From Burkholderiales bacterium (GTDB taxonomy: Bacteria > Pseudomonadota > Gammaproteobacteria > Burkholderiales > Casimicrobiaceae): a stretch of DNA of 64,000 nucleotides. The position numbers and the translations under genes were made by a program. Numbering within the stretch: the stretch's first letter is position 1; each line of letters begins with the position of its first letter. Shown piece after piece: positions 1 through 64,000 of this stretch. The notes beneath the pieces are model-generated. The model did not search any database, was not told the DNA's origin, and saw only the letters and a program-made list of their open reading frames with translations. The stretch covers positions 1 to 64,000 of the forward strand of contig CAJPFI010000033.1 in NCBI GenBank assembly GCA_905339295.1, given 5' to 3'.

Positions 1-332
1 CGACGACGCAGAGCTGTGACGTCTGCCATCGCATGACTGCGTGGGAGCCGGCGACGTTCAGCCACACCGGCGTGGCGCCGGGCACGTGCGCGACCTGCCA
101 CAACGGCTCGACCGCCAGGGGCAAGCCGTCGAATCACCTGCCGACGACGCAAAGCTGCGACGCTTGCCACAAGACGACGACCTGGGACGCATCGTTCTCG
201 CACACAAGCGTCGTGCCCGGAACCTGTGCCACCTGTCACAACGGCGTCTACGCCAAGGGCAAGCCGCGGGAGCACCCGGTGACGACCCAGTCCTGCGACG
301 CATGTCACACGACGCGCACGTGGGACCGGTAG
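1..332 (+). CDS. Multiheme c-type cytochrome, repeat-built (C-terminal end only)
   Basis: The reading frame is already open at the window edge and ends at a TAG at 330-332. About 109 residues are visible, with five CxxCH heme-binding motifs (CDVCH, CATCH, CDACH, CATCH, CDACH). They sit in a tandem unit of about 43 residues that alternates a TTQSCD-CH half with a TCATCHNG--A-GKP half. Such units are known from large periplasmic or extracellular multiheme cytochromes that carry electrons. The ATG at 33 lies inside a repeat, so it is not the start. The next gene downstream is an outer-membrane-type protein, which suggests an envelope electron-transfer role. The full length and any anchor are outside the window. 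Confidence 0.85.
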   Translation, partial: TTQSCDVCHRMTAWEPATFSHTGVAPGTCATCHNGSTARGKPSNHLPTTQSCDACHKTTTWDASFSHTSVVPGTCATCHNGVYAKGKPREHPVTTQSCDACHTTRTWDR

Positions 333-369
333 CCGGATCTCGAACGAATCACCAAGGGGAGCGGGGAAG

Positions 370-2505
370 ATGAAGGAGAAGCGTGCCGGATGGGGAAGCC
401 GGATGGCAGTCGCGTCGCTGGCGGCGCTCGCGTGCATGGCGGCGGGCGCACAGGTGCTCGACCGGGTCGAGGTGACGGCGGAGGGAACCAACGCCGTCGT
501 GAGGATCCGGTTCAACGCGCTGATCCAGTACCTGCGGCATGCCCCGCAGACGCGGGGGCAGTCGATCCAGGCCTTCTTCCAGATCGCCGCGTCCGACGAG
601 TCGACTGCGTCCGTCGTCGAGGAGGAGCGGAGGCCGCCGGCCAACGACCTCGTGCCCCGGATGCGCGTCGTCTATCCGTCGCAGGCGCCGTCGCTGCAAC
701 GGCGCATCGACATCGTGTTCGACTCGCCGGTCGAGTTCCGCCTTCGCCCGGAGGACACGCGCACGCTCGTGCTGCTGATCGCGCTCACGCCGGAGCAGAT
801 CGAGCGCCTGAGGCCGGCGAAGCCGGCGGGCGTCGAGCTGCCGCCGTCGACGGTCACCGTCGCACCGGTGACGGACGTCGACCGCGAAGCGGAGACGCAG
901 ATGAAGGCCGCGCGCGAGGCGATGGCCGCAGGCGCGTTCGACAAGGCGACGGTCGCGTTCAACCGCGTTCTCAACCTGCCGCCGAACGCGTACTCGCAGG
1001 AGGCCCAGGAGCTGATCGGGTTCGCGCGCGAGAAGGATGGCGACCCCGCCCGGGCGCGCGCCGAGTACGAGCTCTACCTCAGGCTCTTTCCGGACTCGCC
1101 GGCCGCGCCGCGCATCCGCGACAGGCTGACCGCGCTCGCCGCGGCGCCGGCCGCGCCGCGCGTGCCGACGCGCCCGCCCCAGACCACGTTCTGGGGAAGC
1201 CTCGCGCAGACCTACTATGGCGGGAAGTCCAACGGCCAGCTCACGACCATCACGGTCACGCCTGCGACCAATGCGACGACCATCGACACGGTCAAGCTGG
1301 CATCGGAAGACCAGTCGCTGCTCGTGAACAACGTCGACGCCACGGTGCGTTACCGCGATTCCCACTGGGACAACCGGGCGGTCGTGCGCAACCAGTACAA
1401 CGCCAACTTCCTCGGCGGCAAGGACGACGACAACAAGCTCAACTCGCTCTACGCCGAAGCCCGCTACCTGCCCGATCGGCTGTTCGCGCGCATCGGTCGG
1501 CAGTCCGCGACGAGCAACGGCGTGCTCGGCCGCTACGACGGCGCGGTCGGCTCCTGGGGCTTCACGCCGAACGCGCGCGTCGCGGCCGTGCTCGGGCGAC
1601 CGGTCGACCCGTTCGCCGGCATTGACAAGACGTTCTACGGCGGGGCGCTGGAGTACGACCTGCCGGGCGCCGCCGCCGGCGGCAGCGTGTTCGCGATCCG
1701 GCAGGTGGTCAAGGGCGAGACCGACCGCGTGGGGATCGGTGGCGAGGCACGCTATTTCGACCCGCAGGCGACCGCGTACGGACTCGTCGACTACGACCCG
1801 GACTTCCACGCGGTCAACATCGCGATGGCGCAGGGGACGTTCCAGTGGTCGACGCGCACCACGCTCAACCTGCTCGCCGACTACCGGCGCACGCCCACGT
1901 TGCAACTCACCAACGCGATCGTCGCCGATCCGTCGGTCTCGCTCGACGACCTGCTGAGGGACAGGGGGCTCGGCGGGACGCGCGACCAGGCGAAGGCGCT
2001 CACGCCGATTTCACGCGTGTTCCTCGTGGGCGTCACGCAGCAGTTCGGACCGCGCTGGCAGGGAGGCCTCGACGTGCGCTGGTCGAGCCTGACGGGCACG
2101 CCCGCCGTCGGTCTGCTGCCCGAAACGCCGGGGACCGGCCGCATCATGACCTACACGGTGCAGGTGATCGGCAACGGGCTCACGACGATGCAGGACATCC
2201 TCGTTCTGGGCGGGGCGATCCTGCGCGGCAGGACCGCCGACGCCGAGCAGGTGAGCGCGACCTGGCGCTTCTCGCCGCGCGAGATGTTCATCGTCGAGCC
2301 CGCGATCCGCTGGTACCGCCAGGAGGACTCGACCGGATTGCGCCTCACGCGCACGACGCCCAGCCTCAAGGTCAGCTGGCGCATCCGCGACCGCGTCGTG
2401 CTCGAGGCCGAAGGCGACTTCGAGCGGTCGCACAGCGTGGGACCGACGATCAACGAGGACGTCGACCGGATCTACTTCTACGCTGGGTGGCGATGGGACT
2501 TCTGA
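370..2505 (+). CDS. Outer-membrane TPR / beta-barrel protein
   Basis: The 711-residue protein has a Sec signal peptide (hydrophobic stretch about residues 12-26, ending in AAGAQ). A region of about 130 residues follows, then a short TPR-like helical segment at about residues 175-255. The remaining 430 residues are rich in alternating aromatic/polar strands and end in WRWDF, the terminal phenylalanine typical of outer-membrane beta-barrels. A GGGGAAG ribosome site precedes the ATG. It starts 37 bases after the multiheme cytochrome, so the two are probably cotranscribed. A barrel next to a multiheme cytochrome recalls porin-cytochrome conduits, but I cannot assign the barrel to a named family. 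Confidence 0.75.
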   Translation: MKEKRAGWGSRMAVASLAALACMAAGAQVLDRVEVTAEGTNAVVRIRFNALIQYLRHAPQTRGQSIQAFFQIAASDESTASVVEEERRPPANDLVPRMRVVYPSQAPSLQRRIDIVFDSPVEFRLRPEDTRTLVLLIALTPEQIERLRPAKPAGVELPPSTVTVAPVTDVDREAETQMKAAREAMAAGAFDKATVAFNRVLNLPPNAYSQEAQELIGFAREKDGDPARARAEYELYLRLFPDSPAAPRIRDRLTALAAAPAAPRVPTRPPQTTFWGSLAQTYYGGKSNGQLTTITVTPATNATTIDTVKLASEDQSLLVNNVDATVRYRDSHWDNRAVVRNQYNANFLGGKDDDNKLNSLYAEARYLPDRLFARIGRQSATSNGVLGRYDGAVGSWGFTPNARVAAVLGRPVDPFAGIDKTFYGGALEYDLPGAAAGGSVFAIRQVVKGETDRVGIGGEARYFDPQATAYGLVDYDPDFHAVNIAMAQGTFQWSTRTTLNLLADYRRTPTLQLTNAIVADPSVSLDDLLRDRGLGGTRDQAKALTPISRVFLVGVTQQFGPRWQGGLDVRWSSLTGTPAVGLLPETPGTGRIMTYTVQVIGNGLTTMQDILVLGGAILRGRTADAEQVSATWRFSPREMFIVEPAIRWYRQEDSTGLRLTRTTPSLKVSWRIRDRVVLEAEGDFERSHSVGPTINEDVDRIYFYAGWRWDF

Positions 2506-2945
2506 GCGGCGGCGACGTGGAGCTGCGCCTGTCGCGGCGCGCGCTCGCGCTGGCACTGGTCGCGGCGGCGAGCATCGCCGCGTTCGTCATCGGCATGCGA
2601 TGGGCCATCGAGTCCGCCCCGGCCCCCGCGCTCGATTCACGGCCGGTCTCGGTCCCGGCCGCAGCGCAATCGGCTCCTGCCGTGGCATCGCCCCGCGCAA
2701 ACGCCGGCGGCGCGTCGCCGGCGCTTCCGGGCCTCGAGGTGATGGTCGATCGATTGGAGGCCAAGGTACGCGCCGGGAGCGGGACCGCCGACCAGTGGCT
2801 GCTGCTGGGCCAGACCTACCGGGAGCTCGGGCGCGATGCCGACGCGCTGGCGGCATTCGAGCGCGCGTCGGCGCTCGACCCCGCCAACGCGACGGCGCGC
2901 GCCGAACGCGACCGGGCGCGGGGAACGGGCCGGGCCGGGGGCTAG
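2493..2945 (+). CDS. Membrane-anchored TPR protein
   Basis: The start ATG at 2493 overlaps the end of the upstream barrel gene by 13 bases, which implies translational coupling. The product of 150 residues has one N-terminal transmembrane helix (about residues 17-35), then an Ala/Pro/Ser-rich linker. A C-terminal TPR pair (about 90-145) contains the typical WLLLGQTYRELGR and A--AFERASALDPANA patterns. The C-terminal part resembles the TPR domain of CcmH/NrfG-type cytochrome c assembly proteins. That would fit the neighbouring cytochrome but is only an inference. It probably works in the periplasm, tethered to the inner membrane. Confidence 0.7.
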   Translation: MGLLSGGDVELRLSRRALALALVAAASIAAFVIGMRWAIESAPAPALDSRPVSVPAAAQSAPAVASPRANAGGASPALPGLEVMVDRLEAKVRAGSGTADQWLLLGQTYRELGRDADALAAFERASALDPANATARAERDRARGTGRAGG

Positions 2946-3004
2946 CGGCCCGGTCCGCAGCCAGCGCCCCGTTTCCCGGCTGCGCGAACGCGCGTCGGAA
3001 GGCG

Positions 3005-3664
3005 CTAGAGGGAGAGGATCAGCGCGCGCACGCCGTTCCAGACGATCTGCACACCGACGCACAGCAGGATGAACGCCGACAGGCGCGTCACGATCACGGT
3101 CCCGGTCGTGCCGAGCCTGCGCAGGACGGCGTCGGCCTTCGCGTAGACGAGGTAGACGACGAGCGCGACGACCGCGAGGCCCAGCGCGTGCGCGACGAGC
3201 GTGATCGCGAGCGCCCGCGCGTCTTCGGGCGGATTGGCGCCCAGCGTGATCGCGACCGAGATCGATCCCGGCCCGACGGTGAGCGGCATCGTGAGCGGAT
3301 AGAACGCGCGCGCCCCCAGGTCGTCGGGGGTGGGTGCCGCCGCGGCGTCGCGCCGTTCGGCCAGGTTCTCCTGCGAGAGCAGCGTCCAGCCGAGCACGCT
3401 CACGACCAGCCCGCCGGCGACCTGCACGACCGGGATCGACAGCCCGAAGAAGTCGAGCACGTAGGCGCCGATCAGCGCGGAGGCGAGCAGCAGCGCGAAG
3501 CCGTAGCGGGCCACGCGCATCGCCGTCCGGCGCCGGTCCTCCTGCGTGAGATCGGCGGTGCGTGCGAGGAACACCGACGCGCAGGCGACCGGATTGACGA
3601 TCGGGAGCAGCGCCGCGATCGCGAGCAGCATCGTCTCCACGAACTGGCGGGCATCGGCGATCAT
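3005..3664 (-). CDS. MarC family integral membrane protein
   Basis: The 219-residue protein has about six hydrophobic segments. It shows the MarC/YhgN family features LLPIVNP near residue 20 and ALLLASALIGAYVLDFFG around residue 60, with later segments ending in GVQIVWNGV. Family members are inner-membrane proteins of unknown transport function; the old link to multiple antibiotic resistance was not confirmed. The ATG at 3664 is the first in frame; an internal Met at residue 12 is a possible alternative. It is transcribed divergently from rlmB and faces the TPR gene tail to tail. Confidence 0.85.
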   Translation of the reverse strand: MIADARQFVETMLLAIAALLPIVNPVACASVFLARTADLTQEDRRRTAMRVARYGFALLLASALIGAYVLDFFGLSIPVVQVAGGLVVSVLGWTLLSQENLAERRDAAAAPTPDDLGARAFYPLTMPLTVGPGSISVAITLGANPPEDARALAITLVAHALGLAVVALVVYLVYAKADAVLRRLGTTGTVIVTRLSAFILLCVGVQIVWNGVRALILSL

Positions 3665-3698
3665 CGGCGGGGCACGGGCGCGAAAGCGCGGCTACACT

Positions 3699-3722
3699 AG
3701 CGAACGATCCCGCGGGTTCGCT
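3699..3722. promoter_or_regulatory. Inverted repeat in the marC-like/rlmB divergent promoter region
   Basis: A perfect 7-bp inverted repeat, AGCGAAC and GTTCGCT, is separated by 10 bases. It sits directly after a TACACT sequence (3693-3698) that could be a -10 box for rlmB. It may be an operator or a small 5' UTR hairpin. No -35 box is obvious. Confidence 0.3.
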
Positions 3723-3779
3723 CGATCCGAGCTTCCGGGACCGCACACTAGCATGAACCCACGACCGCCACGGGCCGGC

Positions 3780-4520
3780 ATGACCCGGCGCATCCTCTTC
3801 GGCTTCCACGCGGTCACCTCGCGCCTGCGCGTCCAGCCGTCGAGCGTTCAGGGCGTCTATGCGGCGACCGGGCGGCACGACGCGCGGATGCGCGACCTCG
3901 CGTCGCGGGCGGCGGCGGCGGGGATCGCGGTGCACGCGGCCGACGACGCGCGGCTGCGCGAGCTAGCCGGCAACGACCGCCACCAGGGCGTCGTGGCGCT
4001 GGTGGACGACGTGCACCCGCACGTGACGCTCGACGACGTGCTCGAGTCGCTCTCCGAGCCGGCGCTGGTGCTCGTGCTCGACGGCGTGACCGACCCGCAC
4101 AACCTCGGTGCCTGCCTCCGAAACGCCGACGCGTTCGGCGCGCAGGCGGTGGTCGTGCCGAAGGACCGCGCCGTCGGCGTCAATGCGACGGTCGCCAAGG
4201 CCGCGAGCGGCGCCGCCGACACGGTGCCGGTGATCACGGTGACCAACCTCGCGCGCACGATCGCCGCGCTCAAGGACCGCGGCGTGTGGGTGCTCGGCGC
4301 GGACAGCGGCGGCGAGAGCCTCGTCGAGGCGGACCTCTCCGGCCCGGTGGCTTGGGTGCTGGGCGCCGAAGGGCAGGGACTGCGCCGCCTGACACGCGAA
4401 TCCTGCGACCGCATCGTGGGCATTCCTCTCGTCGGGACGGTCGAGTCGCTCAACGTGTCGGTCGCCGCCGGCATCTGCCTCTACGCGACGCGCGCGGCGC
4501 GCCTCCGGGCGACGCGTTGA
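3780..4520 (+). CDS. rlmB: 23S rRNA (guanosine-2'-O)-methyltransferase RlmB
   Basis: This SPOUT-fold enzyme methylates the ribose of 23S rRNA G2251 using S-adenosylmethionine. The ATG at 3780 gives 246 residues, close to the 243 of the E. coli protein, and puts ILFGFHAV where the family has its MIYGIHAV start. An in-frame ATG at 3753 would add nine residues. The N-terminal substrate-binding domain includes the NDRHQGVVA motif. The knotted C-terminal domain shows DGVTDPHNLGACLRNADAFGA (motif 1, about residues 105-125), LGAEGQGLRRL (motif 2) and SLNVSVAAGI (motif 3). It appears monocistronic, upstream of the peptide transporter operon. Confidence 0.95.
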   Translation: MTRRILFGFHAVTSRLRVQPSSVQGVYAATGRHDARMRDLASRAAAAGIAVHAADDARLRELAGNDRHQGVVALVDDVHPHVTLDDVLESLSEPALVLVLDGVTDPHNLGACLRNADAFGAQAVVVPKDRAVGVNATVAKAASGAADTVPVITVTNLARTIAALKDRGVWVLGADSGGESLVEADLSGPVAWVLGAEGQGLRRLTRESCDRIVGIPLVGTVESLNVSVAAGICLYATRAARLRATR

Positions 4521-4591
4521 GCCCGCGACGCCTTTCGGGCATGATCCGCCGGTTTCACGCCCACCGACTTTTCGTCCTCGAAGGAGCCGCC

Positions 4592-6181
4592 ATGGGTCAT
4601 CCCGGAATCGCCGCCACGGTCGCCACCGTCGCCGCCGTCCTGGCTCTCGCCGCCGCCCCCGTCGCCGGCAAGACGCTGCGCTGGACGAGCCAGGGTGACA
4701 TCCTGACGTTCGACCCGATGGCGCAGAACGAGAGCCTCAACAACACGTTTTCCGACTACGTGTACGAGGGCCTCGTCCGCTACAACAAGCAGTTCGTGCC
4801 GGAGCCGGCGCTCGCCACGTCGTGGACGCGCCTGGACGCGTCGACCTGGCGCTTCGCCCTGCGCCGCAACGTGAAGTTCCACGACGGTGCGCCACTCACC
4901 GCCGACGATGTCGTGTTCTCGTTCGAGCGCATCCTGAAGCCGGCCTCGAACATGAAGGTCTACGCGCAGGGGGTGAAGGAGGTGAGGAAGGTCGACGACT
5001 ACACGGTCGACGTCGTCACCGACGGGCCGAACCCGGTCCTGCTGCGCCAGTTCGTCGACGCGAAGATCATGAACAAGGCGTGGGCGGTGAAGAACAACGT
5101 GGTCAACCCGCAGAACTACGCGCAGAAGGAGGAGAGCTTCGCCGCGCGCAACACCAACGGCACCGGGCCGTTCATGCTGAAGTCGCGCGAGCCGGACGTG
5201 AGGACGGTGCTCGTCGCGAACCCCGGCTGGTGGGACCGGCTCGAGGGGAACCTGACCGAGATCGTGTACCTGCCGATCAAGGCCGACGCCACGCGCGCGG
5301 CCGCGCTGGTGTCCGGCGAGGTCGACCTCGTGCTCGACCCGCCGACGCAGGACATCCCGCGCCTGCGCCAGAACGCGCAGGTGAAGATCGTCGACGGCAG
5401 CGAGACGAGGATCATCTTCCTCGGCTTCGACCAGTGGCGCGACGAGACGCCGTACGCGAGCGTGAAGGGGAAGAACCCGTTCAAGGACAAGCGCGTCCGG
5501 CAGGCGCTCTACCAGGCGATCGACGTCGAGGCGATCAAGCGCGCGACGATGCGCGGGCTGTCGGTGACCACCGGCTCGATGATCGCGCCGCAGGTGAGTG
5601 GCTACACCGAGGACACGAGCAGGCGCCTGCCGTTCGACTCGGCGGCGGCGCGCAGGCTCCTCGCCGACGCGGGCTACGGCGACGGGCTCGAGTTCACGCT
5701 CGACTGCCCGAACAACCGCTACATCAACGACGAGGAGATCTGCCAGGCGATCGTCGCGATGTGGGCGCGCATCGGCGTCAGGGCGAGGCTGAACGCGATG
5801 CCGCGGGCGACCTACTTCCAGAAGATCCAGAAGTTCGACACGAGCGCCTACCTGCTCGGCTGGGCGACGGCGACGTTCGACGCGCTCTACACGCTGCAGA
5901 GCCTGATCCACTCGGTCGACCCGAAAGGCGGCGCCGACGGGAACTTCAACCTGGGCAAGTACTCGAATCCGAAGGCGGACGAGCTGATCGGCCGCATCAA
6001 GACCGAGGTCGACGACGCGAGGCGCAACGCGATGATCCGCGAAGTGCTGCAGATCCATGCCGCCGACATCGGCCACATCCCGCTGCACCAGCAGGTGATC
6101 CCGTGGGCGATGCGCTCGAACGTGTCGGCGTACCACCGCGCCGACAACCGGCTCGACGCGCGATGGATCCGGATTGACTGA
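4592..6181 (+). CDS. ABC transporter substrate-binding protein, peptide/nickel family 5
   Basis: The 529-residue periplasmic solute-binding protein has a signal peptide ending around APVAGK (residue 27). The mature start KTLRWTSQGDILTFDP and the motifs FHDGAPLTADDVVFSFERIL and KDKRVRQALYQAID are hallmarks of the SBP_bac_5 family, which binds di- or oligopeptides, nickel or related ligands. AAGGAG at 4581-4586 is a strong ribosome site for this ATG. It is the first gene of an operon encoding a full DppABCDF-like importer. The ligand cannot be read from sequence, but the peptidase-like genes in the operon favour peptides or acylated amino acids. Confidence 0.9.
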   Translation: MGHPGIAATVATVAAVLALAAAPVAGKTLRWTSQGDILTFDPMAQNESLNNTFSDYVYEGLVRYNKQFVPEPALATSWTRLDASTWRFALRRNVKFHDGAPLTADDVVFSFERILKPASNMKVYAQGVKEVRKVDDYTVDVVTDGPNPVLLRQFVDAKIMNKAWAVKNNVVNPQNYAQKEESFAARNTNGTGPFMLKSREPDVRTVLVANPGWWDRLEGNLTEIVYLPIKADATRAAALVSGEVDLVLDPPTQDIPRLRQNAQVKIVDGSETRIIFLGFDQWRDETPYASVKGKNPFKDKRVRQALYQAIDVEAIKRATMRGLSVTTGSMIAPQVSGYTEDTSRRLPFDSAAARRLLADAGYGDGLEFTLDCPNNRYINDEEICQAIVAMWARIGVRARLNAMPRATYFQKIQKFDTSAYLLGWATATFDALYTLQSLIHSVDPKGGADGNFNLGKYSNPKADELIGRIKTEVDDARRNAMIREVLQIHAADIGHIPLHQQVIPWAMRSNVSAYHRADNRLDARWIRID

Positions 6182-6265
6182 CAGGGGAGGGCGGACCACG
6201 GTTCCTGCACCGCATGCGGCGGAGCCACCGGGCGTGACGATCGCGGTCCGCCGGCGGGTCGATCC

Positions 6266-7246
6266 TTGATCGCCTTCGTCCTCCGCCGCATCCTGCAGAC
6301 CGTCGCGGTGCTGGGCGTCGTCGCGCTGATCGCTTTCTCGCTGTTCAATTACACGGGCGACCCGATAGCGTTCATGCTGGGCCAGGACGCGACGATGGAA
6401 GATCGTGTCCGCCTGCGCGCGGATCTCGGCCTCGACCAGCCCGCGTACGTGCAGTTCGGCCGCTTCGTCGGCAACGCGCTGCAGGGCGATTTCGGCGTCT
6501 CGCTGCGCCAGGGCCGCAAGGTATCGACCCTGCTGCGCGAGCGCCTGCCGGCGACGCTCGAGCTGTCGTTCGCGGCGGCGCTGATCGCGCTCCTCGCCGG
6601 CATCCCGGCGGGCGTCTACACGGCGTTGCGAAGGCACAGCGTGCTCGCGCACGTGCTGCTCGCGGCGTCGCTGGTCGGCGTGAGCCTGCCCACGTTCCTG
6701 ATCGGGATCCTGCTCATCCTCGTGTTCGCCGTGCAGCTGGGCTGGCTGCCGAGCTTCGGGCGCGGCGAGGTCGTCGCGCTGGGCTGGTGGACGACAGGGC
6801 TGCTGACGCCGAGCGGGCTGAAGTCGCTGATCCTGCCGTCGATCACGCTGGCCCTGTTCCAGGCCACGCTCATCATGCGGCTGGTGCGCGCCGAGATGCT
6901 CGAGGTGCTGCGCACCGACTACATCAAGTTCGCGCGCGCCCGCGGGCTCACCGATCGCGCGATCCATTTCGGCCATGCGCTGAAGAACACGCTGGTGCCG
7001 GTCATCACGATCACCGGCCTTCAGCTGGGCGCGATCATCGCGTTCGCGATCATCACCGAGACCGTGTTCCAGTGGCCCGGCATGGGCCTGCTGTTCATCC
7101 AGGCGGTGACCTTCGCCGACATCCCGGTCATGGCGGCCTACCTGTGCTTCATCGCCGTCGTGTTCGTCCTCCTCAACCTGATCGTCGACCTGCTCTACTA
7201 CGCGGTCGACCCGCGGCTGCGCGTCGAGCGCGTCGTCGGGCACTGA
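6266..7246 (+). CDS. ABC transporter permease, DppB type
   Basis: The 326-residue inner-membrane permease has about six transmembrane segments. It begins with the typical MIAFVLRRILQT of DppB/OppB proteins and uses a TTG start. The cytoplasmic EAA loop that contacts the ATPase is visible around residues 205-235 (EVLRTDYIKFARARGL). GLQLGAIIAFAIITETVFQWPGMG near residue 255 is a family signature. It is the first permease of the importer; the second lies about 2.5 kb downstream, after two hydrolase genes. Confidence 0.92.
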   Translation: MIAFVLRRILQTVAVLGVVALIAFSLFNYTGDPIAFMLGQDATMEDRVRLRADLGLDQPAYVQFGRFVGNALQGDFGVSLRQGRKVSTLLRERLPATLELSFAAALIALLAGIPAGVYTALRRHSVLAHVLLAASLVGVSLPTFLIGILLILVFAVQLGWLPSFGRGEVVALGWWTTGLLTPSGLKSLILPSITLALFQATLIMRLVRAEMLEVLRTDYIKFARARGLTDRAIHFGHALKNTLVPVITITGLQLGAIIAFAIITETVFQWPGMGLLFIQAVTFADIPVMAAYLCFIAVVFVLLNLIVDLLYYAVDPRLRVERVVGH

Positions 7247-7254
7247 GTCCGCCC

Positions 7255-8454
7255 ATGAGCCCTCCGGTCGAGCACATCCGTCGCTGGCACGACGAGTTCG
7301 CGGCGCTGCGCCGCGACCTGCACGCGCACCCGGAGCTCGGCTTCGAGGAGCACCGCACGGCGCGCATCGTCGCCGAGCGGCTCGCCGCGCTGGGGATCGA
7401 GCACCAAACCGGCGTCGGCAGGACCGGCGTCGTCGCCATCGTGCGCGGCCTCACGACGGCGAGCGGCCGCTCGGTCGGCCTGCGCGCGGACATGGATGCG
7501 TTGCCGATGCAGGAGGACAACGCGTTCGCGCACAGGTCGCGCTACGACGGGCGCATGCACGGCTGCGGCCACGACGGCCACACGACGATGCTGCTCGCCG
7601 CCGCGCGCTACCTGGCCGAGACGCGCGCGTTCGACGGCACCGTGACGCTCATCTTCCAGCCGGGCGAGGAGGGCTACGCCGGCGGCCGCGCGATGATCGA
7701 GGACGGGCTGTTCGAGCGCTTCCCGGCCGACCAGGTCTACGCGCTGCACAACTGGCCCGGCCTGGCGGTCGGCAAGATCGCCGTGCGGCCGGGGCCGATG
7801 ATGGCGGCGGCGGACCGCATCACGATCAATATCACCGGCAAGGGCGGCCACGGCGCGCATCCGCACCGGACCATCGATCCGGTGCTGGTGGCGGGGCACC
7901 TCATCACCGCGGCGCAATCGATCGTCGCCCGCACCGTGTCGCCGCTCGACAACGCGGTCGTGAGCCTGTGCGCGATGAACGCCGGCCACCCGGGCGCGAT
8001 GAGCGTGGTCCCGCGCACCGCGCAGCTCGTCGGGACGGTGCGAACGTTCAAGCCGACGGTCCAGGACACGATCCAGGCGAGGCTTGCCGAGATGGTGCCG
8101 TCGATCGCGGCAGCGTTCGGGGCGACGGCGACGCTCGTCTACGAGCGCCTCTACCCGGCGACGATCAACACCACGTTCGAGGCGCAGTTCGCCGCCGACG
8201 TGGCCGGGCGCGTCGTCGGACGCGAGAACGTCGTGCACGATCTCGATCCGTCGATGGGCTCCGAGGATTTCTCGTTCATGCTGCAGCAGCGGCCGGGCGC
8301 CTACGCGCGGCTCGGCCAGGGCGGCACGGGCGGCGGGCCGGCGTGCTTCCTGCACGACAGCCGCTACGACTTCAACGACAGCGTGATTCCGATCGGCGCG
8401 GGCTACCTCGCATCGCTCGCCGAGCGGGCGATGCCGCTCGCGGCACCCGCATGA
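7255..8454 (+). CDS. M20 family amidohydrolase (hippurate hydrolase/aminoacylase type)
   Basis: The 399-residue enzyme carries the M20D metallopeptidase features. These are RRDLHAHPELGFEE near residue 20, GLRADMDALPMQE near 80, the metal-binding MHGCGHDGHTTMLL near 103, the catalytic FQPGEEG near 140, and a lid domain that includes GKGGHGAHPHRT. Such enzymes are cytoplasmic di-zinc or di-manganese hydrolases that remove N-acyl groups from amino acids. The gene starts 8 bases after dppB-like. It probably processes an imported N-acyl amino acid or peptide. The substrate is inferred only from context. Confidence 0.9.
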   Translation: MSPPVEHIRRWHDEFAALRRDLHAHPELGFEEHRTARIVAERLAALGIEHQTGVGRTGVVAIVRGLTTASGRSVGLRADMDALPMQEDNAFAHRSRYDGRMHGCGHDGHTTMLLAAARYLAETRAFDGTVTLIFQPGEEGYAGGRAMIEDGLFERFPADQVYALHNWPGLAVGKIAVRPGPMMAAADRITINITGKGGHGAHPHRTIDPVLVAGHLITAAQSIVARTVSPLDNAVVSLCAMNAGHPGAMSVVPRTAQLVGTVRTFKPTVQDTIQARLAEMVPSIAAAFGATATLVYERLYPATINTTFEAQFAADVAGRVVGRENVVHDLDPSMGSEDFSFMLQQRPGAYARLGQGGTGGGPACFLHDSRYDFNDSVIPIGAGYLASLAERAMPLAAPA

Positions 8455-8621
8455 GCGCCGCGAGGCTGCCCCGAGGTCGGCGCGCTCGCTCGGGCGGAGG
8501 TGCGCGCAGTGCGCGTCGGGGAGGCGTCCGCCGGCCGTCGCGGGGGGATCGCTCCCATCTCCGGGACGTGGCGAGCGGCGTCCGCGCGGCGGCGAGCCCG
8601 GGGACGACCGGCCGATGAGCG
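8451..8621. repeat. Spacer flanked by ATGAGCG direct repeats (copy A)
   Basis: The 157 bases between the M20 and DUF2817 genes are bounded on both sides by ATGAGCG (8451-8457 and 8615-8621). The left copy overlaps the upstream TGA; the right copy is the downstream start. The interior is very GC-rich and ends in CCCGGGGACGA. A second spacer in the same operon (12107-12205) has the same boundaries and a nearly identical right end. This suggests a small element inserted at an ATGA stop/start junction, with a 7-bp target duplication. Confidence 0.5.
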
Positions 8622-9712
8622 CGATGCCCGATCCGGCCGAAGCATTCTCCGCGACCTACGCGGAGGCGCGCGGGAAGTTCCTCGCCGCCGCGACGGCGCG
8701 CGGCTATGGGCTCGAGTCGCACGTTCACCCGACGGCCCGCGGCGCCGCCGGCGAGCCGCTCGCACTGGACGTGGCGACCGGGGGTCGACCCGGTGCGAAG
8801 CGCCTCCTCGTGATCACGTCCGGCACGCACGGCGTCGAAGGCCATTGCGGCTCCGGCTGCCAGGTCGGGCTCCTGCGCGACGACGCGTTCGCGACGGCGG
8901 TCGACGCGGCGGGCGTCGCGGTCGCGATGGTTCACGCCGTCAATCCGTACGGCTTCTCGCACCTGCGGCGCACGAACGAGGACAACGTCGACCTGAACCG
9001 CAATTTCCGCGCGTTTGCGACGCCGCCCGAGCCCAATGCCGAGTACGCGGAGGTGCACCGCCTGCTCGTGCCGGAGACCTGGCCCCCGCCGCGCGAGAAC
9101 GAGGCGCACATCGCCGCCTACATCGCGTCGCGGGGCCCGGCGGCGTTCCAGCGCGCGGTGTCGTCGGGGCAATGCGAGTTCGCCGACGGACTGTTCTACG
9201 GCGGAAGCGGGCCCGCGTGGTCGAACACGGTATTGCGCGGCGTGCTGCGTTCGCGCGGCGCAACCCGCGAGAGCGTCGCGCTGGTCGACGTGCACACCGG
9301 CCTCGGGCCCTGCGGCCTCGGCGAAAAGATCTACCTCGGCCGCGACGACGCGGCGGCGGTCGGGCGCACGCGTTCGTACTTCGGCGCCGACGTCACGTCG
9401 TATTACGACGGCTCGTCGACCTCGGCGCCGCTGACCGGCGTGATCTTCGAGGCGGCGCTGGACGCGTGCCCGGCGGCGGAGTTCACCGGCATCGGGCTCG
9501 AGTTCGGGACGCTCGATCTCCCGTCGGTGCTGGACGCGCTGCGCGCCGACCAGTGGCTCGCCAACCGGGCGGGGGCGGACGACGCGCAGCGCGCGGCGAT
9601 CAGGCGCACGATGCGCGACGCGTTCTACGTCGACCGGCCGGACTGGAAGGCGATGGTGTGGGGCCAGGCGCGCGTGGCGGCGCTGCAGGCGGTGAAGGGG
9701 CTCGGCCGGTGA
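8615..9712 (+). CDS. DUF2817 family protein (M14-like zinc hydrolase)
   Basis: The 365-residue protein belongs to the DUF2817 family, which has a zinc-carboxypeptidase-like fold. The SGTHGVEGHCGSG motif near residue 70 supplies a His-x2-Glu metal-ligand pair. NPYGFSHLRRTNEDNVDLNRNFR around residues 108-130 matches the substrate-binding asparagine-arginine region of M14 enzymes. DVHTGLGPCG near 228 likely gives the third metal ligand, and GLEFGT near 296 is the family's C-terminal glutamate region. It lies between transporter genes, so it probably trims peptides taken up by this importer. The exact specificity is unknown. Confidence 0.8.
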   Translation: MSAMPDPAEAFSATYAEARGKFLAAATARGYGLESHVHPTARGAAGEPLALDVATGGRPGAKRLLVITSGTHGVEGHCGSGCQVGLLRDDAFATAVDAAGVAVAMVHAVNPYGFSHLRRTNEDNVDLNRNFRAFATPPEPNAEYAEVHRLLVPETWPPPRENEAHIAAYIASRGPAAFQRAVSSGQCEFADGLFYGGSGPAWSNTVLRGVLRSRGATRESVALVDVHTGLGPCGLGEKIYLGRDDAAAVGRTRSYFGADVTSYYDGSSTSAPLTGVIFEAALDACPAAEFTGIGLEFGTLDLPSVLDALRADQWLANRAGADDAQRAAIRRTMRDAFYVDRPDWKAMVWGQARVAALQAVKGLGR

Positions 9713-10650
9713 ACGACGAGCTCGTCAGCATGCCGTACGCGGCGCGCCTGCGCGCCGCGTGGGACGGCGACGTCACGTGGAGCTTCCGCCACTCGCCCGT
9801 CGCGATCGTCTCGGCTGTCGTGATGCTCGTATGCGTGGTTGCCGCGGTGTTCGCGCCGTGGCTCGCGCCGAGCAATCCGTACGATCTCGCCTCGCTCAAC
9901 CTGCTGGACTCGCTGTCGCCGCCCCTCTGGGAAACCGGCGGCAAGGCGGGCTACCTGCTCGGCACCGACGACCAGGGCCGCGACGTGCTGTCGACGATCA
10001 TGTACGGCGCGCGCGTGTCGCTGATGGTCGGGATCGCGTCGGTGCTGCTGGCGGTCGTCGTCGGCGTGGGGCTCGGCCTGCTCGCGGGCTACGTCGGCGG
10101 GCGCACGGACGCCGCCATCATGCGCGTGGCGGACGTGCAGCTGTCGTTCCCTGCGATCCTCATCGCGCTCCTGATCGACGGCGTCGCCCGCGCGGTGCTG
10201 CCCCACGAGTCGCACGGCGAGCTCGCGCTGGTCGTGCTGATCCTGGCGATCGCCGCGTCGAACTGGGTGCAGTACGCGCGCACGGTCCGCGGGTCGACGA
10301 TGGTCGAGAAGAACAAGGAATACGTGCAGGCGGCGCGCGTGATCGGCGTCGCGCCGATCGGGATCATGCGCCGGCACCTGCTGCCCAACGTGCTCGGTCC
10401 CGTGCTCGTGCTCGCGACGATCAACATCGCCACCGCCATCATCACCGAGGCGACGCTGTCGTTCCTCGGCGTGGGCGTCCCGCCCACGCAGCCCTCGCTC
10501 GGGACGCTGATCCGGGTGGGCAACGACTACCTGTTCTCGGGCGAGTGGTGGATCACCGTGTTTCCGGGGGCGGCGCTGGTGATCATGGTCCTGTCGACCA
10601 ACCTGCTGGGGGACTGGCTGCGCGATGCGCTCAATCCGAAGCTCAGGTAA
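9709..10650 (+). CDS. ABC transporter permease, DppC type
   Basis: This is the second inner-membrane permease of the importer, 313 residues from a GTG that overlaps the DUF2817 stop (GTGA). An ATG at 9730 is an alternative. An N-terminal cytoplasmic stretch precedes the first transmembrane helix (about 27-47). HLLGTDDQGRDVLS-like (here YLLGTDDQGRDVLSTIMYGAR) is the classic DppC/OppC signature. The EAA loop is around residues 195-225 (NKEYVQAARVIG). ATLSFLGVGVPPTQPSLG near 250 is also family-typical. It pairs with the DppB-type permease at 6266. Confidence 0.93.
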   Translation: MNDELVSMPYAARLRAAWDGDVTWSFRHSPVAIVSAVVMLVCVVAAVFAPWLAPSNPYDLASLNLLDSLSPPLWETGGKAGYLLGTDDQGRDVLSTIMYGARVSLMVGIASVLLAVVVGVGLGLLAGYVGGRTDAAIMRVADVQLSFPAILIALLIDGVARAVLPHESHGELALVVLILAIAASNWVQYARTVRGSTMVEKNKEYVQAARVIGVAPIGIMRRHLLPNVLGPVLVLATINIATAIITEATLSFLGVGVPPTQPSLGTLIRVGNDYLFSGEWWITVFPGAALVIMVLSTNLLGDWLRDALNPKLR

Positions 10651-10688
10651 GCGGGGAAGGTCGCTCGCGCGTTTTGCCCGGTGTCGGT

Positions 10689-10705
10689 GGGCCGCGCCGC
10701 GGCCC
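10689..10705. promoter_or_regulatory. Strong GC hairpin before the lipoprotein gene
   Basis: GGGCCGCG and CGCGGCCC form a perfect 8-bp inverted repeat around a single base, between the DppC-type permease and the lipoprotein gene. No T run follows, so it is not a classical terminator. It could stabilise or attenuate the operon mRNA. Confidence 0.3.
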
Positions 10706-10726
10706 CGCGAACACCCAGGAGGCTTC

Positions 10727-11113
10727 ATGCGATACCGATGGGCAGTCCTCGCCGCGCCGGCGCTCGTCGCCGGCTGCGCGGCCGTCAGCGCTCCGTGGTC
10801 CGAGGTCACCGGCGAGCGCTACAACCTCGCGATCGAGAACCGGCGGTCCGTGGCCATCGTCTCGGTCGGCAGCACCACGGGATGGGCCCGGCCCCAGGCG
10901 CTCACGGTCGATCCGGGCAGGCAGCGCGTGGTCGTGGAGTCGCACGGGCAGGGCTCGTTCCGGGTCGGCCGGGTGCGCGAGCTCGAGCTCGACGTCGCGC
11001 CGTGCAGGCGCTACTACGTCAACGCGCAGTTCGACGACCCGGTGAGCTCGGACTTCCGGCCGGTCGTCGACCACGTCGAGTCGATCCCCGGCTGCGGCAC
11101 GCCCAGGGGCTGA
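10727..11113 (+). CDS. Small lipoprotein of unknown function
   Basis: The 128-residue product has a lipoprotein signal with lipobox LVAGC (predicted acylated cysteine near residue 17). AGGAGG at 10717-10722 is a near-perfect ribosome site. The mature part is a short, beta-rich domain containing two further cysteine pairs that could form disulfides in the periplasm (for example APCRRYY and IPGCGTP). I do not recognise a family. Its place between the permease and ATPase genes of a peptide importer is unusual and may indicate an accessory envelope role, or a later insertion into the operon. Confidence 0.7.
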   Translation: MRYRWAVLAAPALVAGCAAVSAPWSEVTGERYNLAIENRRSVAIVSVGSTTGWARPQALTVDPGRQRVVVESHGQGSFRVGRVRELELDVAPCRRYYVNAQFDDPVSSDFRPVVDHVESIPGCGTPRG

Positions 11114-11123
11114 CCGGGTTCCG

Positions 11124-12110
11124 ATGCAAGGCGTCCCGATCCTCTCCGTCGACCGGCTTCGTGTCGAGTTCCCGACGCGCCGCGGCACGCTCGTCGCCGT
11201 GCACGACGCGAGCTTCGAGATCGCGCGCGGCGAGGTCCTGGGCGTGGTGGGCGAATCGGGCGCCGGCAAGTCGGTCACCGGGGCCGCGGTCATCGGGCTG
11301 ATCGACCCGCCGGGCCGCATCGCCGGCGGCGAGGTCAGGCTCGACGGCGTGCGCATCGACAACCTGCCGAACGAGCGCATGCGCAAGGTGCGGGGGCGCG
11401 AGATCGGCGCGGTGTTCCAGGACCCGCTCACCTCGCTCAACCCGCTCTACACGATCGGACGGCAGATCGTCGAGACGATCCGGACGCACCTCCCGATGGG
11501 CGAGGCCGACGCGCGCAGGCGCGCGGTCGCGCTCCTCGAGGAGGTCGGAATCCCCGCCGCCGACCGACGCATCGACCACTATCCGCACCAGTTCTCGGGC
11601 GGCATGCGCCAGCGGGTCGTGATCGCGCTCGCGCTCGCGGCGAAGCCCAAGCTGATCATCGCCGACGAGCCGACCACGGCGCTCGACGTGTCGATCCAGG
11701 CGCAGATCATCCAGCTTCTGAAGCGGCTGTGCCGCGACCACGCGACCGCGGTGATGCTCGTGACGCACGACATGGGCGTCATCGCCGAGACGGCGGACCG
11801 CGTCGCCGTCATGTACGCCGGGCGCATCGTCGAGATCGGCCCGGTCGCCGACGTGATCCACCGGCCGCGCCACCCGTACACGGTCGGCCTGATGGGCTCG
11901 ATCCCTTCGATCGGCGCGACGGTCGAGCGGCTGACGCAGATCGACGGCACGATGCCGCGCCTCGACGCGGTGCCGGCGGGCTGCGCCTACCACCCGCGAT
12001 GCCCGCACGCGTTCGACCGATGCCGGCGCGAGCGCCCCGAGCTCGTCCCCGCGGGCCGCACCAGCGCCGCGTGCTGGCTCGCCGACGTCACCGCCGGAGT
12101 GCCGGCATGA
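11124..12110 (+). CDS. ABC transporter ATP-binding protein, DppD type
   Basis: The 328-residue cytoplasmic ATPase has Walker A GESGAGKS (about residues 37-44), Q-loop VFQDPLTSLNP, signature FSGGMRQR, Walker B LIIADEPTTALD and a switch histidine in VTHDM. The C-terminal oligopeptide-transporter extension contains the cysteine cluster CAYHPRCPHAFDRCRRERP, which in DppD/OppD relatives can bind a 4Fe-4S cluster. It probably forms the heterodimeric motor with the DppF-type protein encoded next. The ATG lies 10 bases after the lipoprotein gene. Confidence 0.93.
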   Translation: MQGVPILSVDRLRVEFPTRRGTLVAVHDASFEIARGEVLGVVGESGAGKSVTGAAVIGLIDPPGRIAGGEVRLDGVRIDNLPNERMRKVRGREIGAVFQDPLTSLNPLYTIGRQIVETIRTHLPMGEADARRRAVALLEEVGIPAADRRIDHYPHQFSGGMRQRVVIALALAAKPKLIIADEPTTALDVSIQAQIIQLLKRLCRDHATAVMLVTHDMGVIAETADRVAVMYAGRIVEIGPVADVIHRPRHPYTVGLMGSIPSIGATVERLTQIDGTMPRLDAVPAGCAYHPRCPHAFDRCRRERPELVPAGRTSAACWLADVTAGVPA

Positions 12111-12198
12111 GCGCCGGCCGGCCGCCCCACGGCGCTCGCCGCCTTCCCCGGGGGGTAGGTCGCGAAGCCGGACCGCGGCAAGCCCGGGGGACGAAGTC

Positions 12199-12205
<7 letters not shown>
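12107..12205. repeat. Spacer flanked by ATGAGCG direct repeats (copy B)
   Basis: The 85-base gap between the two ATPase genes is bounded by ATGAGCG at 12107-12113 (overlapping the upstream TGA) and at 12199-12205 (the downstream start). The interior contains a CCTTCCCC/GGGGTAGG imperfect hairpin and ends in CCCGGGGGACGA, almost the same right end as the spacer at 8451-8621. Confidence 0.5.
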
Positions 12206-13236
<1,031 letters not shown>

Positions 13237-13266
13237 CCGGTCGCGGTCCGCGCGATCGCGATCGGC

Positions 13267-13272
13267 TATAAT
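13267..13272 (+). promoter_or_regulatory. -10 box of the smc promoter
   Basis: A perfect TATAAT lies 124 bases before the proposed smc start and stands out in this GC-rich context. The region 16-18 bases upstream has no good -35 match, so a sigma-70 promoter is likely but not certain. Confidence 0.45.
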
Positions 13273-13395
13273 TCGCGCCCAACGTCGGCGTCGCGCAGCG
13301 TGCCTGCCGCGCCGACCGACACACGCCGCGCGACCCGCCCGGCGCCGACCGGGCCGACCCGGTTCCACACCGTCCCCTCGCGGGGGTTGCTCGCC

Positions 13396-16300
13396 TTGCG
13401 CCTCACCCAGATCAAGCTCGCCGGCTTCAAGTCGTTCGTCGAACCCACGACGATCGACACGCCGGGACAACTCGTCGGCATCGTCGGCCCCAACGGTTGC
13501 GGCAAGTCCAACGTGATCGACGCGGTGCGCTGGGTGCTGGGCGAGTCGAAGGCCTCGGCGCTGCGCGGCGAGTCGATGCAGGACGTCATCTTCAACGGGG
13601 CCGGCGACCGCAAGCCGGTCGGCCGCGCCTCGGTCGAGCTCGCGTTCGACAACAGTGCCGGCCGCATCGGCGGCCAGTGGGGGCAGTACGCCGAGCTGTC
13701 GATCAAACGCGTGCTGACGCGCGACGGCGACAGCTCCTACTACATCAACAACGTCCCGGTCCGCCGCCGCGACATCTACGACCTGTTCCTCGGCACCGGG
13801 CTGGGGCCGCGCGCCTACGCGATCATCGAGCAGGGAATGATCTCGCGCGTCATCGAGGCGAAACCGGAGGAGCTGCGCATCTTCCTCGAGGAGGCCGCCG
13901 GCGTCTCCAAGTACCGTGAGCGACGCAAGGAAACCGAGGGACGGCTCGCCGACACGCGGGAGAACCTGTCGCGCATCGAGGACATCCGCATCGAGCTCGG
14001 CAGCCAGCTCGAGCGGCTCGAGCACCAGGCGACGGTCGCCGCCGAATACCGCGAGATGGAGGCGCGCCTGAAGCAGGCGCAGCACCTGTCGTGGTTCGCG
14101 AAGCAGCAGGAGGCGGTCCGCGCGCGCGAGCGCGCCGGCCACGAGCTCGCCGGGCTCGCGGTCGCGCTCGAGGGGCTGCAGGCCGACCTGCGCAGCACCG
14201 AGGCGGGCCTGGAAGCGCTGCGCCGCGACCATTACGCGGCAGGCGACGCGCTGCACGAACGCCAGGGCGCGTTCTACGCCGCCAACAGCGAGGTGAGCCG
14301 CCTCGAGCAGCAGCTCGCGTTCGCGCGCGACTCGGAGAGCCGCATCGGCGAGCAGATCGCCGAGCTCACCGCGCAGCTCGCCGCACTCGGCCACCAGAAC
14401 TCGGCGCTGGACGGCGACCGCGCCGCGCTGGAGGCGTCGCTCGCGGACGCGATCGCCGCGCGCGAGCGCGCGAGCGGCGAGGAACGCGATGCGCAGGCGG
14501 GACTGCCGGCGCTCGACGAGGCGGTGTCGACGGCGACGCGGGCCCTTGCCGAGATCCAGCAGCGCATCAGCTACGCCGAGCAGAACGTGCGTGTCGCCGA
14601 GACGCGCCGCGAAAACGTGGCGCGCATGCTCGCGCAGCTGGCCGAGCGGCGCGCGCGCGTCGCCGCCGAGGTCGCCGCGCTGCCCGGCGCCGACAGCGAT
14701 CCGATCCGCGAAGTCGAGGAGCAGCTCGCTCAGGAGAACGCGGACCTCGCCGGCAAGCAGGCGTCGCTCGACGCGCTGCAGGCGACCGTGCTGGCGACGC
14801 AGGAGCGCGCGCGAGGGGCCGGCGCCGCGTGGCAGCGCGACAGCCGCTCGCTCGGCGACCTCGAGGCACGCGCGCAGGCGCTCGCCGCGCTGCAGGCCAG
14901 GGTCGGGCACGGCAGCGACCGCGACGGCTGGCTCGAGCGCGTGGGCCTCGCCAACGCCACGCACCTTTACACCGCGCTCGACGTCGCGCCCGGCTGGAAC
15001 GACGCGGTGGAAGCGGTGCTGCGCGAGCGTCTCGAGGCACTCGAGCTCGGCTCCCTCGACCGCGCGCTCGACTGGGAGTCCGACGACACGGCGCCGCCGG
15101 TGCGTCTCGCGGTCTACGCGCCGGCGCCCGCAAGGCACGCGCCGCCCTCGGGCGGCGATGCGCTCCTCGCGAGAGTCCGCGTCAAGCGTCCGGAGCTCGG
15201 CAGGCTGGTCGCCGACGCGCTCCACGGCGTGCGTTGCCGCGACTCGCTGGCGCAGGCGCTCGCCGATCGCGACGCCCTCGCGGCGGGCGAGACGTTCGTC
15301 ACGCCGGCGGGCCACCTCGTCGCCGTGCAAAGCGTCACGCTGTTCCGGCCCGACGGCGAGCTGCACGGCGTTCTCGCGCGCCAGAAGGAGCTCGAGGAGC
15401 TCGAGGACCGGCTCCCCCCGGCGCGCGAGGCCGCCGCCGCCGCGCGCGCGGCGCTCGAGACCGCCGAGATCGAGCAGAAGGCGCAGCAGCTCGCCTGGCA
15501 TCAGGAAACGCAGGCGCTGGCATCGCAGCAGCGCCGCTGCCACGAGCTCGAGCTGGAGCTCGCCCAGCTGCGCCAGGCCGCCGAGGCGGCCCAGAGGCGC
15601 CGCGCCGAGCTCGCGCGCGACGATGCGGACCTGGTGGCGGCGATCGCCCAGGAGGAGGCGCAGCGCGAGGCCATCGTGCGCGAAATCGCGGACCTCCAGT
15701 CCGGCCTGCACGACCGCTTCGCCGCGCGCGAGTCGGCGCGCGCCGTGGGTGACGAGCACGAGGCCGCGCTCGCGCGCGGACGCGAGCGGCTGCGCGCGGC
15801 GGAACGCGCCTCGCAGGAGGCGGCGTTCGCCGAGCGCAGCGCCGCCGACCGCCTCTCCGACCTCGCGCGCCGGCGCGAGGGGCTGGCGGCCCAGGTCGCG
15901 CAGCAGCAGGCGCTGCTCGCGCGGATCACCGGCGAGCGCGCGGCGATCGACTGGTCACCGGTCGAGGAGGCGCTGCAGCGCCAGCTCGCGGTGCGCGCCG
16001 GGGCCGAACAGGCGCTCGCGGCGGCGCGCGACAGGCTCGAGGGGCTCGGCGGCGAGCTGCGCTCGCGCGAGGAAGCGCGGCTCGCGCAGGAACAGGCGCT
16101 CGAGCCGGCGCGCTCGAAGCTGCTGGACATGCAGCTCAAGGTGCAGGCGGCCTCGCTCGCCGAGGCGCAGTTCGCCGAGCAGCTCGCCGAGGCCGGCGCC
16201 GACCTGGCGGGCCTCCCCGAGGCACTGAAGTCCTGGGGCCGCGCGAACACGTTGCCGGGCGAGATCGCCCGGCTCACCGCGGCCCTCGCGGCGCTGGGCG

Positions 16301-16923
16301 CGGTCAACCTCGCGGCGCTCGACGAGCTCGCGCAGGCGCGCGAGCGCAAGGACTACCTCGACCGCCAGTCCGCCGACCTCACCGAGGCGATGTCGACGCT
16401 GGAGAGCGCGATCCGCCAGATCGACCGGGAGTCTCGCGCGCTCCTGCTGCAGACCTTCGACGTGGTCAACGCGAACTTCGGCAAGCTGTTCCCGGCGCTG
16501 TTCGGCGGCGGGCAGGCGAAGCTCGTGCTGACCGGCGAGGAGATCCTCGACTCGGGCGTCCAGGTGTTCGCTCAGCCGCCCGGCAAGCGCAACACGTCGA
16601 TCCACCTGCTGTCCGGCGGCGAGAAGGCGCTGACGGCGACCTCGCTCGTGTTCGCGCTGTTCCAGCTCAACCCGGCGCCGTTCTGCCTGCTGGACGAGGT
16701 CGACGCTCCGCTCGACGACCCGAACACCGAGCGCTTCTGCAGGCTCGTGCGGGAGATGTCGGCCGAGACGCAGTTCCTGTTCATCTCGCACAACAAGATC
16801 ACGATGGAGCTCGCCCACCAGCTCATCGGGATCACGATGCAGGAGCCGGGCGTCTCGCGCGTCGTCGCCGTGGACATCGCCGAGGCGATCGACCTCGCCT
16901 CGAGCGCGGCCAAGGCCGCTTGA
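13396..16923 (+). CDS. smc: Chromosome segregation protein SMC
   Basis: This is a condensin ATPase that organises and segregates the chromosome. A TTG at 13396 gives MRLTQIKLAGFKSF, the usual SMC start, and 1175 residues; the open frame extends upstream, but that part does not look like SMC. Walker A GPNGCGKSN is at residues 31-39. Long Glu/Ala/Arg-rich coiled coils span about 170-500 and 660-1000, around a hinge near 500-640. The C-terminal head has signature LLSGGEKALTA and Walker B FCLLDEVDAPLDD. Gene order smc-zipA-ligA is standard in betaproteobacteria. The partners ScpA and ScpB are not encoded here. Confidence 0.95.
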   Translation: MRLTQIKLAGFKSFVEPTTIDTPGQLVGIVGPNGCGKSNVIDAVRWVLGESKASALRGESMQDVIFNGAGDRKPVGRASVELAFDNSAGRIGGQWGQYAELSIKRVLTRDGDSSYYINNVPVRRRDIYDLFLGTGLGPRAYAIIEQGMISRVIEAKPEELRIFLEEAAGVSKYRERRKETEGRLADTRENLSRIEDIRIELGSQLERLEHQATVAAEYREMEARLKQAQHLSWFAKQQEAVRARERAGHELAGLAVALEGLQADLRSTEAGLEALRRDHYAAGDALHERQGAFYAANSEVSRLEQQLAFARDSESRIGEQIAELTAQLAALGHQNSALDGDRAALEASLADAIAARERASGEERDAQAGLPALDEAVSTATRALAEIQQRISYAEQNVRVAETRRENVARMLAQLAERRARVAAEVAALPGADSDPIREVEEQLAQENADLAGKQASLDALQATVLATQERARGAGAAWQRDSRSLGDLEARAQALAALQARVGHGSDRDGWLERVGLANATHLYTALDVAPGWNDAVEAVLRERLEALELGSLDRALDWESDDTAPPVRLAVYAPAPARHAPPSGGDALLARVRVKRPELGRLVADALHGVRCRDSLAQALADRDALAAGETFVTPAGHLVAVQSVTLFRPDGELHGVLARQKELEELEDRLPPAREAAAAARAALETAEIEQKAQQLAWHQETQALASQQRRCHELELELAQLRQAAEAAQRRRAELARDDADLVAAIAQEEAQREAIVREIADLQSGLHDRFAARESARAVGDEHEAALARGRERLRAAERASQEAAFAERSAADRLSDLARRREGLAAQVAQQQALLARITGERAAIDWSPVEEALQRQLAVRAGAEQALAAARDRLEGLGGELRSREEARLAQEQALEPARSKLLDMQLKVQAASLAEAQFAEQLAEAGADLAGLPEALKSWGRANTLPGEIARLTAALAALGAVNLAALDELAQARERKDYLDRQSADLTEAMSTLESAIRQIDRESRALLLQTFDVVNANFGKLFPALFGGGQAKLVLTGEEILDSGVQVFAQPPGKRNTSIHLLSGGEKALTATSLVFALFQLNPAPFCLLDEVDAPLDDPNTERFCRLVREMSAETQFLFISHNKITMELAHQLIGITMQEPGVSRVVAVDIAEAIDLASSAAKAA

Positions 16924-17010
16924 TCGCCGCCGCGCCGTCCGGCCGCGCCCGCACGCCGTCGCCGTGCCGACGCGAGGCCGGTTCGCCGCGGCTATCGCGA
17001 GACCCGGGGC

Positions 17011-17016
17011 TATAAT
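17011..17016 (+). promoter_or_regulatory. -10 box upstream of zipA
   Basis: A perfect TATAAT lies 36 bases before the zipA ATG, in the gap after smc. No convincing -35 box is seen at 16-18 bases spacing. It may give zipA-ligA-galU-oxyR a transcript separate from smc. Confidence 0.4.
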
Positions 17017-17046
17017 CGGCGCGGCCTTCGTGTGCCGACGAGAGAC

Positions 17047-21192
<4,146 letters not shown>

Positions 21193-21196
<4 letters not shown>

Positions 21197-22104
21197 CGCT
21201 GAACGAGCTGCGCTACCTCGTCGCCGTGGCCCAGGAGAGGAGCTTCGGGCGCGCGGCGGCCAAGTGCTTCGTGAGCCAGCCGGCACTGTCGGTGGCGATC
21301 CAGAAGCTCGAGGACGAGCTCGGCACGCCGCTGTTCGAGCGCGGCAAGTCCGAGGTCGGCATCACGGCGGTCGGGGTCCGTGTCGTGGAGCAGGCGCAGC
21401 GCGTGCTGGAAGAGGCGGCGCGCATCCGCGAGCTCGCGCACGCCGGGCGTAACCCGCTGGTCGGGTCGCTCAAGCTCGGCGTGATCCACACGGTCGCGCC
21501 GTACCTGCTGCCCGATCTCATTCCGGTGCTGCACATGCGCGCGCCGGCGATGCCGCTCGAACTGGTCGAGAACCTCACCGAGGAGCTCGAGGCGGAACTG
21601 AAGAGCGGCCGGCTCGACGCAGTGATCGTGGCGCTGCCGTTCTCGCCGCCGGGCGTCGCGACGGTATTCCTCTACGAGGAGCCGTTCCAGGTCGTGGTCC
21701 CGGCAGGCCACAAGTGGGCGAAGCGCAAGTCGGTCCACCCGGACGAGCTCGCCGGCGAGCACGCGATCCTGCTCAACGTCGGGCACTGCTTCCGCGACCA
21801 GATCCTCGACGCCTGCCCCGAGCTCAACCGCCAGGACGTGCCCACGGCGCGCACGAACTCGCTCGAGACCGTGCGCAACATGGTCGCCTCGGGGCTGGGG
21901 GTGTCGGTCCTGCCGCGCGACGCGCTCACGCCCAAGTACCACAGCAACCTGGTCGTGCCGGTGCCGTTCGCGAAGCCGGTGCCCTCGCGCCGCGTCGTGC
22001 TCGCGTACCGCAAGAGCTTTCCGCGCCCGCAGGCGATCGAGGCGCTGCGCGCAGCGATCGCGGTGGTGCGGCCGGCGGCCGGGCGCGGCGGCGTGCGGTC
22101 CTGA
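21193..22104 (+). CDS. oxyR: Hydrogen-peroxide-sensing LysR regulator OxyR
   Basis: The 303-residue LysR-type regulator has an N-terminal winged helix (residues 1-65; [17 protein letters not shown]) and a C-terminal sensor domain. By direct count, Cys199 (in GHCFRDQ) and Cys208 (in DACPEL) fall at the same positions as the redox cysteine pair of E. coli OxyR. That pair forms a disulfide on exposure to peroxide and switches on catalase and peroxidase genes. The surrounding [19 protein letters not shown] is also conserved. The ATG overlaps the galU TGA. No target gene such as katG lies nearby. Confidence 0.9.
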
Positions 22105-22123
22105 CGCGGCGGCCGGGCACGCT

Positions 22124-22816
22124 TCAGGCAGCGCGGGCGACCGCCACCGCCTCGGCGAGCGAGCCGACGACGTGCGCCGGCGCGCCCGCGTGGCGCTCGA
22201 CGGGCGCGACCGAACGGTTGATCCAGATCGCGGTCATGCCGAAGGCCTGCGCGCCGGCCGCGTCCCATCCGTTCGCCGAGACGAACGCGATCGTCTCCGG
22301 CTCGACCGAAAGCCGCTCGACGGCGAGCGCGTAGACCCGCGGTGACGGCTTGTACACGCCGGCCTCGTCGACCGAGATCACGCCGTCGAGCACCTCGGCC
22401 AATCGCGACGCCCGGACCAGCGGATCGAGCATCGCGCGCGTCCCGTTGGACAGGATCCAGCGCGGGAGCGGGGCGAGCGATTCGAGCGCGGTGGCGGCGT
22501 CGGCGTACGGGGCGAGGCGCTCGTACTCGCGCGCCAGGTCGGCGCGCGCGTCCGCGTCGATCGGCAGCACGAGCGCCGCGACCGCATAGTCGAGCGCCAT
22601 CGCCGTCACCTCGTGGAAATCGGGACGCGCGTACCCGGGACCCGACATCAGGCTGGCGAGCCACGTGTACTCGAGCTGTTTTGCGCGCCACAGGCGCGAG
22701 AGGTCGGCGCCGTGCGTCGGCGCGAGCGCCTCGGCGCGCGCCGACACGCTGTGGACGTCGAACAGCGTGCCGTAGGCGTCGAAGACGCAGGCCTTGATCC
22801 TGGTGGTGTGGCGCAT
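22124..22816 (-). CDS. Haloacid dehalogenase type II (HAD superfamily)
   Basis: The 230-residue protein follows the L-2-haloacid dehalogenase pattern. The nucleophile aspartate is in KACVFDAYGTLFD (about residue 12). RWILSNGT near residue 120 is motif II, K in GVYKPSPRVYALA near 155 is motif III, and FVSANGWDAAGAQAFGM near 180 is motif IV. Enzymes of this family hydrolyse short 2-haloacids such as chloroacetate, though some act on phosphates. It runs tail to tail with oxyR, 19 bases apart. Cytoplasmic; the real substrate is not certain. Confidence 0.88.
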   Translation of the reverse strand: MRHTTRIKACVFDAYGTLFDVHSVSARAEALAPTHGADLSRLWRAKQLEYTWLASLMSGPGYARPDFHEVTAMALDYAVAALVLPIDADARADLAREYERLAPYADAATALESLAPLPRWILSNGTRAMLDPLVRASRLAEVLDGVISVDEAGVYKPSPRVYALAVERLSVEPETIAFVSANGWDAAGAQAFGMTAIWINRSVAPVERHAGAPAHVVGSLAEAVAVARAA

Positions 22817-22917
22817 GGGATCGGGCGAGGGTGGTTGGCGATGAGGCGGCGGAACGGCGTCGCGGCGGCGCCGCGAGCATCGACGATCCTGCGCCGTTCG
22901 CTCGCCGCGGCAGCACC

Positions 22918-22953
22918 AAAAAAAAAGGGGTTACGCTTTGCGCATAACCCCTT
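22918..22953 (-). terminator. Rho-independent terminator of tRNA-Val
   Basis: Read on the minus strand, AAGGGGTTA pairs with TAACCCCTT around a GCGCAAAGCG core. The hairpin is followed at once by a run of nine T residues (A run at about 22918-22926 on the plus strand). It starts about 10 bases after the tRNA CCA end. Confidence 0.85.
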
Positions 22954-22962
22954 GGTTCGATG

Positions 22963-23037
22963 TGGTGGGCATTGCTGGGTTCGAACCAGCGACCCCTGCC
23001 GTGTGAAGGCAGTGCTCTACCACTGAGCTAAACGCCC
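22963..23037 (-). tRNA. tRNA-Val (CAC anticodon)
   Basis: A 75-base cloverleaf is complete on the minus strand. The acceptor stem GGGCGTT pairs with AATGCCC (one G-U), with discriminator A and an encoded CCA. The D arm reads TAGCTCAGTGGTAGAGC. The anticodon stem CTGCC/GGCAG closes the loop TTCACAC, giving anticodon CAC (23003-23005), which reads GUG valine codons. The T arm contains GGTTCGAACC. A35 and A73 agree with valine identity. Confidence 0.95.
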
Positions 23038-23060
23038 CGCGAACCCAGACAGGAGACATG

Positions 23061-23089
23061 ATTAAAGCACAAGGGGCAGGGCGAGTAAA
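23061..23089 (-). promoter_or_regulatory. Promoter of tRNA-Val
   Basis: On the minus strand, TTTACT (23084-23089) and TTTAAT (23061-23066) are separated by exactly 17 bases. The -10 box ends 23 bases before the mature tRNA 5' end. The region is noticeably richer in A/T than its surroundings. Confidence 0.55.
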
Positions 23090-23380
23090 CGGGATGCGAG
23101 GTCGTTTCGGCCACTCCCGGAACCGAATGCACCAGCATGGGGCTTTGATTCGCCCCAACTTGGTGCCGTTTTGAATCCGGCGCAGCCCCTGACGCCCTAA
23201 GCCCCCGGTTTTCCGCGCCTTTCGCCCGTGGCTTGCCGTTTGCCGCCTTCGGACGGCGACCCCCGCCTGCCACGGCCAGCCGCCTGCCGCGACGAGGTGT
23301 ACGGTCCCGAGCGGTCGGTCCGGGACCGCTGCCGACCCGTTGCGGAATGTCTCGCCCCGATGTCTCCCGTCTCCCGCGCG
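23090..23380. other. Intergenic stretch without a recognised gene
   Basis: Open frames cross this stretch on both strands, but none has a ribosome site or a recognisable protein. One minus-strand frame runs into the tRNA and is a shadow. It may be further decayed remains of the ATP-grasp gene that follows. Confidence 0.5.
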
Positions 23381-23625
23381 CGTCGCGCAGAAGCGCGTGG
23401 TAGCCCCGAGCGCGCGTTCCATCGCCTCGGCATCGCGCGTGCGGAGAACGGCGAGGACACCGGCACCGGGCGGCTGATCCGCTTCGACCTCGTTCCGCGC
23501 ATCGTCGGGGCGCGGGAATGCGAGGTCCTGCAGCGCTCGCTCAGCGCGTTTCTCGACGGCATCGGCCACACGACCAGCGGATCCTGGACGGCGGTACGCT
23601 TCCCGTCGCGCGCGTCCCGGGCAAC
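23381..23625 (+). pseudogene. Relic of a circularly permuted ATP-grasp (DUF404/DUF407) gene
   Basis: One plus-strand frame encodes [28 protein letters not shown] and then SAFLDGIGH. The family usually has FHRVGI, GTERLIPFDIVPRII and ALNAFLHDIYHDQ in this order. The homology then continues in another frame from 23569 as [19 protein letters not shown]. Removing two bases from the CACAC at 23567-23571 would restore one continuous frame, so this looks like a 2-base slippage. About seven residues also seem to be missing before SAFLD. No start or C-terminal domains remain. Intact relatives are about 470-500 residues, usually encoded beside an alpha-E protein and a transglutaminase-like peptidase. 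Confidence 0.7.
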
Positions 23626-23835
23626 ACGCGATGCCGCGCCGAGACGCGCGGCGCCGGCGATCTCAGGATCAGGGATCGGTCGCGTCGAGCCGGGTGCAGC
23701 GTCGTGGCGCGGCGCGAGCCGCGGACCGCGCTCGGTCGAATGACCCCGGGCGCGTAAGATCGCGGCTTGCCGTTCGGGGGCATGCCTCCCGCGCGCTCGA
23801 TCCCGCGCCCCGACATCACGCGCACCCCGACGTCT

Positions 23836-23861
23836 CTGTTCCCTGTTCCCTGTTCCCTGAC
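23836..23861 (+). repeat. Heptamer tandem repeat abutting the gltX start
   Basis: Three perfect CTGTTCC units plus CTGAC (23836-23861) run directly into the gltX ATG at 23862, leaving no Shine-Dalgarno sequence. Related 7-base arrays sit in the same place before the genes at 27964 and 28425. Confidence 0.8.
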
Positions 23862-25265
23862 ATGGCTGCCATCCGCACCCGCTTCGCCCCCAGCCCCACC
23901 GGCTTCCTGCACCTGGGCGGCGCCCGCACGGCGCTGTTCGCGTGGGCCTATGCGCGCCGGCACGGCGGGACGTTCGTGCTGCGCATCGAGGACACCGACG
24001 TCGCGCGCTCGACGCCCGAGGCGGTGCGCGCGATCCTCGACGCGATGGCCTGGCTGGGCCTCGCCTACGACGAGGGGCCGTACTTCCAGATGGAGCGCAT
24101 GGACCGTTATCGCGCGGTCATCGCCGACATGGTCGAGCGCGGGCTCGCGTACCGATGCTGGATGTCGACCGCGGAGCTCGACGAGCTGCGCGCGGGACAG
24201 ATGGCCGCGGGCGCGAAGCCGCGCTACGACGGTCGCTGGCGGCCGGAGAACGTTCGTGCCCGCGGGCTCGTCCCGCCCGCGGGCGTTACGCCGGTGATCC
24301 GGTTCCGCAATCCCGACGAGGGCGCGGTCGCCTGGGACGACCGGGTCAAGGGCCGGATCGCGGTCGCCAACGCCGAGCTGGACGACCTCGTGATCGCGCG
24401 CGCGGACGGCACGCCGACCTACAACTTCTGCGTGGTCGTCGACGATCTGGACATGGCGATCACGCACGTGATCCGCGGCGACGACCACGTCAACAACACG
24501 CCGCGCCAGATCAACATCTTTCGCGCGCTTGGCCACGAGCCGCCCGTCTTCGCGCACGTCCCGACCGTGCTCGGCGAGGACGGCCAGAAACTCTCAAAGC
24601 GCCACGGCGCGGTCTCGGTGATGGAGTACGAGGCTGCCGGCTACCTGCCTGAGGCGATGGTCAACTTCCTCGCGCGGCTGGGCTGGGCGCACGGCGACGA
24701 CGAGGTGTTCGGGCCGGACGGGTTCGTGCGCTGGTTCGATCTGGACGCGATCAGCCCAGCGCCGTCGCGCTTCAACGCCGACAAGCTGCACTGGATCAAC
24801 CAGGAGCACATGAAGCGGATGCCTGCCGCCGAGCTGGGAAGGCGCCTGCTCCCGTACCTCGCGCGCGCGGGGCTCGACGCCGCGGCGGGTCCCGATCCCG
24901 GGGAGGTTGCCGTGCTCCTGCGCGACCGGGTCCGCACGCTCACCGAGATGGCGGACGCGGCGCACTACTTCTATGCGTCGCCGCACGCGTCGCGCGAGCG
25001 GCTGGGCGAGCACCTCGACGACTGCAGCCGGCCGGCGGTCAAGGGCGTCGCGGAGGCATTCGTCGATCTGCCGTGGACGCGCGAAGCGATCGGCGAGCGC
25101 CTCAAGTCCGAGGCGAAGAAGCACGGGTTGAAGCCGCCGCAGCTCTTCATGCCGCTGCGGGTGATGGTGGCGGGGACGACGCAGACGCCGTCGCTGGACG
25201 CGGTGCTCGCGCTCCTGTCGCGCGAGGAGGTGCTCGCGCGGATCGCGGCGGGATTGTCAGTCTAG
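23862..25265 (+). CDS. gltX: Glutamyl-tRNA synthetase GltX
   Basis: This class I aminoacyl-tRNA synthetase charges tRNA-Glu. The 467-residue protein has [19 protein letters not shown] at residues 5-23, with HLGG as the HIGH signature, then [17 protein letters not shown] near residue 240 is the KMSKS loop. A helical anticodon-binding domain fills the C-terminal third. It stands alone, preceded by the ATP-grasp relic and a heptamer repeat instead of a ribosome site. A TAAGAT at 23755-23760 could be its -10 box. A tRNA-Glu gene is elsewhere in the window, at 39450. Confidence 0.96.
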
Positions 25266-25312
25266 CGCGAAGCGGCCGGCGTGTCCGGCTATCGGGGCGG
25301 ACGCGACCCGAG

Positions 25313-27024
<1,712 letters not shown>

Positions 27025-27025
<1 letters not shown>

Positions 27026-27876
27026 TGAACCTGTGCGGCTTCGAGGTCGGGCTCGACCGCCCGCTGTTCCTCATTGCCGGCCCGTGCGTGGTGGAGTCCG
27101 AACAGCTCCAGGTCGACGTGGCCGGCAGGCTCAAGGAGATGACCGCGGCGCTTGCCATCCCGTTCGTGTTCAAGTCGTCCTACGACAAGGCCAACCGCAG
27201 CTCGCACGCGAGCTTTCGCGGGCCGGGGAGCGACGAGGGGCTGCGCGTGCTCGCCGAGGTAAGGCGGCAGGTCGGCGTGCCGGTGCTGACCGACGTGCAC
27301 GGCGAGGACGAGATCGCCGCCGCCGCCGCCGTCGTCGACGTGCTGCAGACGCCGGCCTTCCTGTGCCGCCAGACCGACTTCATCCAGGCCGTCGCGCGCG
27401 CCGGCCTGCCGGTCAACATCAAGAAGGGCCAGTTCCTCGCGCCCGAGGACATGACGCAGGTCGTCGCCAAGGCGAAGGCGGCGTCGGGAGCCGACAACGT
27501 CATGGTCTGCGAGCGCGGCGCGTCCTTCGGCTACCACAACCTCGTGTCCGACATGCGCTCGCTCGCGATCATGCGCGCGACCGGATGCCCGGTCGTGTTC
27601 GACGCGACGCACTCGGTGCAGCTCCCCGGCGGCCAGGGAACCTCGTCGGGCGGCCAGCGCGAGTTCGTCCCGGTGCTCGCGCGCGCGGCGGTGGCGGCCG
27701 GCGTCGCGGGCCTGTTCATGGAAACGCACCCGGATCCCGCGAAGGCGCTGTCCGACGGGCCGAACGCGTGGCCGCTGCCGCGCATGCGCGCGCTGCTCGA
27801 GACGCTCGTCGAGCTCGACCGCACCGTAAAGCGTGCCGGCTTCCCCGAGCGCGAGCTCATGGGAGGCGCCGCGTGA
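27025..27876 (+). CDS. kdsA: 3-deoxy-8-phosphooctulonate (KDO-8-phosphate) synthase
   Basis: KdsA condenses phosphoenolpyruvate with arabinose 5-phosphate to make KDO-8-phosphate for lipopolysaccharide. The 283-residue TIM barrel shows [11 protein letters not shown] near residue 13, [12 protein letters not shown] near 51 and the conserved [14 protein letters not shown] near 131. [14 protein letters not shown] near 192 and METHPDP near 232 complete the set. Neither the family-typical NGST nor a signal peptide is expected or seen. The ATG overlaps the pyrG stop. Confidence 0.96.
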
Positions 27877-27930
27877 TCCGCCCTCGACGGGGAAGGCGCT
27901 CCCTCACCGCTCCGATGCCGGCCGGCGCCC

Positions 27931-27963
27931 CTGATTCCTGACCTCCGATTCCGGATTCCCGCG
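27931..27963 (+). repeat. Degenerate heptamer repeat abutting the Dabb gene start
   Basis: The units CTGATTC, CTGACCT, CCGATTC and CGGATTC plus CCGCG keep a 7-base period and end directly at the ATG at 27964. The array is more degenerate than those before gltX and eno. Confidence 0.65.
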
Positions 27964-28266
27964 ATGTTCGTCCACCTCGTCCTGATCAGGCTGAAGACCG
28001 GCATCACGCGCGCCGATCCGCGCGTTCCGGCGTGGGAGGCGAAGTTCGCCGCCCTGAAGCACGAGTGCGCGGGCATCGTCCGTTTCGAGTGCGGGTGGAA
28101 TGTCACCGACCGGCCGATCGCCTACGACTTCGGCATCGACATGGCATTCGCGACGCACGCCGACCTCGTGGCGTACGGTCCGCATCCCGCCCACCAGGAA
28201 GTCGTCGCGCTGCTGCGCGAGATCGCCGAGTGGGTGATCTGCGATTACGAGGCGCCCGATGCATGA
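27964..28266 (+). CDS. Dabb family (stress-responsive A/B barrel) protein
   Basis: The 100-residue protein matches the Dabb ferredoxin-like fold. It starts MFVHLVLIRLK and has FECGWNVTDRPIAYDFGIDMAFA in the middle and YGPHPAHQEVV near residue 75, the family's conserved histidine region. Dabb proteins form dimers; a few are enzymes, but most have no assigned role. It sits between kdsA and eno with a heptamer repeat in place of a ribosome site. Probably cytoplasmic. Confidence 0.85.
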   Translation: MFVHLVLIRLKTGITRADPRVPAWEAKFAALKHECAGIVRFECGWNVTDRPIAYDFGIDMAFATHADLVAYGPHPAHQEVVALLREIAEWVICDYEAPDA

Positions 28267-28389
28267 CCTCGCTGCAGCTCACCCCATCACCCCGATCCCC
28301 TCCCCGCGGTGCGATGAGGGGGAGCCACTTCGCCACTGCGCCGTCGCGGCTCGATGCCGCGCCCCGGCGCCGGACGCGTCGCGACGCTT

Positions 28390-29708
<1,319 letters not shown>

Positions 29709-29733
29709 GGCGCGGCCGCCTCGCGGAGGCACG

Positions 29734-30036
29734 ATGCGCTGGCTCGCCCTGATCTTCGTGGCGGCGATCGTCGCGCTGCAATACCCGATGTGGCTCGGGA
29801 AGGGCGGGTGGTTCGCCGTGCGCGAGCTCGACCGCCAGGTCTCGCTGCAGCGCGACGCCAACGAGAAGCTCCGGATGCGAAACGAGGCGCTCGACGCCGA
29901 CGTGCGCGACCTGAAGACCGGGAGCGAGGCGATCGAGGAGCGCGCCCGATCCGAGCTCGGAATGATCCGTCAGGACGAGGTGTTCTTCCTGCTCCAGGGC
30001 GCGGGGGCGGCGAAGGCCGCGCCCGCCGCGCGCTGA
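29734..30036 (+). CDS. ftsB: Cell division protein FtsB
   Basis: FtsB is a small bitopic protein of the FtsQBL divisome complex. The 100-residue product has one N-terminal transmembrane helix (about residues 3-20), the family's [25 protein letters not shown] coiled coil and then [24 protein letters not shown] at 29722-29728 is a clear ribosome site. It follows eno by 25 bases, which is the conserved arrangement. The Ala/Lys tail is low complexity. Confidence 0.92.
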
Positions 30037-30060
30037 CGCCCCGCGCAGGCCGAGGCGCGC

Positions 30061-30867
30061 GTGCCCCCGACCCGCGTCGTCTCGCGCCAGAACCCGCGCT
30101 ACCGCGAGGTCGCCCGGCTCGTGTCGTCGTCGCGCGACCGGCGCAAGGCAGGCCGGTGCGTGCTCGAAGGCGAGCACCTCGTCGCGGTCCACCTCGAACG
30201 GATCGGGCTTCCCGAGGTCATGGTGGCGAACGAGGACGCGGTGGCGAGGCCCGGCGTCGCTGCGCTGATCGCCCGCGTTCCCGGGTCGCGTGTGCTCGTC
30301 GTGCCGCGCGCGCTGTTCGACGGCATGGGCGCACTGCCCCCGGACGTCGGCGTGATTGCGGTCGCGCCGGCGCCGAAACCGGCCCAGGGGCGTCCGGGCG
30401 ACCTGTGCCTGCTGCTCGAGGCGATCCAGGACCCGGGCAACCTCGGCTCGATGCTGCGGACGGCGGCGGCGTTCGGCGTCACCGACGCGTTCCTGTCGCG
30501 CGAATGCGCGTTCGCATGGTCGCCGAAGGTGCTGCGCGCGGGGCAGGGTGCGCATTTCCAGCTCGCGATCCACGAAGACGCGGACCTGGTGGCGCTGGCG
30601 CGGTCGTTCCGCGCGGACGGCGGGCACGTCGTCGCGACGGTGGCGTCGAACGGCAGGCCGCTCGACGAGGCGCGCATCGCCGGACGCGTCGCCGTCGCGG
30701 TGGGAAACGAGGGGGCGGGGCTTTCCGCGGCGCTGCGCGCCGGGGCCGACCTCGCGGTCACGATCCCGATGCCCGGCGGCAGCGAGTCGCTGAACGCCGC
30801 GGCCGCGGCCGCGATCGTGCTCTACGTGGTCGCGCGGCAGCGCGTCACTGCTGCGGCACGCCGCTGA
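30061..30867 (+). CDS. TrmH/SpoU family RNA 2'-O-methyltransferase
   Basis: The 268-residue protein starts at a GTG. It has an N-terminal substrate-binding domain (SRQNPRYREVARLVSSSRDRRKAGRCVLEGEHLV) and a C-terminal SPOUT domain. The latter shows LLEAIQDPGNLGSMLRTAAAFGV, VAVGNEGAGLS and IPMPGGSESLNAAAAAAI. It probably methylates a ribose in rRNA or tRNA, but the target nucleotide cannot be told. It is a second member of the family besides rlmB at 3780. Its 3' end overlaps the convergent secreted-protein gene by 23 bases. Confidence 0.9.
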   Translation: MPPTRVVSRQNPRYREVARLVSSSRDRRKAGRCVLEGEHLVAVHLERIGLPEVMVANEDAVARPGVAALIARVPGSRVLVVPRALFDGMGALPPDVGVIAVAPAPKPAQGRPGDLCLLLEAIQDPGNLGSMLRTAAAFGVTDAFLSRECAFAWSPKVLRAGQGAHFQLAIHEDADLVALARSFRADGGHVVATVASNGRPLDEARIAGRVAVAVGNEGAGLSAALRAGADLAVTIPMPGGSESLNAAAAAAIVLYVVARQRVTAAARR

Positions 30868-31639
30868 AGGATCCGGTCTCCGTGCAGCCGTTGCCGAGGT
30901 TCGCGGTCCAGGCGAGCTCGATGCCCCCGTTCGACGTGCGGCGCATGTCGGAGATCGCGACCGTGGTGTCGACGCCGAAGAACTCGCACACGTAGGTTCC
31001 GCCGGGCATCGGACGCACGCGGCCGACCTGCGCCGCGGGGCCTTCCATGACGCAGTCGGTCTCCCCTTCGAGCGTGACCTGGTCGATCCGAACGAGCGAG
31101 TCGGCACCCTCGGTGACGATCAGCTGGTACGCGTAGGGGATCGACGATGCGCCGCTGCTGCATTGCGCTGAGCTCTTGATCAGCATGCCGCCGATGTAGG
31201 TGCCGGCGAGGCTGATCGGCGTCAGCGACAGCCTCTCTATCGTCTTGACCGCCTGCGCCGCGTCGACGCGCCAGGAGAACGCGCCGCGCACGACGGACTC
31301 CGCGACGAACTGCGCTTCGCCGACCGGCGTGCAGCCATGATCGGCGGGTTGCCAATCGGCGCCGAACCAGCTGCCGGTGCAGCGATAGAGCGCGCCCGAG
31401 TAGCGCCCGGTGCCGGTCTGCACCATCTCGGCGCTGTACCAGATCTGGTTCTTGTCCGGACCGTAGATGAAGAACGTCGCGAAGATGAAGCCGGGGCCCT
31501 GTGCGAAGTTGACGCCCCAGCCGGCCTCCACGCCTCCCGCCGCCCACCAGATGTCCGAGTAGTCGGGGTCCGCCGCGCGCGCGGGCGCGGCGAACGCGAG
31601 TGCACAGGCGAGGAGGGCGAGGACCAGTCGGCGCAGCAT
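30845..31639 (-). CDS. Secreted protein with a tryptophan-rich GWG motif
   Basis: The 264-residue protein has a clear signal peptide (LVLALLACALAFAAPARA, cleavage before AADPDY). The mature part opens with DIWWAAGGVEAGWGVNF and FIFATFFIYGPDKNQIWY. This resembles a repeated motif (WW--ESGWG-N and FATWF-Y) known from many secreted or surface proteins of betaproteobacteria without a known role. Six cysteines suggest disulfides. It is expected in the periplasm or outside the cell. The terminal 23 bases overlap the convergent methyltransferase gene. Confidence 0.7.
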   Translation of the reverse strand: MLRRLVLALLACALAFAAPARAADPDYSDIWWAAGGVEAGWGVNFAQGPGFIFATFFIYGPDKNQIWYSAEMVQTGTGRYSGALYRCTGSWFGADWQPADHGCTPVGEAQFVAESVVRGAFSWRVDAAQAVKTIERLSLTPISLAGTYIGGMLIKSSAQCSSGASSIPYAYQLIVTEGADSLVRIDQVTLEGETDCVMEGPAAQVGRVRPMPGGTYVCEFFGVDTTVAISDMRRTSNGGIELAWTANLGNGCTETGSFSGVPQQ

Positions 31640-31712
31640 GGAGATTCCGGAAGAGGCTCGGCGATCATCGAAGTCTAACGCGCCCCGATCGTCGGCGGGG
31701 ATTCGACGGGCG

Positions 31713-32639
31713 TCAGCGCGCCTCGATGACCGAGGACGCGGCGACGACGAGGGCGGCGCCGCGCCATTTCGCGCGCGTTCCGATCGAGGGCTGGGCGCCG
31801 TGTCCGGTGCACGCGTGCGAGCCCGCCGCGGCGCCGTCGGCCAGGGCGTCCGCAAGCGGTGCGCCTCGATCCAGCGCCGCCGCGAGTGCCCCGACGAAGG
31901 CGTCGCCCGCCGCCGTCGTGTCGACGGTGTCGACCCGCGCCGCCGGCACGCGATACGCGCGTGACGCATCGGCCGCGACGAGGCCTTCCGCGCCGAGCGT
32001 CACGATCGCGGCGAGTCCCCAACGGTCGGCGGCAGCGGCGCAGAACGGCCCCGGATCGGCCGGGAGGCCCGCGCCGTGCGCCACGACCGCCGCCTCGTGC
32101 TCGTTCGCCACGAGCACGTCGACCGCGTCGAGCAGGTCCTCGTGCAAGGGTGCGGGCGGCGCGACGTTGAGGATCACGCGGGCCCCCAGGCGATGCGCGC
32201 GCCGCGCGAGCGCGCCGACCTCGTCGATCGGGATCTCGAGCTGCAGCGCGACGACCGTTCCCGGGCCGAGCGCGGCGTCCGCCACCGCATCGGCGCGGAC
32301 GAGCGCGTTCGCGCCGGGCACGACGGTGATCGTGTTGCGCCCGCGCGCGTCGACGTGGATCAGCGCGATTCCGGTCGGTCCGTCGACGGTAGCGACGCGC
32401 GTGATGTCGACGCCGGCCTCGCGCAGCGTCGCGAGCGCGACGTCCGCGAATCCGTCGTTCCCGATCGATCCCGCGAGCGCGACGTCCGCCCCCGCGCGCC
32501 GCGCGGCGAGCGCCTGGTTCGCCCCCTTGCCGCCGGCATGGACCGCGTAGCCGGTCGCGACCTGCGTCCGGCCCTCGCGCGGCAGCGACTCGACCCGAGC
32601 GACCAGGTCGGCGTTTACCGAGCCGAGGATGACGACCAT
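31713..32639 (-). CDS. rbsK: Ribokinase (PfkB family)
   Basis: The 308-residue sugar kinase phosphorylates ribose at O5. Characteristic are MVVILGSVNADLV at the start, HAGGKGANQALAARRAGA near residue 32 (sugar-binding GGKG-N), NEHEAAV near 185 and DTTAAGDAFVGAL near 248 with the catalytic aspartate. The gene downstream encodes an RbsD/FucU-type mutarotase, which would supply the correct sugar anomer. The pair is not next to a ribose transporter. Confidence 0.88.
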   Translation of the reverse strand: MVVILGSVNADLVARVESLPREGRTQVATGYAVHAGGKGANQALAARRAGADVALAGSIGNDGFADVALATLREAGVDITRVATVDGPTGIALIHVDARGRNTITVVPGANALVRADAVADAALGPGTVVALQLEIPIDEVGALARRAHRLGARVILNVAPPAPLHEDLLDAVDVLVANEHEAAVVAHGAGLPADPGPFCAAAADRWGLAAIVTLGAEGLVAADASRAYRVPAARVDTVDTTAAGDAFVGALAAALDRGAPLADALADGAAAGSHACTGHGAQPSIGTRAKWRGAALVVAASSVIEAR

Positions 32640-32648
32640 GCGCGCCGC

Positions 32649-33092
32649 CTAGGGCGGCGCGAGCCGGTGCACCGTCCCCTTGACCAGCAGGATGTTGCCG
32701 TACGGTCGCAGTTCGCCGGTCCGCACGATCGCGTAGGCGTCGCGCGCCCGCGCGTAGAACGCGTGCCGCCCGAGGTGGCCGATCTCGACGTCGGCAAGCT
32801 CGTGGTCGGCGAGCACAGCGGCGAAGTCGGCGACCGGTTCGGGAATGGCCTCCGGATCCCCGGCGACCTCCATCGTGAACGCGGCCGGCGACTCGAACGT
32901 GTCCAGCGGCAGCACGTCGAGGACCGCGGCGAGCACCTCGTGCGCGCCGGCGCCCGCGACGGCGATCACGTGCCGGCCCAACGACGCGGCCGGGAAGTTG
33001 GCGTCGACGATGGCGATCGCGTCGCCATGCCCCATCGACGCGAGCGCGTGCAGCAGATCGGGCGTCAGGAGCGGCGAAAGTCCTTTCAGCAT
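32649..33092 (-). CDS. RbsD/FucU family sugar mutarotase
   Basis: The 147-residue protein starts MLKGLSPLLTPDLLHALASMGHGD, the conserved N-terminus of the RbsD/FucU fold, with the catalytic histidine expected in GHGD. ANFPA and the C-terminal RTGELRPYGNILLVKG are also typical. Family members interconvert pyranose and furanose forms or anomers of ribose or fucose. The details fit FucU better than RbsD, but the adjacent ribokinase favours a ribose role. Cytoplasmic and probably decameric. Confidence 0.85.
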   Translation of the reverse strand: MLKGLSPLLTPDLLHALASMGHGDAIAIVDANFPAASLGRHVIAVAGAGAHEVLAAVLDVLPLDTFESPAAFTMEVAGDPEAIPEPVADFAAVLADHELADVEIGHLGRHAFYARARDAYAIVRTGELRPYGNILLVKGTVHRLAPP

Positions 33093-33115
33093 GGGGCGCT
33101 CTCCACTCGCGGGGG

Positions 33116-33943
33116 TCAGTAGACGTGGCGCGCGAGCTTCGCCCGGTGCACGATCGTCGTCGCGATCTCCTCGATCGACTTCGACGTCGTGTCGAGCGTC
33201 GGGATGCCCTCGCGCAGCATCAGCGCCTCGGCCTCGCGCACCTCGTAGCGGCAGGTGTCGAGCGCCGCATAGCGGCTGCCGGGACGGCGCTCCTCGCGGA
33301 TCTCGCGCAGGCGCTCGGGCTGGATCGTGAGGCCGAAGAGCTTGGGGACATGGCCCTGCACCGATCCCGGAAGGCGATGGTCGGCGAAGTCGTCGGGCGT
33401 GAGCGGGAAGTTCGCGGCGCGCACGCCGAACTGCAGCGCGAGGTAGAGCGAGGTCGGCGTCTTGCCGCAGCGCGACACGCCGACCAGGATCACCTGCGCC
33501 TTCGCCAGGTCGCGCGTCGCCACGCCGTCGTCGTGCGCCTGCGCGAAGTTGATCGCCTCCATGCGCGTGAAATACTCGTGGCTGTTGGCGATGCCGTGCG
33601 AGCGTCCCGCGGCGTGCGAGCTCTTGGCGGTCAGCTCGGTCTCGAGCGGGGCGATGAAGATCTGGAACAGGTCGAGCGTGAGCGCATCGGCGCGCGCGCG
33701 GATCGCCTCGCTCGCCGCCTCGTCGACCACCGAGCTGAACACGATCGGCCGGCGACCTTCCTCGGCCGCGGTCGCATTGACCTGTCGGATCGCGTCGTCG
33801 ACCTTCTCGGGCGAGTCGACGAACGGGACGGTGATGCGGTGGAAGTGGAAGTCCTCGAACTGCGAGAGCAGGCTGTTGCCGAGCATCTCGGCCGTGATCC
33901 CGGTGCGGTCCGAGACGAAGAAGACGGTGCGCCGGGTCGGCAT
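33116..33943 (-). CDS. ppsR: PEP synthase regulatory protein (bifunctional kinase/pyrophosphorylase)
   Basis: This DUF299 protein inactivates PEP synthase by ADP-dependent phosphorylation of a threonine and reactivates it by phosphate-dependent dephosphorylation. The 275 residues include the N-terminal VFFVSDRTGITAEMLGNSLL and the P-loop GVSRCGKTPTSLYLA near residue 152. NFPLTPDD and RYEVREAEAL are also typical. The target enzyme gene, ppsA, lies 1.5 kb away on the opposite strand, which strongly supports the assignment. Confidence 0.94.
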   Translation of the reverse strand: MPTRRTVFFVSDRTGITAEMLGNSLLSQFEDFHFHRITVPFVDSPEKVDDAIRQVNATAAEEGRRPIVFSSVVDEAASEAIRARADALTLDLFQIFIAPLETELTAKSSHAAGRSHGIANSHEYFTRMEAINFAQAHDDGVATRDLAKAQVILVGVSRCGKTPTSLYLALQFGVRAANFPLTPDDFADHRLPGSVQGHVPKLFGLTIQPERLREIREERRPGSRYAALDTCRYEVREAEALMLREGIPTLDTTSKSIEEIATTIVHRAKLARHVY

Positions 33944-33984
33944 CGGTCAGGCCGTCCGCTCGACGCCGCGTCCGACGTGCCCGG

Positions 33985-34821
33985 TCACCAGCGCGCCCAC
34001 ACCGGCTCGACGCCGGAGGGCAGTTCCGGCAGTTCGCCGAGGTCGAGCCGACTTTCGCCGGGACCGTGGAAGTCGGACCCTGCCGACGCCGCGAATCCGT
34101 GGACGCGCGCATGCGCCGCGAATCGCTCGGCCTGCGCGGCATCGTGCGACGACGAGAGCACCTCGAGCGCGTCGCCGCCGGCGTCGTCGAAATCGCCGAG
34201 GAGCCGCTTCATTCCGTGCTCGCCGTCGACCGCGTAGCGTCCCGGGTGCGCGAGCACCGCGACGCCGCCCGCCGCATGGATCCAGCCGACCGCCTGCGGC
34301 AAGCTCGCCCACTGGTGGCTGACGTAGCCGGGCTTGCCGCGCGCGAGGTATCGCTTGAACACGTCGCCCATCGCGCGTACGTGGCCGGTCTCGACCAGGT
34401 AGCGCGCGAAATGGGTCCGCGAGACCAGCCCCTCGCTCGTCACGTAGCGCAGGGCGCCCTCGTACGCATCGGGAACGCCGGCGTCGGCGAGCGCCTCGCC
34501 GATGCGTCGCGCACGGCCCCGGCGCCCGTCGCGAATCGAGGCGAGCCCGGCGACGAGCCCCGGATGCTCCGGATCGATGCGAAGCGCGACGACATGGACC
34601 GTGATGTCCTCCCAACTGGCAGACAGCTCGCTGCCGGCGACGAACCCGATGCCCGCCGCCGCGGCGGCGTCGGCGGCCTCGGCGAGCCCCGCCAGCTCGT
34701 CGTGATCGGTGAGCGCCAGCACCTCGACGCCGCGCGCGGCCGCGCGGCGAACCACGTCCGCCGGCGAAAGAAGTCCATCGGAACGGGTCGAATGGCTGTG
34801 GAGGTCGTACCGGAGCGTCAC
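33985..34821 (-). CDS. rnmA: PHP-domain 3',5'-nucleoside bisphosphate phosphatase / RNase AM
   Basis: The 278-residue protein uses a GTG start and has the PHP metal sites in order: DLHSHSTRSDG at residues 6-16, LTDHDE near 37, GSELS near 63, HPGRY near 190 and SDFHGPG near 250. E. coli RnmA (YciV) removes nucleotides from RNA 5' ends and degrades pAp. Gene pairs of this family with tRNA-modification genes are common, but here it neighbours ppsR. Cytoplasmic, with a trinuclear metal site expected. Confidence 0.85.
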   Translation of the reverse strand: MTLRYDLHSHSTRSDGLLSPADVVRRAAARGVEVLALTDHDELAGLAEAADAAAAAGIGFVAGSELSASWEDITVHVVALRIDPEHPGLVAGLASIRDGRRGRARRIGEALADAGVPDAYEGALRYVTSEGLVSRTHFARYLVETGHVRAMGDVFKRYLARGKPGYVSHQWASLPQAVGWIHAAGGVAVLAHPGRYAVDGEHGMKRLLGDFDDAGGDALEVLSSSHDAAQAERFAAHARVHGFAASAGSDFHGPGESRLDLGELPELPSGVEPVWARW

Positions 34822-34924
34822 GCAGGCATTTTAGCAGCCGGCCTGCGGACGCCGGCCACGCGATCCGCGTCGGAGCGCCGCCCGTCGGTCCGGCTTGCGG
34901 AAACGGGGCGGATCGGCCGAGAAT

Positions 34925-34943
34925 ATGCCATTGGGATAGGCAT
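34925..34943. promoter_or_regulatory. Candidate operator upstream of the XRE-like gene
   Basis: ATGCC and GGCAT form an inverted repeat with a 9-base spacer (ATTGGGATA) in an AT-rich island of an otherwise GC-rich gap. It lies about 40 bases before the GTG start, near a weak TTGCGG-N18-GAGAAT promoter. It could be an autoregulatory site. Confidence 0.35.
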
Positions 34944-34982
34944 GGCGTCCCGGCGTCCGCGAATGGCTGGAGGACTCGAACC

Positions 34983-35360
34983 GTGAAGCTGCTCGATCGT
35001 GTGCTCAACCCGCGCGAGATCCGGCGCCGGCTGGGCCTCAACCAGGAACAGTTCTGGACGCAGATCGGCGTCACGCAGAGCGGCGGCTCGCGCTACGAAA
35101 GCGGGCGCGAGATGCCGCGTCCGGTGCGCGAGCTCCTGCGCCTGGTCCATGTCGAGCAGATCGACCTCTCGCAGGTCAAGCGCATCGACTTCGAGATCAT
35201 CAGCTACCTCAAGGAATCGCATCCGGACCTGTACCGGAGCTTGCGTCGTGCGGCGCGCGGCCGCCGCAACGCCCAGGGCGCGGCGACGATCCCGGGATTC
35301 GACGGCGACGACATCGACGCCGAGCTGCCGCCCGCGACCGAAGCACCCCCCGAACGCTGA
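34983..35360 (+). CDS. XRE-like helix-turn-helix protein
   Basis: The 125-residue protein starts at a GTG after a GGAGGA-type ribosome site (34970-34975). The N-terminal 60 residues form a helix-turn-helix (LNPREIRRRLGLNQEQFWTQIGVTQSGGSRYESG). LLRLVHVEQIDLSQVKRIDFE follows and then a disordered acidic/Pro-rich tail. It is a likely DNA-binding regulator of unknown target. The position directly before ppsA, on the same strand, makes ppsA or its own gene the likely target. Similar small HTH genes are usual in betaproteobacteria. Confidence 0.82.
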   Translation: MKLLDRVLNPREIRRRLGLNQEQFWTQIGVTQSGGSRYESGREMPRPVRELLRLVHVEQIDLSQVKRIDFEIISYLKESHPDLYRSLRRAARGRRNAQGAATIPGFDGDDIDAELPPATEAPPER

Positions 35361-35401
35361 CGGTTCGGCGCTACTGCGCCGCAGCACCCGCCCGCACGCG
35401 G

Positions 35402-35407
35402 TAAAAT
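35402..35407 (+). promoter_or_regulatory. -10-like box upstream of ppsA
   Basis: TAAAAT stands out in the 119-base gap between the XRE-like gene and ppsA, 72 bases before the ppsA ATG. The -35 region is not convincing. Confidence 0.35.
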
Positions 35408-35479
35408 GGCGCGAATGCCAGCCTGCCTTGCTGCGACGCAGTAAGGCCGAGGGCCGGCCTCAGGCATGCGGGAGTCGGT

Positions 35480-37882
35480 ATGGGGGAGGTGGTGCGCGTC
35501 CTGCCGTTCGAACGGCTTCGAATGACTGACGTCGAGTCGGTCGGGGGCAAGAACGCCTCGCTGGGCGAAATGATCAGCCAGCTCGCCGGCGCCGGAGTCC
35601 GCGTCCCCGGGGGCTTCGCGACGACGGCGGGGGCATTCCGCGAGTTCCTCGCCCACGAGCGGCTTGGCGAGCGGATCAACGACAGGCTGGCCGCGCTCGA
35701 CGTCGATGACGTGGCGTCGCTGGCGCGCGCCGGCGCGGAGATCCGCGGCTGGGTCGCCCGGGCGCCGCTGCCGGCGGCGCTCGACGCGGGCATCCGCGAT
35801 GCCTACGCGCGGATCGATGCGCAGTCGCCCGGGGCGACCTACGCGGTGCGCTCGTCGGCAACCGCCGAGGACCTGCCCGAGGCATCGTTCGCCGGGCAAC
35901 AGGAAACATTCCTTAATATCAGCGGTATAGATAATATTCTTCACGCCATACGCGAGGTATTTGCCTCGCTGTGGAACGACCGCGCGATCGCCTATCGCGT
36001 GCACAAGGGATACGCGCACGCCGACGTCGCGCTTTCCGCCGGGGTCCAGCGCATGATCCGCAGCGACCTGGGCGCGGCCGGCGTCCTGTTCACGATGGAC
36101 ACCGAGTCCGGATTCGACCAGGTCGTCTTCATCACGTCGTCCTACGGCCTCGGCGAGACGGTCGTGCAGGGCGCGGTCAACCCGGACGAGTTCTACGTGT
36201 GGAAGCCGAACCTGGCGCTGGGGCGCCCGGCGATCCTGCGCAAGACCGTGGGCGGCAAGGCGTTGCGGATGGTGTTCGCCGGCGGCGACTCGGCGGGTAC
36301 CTCCACGACGACCGTGCCGGTCGCGGACGCCGATCGCCTCCTGTTCTCGATCAGCGACGACGAGGTCGTCGAGCTCGCACGCTGCGCGGTCGCCATCGAG
36401 AAGCACTACGGGCGCCCGATGGACGTCGAGTGGGGCCGCGACGGCGTCGACGGCAAGCTCTACGTGCTGCAGGCGCGGCCGGAGACCGTGATGTCGCTCG
36501 AAGGCGCCACCGAGTTGAAGCGCTTTCGCCTGAAGTCGACCTCGGCGGTGCTCGCGAGCGGGCGCGCCATCGGCCAGAAGATAGGGCAGGGGGAGGTGCG
36601 ACTCGTCAAGTCGGCCGCCGAGATGGAACGCGTCCGCCCGGGCGACGTGCTCGTGACCGACATGACCGATCCCGACTGGGAGCCGGTGATGAAGCGCGCG
36701 GCCGCGATCGTGACCAACCGGGGCGGGCGCACCTGCCACGCCGCGATCATCGCGCGCGAGCTCGGCATCCCGGCGGTGGTCGGCTGCGGCGACGCCACGC
36801 GCACGCTCGCGGAGGGCGCCGCCGTCACCGTCTCGTGCGCCGAGGGCGACACGGGGAACGTCTACGCGGGGAAGCTCGACATCGAGATCGTCGAAATCGC
36901 ACTCGACAGGATGCCGCCGTGCCCGACGAAGATCATGCTCAACGTCGGCAATCCGGAGCTCGCGTTCTCGTTCCGGCGGCTGCCCAACGAAGGCGTGGGG
37001 CTCGCGCGGCTCGAGTTCATCATCAGCAAGAACGTCGGCATCCACCCGAAGGCGCTGATCGAGTACGCGACGCTGCCCGCGGACCTCAGGGCCGAGATCG
37101 CGCCGCGCATCGCCGCCTACGGCGACCCGGTCGAGTACTACGTCGCGAAGATCGTGGAAGGGGTCGCGACGATCGCGGCCGCGTTCTGGCCCAAGAAGGT
37201 CATCGTCCGGCTGTCGGACTTCAAGTCCAACGAGTACTCGAACCTCGTCGGCGGCAAGCGCTACGAGCCGCACGAAGAGAATCCGATGCTGGGCTTCCGC
37301 GGCGCGTCGCGCTACATCGCGCCGTCGTTCTACGACTGCTTCGCGCTCGAATGCCGGGCCATGAGGCGCGTGCGCGACGAGATGGGGCTCACCAACGTCG
37401 AGGTGATGATCCCGTTCGTGCGCACGCTGGCCGAGGCGAAAGGCGTCATCGGCCTGCTCGCGAAGAACGGGCTCGAGCGCGGGAAGAACGGCCTGCGCGT
37501 GATCATGATGTGCGAGATCCCGTCGAACGCGCTGCTCGCCGACCGGTTCCTCGAGCACTTCGACGGCTTCTCGATCGGCAGCAACGACATGACGCAGCTG
37601 ACGCTCGGCGTCGACCGGGACTCGGGGGGGCCGATCGCCGCGACGTTCGACGAGCGCGACGACGCGGTCAAGGCGATGCTCGCGATGTCGATCGAGGCCT
37701 GCCAGCGCCGCGGGCGCTACGTCGGCATCTGCGGGCAGGGGCCCTCGGACCACCCCGACCTCGCCGAATGGCTGGTCGACCGCAGGATCGAGAGCATGTC
37801 GCTCAACCCGGACACGGTCGTCGAGACCTGGCTCAAGCTCGCGAAGCACGCGCCGGTGGTGGAGCGCGCGCCGGGCATGTAG
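35480..37882 (+). CDS. ppsA: Phosphoenolpyruvate synthase (pyruvate, water dikinase)
   Basis: PpsA converts pyruvate and ATP to PEP, AMP and phosphate for gluconeogenesis. The 800-residue protein shows the ATP-binding domain ([35 protein letters not shown]) and the swivelling domain with phosphohistidine in [15 protein letters not shown]. The C-terminal PEP barrel carries [22 protein letters not shown] and CGQGPSD. It is presumably controlled by PpsR, encoded nearby. Codons 140-161 are unusually AT-rich although the protein there is conserved; see findings. Confidence 0.97.
35897..35969 (+). other. AT-rich patch with hairpin inside ppsA
   Basis: By my count only 25 of 66 bases at 35897-35962 are G or C, in a gene otherwise near 70% GC. 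Rare codons ATA (twice), AAT (twice), ATT, CTT, GTA and TTT cluster here. GCGAGG and CCTCGC at 35952-35969 form a 6-bp stem with a 6-base loop. TTCCTT-N17-TAATAT resembles an internal promoter. Confidence 0.6.
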
Positions 37883-37947
37883 CGACGGCGGGGCCTCGTC
37901 CGGACGGCCGATGGCGCGGAGCGTGAGTGGCGTGGTCCCCTCGGGCC

Positions 37948-38469
37948 ATGCGCCGCGTGGTCTCCCGCCGCTTCGATTTCGCCCGATCCTCCGCGATGCG
38001 CGCGTTCGTGCTCGTGTCGCACGCCGCGACGCTGGCGCTCGTCGCCGTCGTGCCGGTGGACGCGCCGCTCGCGCTTGCGGTCGGCCTGCTCGTCGTCGCG
38101 CTCGGCGCCCGCGCGTTGCGCGGGCTCGACCACGCGCTCGCGGGGCTCGTCATGAGATCGGACGGCTCGCTCGTGGCGCTGCGCCGCGACGGGAGGGCGA
38201 CGGAAGGTGCGCTCGCGCGCGGCTCGGTCGTGCTGCCATGGTTCGCCGCGGTCGCCTGGCGCGTCGACGGCGAGCGTCGAACCCGCGTCGAGGCGGTGCC
38301 GGTGGACCGAGTGGGCGCCGCCGCCCACCGCGAGTTGCGCGTGTTGCTGCGCTACGCATCGCGCGGCGCGACGAGAGACGACCGGGCCGGCGTTCCCGCG
38401 AGCCAGGCACGCGCGTCGATGATCGCGGCACTGTCGGCCTTGGCCTGGCCGGACAGGAGATGGAGGTAG
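37948..38469 (+). CDS. YgfX-like inner membrane protein
   Basis: The 173-residue protein has two closely spaced transmembrane helices (about residues 15-60). SDGSLVALRRDGRATEG and a C-terminal HRELRVLLRYA follow. This layout resembles YgfX/CptA, a small membrane protein next to the SdhE gene in E. coli that was proposed as a toxin acting on the cytoskeleton. No SdhE partner is seen here. The last ~35 residues overlap the convergent SDR gene by 118 bases and look like read-through rather than domain. Starts at 37927 (GTG) or 37996 (ATG) are possible. Confidence 0.5.
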   Translation: MRRVVSRRFDFARSSAMRAFVLVSHAATLALVAVVPVDAPLALAVGLLVVALGARALRGLDHALAGLVMRSDGSLVALRRDGRATEGALARGSVVLPWFAAVAWRVDGERRTRVEAVPVDRVGAAAHRELRVLLRYASRGATRDDRAGVPASQARASMIAALSALAWPDRRWR

Positions 38470-39155
38470 AGCGGGACGAGCGCCTCGGGTGCCGGCAGGC
38501 GGGTGCGGTCCTCGCCCGGGTGCGTGCGCCCGCGCATCGGCGAGTGGATCGGGCCGGGCACGATCGCGTTGACGCGCAGGTTGGCGCGCGACTCCCACTC
38601 GTCGGCGAGCTCGCGCGCCAGCGCGGCGACGCCGGCCTTGGTCACGCCGTAGCCGCCCCAGTAGGCGCGCGGAGCGAGCCCGCGGTCGTCCAGCGTGAAC
38701 GTCACCGATGCGTCTCGGGCCTGCGACAGCAGCGGGACGAGCGCGCGCGTGAGGCCCATCGGCGCGGCGATGTTCACCCGAAGCAACGACAGCCACGCGT
38801 CGTACGACTGGTGCTCGAGCGGCCCGAGCGAGCCCAGCATCGCCGCCGTGTGCACGAGGCCGTCCAGGCCATTGAACTGCGATTCGAGCGCCCCGGCGAT
38901 GTTGCCGAAGTCCGATGCCTCGGCTTTCGCGAAGTCGAGCGGCAGGATCACCGGCTCGGGATGGCCGGCCGCGACGATCTCGTCGTAGAGCGACTCGAGC
39001 TTCGCGACGATCCGGCCGTGCACCACGACGGTCGCGCCCTGCGCGGCGCACGCGCGGGCGATCGGGGCGCCGAGGCCGCCGGTCGCCCCGGTCACGAGAA
39101 CCACTCGGCCGGCGAGGTCGGGAAGGCTGGCGCGGGCGGGATCGGGAAGCGGCAC
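38352..39155 (-). CDS. SDR family oxidoreductase (YciK-like)
   Basis: The short-chain dehydrogenase has the NAD(P)-binding VVLVTGATGGLGAPIARA close to the N-terminus, VHTAAMLGSLGPLEH (NAG-like) and a YGVTK catalytic Tyr-Lys pair in WGGYGVTKAGV. VNAIVPGPIHSPMR follows. The sequence and length resemble E. coli YciK, whose substrate is unknown. The GTG at 39155 gives 267 residues and places the glycine motif as in the family; an ATG at 39206 would add 17 residues but overlaps a TATGAT that looks like a -10 box. The usual catalytic serine is replaced in TFTLDDRGL, which is odd. Confidence 0.8.
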   Translation of the reverse strand: MPLPDPARASLPDLAGRVVLVTGATGGLGAPIARACAAQGATVVVHGRIVAKLESLYDEIVAAGHPEPVILPLDFAKAEASDFGNIAGALESQFNGLDGLVHTAAMLGSLGPLEHQSYDAWLSLLRVNIAAPMGLTRALVPLLSQARDASVTFTLDDRGLAPRAYWGGYGVTKAGVAALARELADEWESRANLRVNAIVPGPIHSPMRGRTHPGEDRTRLPAPEALVPLYLHLLSGQAKADSAAIIDARAWLAGTPARSSLVAPRDA

Positions 39156-39257
39156 GGCGTCGCGACGGCCGTGGCGGCGGCCGGGGGTGGGGCGGGCCGG
39201 GATCATAACGCATCGTCGCGCGCTGCCCGCGGACGCGGGCGAGGACGCCCGGCGCAA

Positions 39258-39286
39258 TTGCACGGCCCGCCGCCCGTGCGTATAAT
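39258..39286 (+). promoter_or_regulatory. Promoter of the tRNA-Ala/tRNA-Glu unit
   Basis: TTGCAC (39258-39263) and a perfect TATAAT (39281-39286) are separated by 17 bases. The -10 box ends 14 bases before the mature tRNA-Ala. This is the best sigma-70 promoter in the window. Confidence 0.8.
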
Positions 39287-39300
39287 TATCGATTCGCCGT

Positions 39301-39376
<76 letters not shown>

Positions 39377-39449
39377 CAGGACGCTCCAACCCGCTTGCGC
39401 GGCGATGACGCGCAATCGGGGTCGGCGGCGGCGTCGAAACAGCATCCGG

Positions 39450-39525
39450 GTCCCCATCGTCTAGAGGCCTAGGACATCGCCCTTTCACGGCGGTAACCGG
39501 GGTTCGAATCCCCGTGGGGACGCCA
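39450..39525 (+). tRNA. tRNA-Glu (TTC anticodon)
   Basis: This is a 76-base cloverleaf with CCA encoded. The acceptor GTCCCCA pairs with TGGGGAC, discriminator G. The anticodon loop CTTTCAC gives TTC, reading GAA and GAG. The T arm contains GGTTCGAATCC. It follows tRNA-Ala by 73 bases with no promoter of its own, so the two are probably cotranscribed. Confidence 0.96.
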
Positions 39526-39602
39526 TGCCCGCGAGGCTCGCCGGCGCGGCAAGCGCCGGCGGGATTCTGCCCGGCCCGCGCGCGCATCTTGCACGACCCA
39601 AC

Positions 39603-41129
39603 GTGACGCCGAACCAGAACGCCACGCCGGCCGCGGGATCGCGCGGCGCGATCGATGCCGCGATCAAGGAGGCCTACGAGGGCTTCCGCTACGAGAGCCG
39701 TCCGTGCCCGACGAGCACGCCGGTGCGCCTGGCGACCATGGCGAGGCTGATGGGTCTCGAGGCGCCGGATCCCTCGACGGCACGCGTGCTCGAGGTGGCG
39801 TGCGGCGACGGCGGCAACCTGGTGCCGATGGCCGCGGCCTCGCCGTCCGCACGGTTCGTGGGCATCGACATCGCGACCGGCGCCGTGGCGGAGGCGCGCG
39901 CGATGGCCGCGGACCTGGCGCTCGGCAACATCGCGTTCCACGCCGCCGACCTGCGCGACCTGCCCGGCGACATCGGCAGGTTCGACTATGTCGTCGCGCA
40001 CGGCTTCTATTCGTGGGTGCCCGCGGAGGTCCGCGAGGCGATGTTCGCCACGTTGCGGTCGCGGCTCGAACCCGACGGCATCGCGTTCGTGAGCCACAAC
40101 GTGATGCCGGGTTGCGCGCTGCGCGGCGTCGCGTGGAGCCTGCTGCGGCCGCACGTCGCCGGCATCGACGATCCCGCGCGCAGGATCGCCGAAGCGCGCT
40201 CGATGGCCCGCCTGATGGCCGACGCGATGGCGCAACTGCCGGGCGCGGCACGCGCCCTCGCCGAGGAGTTTCGCGAGATCGCCGCGCGCGCGGACTTCGC
40301 GCTGCTTCACGACGACCTCGCCGTGGTGAATCACCCGGTGCATTTGCGCGAGATCGTCGCCGAAGCCGGGTCGCACGGTCTCGCCTGGCTCGCCGACGCC
40401 GATCTCTACCGGCACCCGGCGCCCGCGTATGGCGGGGCGATGAACGCGTGGCTCGCCGGCGTCGACAGGCTGACGCGCGAGCACGTCGTCGACCACCTGC
40501 GCCTGCGGCGGTACCGGGAATCGCTGTTCGTTCACCGGGAGCGCGGCACGCCCACGCCGCCCGCGCCGGAGCGGCTCGCCCCGATGCACGTCGCCGCGTC
40601 CAACGACAGCGCCGAGCGCCACGCGTCGCTCCCGCGTGCGCCGGCCGCGAGCGACCGGACGCCCGCCGCGGCGCAGCGGATGCTGATCGATCGTCTCGTC
40701 GACCTGCACCCGGCCACGGTGCCGGTGTCCGAGGCGGTCTCGTGGATCATCGCGCGAAGCGACCCGGGCTCGCTGCTCGCGGCGCCGGCCAGCGCGTTGC
40801 TCATGCTGCTGAACGCCTGCCATGCGGGCGCCATCGTCCCGTTCGCCCGGCCCGTTCGCATCCTGCGAACGGCGGGCGCGAAGCCGCGCGCGTTTGCGCC
40901 CGCGCGCTGGCAGGCGTCGCGCCACGCGTTCGTCGTCAACCTGAGGCACGAAGGCGTCGACTTCTCCGATCCCGTGCAGCGTCGCCTGCTGCCGCTCGTC
41001 GACGGTACCCGCACGCGCGCGGAGCTCGCGTCGGAGCTCGCGGCGTGGGTCCCCGACAGCCCGAATCCGCCGCGGTTGCTCGACGACTACGTCGCGCACT
41101 TCGCGAAGATCGGGCTGATCGAGGAATGA
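39603..41129 (+). CDS. Class I SAM methyltransferase with regulatory domain (paralog 1)
   Basis: With the GTG at 39603 the protein has 508 residues. The same frame opens at an ATG inside the tRNA-Glu CCA end (39525), which is unlikely to be used. The N-terminal methyltransferase domain has motif I VLEVACGDGGNLVPMA and FVGIDIA, then YVVAHGFYSWVPAEVR. The middle third matches the methyltransferase regulatory domain type (NHPVHLREIVAEAGSHGLAWLADADL). The C-terminal part ends with RARWQ-like (PARWQASRHAFVVNLRHEGVD) and DGTRTRAEL segments. The substrate is unknown. It is followed 19 bases later by a paralog with the same architecture. Confidence 0.82.
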   Translation: MTPNQNATPAAGSRGAIDAAIKEAYEGFRYESRPCPTSTPVRLATMARLMGLEAPDPSTARVLEVACGDGGNLVPMAAASPSARFVGIDIATGAVAEARAMAADLALGNIAFHAADLRDLPGDIGRFDYVVAHGFYSWVPAEVREAMFATLRSRLEPDGIAFVSHNVMPGCALRGVAWSLLRPHVAGIDDPARRIAEARSMARLMADAMAQLPGAARALAEEFREIAARADFALLHDDLAVVNHPVHLREIVAEAGSHGLAWLADADLYRHPAPAYGGAMNAWLAGVDRLTREHVVDHLRLRRYRESLFVHRERGTPTPPAPERLAPMHVAASNDSAERHASLPRAPAASDRTPAAAQRMLIDRLVDLHPATVPVSEAVSWIIARSDPGSLLAAPASALLMLLNACHAGAIVPFARPVRILRTAGAKPRAFAPARWQASRHAFVVNLRHEGVDFSDPVQRRLLPLVDGTRTRAELASELAAWVPDSPNPPRLLDDYVAHFAKIGLIEE

Positions 41130-41148
41130 GGCGCGCGAGGCCCAGGCG

Positions 41149-42582
41149 ATGACGCCGTCGATCCACGAGAGCCTCAAGGCGGCCTACGAGGACGTCGCCT
41201 ACGTCGGACGGCCGAACCCCTACAGCCTGCCGGACCGGCTCGCGGCGATCGCGACGTTGTTCGGGCTCTCGCCGCCGGATCCCGCGACGGCGCGCGTGCT
41301 CGAAGTCGGGTGCGGAGACGGCGCGAACATCCTGCCGATGGCCACGCGGATGCCGGGCGCGCGGTTCGTCGCGACCGACTATTCGTCGCTCCTGATGGGG
41401 CGCGCGCGGGAGATGGCGGACGCGCTCCGCGTCGGGAACGTCGATCTCGTCGAGGGCGACCTGCGCGAGGTCGCACGCTCGCTCGGAACGTTCGACTACA
41501 TCATCGGGCACGGCTTCTACTCATGGGTGCCCGACGACGTGCGCGACGCGTTCGTCGCGCTCGCGCGCGGCCGTCTCGCGCCGGGCGGGCTCGTGTACGT
41601 CAGCTACAACGTGCTGCCCGGGTGCCACCTGCGGCGCATCGCATGGGACGCGATCAGGCTCGAGACCGCGGGCGCCACGACCGCGCGCGAGCGCATCGAC
41701 GGCGCGCGGCGCATTCGCCGGGACCTCGCGGAGGCCTGGAGCGCGGCCGGCGGCATGGCCGCGCACCTCGCGAGGGAATTCGCGGACGATGACGAGCGCC
41801 CCGACAGCTCGCTCTACCACGACGACGCTTCCGGCGTGAACTTTCCCGTGTACTTCTCCGCCTTCGTGCGTCATGCCGGTTCGCACGGGCTGGGCTTCCT
41901 CGCCGAGGCGGAGCTGGGGACGATGGGCGCGGGCGGCCTTCCGCCCGCCATGCAGTCGCTGCTCGTGGCCGCGGATCCGCTCTCGCGCGAGCAGTACCTC
42001 GATTTCGCGCGGCTGCGGCGCTTCCGGCAGTCGATCCTGGCGCCGGCCGAAACGATCGCGCGCGCGCGTCTCACGGCGGCGGCGATCCCCGGGCTCCACT
42101 TCGCAGCGGTCACCGGCGTCGTCCAGGAAGTCGCGACACGGGATGCGCGCGCCATCGAGGATGCCGTCGCGTCGGTCCTCGTGGACCGCTACCCGGCCAC
42201 CATGACCGGCGCCGAGCTCGCGGCGGCGCTGGTCGAGCGCGGCACGCCGGCGAGCGACGCGCCGGGACGCATCCTGCGCAGCTGCTTCTCGGGCGCCGTC
42301 GAGCTGCACACCGTTCCGCTGGGCATCGCGACGCGCGTATCCGAGCGCCCCCGCGCGTATGCGGTCGCCCGATGGCAGGCCGGGCGCTCGGCCGTCGTCA
42401 CCAACCTGAGACACGAGGGTGTGCGTCTCGACGAGCCGGACGCCCGCGCCGTCCTGGCCGCCGCCGACGGATCGCGCGACCGGGGGGCGCTCGCGGCCGT
42501 CGTGGGATCGCGGCCGGATGCGACCGCGATTGTCGACCACTTCCTCGATCGCTTCGCCTACACCGGCCTCCTCGAGGCCTGA
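41149..42582 (+). CDS. Class I SAM methyltransferase with regulatory domain (paralog 2)
   Basis: The 477-residue protein matches the gene before it through its whole length. It has AYEDVAYVGRPNPYS at the start, motif I VLEVGCGDGANILPMATRMPGARF, and YIIGHGFYSWVPDDVR. VNFPVYFSAFVRHAGSHGLGFLAEAELG and a C-terminal VARWQAGRSAVVTNLRHEGV with DGSRDRGAL follow. Both copies keep the SAM-binding residues, so both are probably active and specialised for different substrates. Known relatives are uncharacterised, but some sit near secretion or surface-modification genes. Confidence 0.82.
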   Translation: MTPSIHESLKAAYEDVAYVGRPNPYSLPDRLAAIATLFGLSPPDPATARVLEVGCGDGANILPMATRMPGARFVATDYSSLLMGRAREMADALRVGNVDLVEGDLREVARSLGTFDYIIGHGFYSWVPDDVRDAFVALARGRLAPGGLVYVSYNVLPGCHLRRIAWDAIRLETAGATTARERIDGARRIRRDLAEAWSAAGGMAAHLAREFADDDERPDSSLYHDDASGVNFPVYFSAFVRHAGSHGLGFLAEAELGTMGAGGLPPAMQSLLVAADPLSREQYLDFARLRRFRQSILAPAETIARARLTAAAIPGLHFAAVTGVVQEVATRDARAIEDAVASVLVDRYPATMTGAELAAALVERGTPASDAPGRILRSCFSGAVELHTVPLGIATRVSERPRAYAVARWQAGRSAVVTNLRHEGVRLDEPDARAVLAAADGSRDRGALAAVVGSRPDATAIVDHFLDRFAYTGLLEA

Positions 42583-42604
42583 AACGCCCGAAGGAACCGC
42601 TCCG

Positions 42605-44047
42605 ATGACCGACCTCGCCGCGCTCGCGCAGCGCATCGCCGCGCACTGGGACGCGGAGATCGTCGCCGCGCTGACCGACTACATCCGCGTGCCGGCGAAG
42701 TCGCCGCACTTCGACGCCGACTGGGAAGCGCACGGTCACATCGAGCGCGTGATCCGCGACGCCGAGCGCTGGGTGCGCGCGCAACCGGTGGCCGGCCTCG
42801 CGGTCGAGATCGTGCGCCTGCCGGGTCGCACGCCGGTGCTTTACTTCGACGTGCCCGCGAGCGGAAGCGCCGCGGGTGATCGCACGGTGCTTCTGTACGG
42901 CCATCTCGACAAGCAGCCCGAGATGACCGGGTGGCCCGAAGGTTTCGGCCCGTGGACGCCCCGCTACGAGAACGGCAGGCTCTACGGACGCGGCGGCGCG
43001 GACGACGGCTACGCGGTCTACGCGTCGATCGCCGCATTGGCGGCGCTCGATGCGCAGCGACTGCCGCACGCGCGATGCGTCGGGCTGATCGAGACCTGCG
43101 AGGAGTCCGGAAGCTACGACCTGCCGGCCTACCTCGAGGCGCTCGGGCCGCGCATGGGTGGCGTCGACTTCGTGATCGGACTCGATTCGGGCGCGGGCGA
43201 CTACGAACGGCTGTGGGCGACGACGTCGCTGCGCGGCATCGCGGCCGGCACGCTCGAGGTCGAGGTGCTGACCGAGGGCGTGCACTCGGGCGACGCCTCC
43301 GGCGTCGTGCCGTCGTCGTTCCGCATCGCACGCCGGCTTCTCGACCGGCTGGAGGACGGCGCGACCGGGCGCATCCTGCCGGCCGCGTTCCACGCGCCGA
43401 TTCCCGACGAGCGCGTCGCGCAGGCCGCCGTCGCCGCGACGATCCTCGGCGAGTCGATGCTCGCACGCTTTCCGTGGGCGGGGCGCACGCGGCCGACGGT
43501 CGACGGGTCGAAGATCGACGGCCGCGTCGAGGCCGTCCTGAACCGCACGTGGCGCCCCGCGCTGTCGGTCATCGGCGCAGACGGACTGCCGCCGATCGCG
43601 AGCGCCGGCAACGTGCTGCGGCCGAAGACGCGCCTGCGCCTGTCGCTGCGCCTGCCGCCGACGATCGACGGGGACGCCGCGACGGCCGCATTGGCGAGGT
43701 TGCTCGAGGCCGATCCGCCCCACGGCGCGACGGTGCGCTTCGAGCCGGATCACGCGGCGACCGGCTGGAATGCGCCGCCGACCGCCGCATGGCTCGCGGC
43801 CGCGCTCGACCGCGCTTCACGCGCGGTCTACGCGCAGCCGGCGGGCGCGCTGGGCGAGGGCGGCACGATTCCGTTCATGGGAATGCTCGGGGCGAAGTTC
43901 CCGGCGGCGCAGTTCCTGATCACCGGCGTGCTGGGACCGAAGTCGAACGCGCACGGACCGAACGAGTTCCTGCACGTGCCGTATGCGAAGAAGCTCAACG
44001 CGTGCGTCGCGCATGCGATCGTTGCACACGCGCAACAGGAACGCTGA
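42605..44047 (+). CDS. M20 family metallopeptidase (dipeptidase type)
   Basis: The 480-residue cytoplasmic enzyme has a di-metal peptidase domain: TVLLYGHLDKQPEM with the first metal ligand, RGGADDGYAVYAS with the bridging aspartate, and ETCEESGSYDL with the catalytic glutamate. A lid domain is inserted near residue 215. The end HGPNEFLHVPYAKKL has the last histidine ligand. It resembles carnosinase/CNDP-like M20 peptidases rather than the aminoacylase-like copy at 7255. A 265-base gap separates it from the next gene. Confidence 0.9.
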   Translation: MTDLAALAQRIAAHWDAEIVAALTDYIRVPAKSPHFDADWEAHGHIERVIRDAERWVRAQPVAGLAVEIVRLPGRTPVLYFDVPASGSAAGDRTVLLYGHLDKQPEMTGWPEGFGPWTPRYENGRLYGRGGADDGYAVYASIAALAALDAQRLPHARCVGLIETCEESGSYDLPAYLEALGPRMGGVDFVIGLDSGAGDYERLWATTSLRGIAAGTLEVEVLTEGVHSGDASGVVPSSFRIARRLLDRLEDGATGRILPAAFHAPIPDERVAQAAVAATILGESMLARFPWAGRTRPTVDGSKIDGRVEAVLNRTWRPALSVIGADGLPPIASAGNVLRPKTRLRLSLRLPPTIDGDAATAALARLLEADPPHGATVRFEPDHAATGWNAPPTAAWLAAALDRASRAVYAQPAGALGEGGTIPFMGMLGAKFPAAQFLITGVLGPKSNAHGPNEFLHVPYAKKLNACVAHAIVAHAQQER

Positions 44048-44311
44048 CGCGAGGGTCGAAGCGCGCCGCGGACATGGCGCTGCGGCGGCGGCTGTGCGAT
44101 CATGAACTCGTCGGGATGGACGCGGAACCGTTCGGTTCCGGAGCCCGGCGCCACGGCGGCGTAGCGCGCCGCTCTGCAAGCCTTCCGCGCGGGTTCACGC
44201 GCACTTCAGCGATTAGCGGACCGGTGTGCGGGACGCTCGTGGCCCCTCGTACGCGCACCGCCGGACTTCGATCGCGTGCGTCCGGGCGCAGGCGGGGCCG
44301 CCGGAGGTCCC

Positions 44312-44935
44312 ATGTCCAGCGCACCGCGCACCGACCTGACGCAACGCTTCGGATTCGCCGTGTCCTTCGCGCTCACGCTGCACAACGGTCAGCGGCGCAA
44401 GGGGAACGACGTTCCGTATTTCGCGCACCTGATGGCGGTGACCGCCACCGTCCTCGACTTCGGCGGGGACGAGGACGCCGCGATCGCCGCGATCCTCCAC
44501 GACGCCGTGGAAGACCAGGGCGGCCGCCGGATCCTCGCGCTGATCGACGAGCGTTACGGCAAGCGCGTTGCCGGCCTGGTGCTCGCGGTGAGCGACTGCG
44601 TGGAGCCGCCCAAGCCTCCGTGGGCGCGGCGCAAGGCCGCGTACCTCGCGAGGCTTGCCCGCGCCGTCCCCGAGGCGAAGCTCATCGCCGCGGCGGACAA
44701 GCTGCACAACCTGCGCTGCACGGTCGCGGACGTTCGCGTGCAGGGACCGGCCGCGATGCTCAAGTTCAACGCGCCGGCCGGCGACATCGTCGCGTATTAC
44801 GACGCATGCCTGCACGCGGTGCGTGACGCGATTGCGCCGCCGCTTGCCTACGAGCTCGACGCGACGCTGGCGGAGCTCCGGATGCTGCTCGCCCTGCCGG
44901 CACCGACGGCCTTCGCGGAGCGCATCGGCGGATGA
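44312..44935 (+). CDS. Small HD-domain protein, (p)ppGpp hydrolase-like
   Basis: The 207-residue protein contains only the HD hydrolase part of RelA/SpoT-type enzymes. It has HNGQRRKGNDVPYFAHLMAV near residue 30, the metal motif ILHDAVEDQGG near 68, and AADKLHNLR near 128. The synthetase and regulatory domains are absent, which fits small alarmone hydrolases (MESH1-like). A GGAGGT ribosome site (44302-44307) supports the ATG. The 265 bases before it hold nothing I can name. Hydrolysis of ppGpp is inferred from the motif, not shown. Confidence 0.8.
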   Translation: MSSAPRTDLTQRFGFAVSFALTLHNGQRRKGNDVPYFAHLMAVTATVLDFGGDEDAAIAAILHDAVEDQGGRRILALIDERYGKRVAGLVLAVSDCVEPPKPPWARRKAAYLARLARAVPEAKLIAAADKLHNLRCTVADVRVQGPAAMLKFNAPAGDIVAYYDACLHAVRDAIAPPLAYELDATLAELRMLLALPAPTAFAERIGG

Positions 44936-44939
44936 CCGA

Positions 44940-46373
44940 TCAGCACGCGGTCGGCGCGTCGCGCCCACGCGCGGGTGCCGGCAGGAACGAACCTGGCGAC
45001 CTCGCGTAGAGCTTGAGCAGCAGCCGGCTGACGTCGAGGTCGAACGACGGGCGCACCGGCGCGTCGAGAATCATGCCGAGCTCGCCTTCGTCGCGGGCCG
45101 TGCCGATCCAGTGCCAGTCGCGCACGACATGCACGTCGGTGCGCGAACCGTCGGGCGAGGCTTCACGCACGAGCGCAGGTCCCTCCCACGGCCATGAGGG
45201 AATCGCCTCCGCGGCGATCGCGTCACGAAGCCTTGCGTCGTGAGCGTCCGCCGGCTCCGCGCCGACGCACGCCCCTTCGCAACGCCGCAACTGGCGCGCG
45301 AAGCAGGGACCGTCCCGTCGCTCGAGCCCGAGCCGCGTCCAGCACAGCCGGTGCTCGGCGGCGAGCGACTGCAGCGCCGCGCGCATCGCCCGCTTCGACG
45401 AGTACGGTCCCCATGCGCCGGGAACGGACGCCGGGTCGACGTCGTCCGCGCGCACGAACGCGGGCCGCCCGTCGTCGCCGATCGTCATCACGCCGGCGTC
45501 CTGCTTGCGCCGCAGTGCGCGATTGTGCGCAGGAAGCGCAGACTTGACCAGCGCGGCTTCGCGCAGCAGCGCGCCCAGCTCGCCGGCCGTGGTCTCGACC
45601 TCGATGCGGCGGATCTCGGCGGAGAGACGCAGGTCGGTCTCGTGCTGCCAGTCCGAGCAGAAGTGCGCGGCGACGCGGTCGCGCAGGTGGATGCTCTTGC
45701 CGACGTAGAGCGGCAGCGGGTTGTCGCCGTAGAACAGGTAGACGCCGGGCGCATCGGGGATCGCGTCGAGCGCGTCGGGCGCGAGTTGCGGCGGAAGGCT
45801 CGGGATTCTGAGCAGGCGCTTCACGGCCACCTCGATGTCGGCGGCGGGCAGGCTCGCATAGAGCTTGCGCACGAACAGCCACAGCGCGCGCGCGTCGCCG
45901 AGCGCGCGGTGGCGCGCGCCGGGATCGAGCCCGTGGCGCGCGATCACCGCGTCGAGTCCATGGCTCGACGCTTCCGGATCGAGTCTGCGCGACAGGCGCA
46001 CGGTGCACAGCACGCGCGGCGAGAACGCCGTCCCGACGCGCGCGAACTCGTGCTTGAGGAAGCCGAAGTCGAAGCGCGCGTTGTGCGCGACGAACAGGCA
46101 TCCGTCCAGCCGCTCGGCCACGTCGCGCGCCAGAGAGGCGAACGCGGGCGCGCCGCGCACCATCGCGTCCGTGATGCCGGTGAGGGCCTGGATGGCGGCC
46201 GGAATCGGCACGCCGGGGTCGACGAGCGACGACCATTCGTCCACGCGGGGCGGACCGCCCGCGGGATCGGTGTCGACGCGGACGACGCCGATCTCGGTCA
46301 CCCGGTCGAACGCGGCCCGCGTGCCGGTGGTCTCCAGATCGACGAAGGCGAGGGCGGGGGCGAAGAGCTTCAC
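44940..46373 (-). CDS. DnaQ-type exonuclease fused to a GIY-YIG nuclease (Cho/UvrC-like)
   Basis: The GTG at 46373 gives 477 residues starting directly in the DnaQ fold; a TTG at 46418 would add 15. The exonuclease domain (residues 1-175) has FVDLETTG, VAHNARFDFGFLK and HRALGDARALW, the DEDDh catalytic set. The GIY-YIG domain (about 205-290) has GVYLFYGDNPLPLYVGKS, as in the UvrC N-terminus and Cho. Cys residues follow in GPCFARQLRRCEGACVG. Such fusions are known and are thought to incise damaged DNA. It is divergent from a LexA-like gene, with palindromic operators between. Confidence 0.9.
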   Translation of the reverse strand: MKLFAPALAFVDLETTGTRAAFDRVTEIGVVRVDTDPAGGPPRVDEWSSLVDPGVPIPAAIQALTGITDAMVRGAPAFASLARDVAERLDGCLFVAHNARFDFGFLKHEFARVGTAFSPRVLCTVRLSRRLDPEASSHGLDAVIARHGLDPGARHRALGDARALWLFVRKLYASLPAADIEVAVKRLLRIPSLPPQLAPDALDAIPDAPGVYLFYGDNPLPLYVGKSIHLRDRVAAHFCSDWQHETDLRLSAEIRRIEVETTAGELGALLREAALVKSALPAHNRALRRKQDAGVMTIGDDGRPAFVRADDVDPASVPGAWGPYSSKRAMRAALQSLAAEHRLCWTRLGLERRDGPCFARQLRRCEGACVGAEPADAHDARLRDAIAAEAIPSWPWEGPALVREASPDGSRTDVHVVRDWHWIGTARDEGELGMILDAPVRPSFDLDVSRLLLKLYARSPGSFLPAPARGRDAPTAC

Positions 46374-46436
46374 GCGGGAACGGCGTCCGGTTCGGGGTTC
46401 GGCCCCGGCGCCTGGCAAGGTGTCCGATCCCGGGGG

Positions 46437-46465
46437 TTGACGGGCGAACGATCGTTCGTTATCGT
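46437..46465 (+). promoter_or_regulatory. Promoter of the LexA-like gene
   Basis: TTGACG (46437-46442) and TATCGT (46460-46465) are separated by exactly 17 bases, and operator copy 1 fills that spacer. A start site about 7 bases after the -10 box would coincide with the ATG at 46472, so the mRNA may be leaderless. Confidence 0.65.
46445..46458. promoter_or_regulatory. LexA-like operator copy 1 (perfect palindrome)
   Basis: CGAACGATCGTTCG is a perfect 14-bp palindrome lying between the -35 and -10 boxes. Its GAAC-N4-GTTC core resembles the SOS box of Bacillus and mycobacteria, not the CTGT-N8-ACAG box usual in betaproteobacteria. Confidence 0.75.
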
Positions 46466-46471
46466 ACCATC

Positions 46472-47047
46472 ATGTCGAACGATCGTTCCTACCTGCAGTC
46501 GCTGCAGGATTACTACGCGCGCCATCGGGCGCTGCCGTCGTATGCGTCGATCGGCGAACTGCTCGGGCTCAAGTCGAAGTCGTCGGTCGCCGCCCTGGTG
46601 GCCCGGCTGAAGCTCGCGGGCTTCCTCGAGTCGACGCCGGACCGCAGGCTCGCGCCGACGCGCCGGTTCTTCGCCCGGCCGCTCGCGGGCGCGCCGGTTC
46701 GCGCAGGGCTGCCGGAGCGTGTCGACGACGCGGACGCCGACGCGCTCACGATCGACGACTACCTGATCGAGCGCCCGTCGCAGACGGTGCTCGTGCGCGT
46801 CAAGGGCGATTCGATGGTCGACGCCGGCATCCTCGAGGGCGATCTCGTCGTCGTCGAGAAGCAGCCGACTGCGAAGAAGGGCGACATCGTCGTGGCGATC
46901 GTCGACGGACAGTTCACGCTGAAGCGCCTCGACGTCGACCGCGGCCAGTTCATCCTGCGCGCAGAGAACAAGGCCTATGCGCCGATCCGGCCCGAAGGGG
47001 CGCTCGAGGTATTCGGCGTGATGGTCGGGCTGGTTCGCAAGATGTAG
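46472..47047 (+). CDS. LexA-like S24 family repressor
   Basis: The 191-residue protein has an N-terminal winged-helix-like domain (residues 1-65; LPSYASIGELLGLKSKSSVAAL) and a C-terminal S24 autoprotease domain. The predicted cleavage site is Ala78-Gly79 (VRAGLPE), with Ser114 in KGDSM and Lys151 in FTLKRL. The Ser-Lys spacing of 37 equals that of E. coli LexA. It probably represses its own gene and perhaps the divergent nuclease, with RecA-stimulated self-cleavage after DNA damage. No ribosome site precedes the ATG. It could be a second LexA besides a canonical one elsewhere. Confidence 0.85.
   Translation: MSNDRSYLQSLQDYYARHRALPSYASIGELLGLKSKSSVAALVARLKLAGFLESTPDRRLAPTRRFFARPLAGAPVRAGLPERVDDADADALTIDDYLIERPSQTVLVRVKGDSMVDAGILEGDLVVVEKQPTAKKGDIVVAIVDGQFTLKRLDVDRGQFILRAENKAYAPIRPEGALEVFGVMVGLVRKM
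46476..46488. promoter_or_regulatory. LexA-like operator copy 2 within the first codons
   Basis: CGAACGATCGTTC repeats the core of copy 1 inside codons 2-6 of the repressor gene. The two 12-bp GAACGATCGTTC cores are centred at 46451.5 and 46482.5, exactly 31 bp or about three helical turns apart, which would allow cooperative binding. Confidence 0.7.
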
Positions 47048-47058
47048 CTCGCGGGTGT

Positions 47059-47150
47059 GGGTTTGGGGTCAGAGCTGTAATTCTTCTTTCGGCGACGACG
47101 GTTGCTCGTAGCCCCTTCGCGAGAAGAATTACAGCTCTGACCCCAAACCC
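47059..47150. repeat. Long inverted repeat (REP-like) with GGGGTCAGAGC ends
   Basis: The 29-base arms at 47059-47087 and 47122-47150 are perfectly complementary and contain TTGGGGTCAGAGCTGTAATT. The 34-base centre can itself pair in part (GGC-ACGA with TCGT-GCC). Similar GGGGTCAGA-type sequences are dispersed in many proteobacterial genomes, in part beside REP-associated transposases. It lies between the convergent LexA-like and GGDEF genes, where it may terminate both, and the right arm supplies the GGDEF gene's last codons and stop. Confidence 0.8.
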
Positions 47151-48820
47151 GACCCCGCCACCCGATTGCGGCCCGCCGCCTTCGCGCGGTACATCGCGGC
47201 ATCCGCGGCCCGCAGCATCGCGTCGGGGCTCGCGAGCGTCGTGTCCGCGCACCAGCCGATGCTGACGGTGATTGCGAGCCCGGGCGCGAACCCGGACCAG
47301 TCGCGGCCCGCGACCGCGGCGCGCACCTTCTCGCAGGCCGCCGCCGCGGCGTCCGCCCCCGTCTCGACGAGCAGCATCACGAACTCCTCGCCGCCGTAGC
47401 GCGCGACGAGGTCGGTGTGGCGCATCTGGCCCGCGAGGACGTTGGCGACGGCCTTGAGCACCGTGTCGCCCGTCGCGTGCGACCAGCGGTCGTTGACGTC
47501 CTTGAAGTGGTCGATGTCGACGATCGCCACCGCGAGCGGGCGGCTGTAGCGCACGGCGCGGTCGAATTCGTCGGAGAGCCGCTGTTCGAGCCGGCGGCGG
47601 TTCGCGAGCCCGGTCAGGCTGTCTTCGCGCGTCTGGCGCTCCAGCTCGACGACCAGGCGCGACTTCTGCGCGTCGGAGGCCGCCAGGTCGAGGTTGAGCG
47701 CCGCGAGGCGGGCGTTGGCCTTCGCGAGCTCGTCCTGCTTCGCGCGCAACAGCTCGGCTTCGCGCTGCGCCGCGGTGACCTGATAGCGGATCGACAGGAC
47801 CTTGAGGCGGCGGTCGGACGCTTCCGAGAGCAGCGCGCGCTCGATCTGGCGGGCCAGGCGCAGGTGCCTCACCGCCTGCGCCGTCGCGCCGCAGCGCTCG
47901 TGCAGGTCGGCGAGCGCGTCGTGCGCCTGCATTTCGCTGGTCCGCAATCCGTGGCGCTGCGCCGCGTCGAGCGCGGACGAGAGATGCGAGCGCGCCTCGT
48001 CCGCGCGCGCGGTCCGGTCGCACACGCGGCCCAGCGCCAGCGAAGCGTTGACCACGCCCTCGCCGTAGCCGGCGGCCGACGAACGATCGAGCGCCTCGCG
48101 CAGCTTGCGCTCCGCGTCGTCGAGCCTGCCCATGCGCTCGAGAGTCGCGCCGAGGCTGGTGAGCGCGCCCGCCTGCCCGATCATGTCGCCCGCGTCACGG
48201 AACGCCGCGAGCGCCGACTCGAGCGTCGCGAGCGATTCGTCGAAGCGCCCGAGGTACCTCAGGTTGATGCCGATGCTGTCGAGCGTGCGCGCGCGCTCGA
48301 GCGGATCCGCGTCGGCGCCCGGAAGGGCGAGGCTGCGCCGGTACCATTCGAGGCCGTCCTTCGGACGGCCCGCGCGCGAGTGCACGACGCCGATCGTGCG
48401 CATCGCGGCGGCCTGCGCGCGCGCGTCGCCCGCGGCCTCGGCGATCGCGAGCGCGCGCAGCAGATGAGCGAGCGCCTGCGGCGCGTCGCCCAGCGTGCCG
48501 TAGACCTGGCCGATCCCGCGCAGGGCATCGGCGCGGCCGGGCTCGTCGTGCGTCGCCTGGAATCCCGCGAGCGCCTCGCGGTAGGCCTCGAGCGCGCCGG
48601 TCTCGTCCAGGGCGAGCTCCGCGGCGCGTCCCGCGAGGTAGCGGGCCCGCGCCCGGGCGCCGGGGTCGGACGCGGCGGTCGCGAGGGCGGAGGCCTCGGC
48701 CGCGAGGCGTGCAGCGCTCCTTGCGTCGCTCGCGAGCGCATCGGACGACGCGGCGATCAGCGCCGCGAGGCGGTCCGACGTCGCCGCCCCGCGGGCGGGG
48801 AACGGCGCGGCGCCGCTCAC
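47129..48820 (-). CDS. TPR-containing diguanylate cyclase (GGDEF)
   Basis: The GTG start at 48820 overlaps the upstream molybdoenzyme stop (GTGA). The 563-residue protein has about eight TPR-like repeats (residues 40-330, for example LGDAPQALAHLLRALAIAEAAGD), then a coiled coil near 345-385. The GGDEF domain at about 395-555 has VDIDHFKDVNDRWSHATGD and the active-site ARYGGEEFV. No signal peptide or transmembrane segment is seen, so it is probably cytoplasmic and makes c-di-GMP in response to a TPR-bound partner. The last residues (SGLGSEL) come from the inverted repeat. Confidence 0.88.
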   Translation of the reverse strand: MSGAAPFPARGAATSDRLAALIAASSDALASDARSAARLAAEASALATAASDPGARARARYLAGRAAELALDETGALEAYREALAGFQATHDEPGRADALRGIGQVYGTLGDAPQALAHLLRALAIAEAAGDARAQAAAMRTIGVVHSRAGRPKDGLEWYRRSLALPGADADPLERARTLDSIGINLRYLGRFDESLATLESALAAFRDAGDMIGQAGALTSLGATLERMGRLDDAERKLREALDRSSAAGYGEGVVNASLALGRVCDRTARADEARSHLSSALDAAQRHGLRTSEMQAHDALADLHERCGATAQAVRHLRLARQIERALLSEASDRRLKVLSIRYQVTAAQREAELLRAKQDELAKANARLAALNLDLAASDAQKSRLVVELERQTREDSLTGLANRRRLEQRLSDEFDRAVRYSRPLAVAIVDIDHFKDVNDRWSHATGDTVLKAVANVLAGQMRHTDLVARYGGEEFVMLLVETGADAAAAACEKVRAAVAGRDWSGFAPGLAITVSIGWCADTTLASPDAMLRAADAAMYRAKAAGRNRVAGSGLGSEL

Positions 48821-50907
48821 CGGACGGACTCCATGCGGGTCACCTCGACGAGGCAGTCGTAGAACGTGGCCGCGCGTCCGAGATCCGTCAGCGCCTGCGC
48901 GGTCACCGCGTTGGCGTTCTCGCCGCCGGGCGAGAGCTTGCGCCACCAGACCGACGGCGCGACGGCGACGCCGGGACGCGCCCGGTCGGTGACCTCGGCC
49001 GTCGCGCCAAACGCGCCGCGGTCGTTGTGGATGCGCACGGCGTCGCCGGAGGCGATGGCGCGCGGCGCGGCGTCGTCGGGATGGATCAGCAGTCGCGGGC
49101 CGCGCTCCTCGGCGACGAACGCCGGCAGGTTCGCGAACGACGAGTTGAGGAAATTGCGCGCCGGCGGCGAGATGAACGCGAGCGGATAGCGCGCGGCGAG
49201 CGCCGGATTCGTGTCCGGCGACTCGCGCGGAAGGATCACCGAGGGCAGCGCATCGTGACCCGCGGCCGCGAGCGACGCGCTTTCGAACTCGCACTTGCCC
49301 GACGGCGTCGGGAACCCGCCGTGCGCGAACGGCGCGTGGCGCTCGGGCAACGAGAGGCGCCGGAAACCGTCGCGCTTGACCGCCTCCCAGTCCCAGCCGG
49401 CGATGCGCGGGTCGTCCGCGCGGAACGCGGCGCGCGCAATGTCGTCGTCACTGTCGCGGAAGCACGGCTCGTCGAAGCCCATCGCCGCGGCGAGCCGGCG
49501 GAACAGCTCGGTGTTGGGCAGCGCCTCGCCCAGCGGCGCGATCGAAGGGTTGTTCGCCTGCACGTGCAGGTGGCCGTACGAGCTGTGGACGTCGAGGTGC
49601 TCGAGCTGGGACGTCGCCGGCAGGAGCAGGTCGGCGTAGTCGGCGGTGTCGGTGCGAAAGAGGTCGTGCACGACGACGAAGAGGTCCTCGCGCGCGAAGC
49701 CCCGCACGACCTTCGCGGACTCGGGCGCGACGGCCACCGGGTTGCTGTTGTAGACGAAGATCGCCCGGATCGGCGGATCGGCGTCGTGGAGCGCGTCGCC
49801 GATCGTCGACATGTTGACCGTGCGCGGCGCGCCGCGGATCAGGTCCGGGCGCTCGAGGGCGGCGGAATCGACCGGGTAGCTGCCCGACGACGAGAGCAGG
49901 GCGCCGCCCGCGCGGTCGCGCCATGCCCCGACCAGCGCGGGCAGGCAGGCGACCGCGCGCACCGCGTTGCCTCCGCCGGCGTGACGCTGCATGCCGTAGT
50001 TGACGCGAATCGCCGCCGGCCGGATCGTTCCCAGGTCGCGCGCGAGGCGCTCGACCTGCGCGACGGGGACGCGACAGACGGCGGCTGCGCGCTCCGGAGG
50101 CCACTCGGCGGCGCGCGCCGCCAGCGCGTCGTAGCCCAGCGTGTGGCGCTCGACGTAATCGCGGTCGACGAGCCCGTCGCGGATCAGCGCGTGCATCACG
50201 CCGAACGCGAGCGCGGCGTCGGTCCCCGGCATCGGCGCGATGTGCTCGTGGCACTTCGCGGCCGTGTCGCTGCGCAGCGGGTCGATCGCGACCAGGCGCG
50301 CGCCGTGCCGCTTCGCCTCCTGGGCGCGCGTCCAGAAGTGCAGGTTCGACGCGATCGCGTTGCTGCCCCAGATCACGATGAGCCTGCTGTCGACGCAGGC
50401 CTCGACGTCCATGCCGACCGCGGCGCCGACGACGCCGGTCCAGCCAGCCTTGCCGGCGGTCGCGCAGATCGTGCGATCGAGGAGGGATGCGCCGAGGCGA
50501 TGGAAGAACCGGCGGTCCATCGACCCGTACTGCAGGAGGCCCATGTTGCCCGCGTACGAGTAGGGCAGGATCGTCTGCGGGCCCTCGGGCGATGCGGCGA
50601 GCTCGCGGAAGCGTGCGACGATCGTCGCGATCGCCTCGTCCCAGGAGATGCGCGTGAACTCGCCGCGCCCCTTGGGCCCGACGCGCCGCATCGGATGGAG
50701 CACGCGGTCCGGCGAGTAGGTGCGGTCGAGGTAGCGCCCGACCTTCGTGCACAGCGTGCCCTGCGTCGGCGGGTGGTCCGGGGCGCCGCGCACCGAGACC
50801 GCGCGGCCGTGCTCGACCGTCACGAGCAGCGCGCAGGTGTCGGGACAGTCGTGCGGGCAGGCGCCGCGAACGACGCGGCGGCCGCCCGGGTCGGCGTCGG
50901 GGGCCAT
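48817..50907 (-). CDS. Molybdopterin-dependent oxidoreductase
   Basis: The 696-residue enzyme has an N-terminal CPHDCPDTC and a fourth cysteine in GTLCTKVGR, the 4Fe-4S site of formate dehydrogenase/DMSO reductase family proteins. RISWDEAIATI, PYSYAGNMGLLQYGSMDRRF, WGSNAIASNLH and the C-terminal molybdopterin-dinucleotide domain (ISPPARNFLNSSFAN) follow. No Tat signal is visible, so it is probably cytoplasmic. Cysteine or serine ligation of the metal is not clear; the CATAGKAG segment may supply a ligand. The substrate is unknown. It shares a transcript with the downstream diguanylate cyclase and is divergent from the aldo/keto reductase. Confidence 0.9.
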   Translation of the reverse strand: MAPDADPGGRRVVRGACPHDCPDTCALLVTVEHGRAVSVRGAPDHPPTQGTLCTKVGRYLDRTYSPDRVLHPMRRVGPKGRGEFTRISWDEAIATIVARFRELAASPEGPQTILPYSYAGNMGLLQYGSMDRRFFHRLGASLLDRTICATAGKAGWTGVVGAAVGMDVEACVDSRLIVIWGSNAIASNLHFWTRAQEAKRHGARLVAIDPLRSDTAAKCHEHIAPMPGTDAALAFGVMHALIRDGLVDRDYVERHTLGYDALAARAAEWPPERAAAVCRVPVAQVERLARDLGTIRPAAIRVNYGMQRHAGGGNAVRAVACLPALVGAWRDRAGGALLSSSGSYPVDSAALERPDLIRGAPRTVNMSTIGDALHDADPPIRAIFVYNSNPVAVAPESAKVVRGFAREDLFVVVHDLFRTDTADYADLLLPATSQLEHLDVHSSYGHLHVQANNPSIAPLGEALPNTELFRRLAAAMGFDEPCFRDSDDDIARAAFRADDPRIAGWDWEAVKRDGFRRLSLPERHAPFAHGGFPTPSGKCEFESASLAAAGHDALPSVILPRESPDTNPALAARYPLAFISPPARNFLNSSFANLPAFVAEERGPRLLIHPDDAAPRAIASGDAVRIHNDRGAFGATAEVTDRARPGVAVAPSVWWRKLSPGGENANAVTAQALTDLGRAATFYDCLVEVTRMESVR

Positions 50908-50973
50908 CGAAGTGCCTCGGGCGGAGTGTCCATTGTATGCGCCTCGCGCGATGCAATGGGTTACGCTCCCGGC

Positions 50974-51816
50974 ATGCCGAGCATTCCCCGGGTGAGGCTC
51001 GCCGACGGGACGCACGTGCCCGCGCTCGGGCAGGGCACGTGGCGCATGGGCGAGCGGCCCGGAGCGCGCGCCGCCGAGGCCGACGCACTGCGGCGTGGCC
51101 TGGACCTCGGGCTCACGCTGATCGACACCGCCGAGATGTACGGCGACGGTGGCGCCGAGGCGGTCGTTGGCCGGGCGATCGCCGGGCGGCGCGACGGCGT
51201 CTTTGTCGTCTCCAAGGTGCACCCGCAGCATGCGGGACGGCGCGCGGCAGTCGCGGCGTGCGAAAGGAGCCTCGCACGACTCGCGATCGACCGGATCGAC
51301 CTCTATCTGCTGCATTGGCGCGGCACGGTACCGCTCGCCGAGACGGTCGAGGCGTTCGAGCGGCTGAAGCGAGACGGCAAGATCGCGCGCTGGGGCGTGT
51401 CGAACTTCGACGTCGACGATCTCGACGAACTCGCCGGACTTGCGCACGGTAGCGGTTGCGCCGCGAACCAGGTGCTGTTCCACCTGGGCGAGCGGGGCAT
51501 CGAGCGCGGCGCGCTCCCGCGCTGTCGCGCGTGGCCGATGCCCGTGATGGCGTACTCGCCGTTCGATGAAGGGCGCCTGCCGGCGAACCCGGCGCTCGCG
51601 CGCATCGCACGCGATGCCGGCATCGCGCCGGCGACGCTCGCGCTCGCATGGGTGCTCGCCAATGACAACGTCATTGCGATCCCGAAGGCGGCGCGTCGCG
51701 AACACCAGGAGGCGATCGTCGCGGCCGCCGGGGTCACGATCGCGCCGGCGACCGCCGCGGCGATCGCGTGCGCGTTCCCTGCCCCGAAACGGCGGACGCC
51801 GCTCGCCATGCTCTGA
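50974..51816 (+). CDS. Aldo/keto reductase
   Basis: The 280-residue NADPH-dependent TIM-barrel enzyme carries the catalytic tetrad. Asp and Tyr are in LIDTAEMYGDGGAE, Lys in FVVSKVHPQ and His in LYLLHWRG. AIPKAARREHQEAI is the cofactor-binding segment. It belongs to the plant/bacterial AKR5-like group that reduces small carbonyls such as methylglyoxal or 2,5-diketogluconate; the actual substrate is unknown. An ATG at 50956 would add six residues. It is divergent from the molybdoenzyme. Confidence 0.9.
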   Translation: MPSIPRVRLADGTHVPALGQGTWRMGERPGARAAEADALRRGLDLGLTLIDTAEMYGDGGAEAVVGRAIAGRRDGVFVVSKVHPQHAGRRAAVAACERSLARLAIDRIDLYLLHWRGTVPLAETVEAFERLKRDGKIARWGVSNFDVDDLDELAGLAHGSGCAANQVLFHLGERGIERGALPRCRAWPMPVMAYSPFDEGRLPANPALARIARDAGIAPATLALAWVLANDNVIAIPKAARREHQEAIVAAAGVTIAPATAAAIACAFPAPKRRTPLAML

Positions 51817-52013
51817 CGCGCGGGTGGCGCGAGCGGCGGCGCAGCGCGCGGCCGGACGCCGTCGCGATCGACCGCTCGTCGGGTCGATCGTCGACAAAGG
51901 TCGAAAAATCAGCCACTTGCGCTTACCCTCATCAGGGGGCGCCCGAGCGTGGCACGCTTGCTGCTCTCCCGTCGGTAACAGCGGACAACCCGCGAACCCG
52001 ACAGGAGAACGTT

Positions 52014-52349
52014 GTGAACTACACGCACTACGACTATCTCGATCTCGCACCCGGCGCGTCGACGACGCGCATCGAGGCCGCGTATGCCCAGGTGCTGCAG
52101 CGTTTCCAGTTCGGGTCCACCGACGCCGGCCAGGATCTCTCCGGCCTCGTGCGCATGATCCATGCCGCGTACCGCACGCTCTCCGACCCCGACGCGCGCC
52201 GCGCTTACGACGAGCAGCTGGCACGCGAGGCCGCGGTCGCGGACGAGGAGCTCAAGATCTGGCTCGATGCGCAGGCCGCCAGGCTCCCGCGTCACGCGCA
52301 GGACGTCCCGGCGGCGTTGCGGGTCGTCGCGAACCAGCTGGCCGCCTGA
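52014..52349 (+). CDS. J-like domain protein lacking HPD
   Basis: The 111-residue protein starts at a GTG with AGGAG at 52003-52007. It folds like a J domain (YDYLDLAPGASTTRIEAAYAQVLQRFQ then VRMIHAAYRTLSDPDARRAYDEQL), but the loop that should hold His-Pro-Asp reads FGSTDAG. Without HPD it cannot be expected to stimulate DnaK, so it may use the fold for protein binding only. The 198-base gap upstream probably holds its promoter. Cytoplasmic. Confidence 0.75.
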   Translation: MNYTHYDYLDLAPGASTTRIEAAYAQVLQRFQFGSTDAGQDLSGLVRMIHAAYRTLSDPDARRAYDEQLAREAAVADEELKIWLDAQAARLPRHAQDVPAALRVVANQLAA

Positions 52350-52781
52350 GTCCGGCGCCAACCTTTTTCGGTCGCCGGTATCGGATTCACGCCTGCCAAC
52401 ACAGCGATGCGGTCGGCGACCGACTTTTCTTCGATTCGCGCACGGCGGCGCCGGCCATCGGGGCGACCGGGCGACATGCGTTCGTGTCGGCCGCGGTCGC
52501 GCGCGGCCACTCCGTCGCAGCGGGCACGAACCCCGCACGGCTGCGGATGCGCCCGGGCGGGCAGGGCAACGAGGACCGTTGCTCGCGGCGCGCGCCCGTC
52601 GCGCCCCGTGCCTTCCGGATACCTGCCGCTGGTGCGCCACTGAACGAGGCGCCGAAGGGCGGTCGACCGGATGGCCGAAGGCGGGCGAACACGGACGAAG
52701 GCAAGGTAGGACAACGACGACCGAGATTTCACGACCCGCGCGACGCGCTTCGTGCCGTCGCCAGACCTCAGGACATGAACC
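52350..52781. other. 432-base gap with an inverted repeat, no gene seen
   Basis: TCGGTCGCCG (52368-52377) and CGGCGACCGA (52414-52423) form a 10-bp inverted repeat followed by CTTTTCTT, which may be a weak terminator for the J-like gene. The remaining bases have open frames without ribosome sites or recognisable proteins. Confidence 0.45.
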
Positions 52782-53105
52782 GTGGACCGCTGCCTCAACT
52801 GCCAGTACTTCGATCGCAACCCCTCCGCCGGCGGCAAGTCGGCGCACGCCGGCCAGTGCCGCCGTCACGCGCCCTCGCTCTCGCCGATCAACCCCAAGAC
52901 CTACATGATCGAGGGCGTCTGGCCGACCGTCCGGGACGAGGACTGGTGCGGAGAATACAAGCTGGGCGGACGGCGTCCGGACACGCAGCGTGCCGACGCG
53001 CTGATCGGCGCGATCGGCGCCGCGACGCCGCCCACGATGCCGCGCGTCGGCGGCATCGCATCGGCGCCCGCTTCGATCGGCTCGCTGCGCGGCGGCGACG
53101 ACTGA
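52782..53105 (+). CDS. Small four-cysteine protein
   Basis: The 107-residue product begins DRCLNCQYFDRNP from a GTG, with AGGACAT upstream. Four cysteines (CLNC, GQCRRHAP and DWCGEY) and a histidine are arranged as in small zinc- or iron-binding proteins. Similar short CxxC...C...WCGE proteins occur in many proteobacteria without known function. The C-terminal 50 residues are Ala/Gly/Pro-rich and probably unstructured. It precedes the AddB-like gene by 151 bases. Confidence 0.65.
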   Translation: MDRCLNCQYFDRNPSAGGKSAHAGQCRRHAPSLSPINPKTYMIEGVWPTVRDEDWCGEYKLGGRRPDTQRADALIGAIGAATPPTMPRVGGIASAPASIGSLRGGDD

Positions 53106-53256
53106 TCCGCCGCATCGGCACTGTGGTGCCCGGCACGCCAGCCCGGCCCACGCGGAGGCTCCGCTGGCTCATCCCCTGAGCCCGCATCGCTGGTAGAGTC
53201 GCCGCAATCTCCCGTCGACCGCGCCGGACGCCTCCGGCGCGTTTGTCTCGAACACC

Positions 53257-55938
53257 ATGACCGACGCGCTCACAGGCGCGCTCGCCGCGGGCGCGACGAT
53301 CGTCACGCCCAATCGGCGGCTCGCGCGTCAACTCGTCGCCGATCACGATCGCGACCAGCGCGCGCAGGGGCGCCTCGCCTGGCCCGCGGCGCACGTGTTG
53401 CCGTGGCCCGCATGGTCGATCGCGCTGGCGGACGAGGCGACGGCCGCGGGTGCGCTGCCCGCGCTCGTCCGCCTGGCGCCGCATGCGAGCGCCTTGCTGT
53501 GGCGCGCCGCGGTCGAGGCCGACGCGCCGCCGTTCGTCGACGCCGCCGCGCTCGCCGGGTCGGCTGCCGAAGCGTGGGAGCACGTCCACGCCTACGGCGC
53601 CGGCGGCGAGAGCTGGCGTGCGTGGGCCGGCGGCGATGACGAGCCTGCGGCTTTCGCCCGCTGGGCCGAACGCTACCTCGGCGCGCTCCACGCGGAGCGC
53701 GCGACCGACCTCGCTTCGGCACCGGATCGCATCGTGCAGGCCGCCTCGTCGATGCCGTCGTGGCAGGGGCGTCGTGTCGCGCTGGCCGGATTCCTCGAGC
53801 TGACGCCCCAGCAGCGGCGCGTCGCCGACGCGCTCGCGCAGGCCGGCGCAACGGTCGACGTGGTCCCGACGCTCGCTGCCCCCGCCGCACGGCCGCGGCG
53901 CGCGGCGTTCGCGTCGGCCGACGCCGAGTTGCTCGGCGCGCTCGCCTGGGCCCGTGCCGCGGTCCTGCGTCGTCCCGGCATGCGCATCGGCATCGTCGTT
54001 CCCGACCTCGCGCAGCGACTCGCCGCCGTGCGCCTGCGCGCCATCGACGTGCTCGGCCTTCCGGAGGCGGGCGACGGCGCGAGCCAGGCGTGGAACGTTT
54101 CCCTGGGACCTGCGATCGACTCGGTGCCGCTCGCGGGCGCCGCGCTCGACCTCGTCGCGCTCGCGTGGACCTCGCTCTCGGCGGGCCGAGCCGCCGCGCT
54201 GCTGCGCTCCGCGCATCTCCCCGGCGCGGCGGGGCCGATGCGCCGGGCGCGCGCGAGCGTCGAGCGCGGCTGGCTCGAGCGCGGCGTCGATCCGGTGCGG
54301 ATCGGCGACGCGATCGCCGCGCTGGAGCCGGTCGACCCCGGGCTCGCGCGACGCTTCGCCGCGATGCGCTCGATCGCGACGCGGATGCGCCGCGCAACCC
54401 GTCACGGCTGGGTCGACGCGTGGCGCGAGGCGTTGTCCGCGTCCGGATGGCCGGGCGACGGCCCGCTGGCGAGCGACGAGCACCAGGCGTCGCGTGCGTT
54501 CGACGCGCACCTCGCGGCGTTTGCCGCGCTCGACGTCGTGACCGCAACGCGCGCCCGCGGCGAGCTTCCGGCCGACGCGGCGATCGCGGCGTTCGCGGAG
54601 GTCCTCGCCGCGGCGCCGTTCCAGCCGGAGTCGCCCGAGGCGCCGATCCAGATCCTCGGGCTCTACGAGGCCGTCGGACTCGCGTTCGACGCGCTCTGGG
54701 TGGCGGGCATGAACGACGAGACCCTGCCGCGCGCGCCGCGCCCGCATCCGCTGCTTCCGGTTCGCTGGCAGCGCGACCACGGCGTGCCGCGCAGCGACGC
54801 CGGCCGCGAGCTCGCCTACGCGCGCGAGGTCGCGTCGTGGCTGCTCCGCGCTGCGCCCGACGTCGTCGTGAGCCACGCGACGCGGCTCGACGACCGACCG
54901 TCGGCGCCGTCGGCAGTGTTTCCCGCAGGCGAAACGGTGGCGATGCCGGTTCCCGCGACGCCCGCCCACGCGATGTTCGCGACGCGCCCGGCGCGCGAGC
55001 GCGTGGTCGAGGATGCCGCGCCGGCGCTCTCGGCGGACGAGCGTCCGAAGGGCGGGTCCGGCGTCGTCGCCGCGCAGAGTGACTGCCCGTTCCAGGCGCT
55101 GGCCGCGAAGCGCTGGCGGGCAGACCCGTGGCCGTCGCCCGTCGTCGGTCTCACGGCGATGGAGCGAGGGACGCTCGTGCACGCGGCACTCGCGGCGTTC
55201 TGGCGCGCGACGCGCGATCACGCGACGCTCGTTGCGCTCGCCGCGGACCCGCAGCGCTACGCCGAGGCGCGCTCGCGGGCCGCGAACGATGCGATCGCCG
55301 CGATCGACGGCGCCCGCTGGAAGCGCGTGCCGGCCGTCGTGCGGGAGCTCGAGGCGGATCGCCTGTCGCGATTGCTCGCCGGCTGGCTCGACGCCGTCGA
55401 GGTCGGGCGGCCGGCCTTCGAGGTCCGCGCCGTCGAGCACGACGAGACGCTCGACCTCGGGCCGCTCGCGCTCGACCTGCGGCTCGACCGGGTCGATCGT
55501 CTCGCCGATGGCGGCGTGGCGATCGTCGACTACAAGACCGGCGCGATCCCGTCGATTGCGCGCTGGCGCGGCGAGCGCCCCGAAGCCACGCAGGTCGCGC
55601 TCTACACGCTCGCCTGGCGCGCCGCGCACGCCGATGCGCCCGTGCGTGCCTCGGTGCTGGGCAAGGTGAAGCGCGGCGAGTCGAAGGCCGTCGGGCTCTA
55701 CGCGGACGAAGGCGCGCGCTTCTCCGTCCGTCCCGACAACGAGCGCGCAAGCCCGGTCGTCGACTGGCGCGCGCTCGAATCGGAGTGGGGCGAGATGACG
55801 CGAGGGCTCGTCGACGCGTTCGCCCGCGGCGAGGCCCGGGTGGCACCGCGCGAGCCGTCCGTGTGCCGCAACTGCGCGCGGCAGCCGCTGTGCCGCATCG
55901 GCGACGGGACACCCGACGGCGAGGAGGCGGACGCGTGA
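53257..55938 (+). CDS. AddB-like PD-(D/E)XK nuclease subunit
   Basis: The 893-residue protein resembles AddB and the 'probable DNA repair protein' family. It has an N-terminal inactive helicase fold (TIVTPNRRLARQLVADH) and a C-terminal PD-(D/E)XK nuclease with LDLRLDRVDRLADGGVAIVDYKTG. Cys610 (SDCPFQA) and Cys870, Cys873 and Cys879 (CRNCARQPLC) match the four cysteines of the AddB iron-sulfur 'staple'. It probably processes double-strand breaks for RecA loading together with the helicase encoded next. The adjacent start overlaps its stop. Confidence 0.9.
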   Translation: MTDALTGALAAGATIVTPNRRLARQLVADHDRDQRAQGRLAWPAAHVLPWPAWSIALADEATAAGALPALVRLAPHASALLWRAAVEADAPPFVDAAALAGSAAEAWEHVHAYGAGGESWRAWAGGDDEPAAFARWAERYLGALHAERATDLASAPDRIVQAASSMPSWQGRRVALAGFLELTPQQRRVADALAQAGATVDVVPTLAAPAARPRRAAFASADAELLGALAWARAAVLRRPGMRIGIVVPDLAQRLAAVRLRAIDVLGLPEAGDGASQAWNVSLGPAIDSVPLAGAALDLVALAWTSLSAGRAAALLRSAHLPGAAGPMRRARASVERGWLERGVDPVRIGDAIAALEPVDPGLARRFAAMRSIATRMRRATRHGWVDAWREALSASGWPGDGPLASDEHQASRAFDAHLAAFAALDVVTATRARGELPADAAIAAFAEVLAAAPFQPESPEAPIQILGLYEAVGLAFDALWVAGMNDETLPRAPRPHPLLPVRWQRDHGVPRSDAGRELAYAREVASWLLRAAPDVVVSHATRLDDRPSAPSAVFPAGETVAMPVPATPAHAMFATRPARERVVEDAAPALSADERPKGGSGVVAAQSDCPFQALAAKRWRADPWPSPVVGLTAMERGTLVHAALAAFWRATRDHATLVALAADPQRYAEARSRAANDAIAAIDGARWKRVPAVVRELEADRLSRLLAGWLDAVEVGRPAFEVRAVEHDETLDLGPLALDLRLDRVDRLADGGVAIVDYKTGAIPSIARWRGERPEATQVALYTLAWRAAHADAPVRASVLGKVKRGESKAVGLYADEGARFSVRPDNERASPVVDWRALESEWGEMTRGLVDAFARGEARVAPREPSVCRNCARQPLCRIGDGTPDGEEADA

Positions 55939-58900
55939 GCGGCCCCGGGCGCCACGAGGCGCTGCTCGCGGAGGATGCCGCGGCGCGAGCCCGGGCGCTC
56001 GACGTCACGCGCTCGTTCCTCGTGCAGGCGCCGGCCGGTTCGGGCAAGACCGAGCTCCTGATCCAGCGCCTGCTCGCGCTGCTCGGTACGGCGGAGCGGC
56101 CCGAACGCGTGCTCGCGATCACGTTCACGCGCAAGGCAGCCGGCGAGATGCGCGACCGCGTCGTGCGGGCGCTGGTCGCGGCCGGCGACCCCGGTGTCGA
56201 CGAGCGCGCGCTCCGCCCGCACGAGCGGCTCACGCGAAGGCTCGCGCGCGCGGTGCTCGCCCAGGATGCGCGCGAAGGCTGGAACCTGATCGAGCATCCG
56301 TCGCGGCTCGCGATCCAGACGATCGACGCGCTCGCGCAGGCGATCGCGCTGCAGGCGCCGCTCGCGAGCGGGCTGCCGCCCGCGCCGCGCTTCACCGACG
56401 ATGCGCGGCCGCTCCACCTCGCCGCCGCGCGCGCGGCGATCGCGGCGGCGGACCCCCGCAGCCGGCCGTGGCGCCTGCTGCTCGACCATCAGGACAACGA
56501 CGCGGACGCGCTTGCGGCGCTGATCGCCGAGATGCTCGCGAAGCGCGACCAGTGGCTGACGCTCGTGCGCGACGCGCCGGGCACCGTACGCGACGTGCTC
56601 GAGCGGACGCTCGCGCGCGAGGTCGAGGGCGAGCTCGCCCTCGCATCCAGGACGCTGGCGCAAGCCGACTTCGCGCCGCTCGCCCGCTTCGCGGCGATCG
56701 CGCATCCGAACCTCGGCGACGCCGACGCCTTGCTCCGTGCCGCGCTCGAAGCGTGCATCGAACGGGGCGGAGCGCCGCCGGTCGACGCCGCGCATCTCGA
56801 CCACTGGCGCGCGATCGTCGGTTGGCTGTTGACGAGGGACGGAAAGGACGTGCGCAAGAGTGCGAGCGGCCTGGCCGGCATTCCGCCCGTCGGCGATGGC
56901 CCGGGAAAGGAGGCGCGCAGTTCGGACGCCAAGGCGGCCAAGGCGTGGCTCGCCTCGCTCGGGGCGACCGCGGGTCTCGTGCCGGCGTTCAAGGCGATCC
57001 TCGCGTTGCCGCCGACCCGATACACGGACGAGGAATGGGATCGCATCGAGGCGCTGCTGTCGCTCCTCCCGACGCTGGCGGCGCACCTCGAAACGGTGTT
57101 CGCCGAAGCGCGCGAGATGGACTTCCCCAAGGCCACGCTCGCCGCGCTCGCCGCGCTCGGCGACGGCGACGAGCCGACCGACCTGTTGCTGCGCCTCGAC
57201 CTCCGGATCGATCACCTGCTCGTCGACGAGTTCCAGGACACGTCGTACGCGCACCTCGAACTGATCCGGCGTCTCGTGTCCGGGTGGGCGGAAGGCGACG
57301 GCCGCACGCTGTTCGCGGTCGGCGACCCGATGCAGTCGATCTACCGGTTCCGCGGTGCAGAGGTGCGCGCGTTCGTCGACGCGCAGGCGTCGGGCGTGGT
57401 GGAAGGCGTCGCGGTCGAGCGCCTGGCACTGCGGCGAAACTTCCGTTCGCAGGCCGGGCTGGTCGACTGGGCCAACGCAACGTTCCCGGACGTGCTCGGC
57501 ACGACGAACGATCCGTGGCAGGGTCGCGTCGCCTTTGCCGAGGCCGCCGCCGTCGAGCCCGCGGACGACGGTCGCGCGTGGACGCTCGACGTCGCCGGGT
57601 CGGACGAGGAGGAGGCCGCGAAGGTCGTCGCACGCGTCCGCGAAGGGCTCGCGTCGGGCGGAAGCGTCGCGATCCTCGTTCGTGCACGCACGCACCTGGG
57701 CGCGTTGCTGCCTGCATTGCGCGACGCGTCGATCCCGTACTCGGCGGTCGACCTCGACGTGCTGGCGGACCGGCCTGCCGTGCGCGACGTCGTGGCCCTC
57801 GCGCACGCGATCGTACAGCCGGACGACCGCCTCGCGTGGCTCGCGGTGCTGCGCGCGCCGTGGTGCGGCCTTTCGCTCGCCGATCTCCACGCGATCGTGC
57901 GGGCCGCCGGCGGCCCGCACGCGCGGACGATCGAGGAGGTCGTGCTCGATCCGCCCGGCACGTTGTCTCCCGGCGGCGCCGCACGGCTCGCAGCGTGCGC
58001 CGCGGCGATCCGCGAGGCGCGCCGCACGCACGGGCACGCGCCGCTCGTCGAGCGCGTTCGCGCGGCGTGGTTGGCGCTCGCGGGCCCGGCGACGTTGGAC
58101 GAGCCGCTCGACCTCGTCGCGGTCGGCGACGTGCTCGCGCTCGTCGCCGCCCACGAGCGCGCGGGCGACATGCCCGACTGGAGCGCGTTCACCGCGCGAC
58201 TGGCCGAGCAGCGCCTGTCGCCGCCGCCCGGCGAGGAGGCGCGCGTGCAGGTGATGACGATGCACAAGGCCAAGGGACTCGAGTTCGACACGGTGATCCT
58301 GCCGGGGCTCGCGCGCGGCCGCACGCGCAGCGACGCGCCGCTGATGCGCTGGCGCACGCGCCGCGACGGCCTGCTGGTCGGGCTCGCCCGGCCGAAGGGC
58401 GGCGAGCACGACGGCGTGTACGCCTACCTGCGCGCGCTCGGGACGGGCGAGGAGGCGCACGAGCTCGCGCGGCTCGCATATGTCGCGTGCACGCGCGCCA
58501 AGCGCCGGCTCGCGCTCGTCGCGGTGTGCGATCGCGACGACGGCGGTGCCGCATGGAAGGAGCCGGGCAAGGCGTCGATCCTCGGGCTGCTCGGCGGCTC
58601 GGTGCTCGGTTCGGCGCCGCCGCCAGGCGACGGACCGGAGGCGACGCCGACGGCCCCGGCGCCCCGCGCGACCGAGCGGCTTCCTGCCGGCTGGCGTCCG
58701 GACAGTGCGCCTGCGCCGCTCGTCCACGCGTCGGCACAGCGCACCGTCGAGTCCGCGCCGCCGTTCGACTGGGCGCGCGAGCGGGCACGGCGGCTCGGCG
58801 TGGTCGCGCACCTGCTGCTCGCGCAGGTCGCGGCGGACGGGCTTGCTCGCTGGGACGATGCAACGCTCGCGGCACAATCGCCGCGCATCCAGGCGACGCT

Positions 58901-59303
58901 GATCGAGGAGGGCGCGCTGCCGGGCGAGGCGGCGGCGGAGGCCGTGGACGTGCGCGCGACGGTGGCCGCCGCGCTGCGCGATCCGCGCGGCCGCTGGCTG
59001 TTCGACCCCGCGCACGAGGACGCGCGCAGCGAATGGGCGCTCGCCGGCGTGATCGACGGCGACATCGTGCATGTCGTGCTCGACCGCACGTTCGTGGACG
59101 CCGGCGCGCGCTGGATCGTCGACTTCAAGACCGGCACGCACGAAGGGAGCGAGGCGGCGGCGTTCCTCGACGCCGAGGTCGAGCGCTACCGCCCGCAGCT
59201 CGAGCGCTACGCGCGCATCGTCTCCGCGCTCGATGCGCGCCCGATCCGCCTCGCGCTCTACCATCCGCGGGTTCCGGGCGGCTGGCGCGAAGTCACGCGC
59301 TGA
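55935..59303 (+). CDS. AddA-like UvrD-family helicase-nuclease subunit
   Basis: The 1122-residue protein starts at a GTG overlapping the upstream TGA. It contains Walker A QAPAGSGKTELLI near residue 35, AITFTRKAAGEMRDR (Ia), HLLVDEFQDTSYAH (II), FAVGDPMQSIYRFRGA (III) and LRRNFRSQ (IV). VMTMHKAKGLEFDTVILPG (V) and YVACTRAKRRLAL (VI) follow, and a C-terminal nuclease motif WIVDFKTGTH. With the AddB-like subunit it forms a two-subunit exonuclease V-type machine. Regulation by Chi is expected in the family, but the site is unknown. Confidence 0.93.
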   Translation: MSGPGRHEALLAEDAAARARALDVTRSFLVQAPAGSGKTELLIQRLLALLGTAERPERVLAITFTRKAAGEMRDRVVRALVAAGDPGVDERALRPHERLTRRLARAVLAQDAREGWNLIEHPSRLAIQTIDALAQAIALQAPLASGLPPAPRFTDDARPLHLAAARAAIAAADPRSRPWRLLLDHQDNDADALAALIAEMLAKRDQWLTLVRDAPGTVRDVLERTLAREVEGELALASRTLAQADFAPLARFAAIAHPNLGDADALLRAALEACIERGGAPPVDAAHLDHWRAIVGWLLTRDGKDVRKSASGLAGIPPVGDGPGKEARSSDAKAAKAWLASLGATAGLVPAFKAILALPPTRYTDEEWDRIEALLSLLPTLAAHLETVFAEAREMDFPKATLAALAALGDGDEPTDLLLRLDLRIDHLLVDEFQDTSYAHLELIRRLVSGWAEGDGRTLFAVGDPMQSIYRFRGAEVRAFVDAQASGVVEGVAVERLALRRNFRSQAGLVDWANATFPDVLGTTNDPWQGRVAFAEAAAVEPADDGRAWTLDVAGSDEEEAAKVVARVREGLASGGSVAILVRARTHLGALLPALRDASIPYSAVDLDVLADRPAVRDVVALAHAIVQPDDRLAWLAVLRAPWCGLSLADLHAIVRAAGGPHARTIEEVVLDPPGTLSPGGAARLAACAAAIREARRTHGHAPLVERVRAAWLALAGPATLDEPLDLVAVGDVLALVAAHERAGDMPDWSAFTARLAEQRLSPPPGEEARVQVMTMHKAKGLEFDTVILPGLARGRTRSDAPLMRWRTRRDGLLVGLARPKGGEHDGVYAYLRALGTGEEAHELARLAYVACTRAKRRLALVAVCDRDDGGAAWKEPGKASILGLLGGSVLGSAPPPGDGPEATPTAPAPRATERLPAGWRPDSAPAPLVHASAQRTVESAPPFDWARERARRLGVVAHLLLAQVAADGLARWDDATLAAQSPRIQATLIEEGALPGEAAAEAVDVRATVAAALRDPRGRWLFDPAHEDARSEWALAGVIDGDIVHVVLDRTFVDAGARWIVDFKTGTHEGSEAAAFLDAEVERYRPQLERYARIVSALDARPIRLALYHPRVPGGWREVTR

Positions 59304-59345
59304 GGCGCGCGGCGGGGCGTTCCAGCGGGCGCCGCGGATTTCCGC

Positions 59346-59351
59346 TACAAT
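59346..59351 (+). promoter_or_regulatory. -10-like box upstream of ribF
   Basis: TACAAT stands in the 103-base gap between the helicase and ribF, 55 bases before the GTG. The -35 region is weak. Confidence 0.35.
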
Positions 59352-59406
59352 TCAAAGCTTTGGCATCTTCCGCCCCGCGACGATCCCGCGCGGCGCCCGA
59401 GCTCAC

Positions 59407-60333
59407 GTGCGTCTCATCCGCGGCCTGCCCGCGGTCGCCGACCTGCCGGTCGCGCTGACCGTCGGGAACTTCGACGGTGTCCATCGCGGCCACCAGGCGA
59501 TGCTCGCACGGCTCGCCGAGGCGGCGGAGGACCTGTCGCTCGTGCCGGCGGTGCTCACGTTCGACCCGCATCCGCGCGAATTCTTCTCGCGGGAGAACGC
59601 CCCGCCGCGGCTGTCCACGCTCCGCGGCAAGCTCGACGCGTTCCGGACGTTCGGCGTCGAGCGCGTCTACGTCGCGCGCTTCGACCGCGCGTTCGCGTCG
59701 CTCGACGCGGACACGTTCGTCGACGACGTGCTCGTGCGCCGCCTCGGCGCGCGCTGGGTGCTGGTCGGCGAGGACTTCCGGTACGGCCGGGCGCGCGCCG
59801 GGGACCTCGCGCTCCTGCGCCGGCACGCGAAATCGTTCAGCGTCGAGTCGATGGCGGCGGTCGAGGTGCACGGCGAGCGCGCGAGCTCGTCCCTCGTGCG
59901 CGAGGCGCTCGCCGCCGGCGCCCTCGAGCGTGCCACGAGGCTGCTCGGAAGGCCCTACGCGATCGGCGGGCACGTCGTGCATGGACGCAAGCTCGGCCGC
60001 ACGCTCGGCTTTCCGACCGCCAACCTGCCGCTCAAGCGTCGCTCCCCTCTCGCGGGCATCTTCGCGGTGCGCGTCCACGGCCTCGGCGCGCCGCGCCGCG
60101 GCGTGGCGAGCCTCGGCGTCCGCCCGACGGTCGACGACGCAGGCCGGCCGCTGCTCGAGGTGTTCGTCTTCGATTTCGACGAGGCGGTCTACGGCAGGCG
60201 CATCGTCGTCGAATTCCTGCACAAGCTGCGCGACGAGGCCCGCTATCCCGACCTCGACGCGCTCACGCGCCAGATCCGCGCCGACGCGGACGCCGCGCGC
60301 GCCTACTTCGCGACGAGCCCCGCCGCGACCTGA
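59407..60333 (+). CDS. ribF: Bifunctional riboflavin kinase / FAD synthetase
   Basis: RibF converts riboflavin to FMN and FAD. The 308-residue protein from a GTG shows [17 protein letters not shown] near residue 18 (FAD synthetase nucleotide site), [14 protein letters not shown] and SSSLVREAL. The C-terminal riboflavin kinase domain has [13 protein letters not shown] and [10 protein letters not shown], with EVFVFDFD. The order ribF-ileS-lspA-ispH is conserved in proteobacteria. No riboswitch-like structure is visible upstream. Confidence 0.95.
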
Positions 60334-60337
60334 CCCC

Positions 60338-63184
60338 ATGCCCGACGCCAAGAAGCCCGACTGGAAGTCCACGCTCAACCTGCCGGACACGCCGTTCCCG
60401 ATGCGCGGCGACCTGGCGAAGCGCGAGCCCGGCTGGGTGCGCGAGTGGCAGGAGCGGGACGTCTACGGCGCGATTCGCCGCGCCTCCGCCGGCCGGCCGC
60501 GCTTCGTGCTGCACGACGGCCCGCCGTACGCGAACGCGGCGATCCACATCGGGCACGCGGTCAACAAGATCCTGAAGGACGTCATCGTCAAGAGCCGCAC
60601 GCTCGCGGGGTTCGACGCGCCGTACGTGCCGGGATGGGACTGCCACGGGATGCCGATCGAGGTACAGATCGAGAAGACGCACGGCAAGCACCTGCCGGTC
60701 GAGCAGACGCTCGCGCTCTGCCGCGCCTACGCGCACGAGCAGATCGCGCTGCAGAAGGGGGATTTCCAGCGGCTGGGCGTGCTGGGCGACTGGGACCGTC
60801 CCTACATGACGATGGCCTACGGCAACGAGGCCGACGAGATCCGCACGCTCGGGACGCTGCTCGAGAAGGGATTCCTGTACCGCGGGCTGAAGCCGGTGAA
60901 CTGGTGCTTCGACTGCGGCAGCGCGCTCGCCGAGGCCGAGGTCGAGTACGAGGACCGGCAGGACATCGCCATCGACGTCGCGTTCCCGCTGGTCGACGCG
61001 GCGGAGCGCGCGAAGCTCGCGCGCGCCTTCGGGCTCGCGAAGGCGCCGGACGGCCCGGTCGCGGCGGTGATCTGGACGACGACGCCGTGGACGATTCCGG
61101 CGAACCAGGCGCTGAACGCGCATCCGCGGTTCGTCTACGCGCTGGTCGAGACCCCGCGCGGGCATTTCGTCGTCGCCGACGATCTCGTCGCCGCCTGCCT
61201 CGCCCGCTGGAAGCTCGACGGCCGGGCGATCGCCACGGCGCGCGGCGACGCGCTCGAGCTCATCGCGTTTCGCCACCCGTTCTTCGACCGCGCCGCGCCC
61301 GTCTACCTCGGCGAGTACGTGACGCTGGAGCAGGGCACCGGCATCGTGCACAGCTCTCCCGCGTACGGACTGGACGACTTCCTGTCGTGCCGGCGCTACG
61401 GCATGGACGACGACGCGATCGAGAACCCGGTGCAGGGCGACGGGCGCTACGCCGCCGACCTGCCGTTCTTCGGCGGCATGCGGATCTGGGACGCGAACCC
61501 GAGGATCGTGGACAAGCTGCGCGAGGCCGGCGCGCTGCTGCACGCCGAGAAGTTCACGCACAGCTACATGCACTGCTGGCGTCACAAGACGCCGATCATC
61601 TATCGCGCGACGACGCAGTGGTTCGCAGGGATGGACGACGCGCCCGGCCATCGCGGCGTGAAGCCGGCGCGCACGTTGCGCGAGGTGGCGCTCGAGGGCA
61701 TCGAGCGCACCAGGTTCTTCCCGTCGTGGGGCAAGGCCCGCCTCCACGGGATGATCGCGCACAGGCCGGACTGGACGCTGTCGCGGCAGCGGCAGTGGGG
61801 CGTGCCGCTGCCGTTCTTCGTCGACCGCGAGACCGACGAGCTGCACCCCGACACCGCGGCGCTGCTCGAGCTCGCCGCGCGCAAGGTCGGGCAGCGCGGC
61901 ATCGAGGCGTGGTTCGAGTCCACGTGCGAGGACTTCGGCGTCGACGGGAAGCGCTACCGCAAGCTCACCGACACGCTCGACGTGTGGTTCGACTCCGGCT
62001 CGACGCACCAGACCGTGATGGGCGGGCCCGACGGCCGCGAGAAGCGGCGCGGCTCGCACGCCGGCGACACCGGGTTCCCGGCCGACCTCTACCTCGAGGG
62101 CTCCGACCAGCACCGCGGCTGGTTCCACTCGTCGCTGCTCGTCTCGTGCATGCTGAACGGCGTCCCGCCGTACAGGGCGCTGCTCACGCACGGCTTCGCC
62201 GTCGACGGCGAGGGCAAGAAGATGTCGAAGTCGAAGGGCAACGTCGTGGCGCCGCAGAAGGTGTCCGACACGCTCGGCGCCGACATCCTGCGCCTGTGGG
62301 TCGCGGCGACCGACTACTCGGGCGACCTCAACATCTCCGACGAGATCCTCAGGCGCAACGTCGAGAGCTACCGCCGGATACGCAACACGCTGCGCTTCCT
62401 GATCGCGAACACGTCGGATTTCGGCGCGGCCGACGCCATGCCGGTCGGGCGGCTGTTCGAGATCGACCGCCACGCGCTCGCACGGCTCGCCGCGCTCGCG
62501 GAGGAGGTCGCCGGCGACTACGACCGCTACGAGTTCCACCTCGTCGCGCAGAAGCTCACGACCTACTGCTCCGAGGACCTGGGCGGCTTCTACCTCGACG
62601 TGCTCAAGGACCGCCTCTACACGGCGGCTGCGGCCAGCCCCGCGCGGCGCTCGGCGCAGACCGCGCTCGCCTCGATCCGCGATGTGCTGCTGATGCTGCT
62701 CGCGCCGGTGCTCTCGTTCACCGCCGAGGAGGCATGGCGCATCGTGCATCCGGAGGACGCGACGGTGTTCGTGCGGACGTGGCGCGAGGCGACGCCGATC
62801 GTGACGGACCGCGCGGAGCTGCTCGCGAAGTGGGACACGATCCTCGCGGTGCGCGCCGCGGTGCAGAAGGAGATCGAGGCCGTGCGCCAGTCGGGACGCA
62901 TCGGCAGCTCGCTCCAGGCCGAGGTCACGATCTCGGCGCCGGAGCCCGCGTACTCGGCGCTCGCGTCGCTCGGCGACGACCTGCGCTTCGTCACGATCAC
63001 CTCGGCCGCGCGCGTCGAGCAGGGCGACGGGCTCGCGATCGCGGTGAACCCGTCCGGCGGCGAGAAGTGCGAGCGCTGCTGGCACTGGCGGGGCGACGTC
63101 GGCGACGACGCGGCGAATCCGACGCTGTGCGGCCGCTGCGTCGCGAACCTGTTCGGCGCGGGCGAACCGCGCTCGCATGCGTGA
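60338..63184 (+). CDS. ileS: Isoleucyl-tRNA synthetase
   Basis: This class I synthetase attaches isoleucine to its tRNA and edits valine. The 948-residue protein has [18 protein letters not shown] (HIGH, about residue 60) and [14 protein letters not shown] in the editing domain. [18 protein letters not shown]-like (here [12 protein letters not shown]) and [14 protein letters not shown] (KMSKS, about residue 630) follow. At the end is a zinc-binding CERCWHW and CGRCVANL. The ATG lies 4 bases after the ribF stop. Confidence 0.97.
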
Positions 63185-63229
63185 GGCCGGGCACGGGATG
63201 AGGCGCGCGCGTCGCGTCGGGGGCGGACG

Positions 63230-63712
63230 ATGACGGCCGCGTCGCGCTGGATCGCGGTCGCCGTGGCCATCGTGATCGTCGACCAGCTCGCCAAGTTCGT
63301 CGTGCTCGCGGCGTTCCGGCCGGGCGACGAGCTTCCGCTGCTGCCGTTCCTGTCGCTCGTTCTCACCTTCAACAAGGGCGCGGCGTTCAGCTTCCTCGCG
63401 GAGGCCGACGGCTGGCAGCGGTGGCTGTTCGCGGCGATCGCGGTGTCGGCCGCGGGGCTCATCGTCTGGCTCCTGCGGCGCGGCGGCAGCCGCCTCTATT
63501 GCGCGGGCCTCGCGCTGATCCTCGGCGGCGCGGTGGGCAACCTGATCGACCGGCTGTGGCTCGGCGAGGTGGTCGATTTCGTGCTCGTACACTGGCGCGG
63601 CTGGACCTACCCGGCGTTCAACGTCGCTGACAGCGCGATCACGATCGGCGCTATCCTGCTCATCGTCGACAGCTTCCGGCAGCGGCGCGCCGACGCGCCC
63701 GCGCCGCGCTGA
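63230..63712 (+). CDS. lspA: Lipoprotein signal peptidase LspA
   Basis: LspA cleaves prolipoprotein signal peptides after lipidation. The 160-residue inner-membrane protein has four transmembrane helices, VDQLAKFVV near residue 17 and [13 protein letters not shown] near 45. The catalytic aspartates are expected in [15 protein letters not shown] and FNVADSAI. It would process lipoproteins such as the one at 10727. It begins 45 bases after ileS. Confidence 0.95.
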
Positions 63713-63722
63713 ACGCAGCGCC

Positions 63723-64000
63723 ATGGACCTCCTGCTCGCCAACCCCCGCGGCTTCTGCGCCGGCGTCGACCGGGCGATCGCGATCGTCGAGCAGGCGCTC
63801 GCGCAACAGGGCGCGCCGATCTACGTGCGCCACGAAGTCGTTCACAACCGGACCGTGGTCGAGGATCTGAAGCGCAAGGGCGCCGTGTTCGTCGACGAGC
63901 TCGACGACGTGCCGCGGGGGGCGACCGTCGTGTTCTCGGCACACGGCGTGTCGAAGGCGGTGCAGGCCGAGGCCGCCGCGCGCGGACTCACCGTGTTCGA
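63723..64000 (+). CDS. ispH: 4-hydroxy-3-methylbut-2-enyl diphosphate reductase (5' part)
   Basis: The first 92 or so residues are present and the frame is open at the window end. [16 protein letters not shown] carries the first iron-sulfur cysteine, YVRHEVVHN the substrate-binding histidine and VVFSAHGVS the second. IspH makes isopentenyl and dimethylallyl diphosphate in the MEP pathway. The ATG is 10 bases after lspA. Confidence 0.93.

Follow-up and report, generated by a model that had tools for sequence, protein, structure and literature searches.

A noncanonical LexA-like protein as the probable main SOS repressor in a Casimicrobiaceae genome that also encodes a canonical-type LexA

Which repressor governs the SOS genes of a betaproteobacterium whose lexA-like gene carries a Gram-positive-like operator word? 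The window, the whole 64-kb stretch of DNA analysed here, encodes a 191-aa LexA-like protein whose promoter and first codons carry two identical copies of GAACGATCGTTC, 31 bp apart from start to start (Table 1), as an earlier note on this DNA had reported and as the sequence confirms. One source gives GAAC-N4-GTTC as the operator of LexA/DinR in Bacillus and mycobacteria (PMC3323433), and another, citing work from 2015, gives CTGT-N8-ACAG as the word used in most Betaproteobacteria (PMC6595937). The earlier note proposed that the repressor runs a second, separate damage regulon. We conclude, with a probability of roughly 0.8, that the noncanonical LexA is the main SOS repressor of this genome and that the canonical-type LexA is left over the mutagenesis genes.

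Table 1 Features of the lexA-like locus and of the second lexA locus. Positions are those of the window, except in the last row.
Feature	Position	Strand	Basis or remark
-35 box TTGACG of lexA-like gene	46437..46442	+	sequence; TTGAC-N17 geometry recurs in orthologue loci
Operator 1, GAACGATCGTTC, in -35/-10 spacer	46446..46457	+	sequence; putative site
-10 box TATCGT of lexA-like gene	46460..46465	+	sequence
Predicted transcription start = A of ATG (putatively leaderless mRNA)	46472	+	6-nt gap, no Shine-Dalgarno-like motif
Operator 2, GAACGATCGTTC, over codons 2-6 of lexA-like gene	46477..46488	+	sequence; putative site
LexA-like repressor of noncanonical type (191 aa) with predicted N-terminal winged helix, A78-G79 cleavage site and S114/K151 dyad	46472..47047	+	residue roles by analogy with LexA
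Divergent gene: DnaQ-like exonuclease fused to UvrC/Cho-like nuclease	44940..46373	-	
Canonical-type LexA with imuA-imuB; dnaE2 9.4 kb on; TACCGT-N8-ACGGTA before each	L171 2085-2104, 2189-2881; L272 1304-1323 (G000:C21:157426 and 166803)		

The 191-aa protein most likely belongs to the known noncanonical betaproteobacterial LexA group (Sideroxydans/Gallionella type), as judged from domain matches and a tree. Its S24 peptidase domain (PF00717) scores 93.8 bits against a cut-off of 23.3, and A78, G79, S114 and K151 are invariant in 15 aligned orthologue sequences; by analogy with LexA, we take A78-G79 to be the cleavage site and S114/K151 to be the Ser-Lys dyad. The N-terminal domain has predicted helices at residues 2-18, 24-31 and 36-48 followed by strands, and matches the LexA DNA-binding domain (PF01726) weakly, at 21.0 bits under a cut-off of 23.7. 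The curated NCBIfam lexA cut-off (TIGR00498) is narrowly missed (107.1 versus 110.95 bits), and a structure model of the protein (pLDDT 80, pTM 0.67) has LexA 3k2z as its best fold match (E 2.1e-12). In phmmer searches the protein scores better against UmuD (2.6e-22) than against LexA (7.6e-14). We rejected its identification as UmuD, a short S24 protein without a DNA-binding domain that is encoded beside umuC, because it has 191 aa and a predicted DNA-binding domain. A UmuD origin of the peptidase domain was also set aside: pairwise scores favour it, but an unrooted tree keeps UmuD, canonical LexA and noncanonical LexA apart as three separate groups. In that tree, a quick one built from few columns of the C-terminal domain only and with group labels set beforehand, the protein clusters with sequences from Sideroxydans and Gallionella and away from both canonical LexA and UmuD, and all 33 of 33 noncanonical rows fall on one side of a branch with an SH-aLRT of 96 (canonical, 100). 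Noncanonical rows were thinned to one in three and canonical rows to one in two; C-terminal pieces shorter than 105 aa and L018 were dropped, and S. lithotrophicus itself is absent from the rows. L018 is a third S24-type protein of this genome (G000:C59:4544-4771, minus strand) in which no DNA-binding domain family was found; by eye, its neighbour gene seems to encode an iron-sulfur/flavin reductase.

Orthologues of the protein are widespread in the order. Full-length matches with at least 49% identity were found in 53 of 200 sampled genomes, its own included, and the 30 of these 53 with the best matches were used in later tests. The 30 comparison genomes without an orthologue were hand-picked, not drawn at random, among genomes with weak matches, and the 21 of 200 genomes without any match are absent from them. 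Relatives among the 80 of 591 loci listed include Betaproteobacteria and Burkholderiales at 82, 79 and 76%, members of Sulfuricella, Iodobacter, Andreprevotia, Sideroxydans, Gallionella, Nitrosovibrio and Chitinimonas, and weaker relatives in Patescibacteria and Verrucomicrobia. A metagenome-assembled genome titled Bordetella parapertussis (L117) encodes a 59% orthologue with a GAAC operator, and its title may be misassigned. In some loci the orthologue is the first gene of a lexA-umuD-umuC cluster or of a cluster of lexA and a Y-family polymerase gene (L286, L094).

The operator word recurs with the gene. Of 92 orthologue loci (L045-L074, L091-L151 and L154, with the 18 more distant loci L152, L153 and L155-L170 left out), 71 have an 8/8 match to GAAC-N4-GTTC in the stretch from -200 to +40 relative to the matched start. 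The set contains duplicates (L051 and L094 are identical over 567 bases; the UmuD of L074 and that of L127 are identical). Sites of at least 7/8 lie near the start in 76 of the 92 loci and occur twice in 37. When eight rearranged palindromes were sought in the same stretches, seven were found in 0-1 loci and ACGA-N4-TCGT in 11 of 92, an excess perhaps due to overlap with the real site. No site even at 7/8 was found near the lexA start in the Methylobacillus and Nitrosovibrio loci, among others. In family f26 (genomes G116 and G191; loci L064 and L066) the word before lexA has shifted to GTACGTTCGTAC, and no site matching it was found before recA in that family.

The promoter of the lexA-like gene reads TTGACG, 17 bp, TATCGT, 6 nt and then the ATG at 46472. 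Across the 92 loci, the gap between the end of the -10 box and the ATG is 6-8 nt in 28, 27-40 nt in 52 and of other length in 9, with no ATG found in 3; promoter choice gave a bonus to operator-bearing pairs, and the gaps were unchanged without it. Of the 28 short-gap loci, 1 has a Shine-Dalgarno-like motif ahead of that ATG, compared with 19 of the 61 others. The lexA mRNA is predicted to be leaderless here and in 28 of the 92 loci.

Operator 2 starts at the third base of codon 2, ends at the second base of codon 6 and encodes N-D-R-S through the codons GAT and CGT. In nine genes of this genome, GAT makes up 35 of 252 Asp codons (14%) and CGT 24 of 398 Arg codons (6%); inside the lexA-like gene itself the counts are 4 of 16 and 2 of 18. 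The same 12-mer stands at the equivalent place in loci L051, L091, L092, L093 and L094, all five using GAT and CGT, although the first and last of these are one gene and are not independent. The recurrence of these codons in related loci suggests that operator 2 is under selection as DNA. That it is a mere coincidence of conserved Asn-Asp codons and no operator at all seems unlikely to us: many orthologues do begin M-x-N-D without a full GAAC-N4-GTTC site, and L092 is uninformative because GAT is its commoner Asp codon (9 of 14), but GAT and CGT, rare in this genome, are present here and in all five related loci, and the doubled sites noted above extend through 37 loci. Two distant LexA relatives (L155 and L163, at 41 and 37% identity, from Taylorbacteria and an unplaced bacterium) also carry GAAC-N4-GTTC over codons 2-6.

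Other features flank the gene. The divergent exonuclease-Cho gene may share operator 1 with it. As a fixed partner of lexA the exonuclease-Cho gene was rejected: the flanks covered (1.5 or 3 kb, shorter at contig ends) held a match in no more than 7 of 109 loci, and two of these matches were partial. A large inverted repeat lies just 3' of the lexA stop (47051-47158; 37-nt arms, 92%, core GGGGTCAGAGCTGTAATTC) and is presumably REP-like.

The regulon question turns on where else the word stands. In the window GAAC-N4-GTTC matches twice, both times at the lexA operators, and 15 of 100 dinucleotide shuffles of the window contain at least two loose matches, so chance by itself could account for the loose pattern there. 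Genome-wide, the loose pattern has 47 sites against a Markov expectation of about 42 (reversed control pattern, 11), with many 8/8 sites inside genes, and this total was rejected as proof of a regulon. Also rejected were totals of GAACGNNCGTTC as a marker of the repressor (137 in 30 genomes with it, 138 in 30 without) and a scan for CGAACGNNCGTTCG that tolerated as many as two mismatches (1167 matches versus 486 for the control), which is too loose for use. Of three one-mismatch places for CGAACGNNCGTTCG viewed by hand among the matches listed, the ruvA one alone lies in a promoter. The case for a regulon therefore rests on placement. The exact 12-mer GAACGATCGTTC has four copies in the 4.03-Mb genome versus about 0.6 expected under a first-order Markov model of the window, and all four stand at gene starts: two at the lexA-like gene and, among the further sites that the earlier note had advised looking for, one before recA and one before uvrB. 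The recA copy (C50:66135) lies ahead of a gene with a RecA model match; the uvrB copy (C21:56079) starts 43 bp from the uvrB ATG, with UvrB domains confirmed by family search. Both are close to -10-like boxes, and a one-mismatch copy (7/8), GAACGATCGTGC, starts 53 bp upstream of ruvA, directly next to a GATAAT box. GAACGNNCGTTC, taken as the mark of the noncanonical type, thus stands before both the repressor's own gene and recA. Exact copies ahead of recA and uvrB, with the 7/8 copy at ruvA, point to core SOS genes rather than to a side regulon, and the separate damage regulon proposed earlier is not supported.

Two further matches in the genome are recorded for their own sake. Upstream of an N6-adenine methylase gene, GAACGTTCGTTC with TAGAAT 6 nt behind it makes up what looks like a promoter (L172 3757-3768 and 3814-5889; G000:C43). 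The methylase resembles the MADS defence proteins MAD2 and MAD5, below their cut-offs, and is possibly a damage-controlled modification or defence gene. GAACATTCGTTC lies at L002 1501-1512 (G000:C1:37814), roughly 300 bp ahead of a gene that by eye resembles mraZ.

The placement before recA follows the repressor across genomes. When the 300 bp counted from the FGKG motif close to the N-terminus of RecA were scanned, 11 of 29 orthologue genomes had an 8/8 GAAC site, against 0 of 27 genomes lacking an orthologue (Fisher p 0.0003), and the figures for CTGT-N8-ACAG at 8/8 were 0 of 29 and 8 of 27; one of the 30 positives (G122, no recA match) and three of the 30 negatives (FGKG motif not found) were excluded. 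In the other 18 of 29 orthologue genomes no 8/8 site was found before recA, including in two further scans reaching up to 1.3 kb upstream; one of these genomes is G014, which has a lexA identical to the one in Sulfuricella sp. T08. For uvrB, the exact 12-mer lies at -54 here and at -59 in G083, a genome of the same family, and one more among the 30 orthologue genomes surveyed has an 8/8 site at -288, which may be due to chance. The remaining 27 of 30 have no 8/8 site at uvrB; six permuted palindromes gave 1 match in 180 control tests. At ruvA, 0 of 30 orthologue genomes have an 8/8 site and 4 of 30, this genome among them, a 7/8 site. These counts bear on the idea that the protein controls itself, and perhaps the divergent exonuclease gene, with the recA and uvrB copies coincidental. 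The near-chance number of loose sites fits such autoregulation, as do 12 of 29 orthologue genomes in which both the recA site and a canonical-type LexA are missing, but the association of the recA site with the repressor, the uvrB site common to this genome and G083, and exact 12-mers near -10-like boxes make it highly improbable.

The genome also encodes a second LexA, whose presence the earlier note had named as a point to check. It is a canonical-type protein on C21 that scores 232 bits with TIGR00498, and the genes for ImuA and an ImuB-like protein come after its own. The earlier picture of a LexA-like repressor with a noncanonical, Gram-positive-like predicted operator beside another LexA is supported by sequence. 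Perfect copies of TACCGT-N8-ACGGTA number two in the genome, one before lexA2-imuA-imuB and one at the dnaE2 start; with up to two mismatches the word is no commoner than its control (38 versus 43). It is one base per arm off TACTGT-N8-ACAGTA, found before the LexA of G132, and is likely the operator of the canonical-type LexA. CTGT-N8-ACAG itself is absent from the window and occurs once in the genome (control, 6). The canonical-type LexA therefore does not appear to use the betaproteobacterial code named in the earlier note, and its likely word is a one-step variant, CCGT-N8-ACGG; this variant was absent from the upstream stretches of all 20 of 20 other canonical-type LexA loci scanned. imuA lies beside the canonical-type LexA in G083 also; in genus g2, which belongs to that family and is represented by four genomes, the canonical-type LexA instead has recA as its neighbour. 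A mutagenesis cassette persistently regulated by LexA is described in a published account (PMC3323433).

A canonical LexA that keeps the main SOS genes, with the GAAC-reading repressor running a small second regulon, would suit the presence of the canonical-type protein here and the six other two-repressor genomes whose recA lacks an 8/8 GAAC site. We hold this to be quite improbable, since recA and uvrB bear the exact GAAC 12-mer in this genome, in which the CTGT word is so scarce, and the likely operator of the canonical-type LexA is perfect at lexA2-imuA and dnaE2 only. The division of labour assumed in the earlier note appears to be reversed, with the canonical-type LexA seemingly confined to imuA-imuB and dnaE2.

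With the noncanonical LexA as main SOS repressor, a dimer would bind GAACGATCGTTC in its own -35/-10 spacer and at the second copy just past the start point, and would thereby silence transcription of its own, putatively leaderless, mRNA. Copies of this word close to the -10 boxes of recA, uvrB and ruvA (7/8) would bring these genes under repression. On DNA damage, RecA filaments would prompt the repressor to cut itself between Ala78 and Gly79 through its Ser114/Lys151 dyad, and repression would end. The canonical-type LexA would most likely repress only lexA2-imuA-imuB and dnaE2 via TACCGT-N8-ACGGTA.

Both repressors coexist with a recA site in two genomes (this genome and G083) and without one in six; where the noncanonical LexA is the only one, recA carries the site in nine genomes and lacks it in 12. 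Of the 30 genomes with an orthologue, 8 also encode a canonical-type LexA (among them G045, a weak match at 40%); of the 30 without, 26 do, a figure that is probably inflated because the weak matches used for picking were often the canonical LexA itself. We tentatively suggest that this genome and G083 are caught in the middle of an SOS hand-over, in which the newcomer holds lexA, recA and uvrB and the canonical-type LexA persists beside imuA, here with the drifted word CCGT-N8-ACGG. Regulon uptake would then precede loss of the primary LexA, an order that we regard as conceivable but short of probable and that is opposite to the model set out in PMC8565304, in which the primary LexA is lost before the newcomer takes up the regulon. 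A group-wide switch between leaderless (28/92 loci) and leadered (52/92 loci) lexA mRNA would come in addition to such a hand-over and is advanced with the same reserve. The order of SOS rewiring events becomes readable in a further lineage with both repressors, where four genome states are found: canonical-type LexA only; both, with recA unclaimed; both, with recA claimed; and newcomer only. With these states at hand, comparative genomics and simple gel shifts can put the loss-first model to the test.

The noncanonical LexA type itself is not new, and this genome adds one more case. Sanchez-Alberola et al. (J Bacteriol 197:2622) reportedly described it in 2015 for Sideroxydans, with GAACGaaCGTTC as the operator and a regulon said to include lexA and recA in Sideroxydans and Gallionella. 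The 191-aa protein shares with that type the reported operator word and the tree group; it differs in that a canonical-type LexA is also kept, operator 2 lies over the coding start and the mRNA is predicted to be leaderless. With LexA/DinR of Bacillus and mycobacteria the present word has its operator core in common, but a phmmer search of the PDB with just the DNA-binding domain returned no LexA. For Mycobacterium tuberculosis lexA, PMC2897130 reports a leaderless start shown by experiment; translation start and transcription start coincide there as here, although the start is a prediction here and the LexA group is a different one. Among the titles returned by searches of open-licence literature, none concerned the particular arrangement of this genome. 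Two LexA proteins are mentioned for Pseudomonas putida and Xanthomonas axonopodis in PMC9578287. In those species, as predicted here, the two proteins have different binding words. One of the two LexA proteins of P. putida goes with the mutagenesis cassette. Unlike in P. putida and X. axonopodis, the word before recA in this genome is that of the noncanonical LexA, not that of the canonical-type protein.
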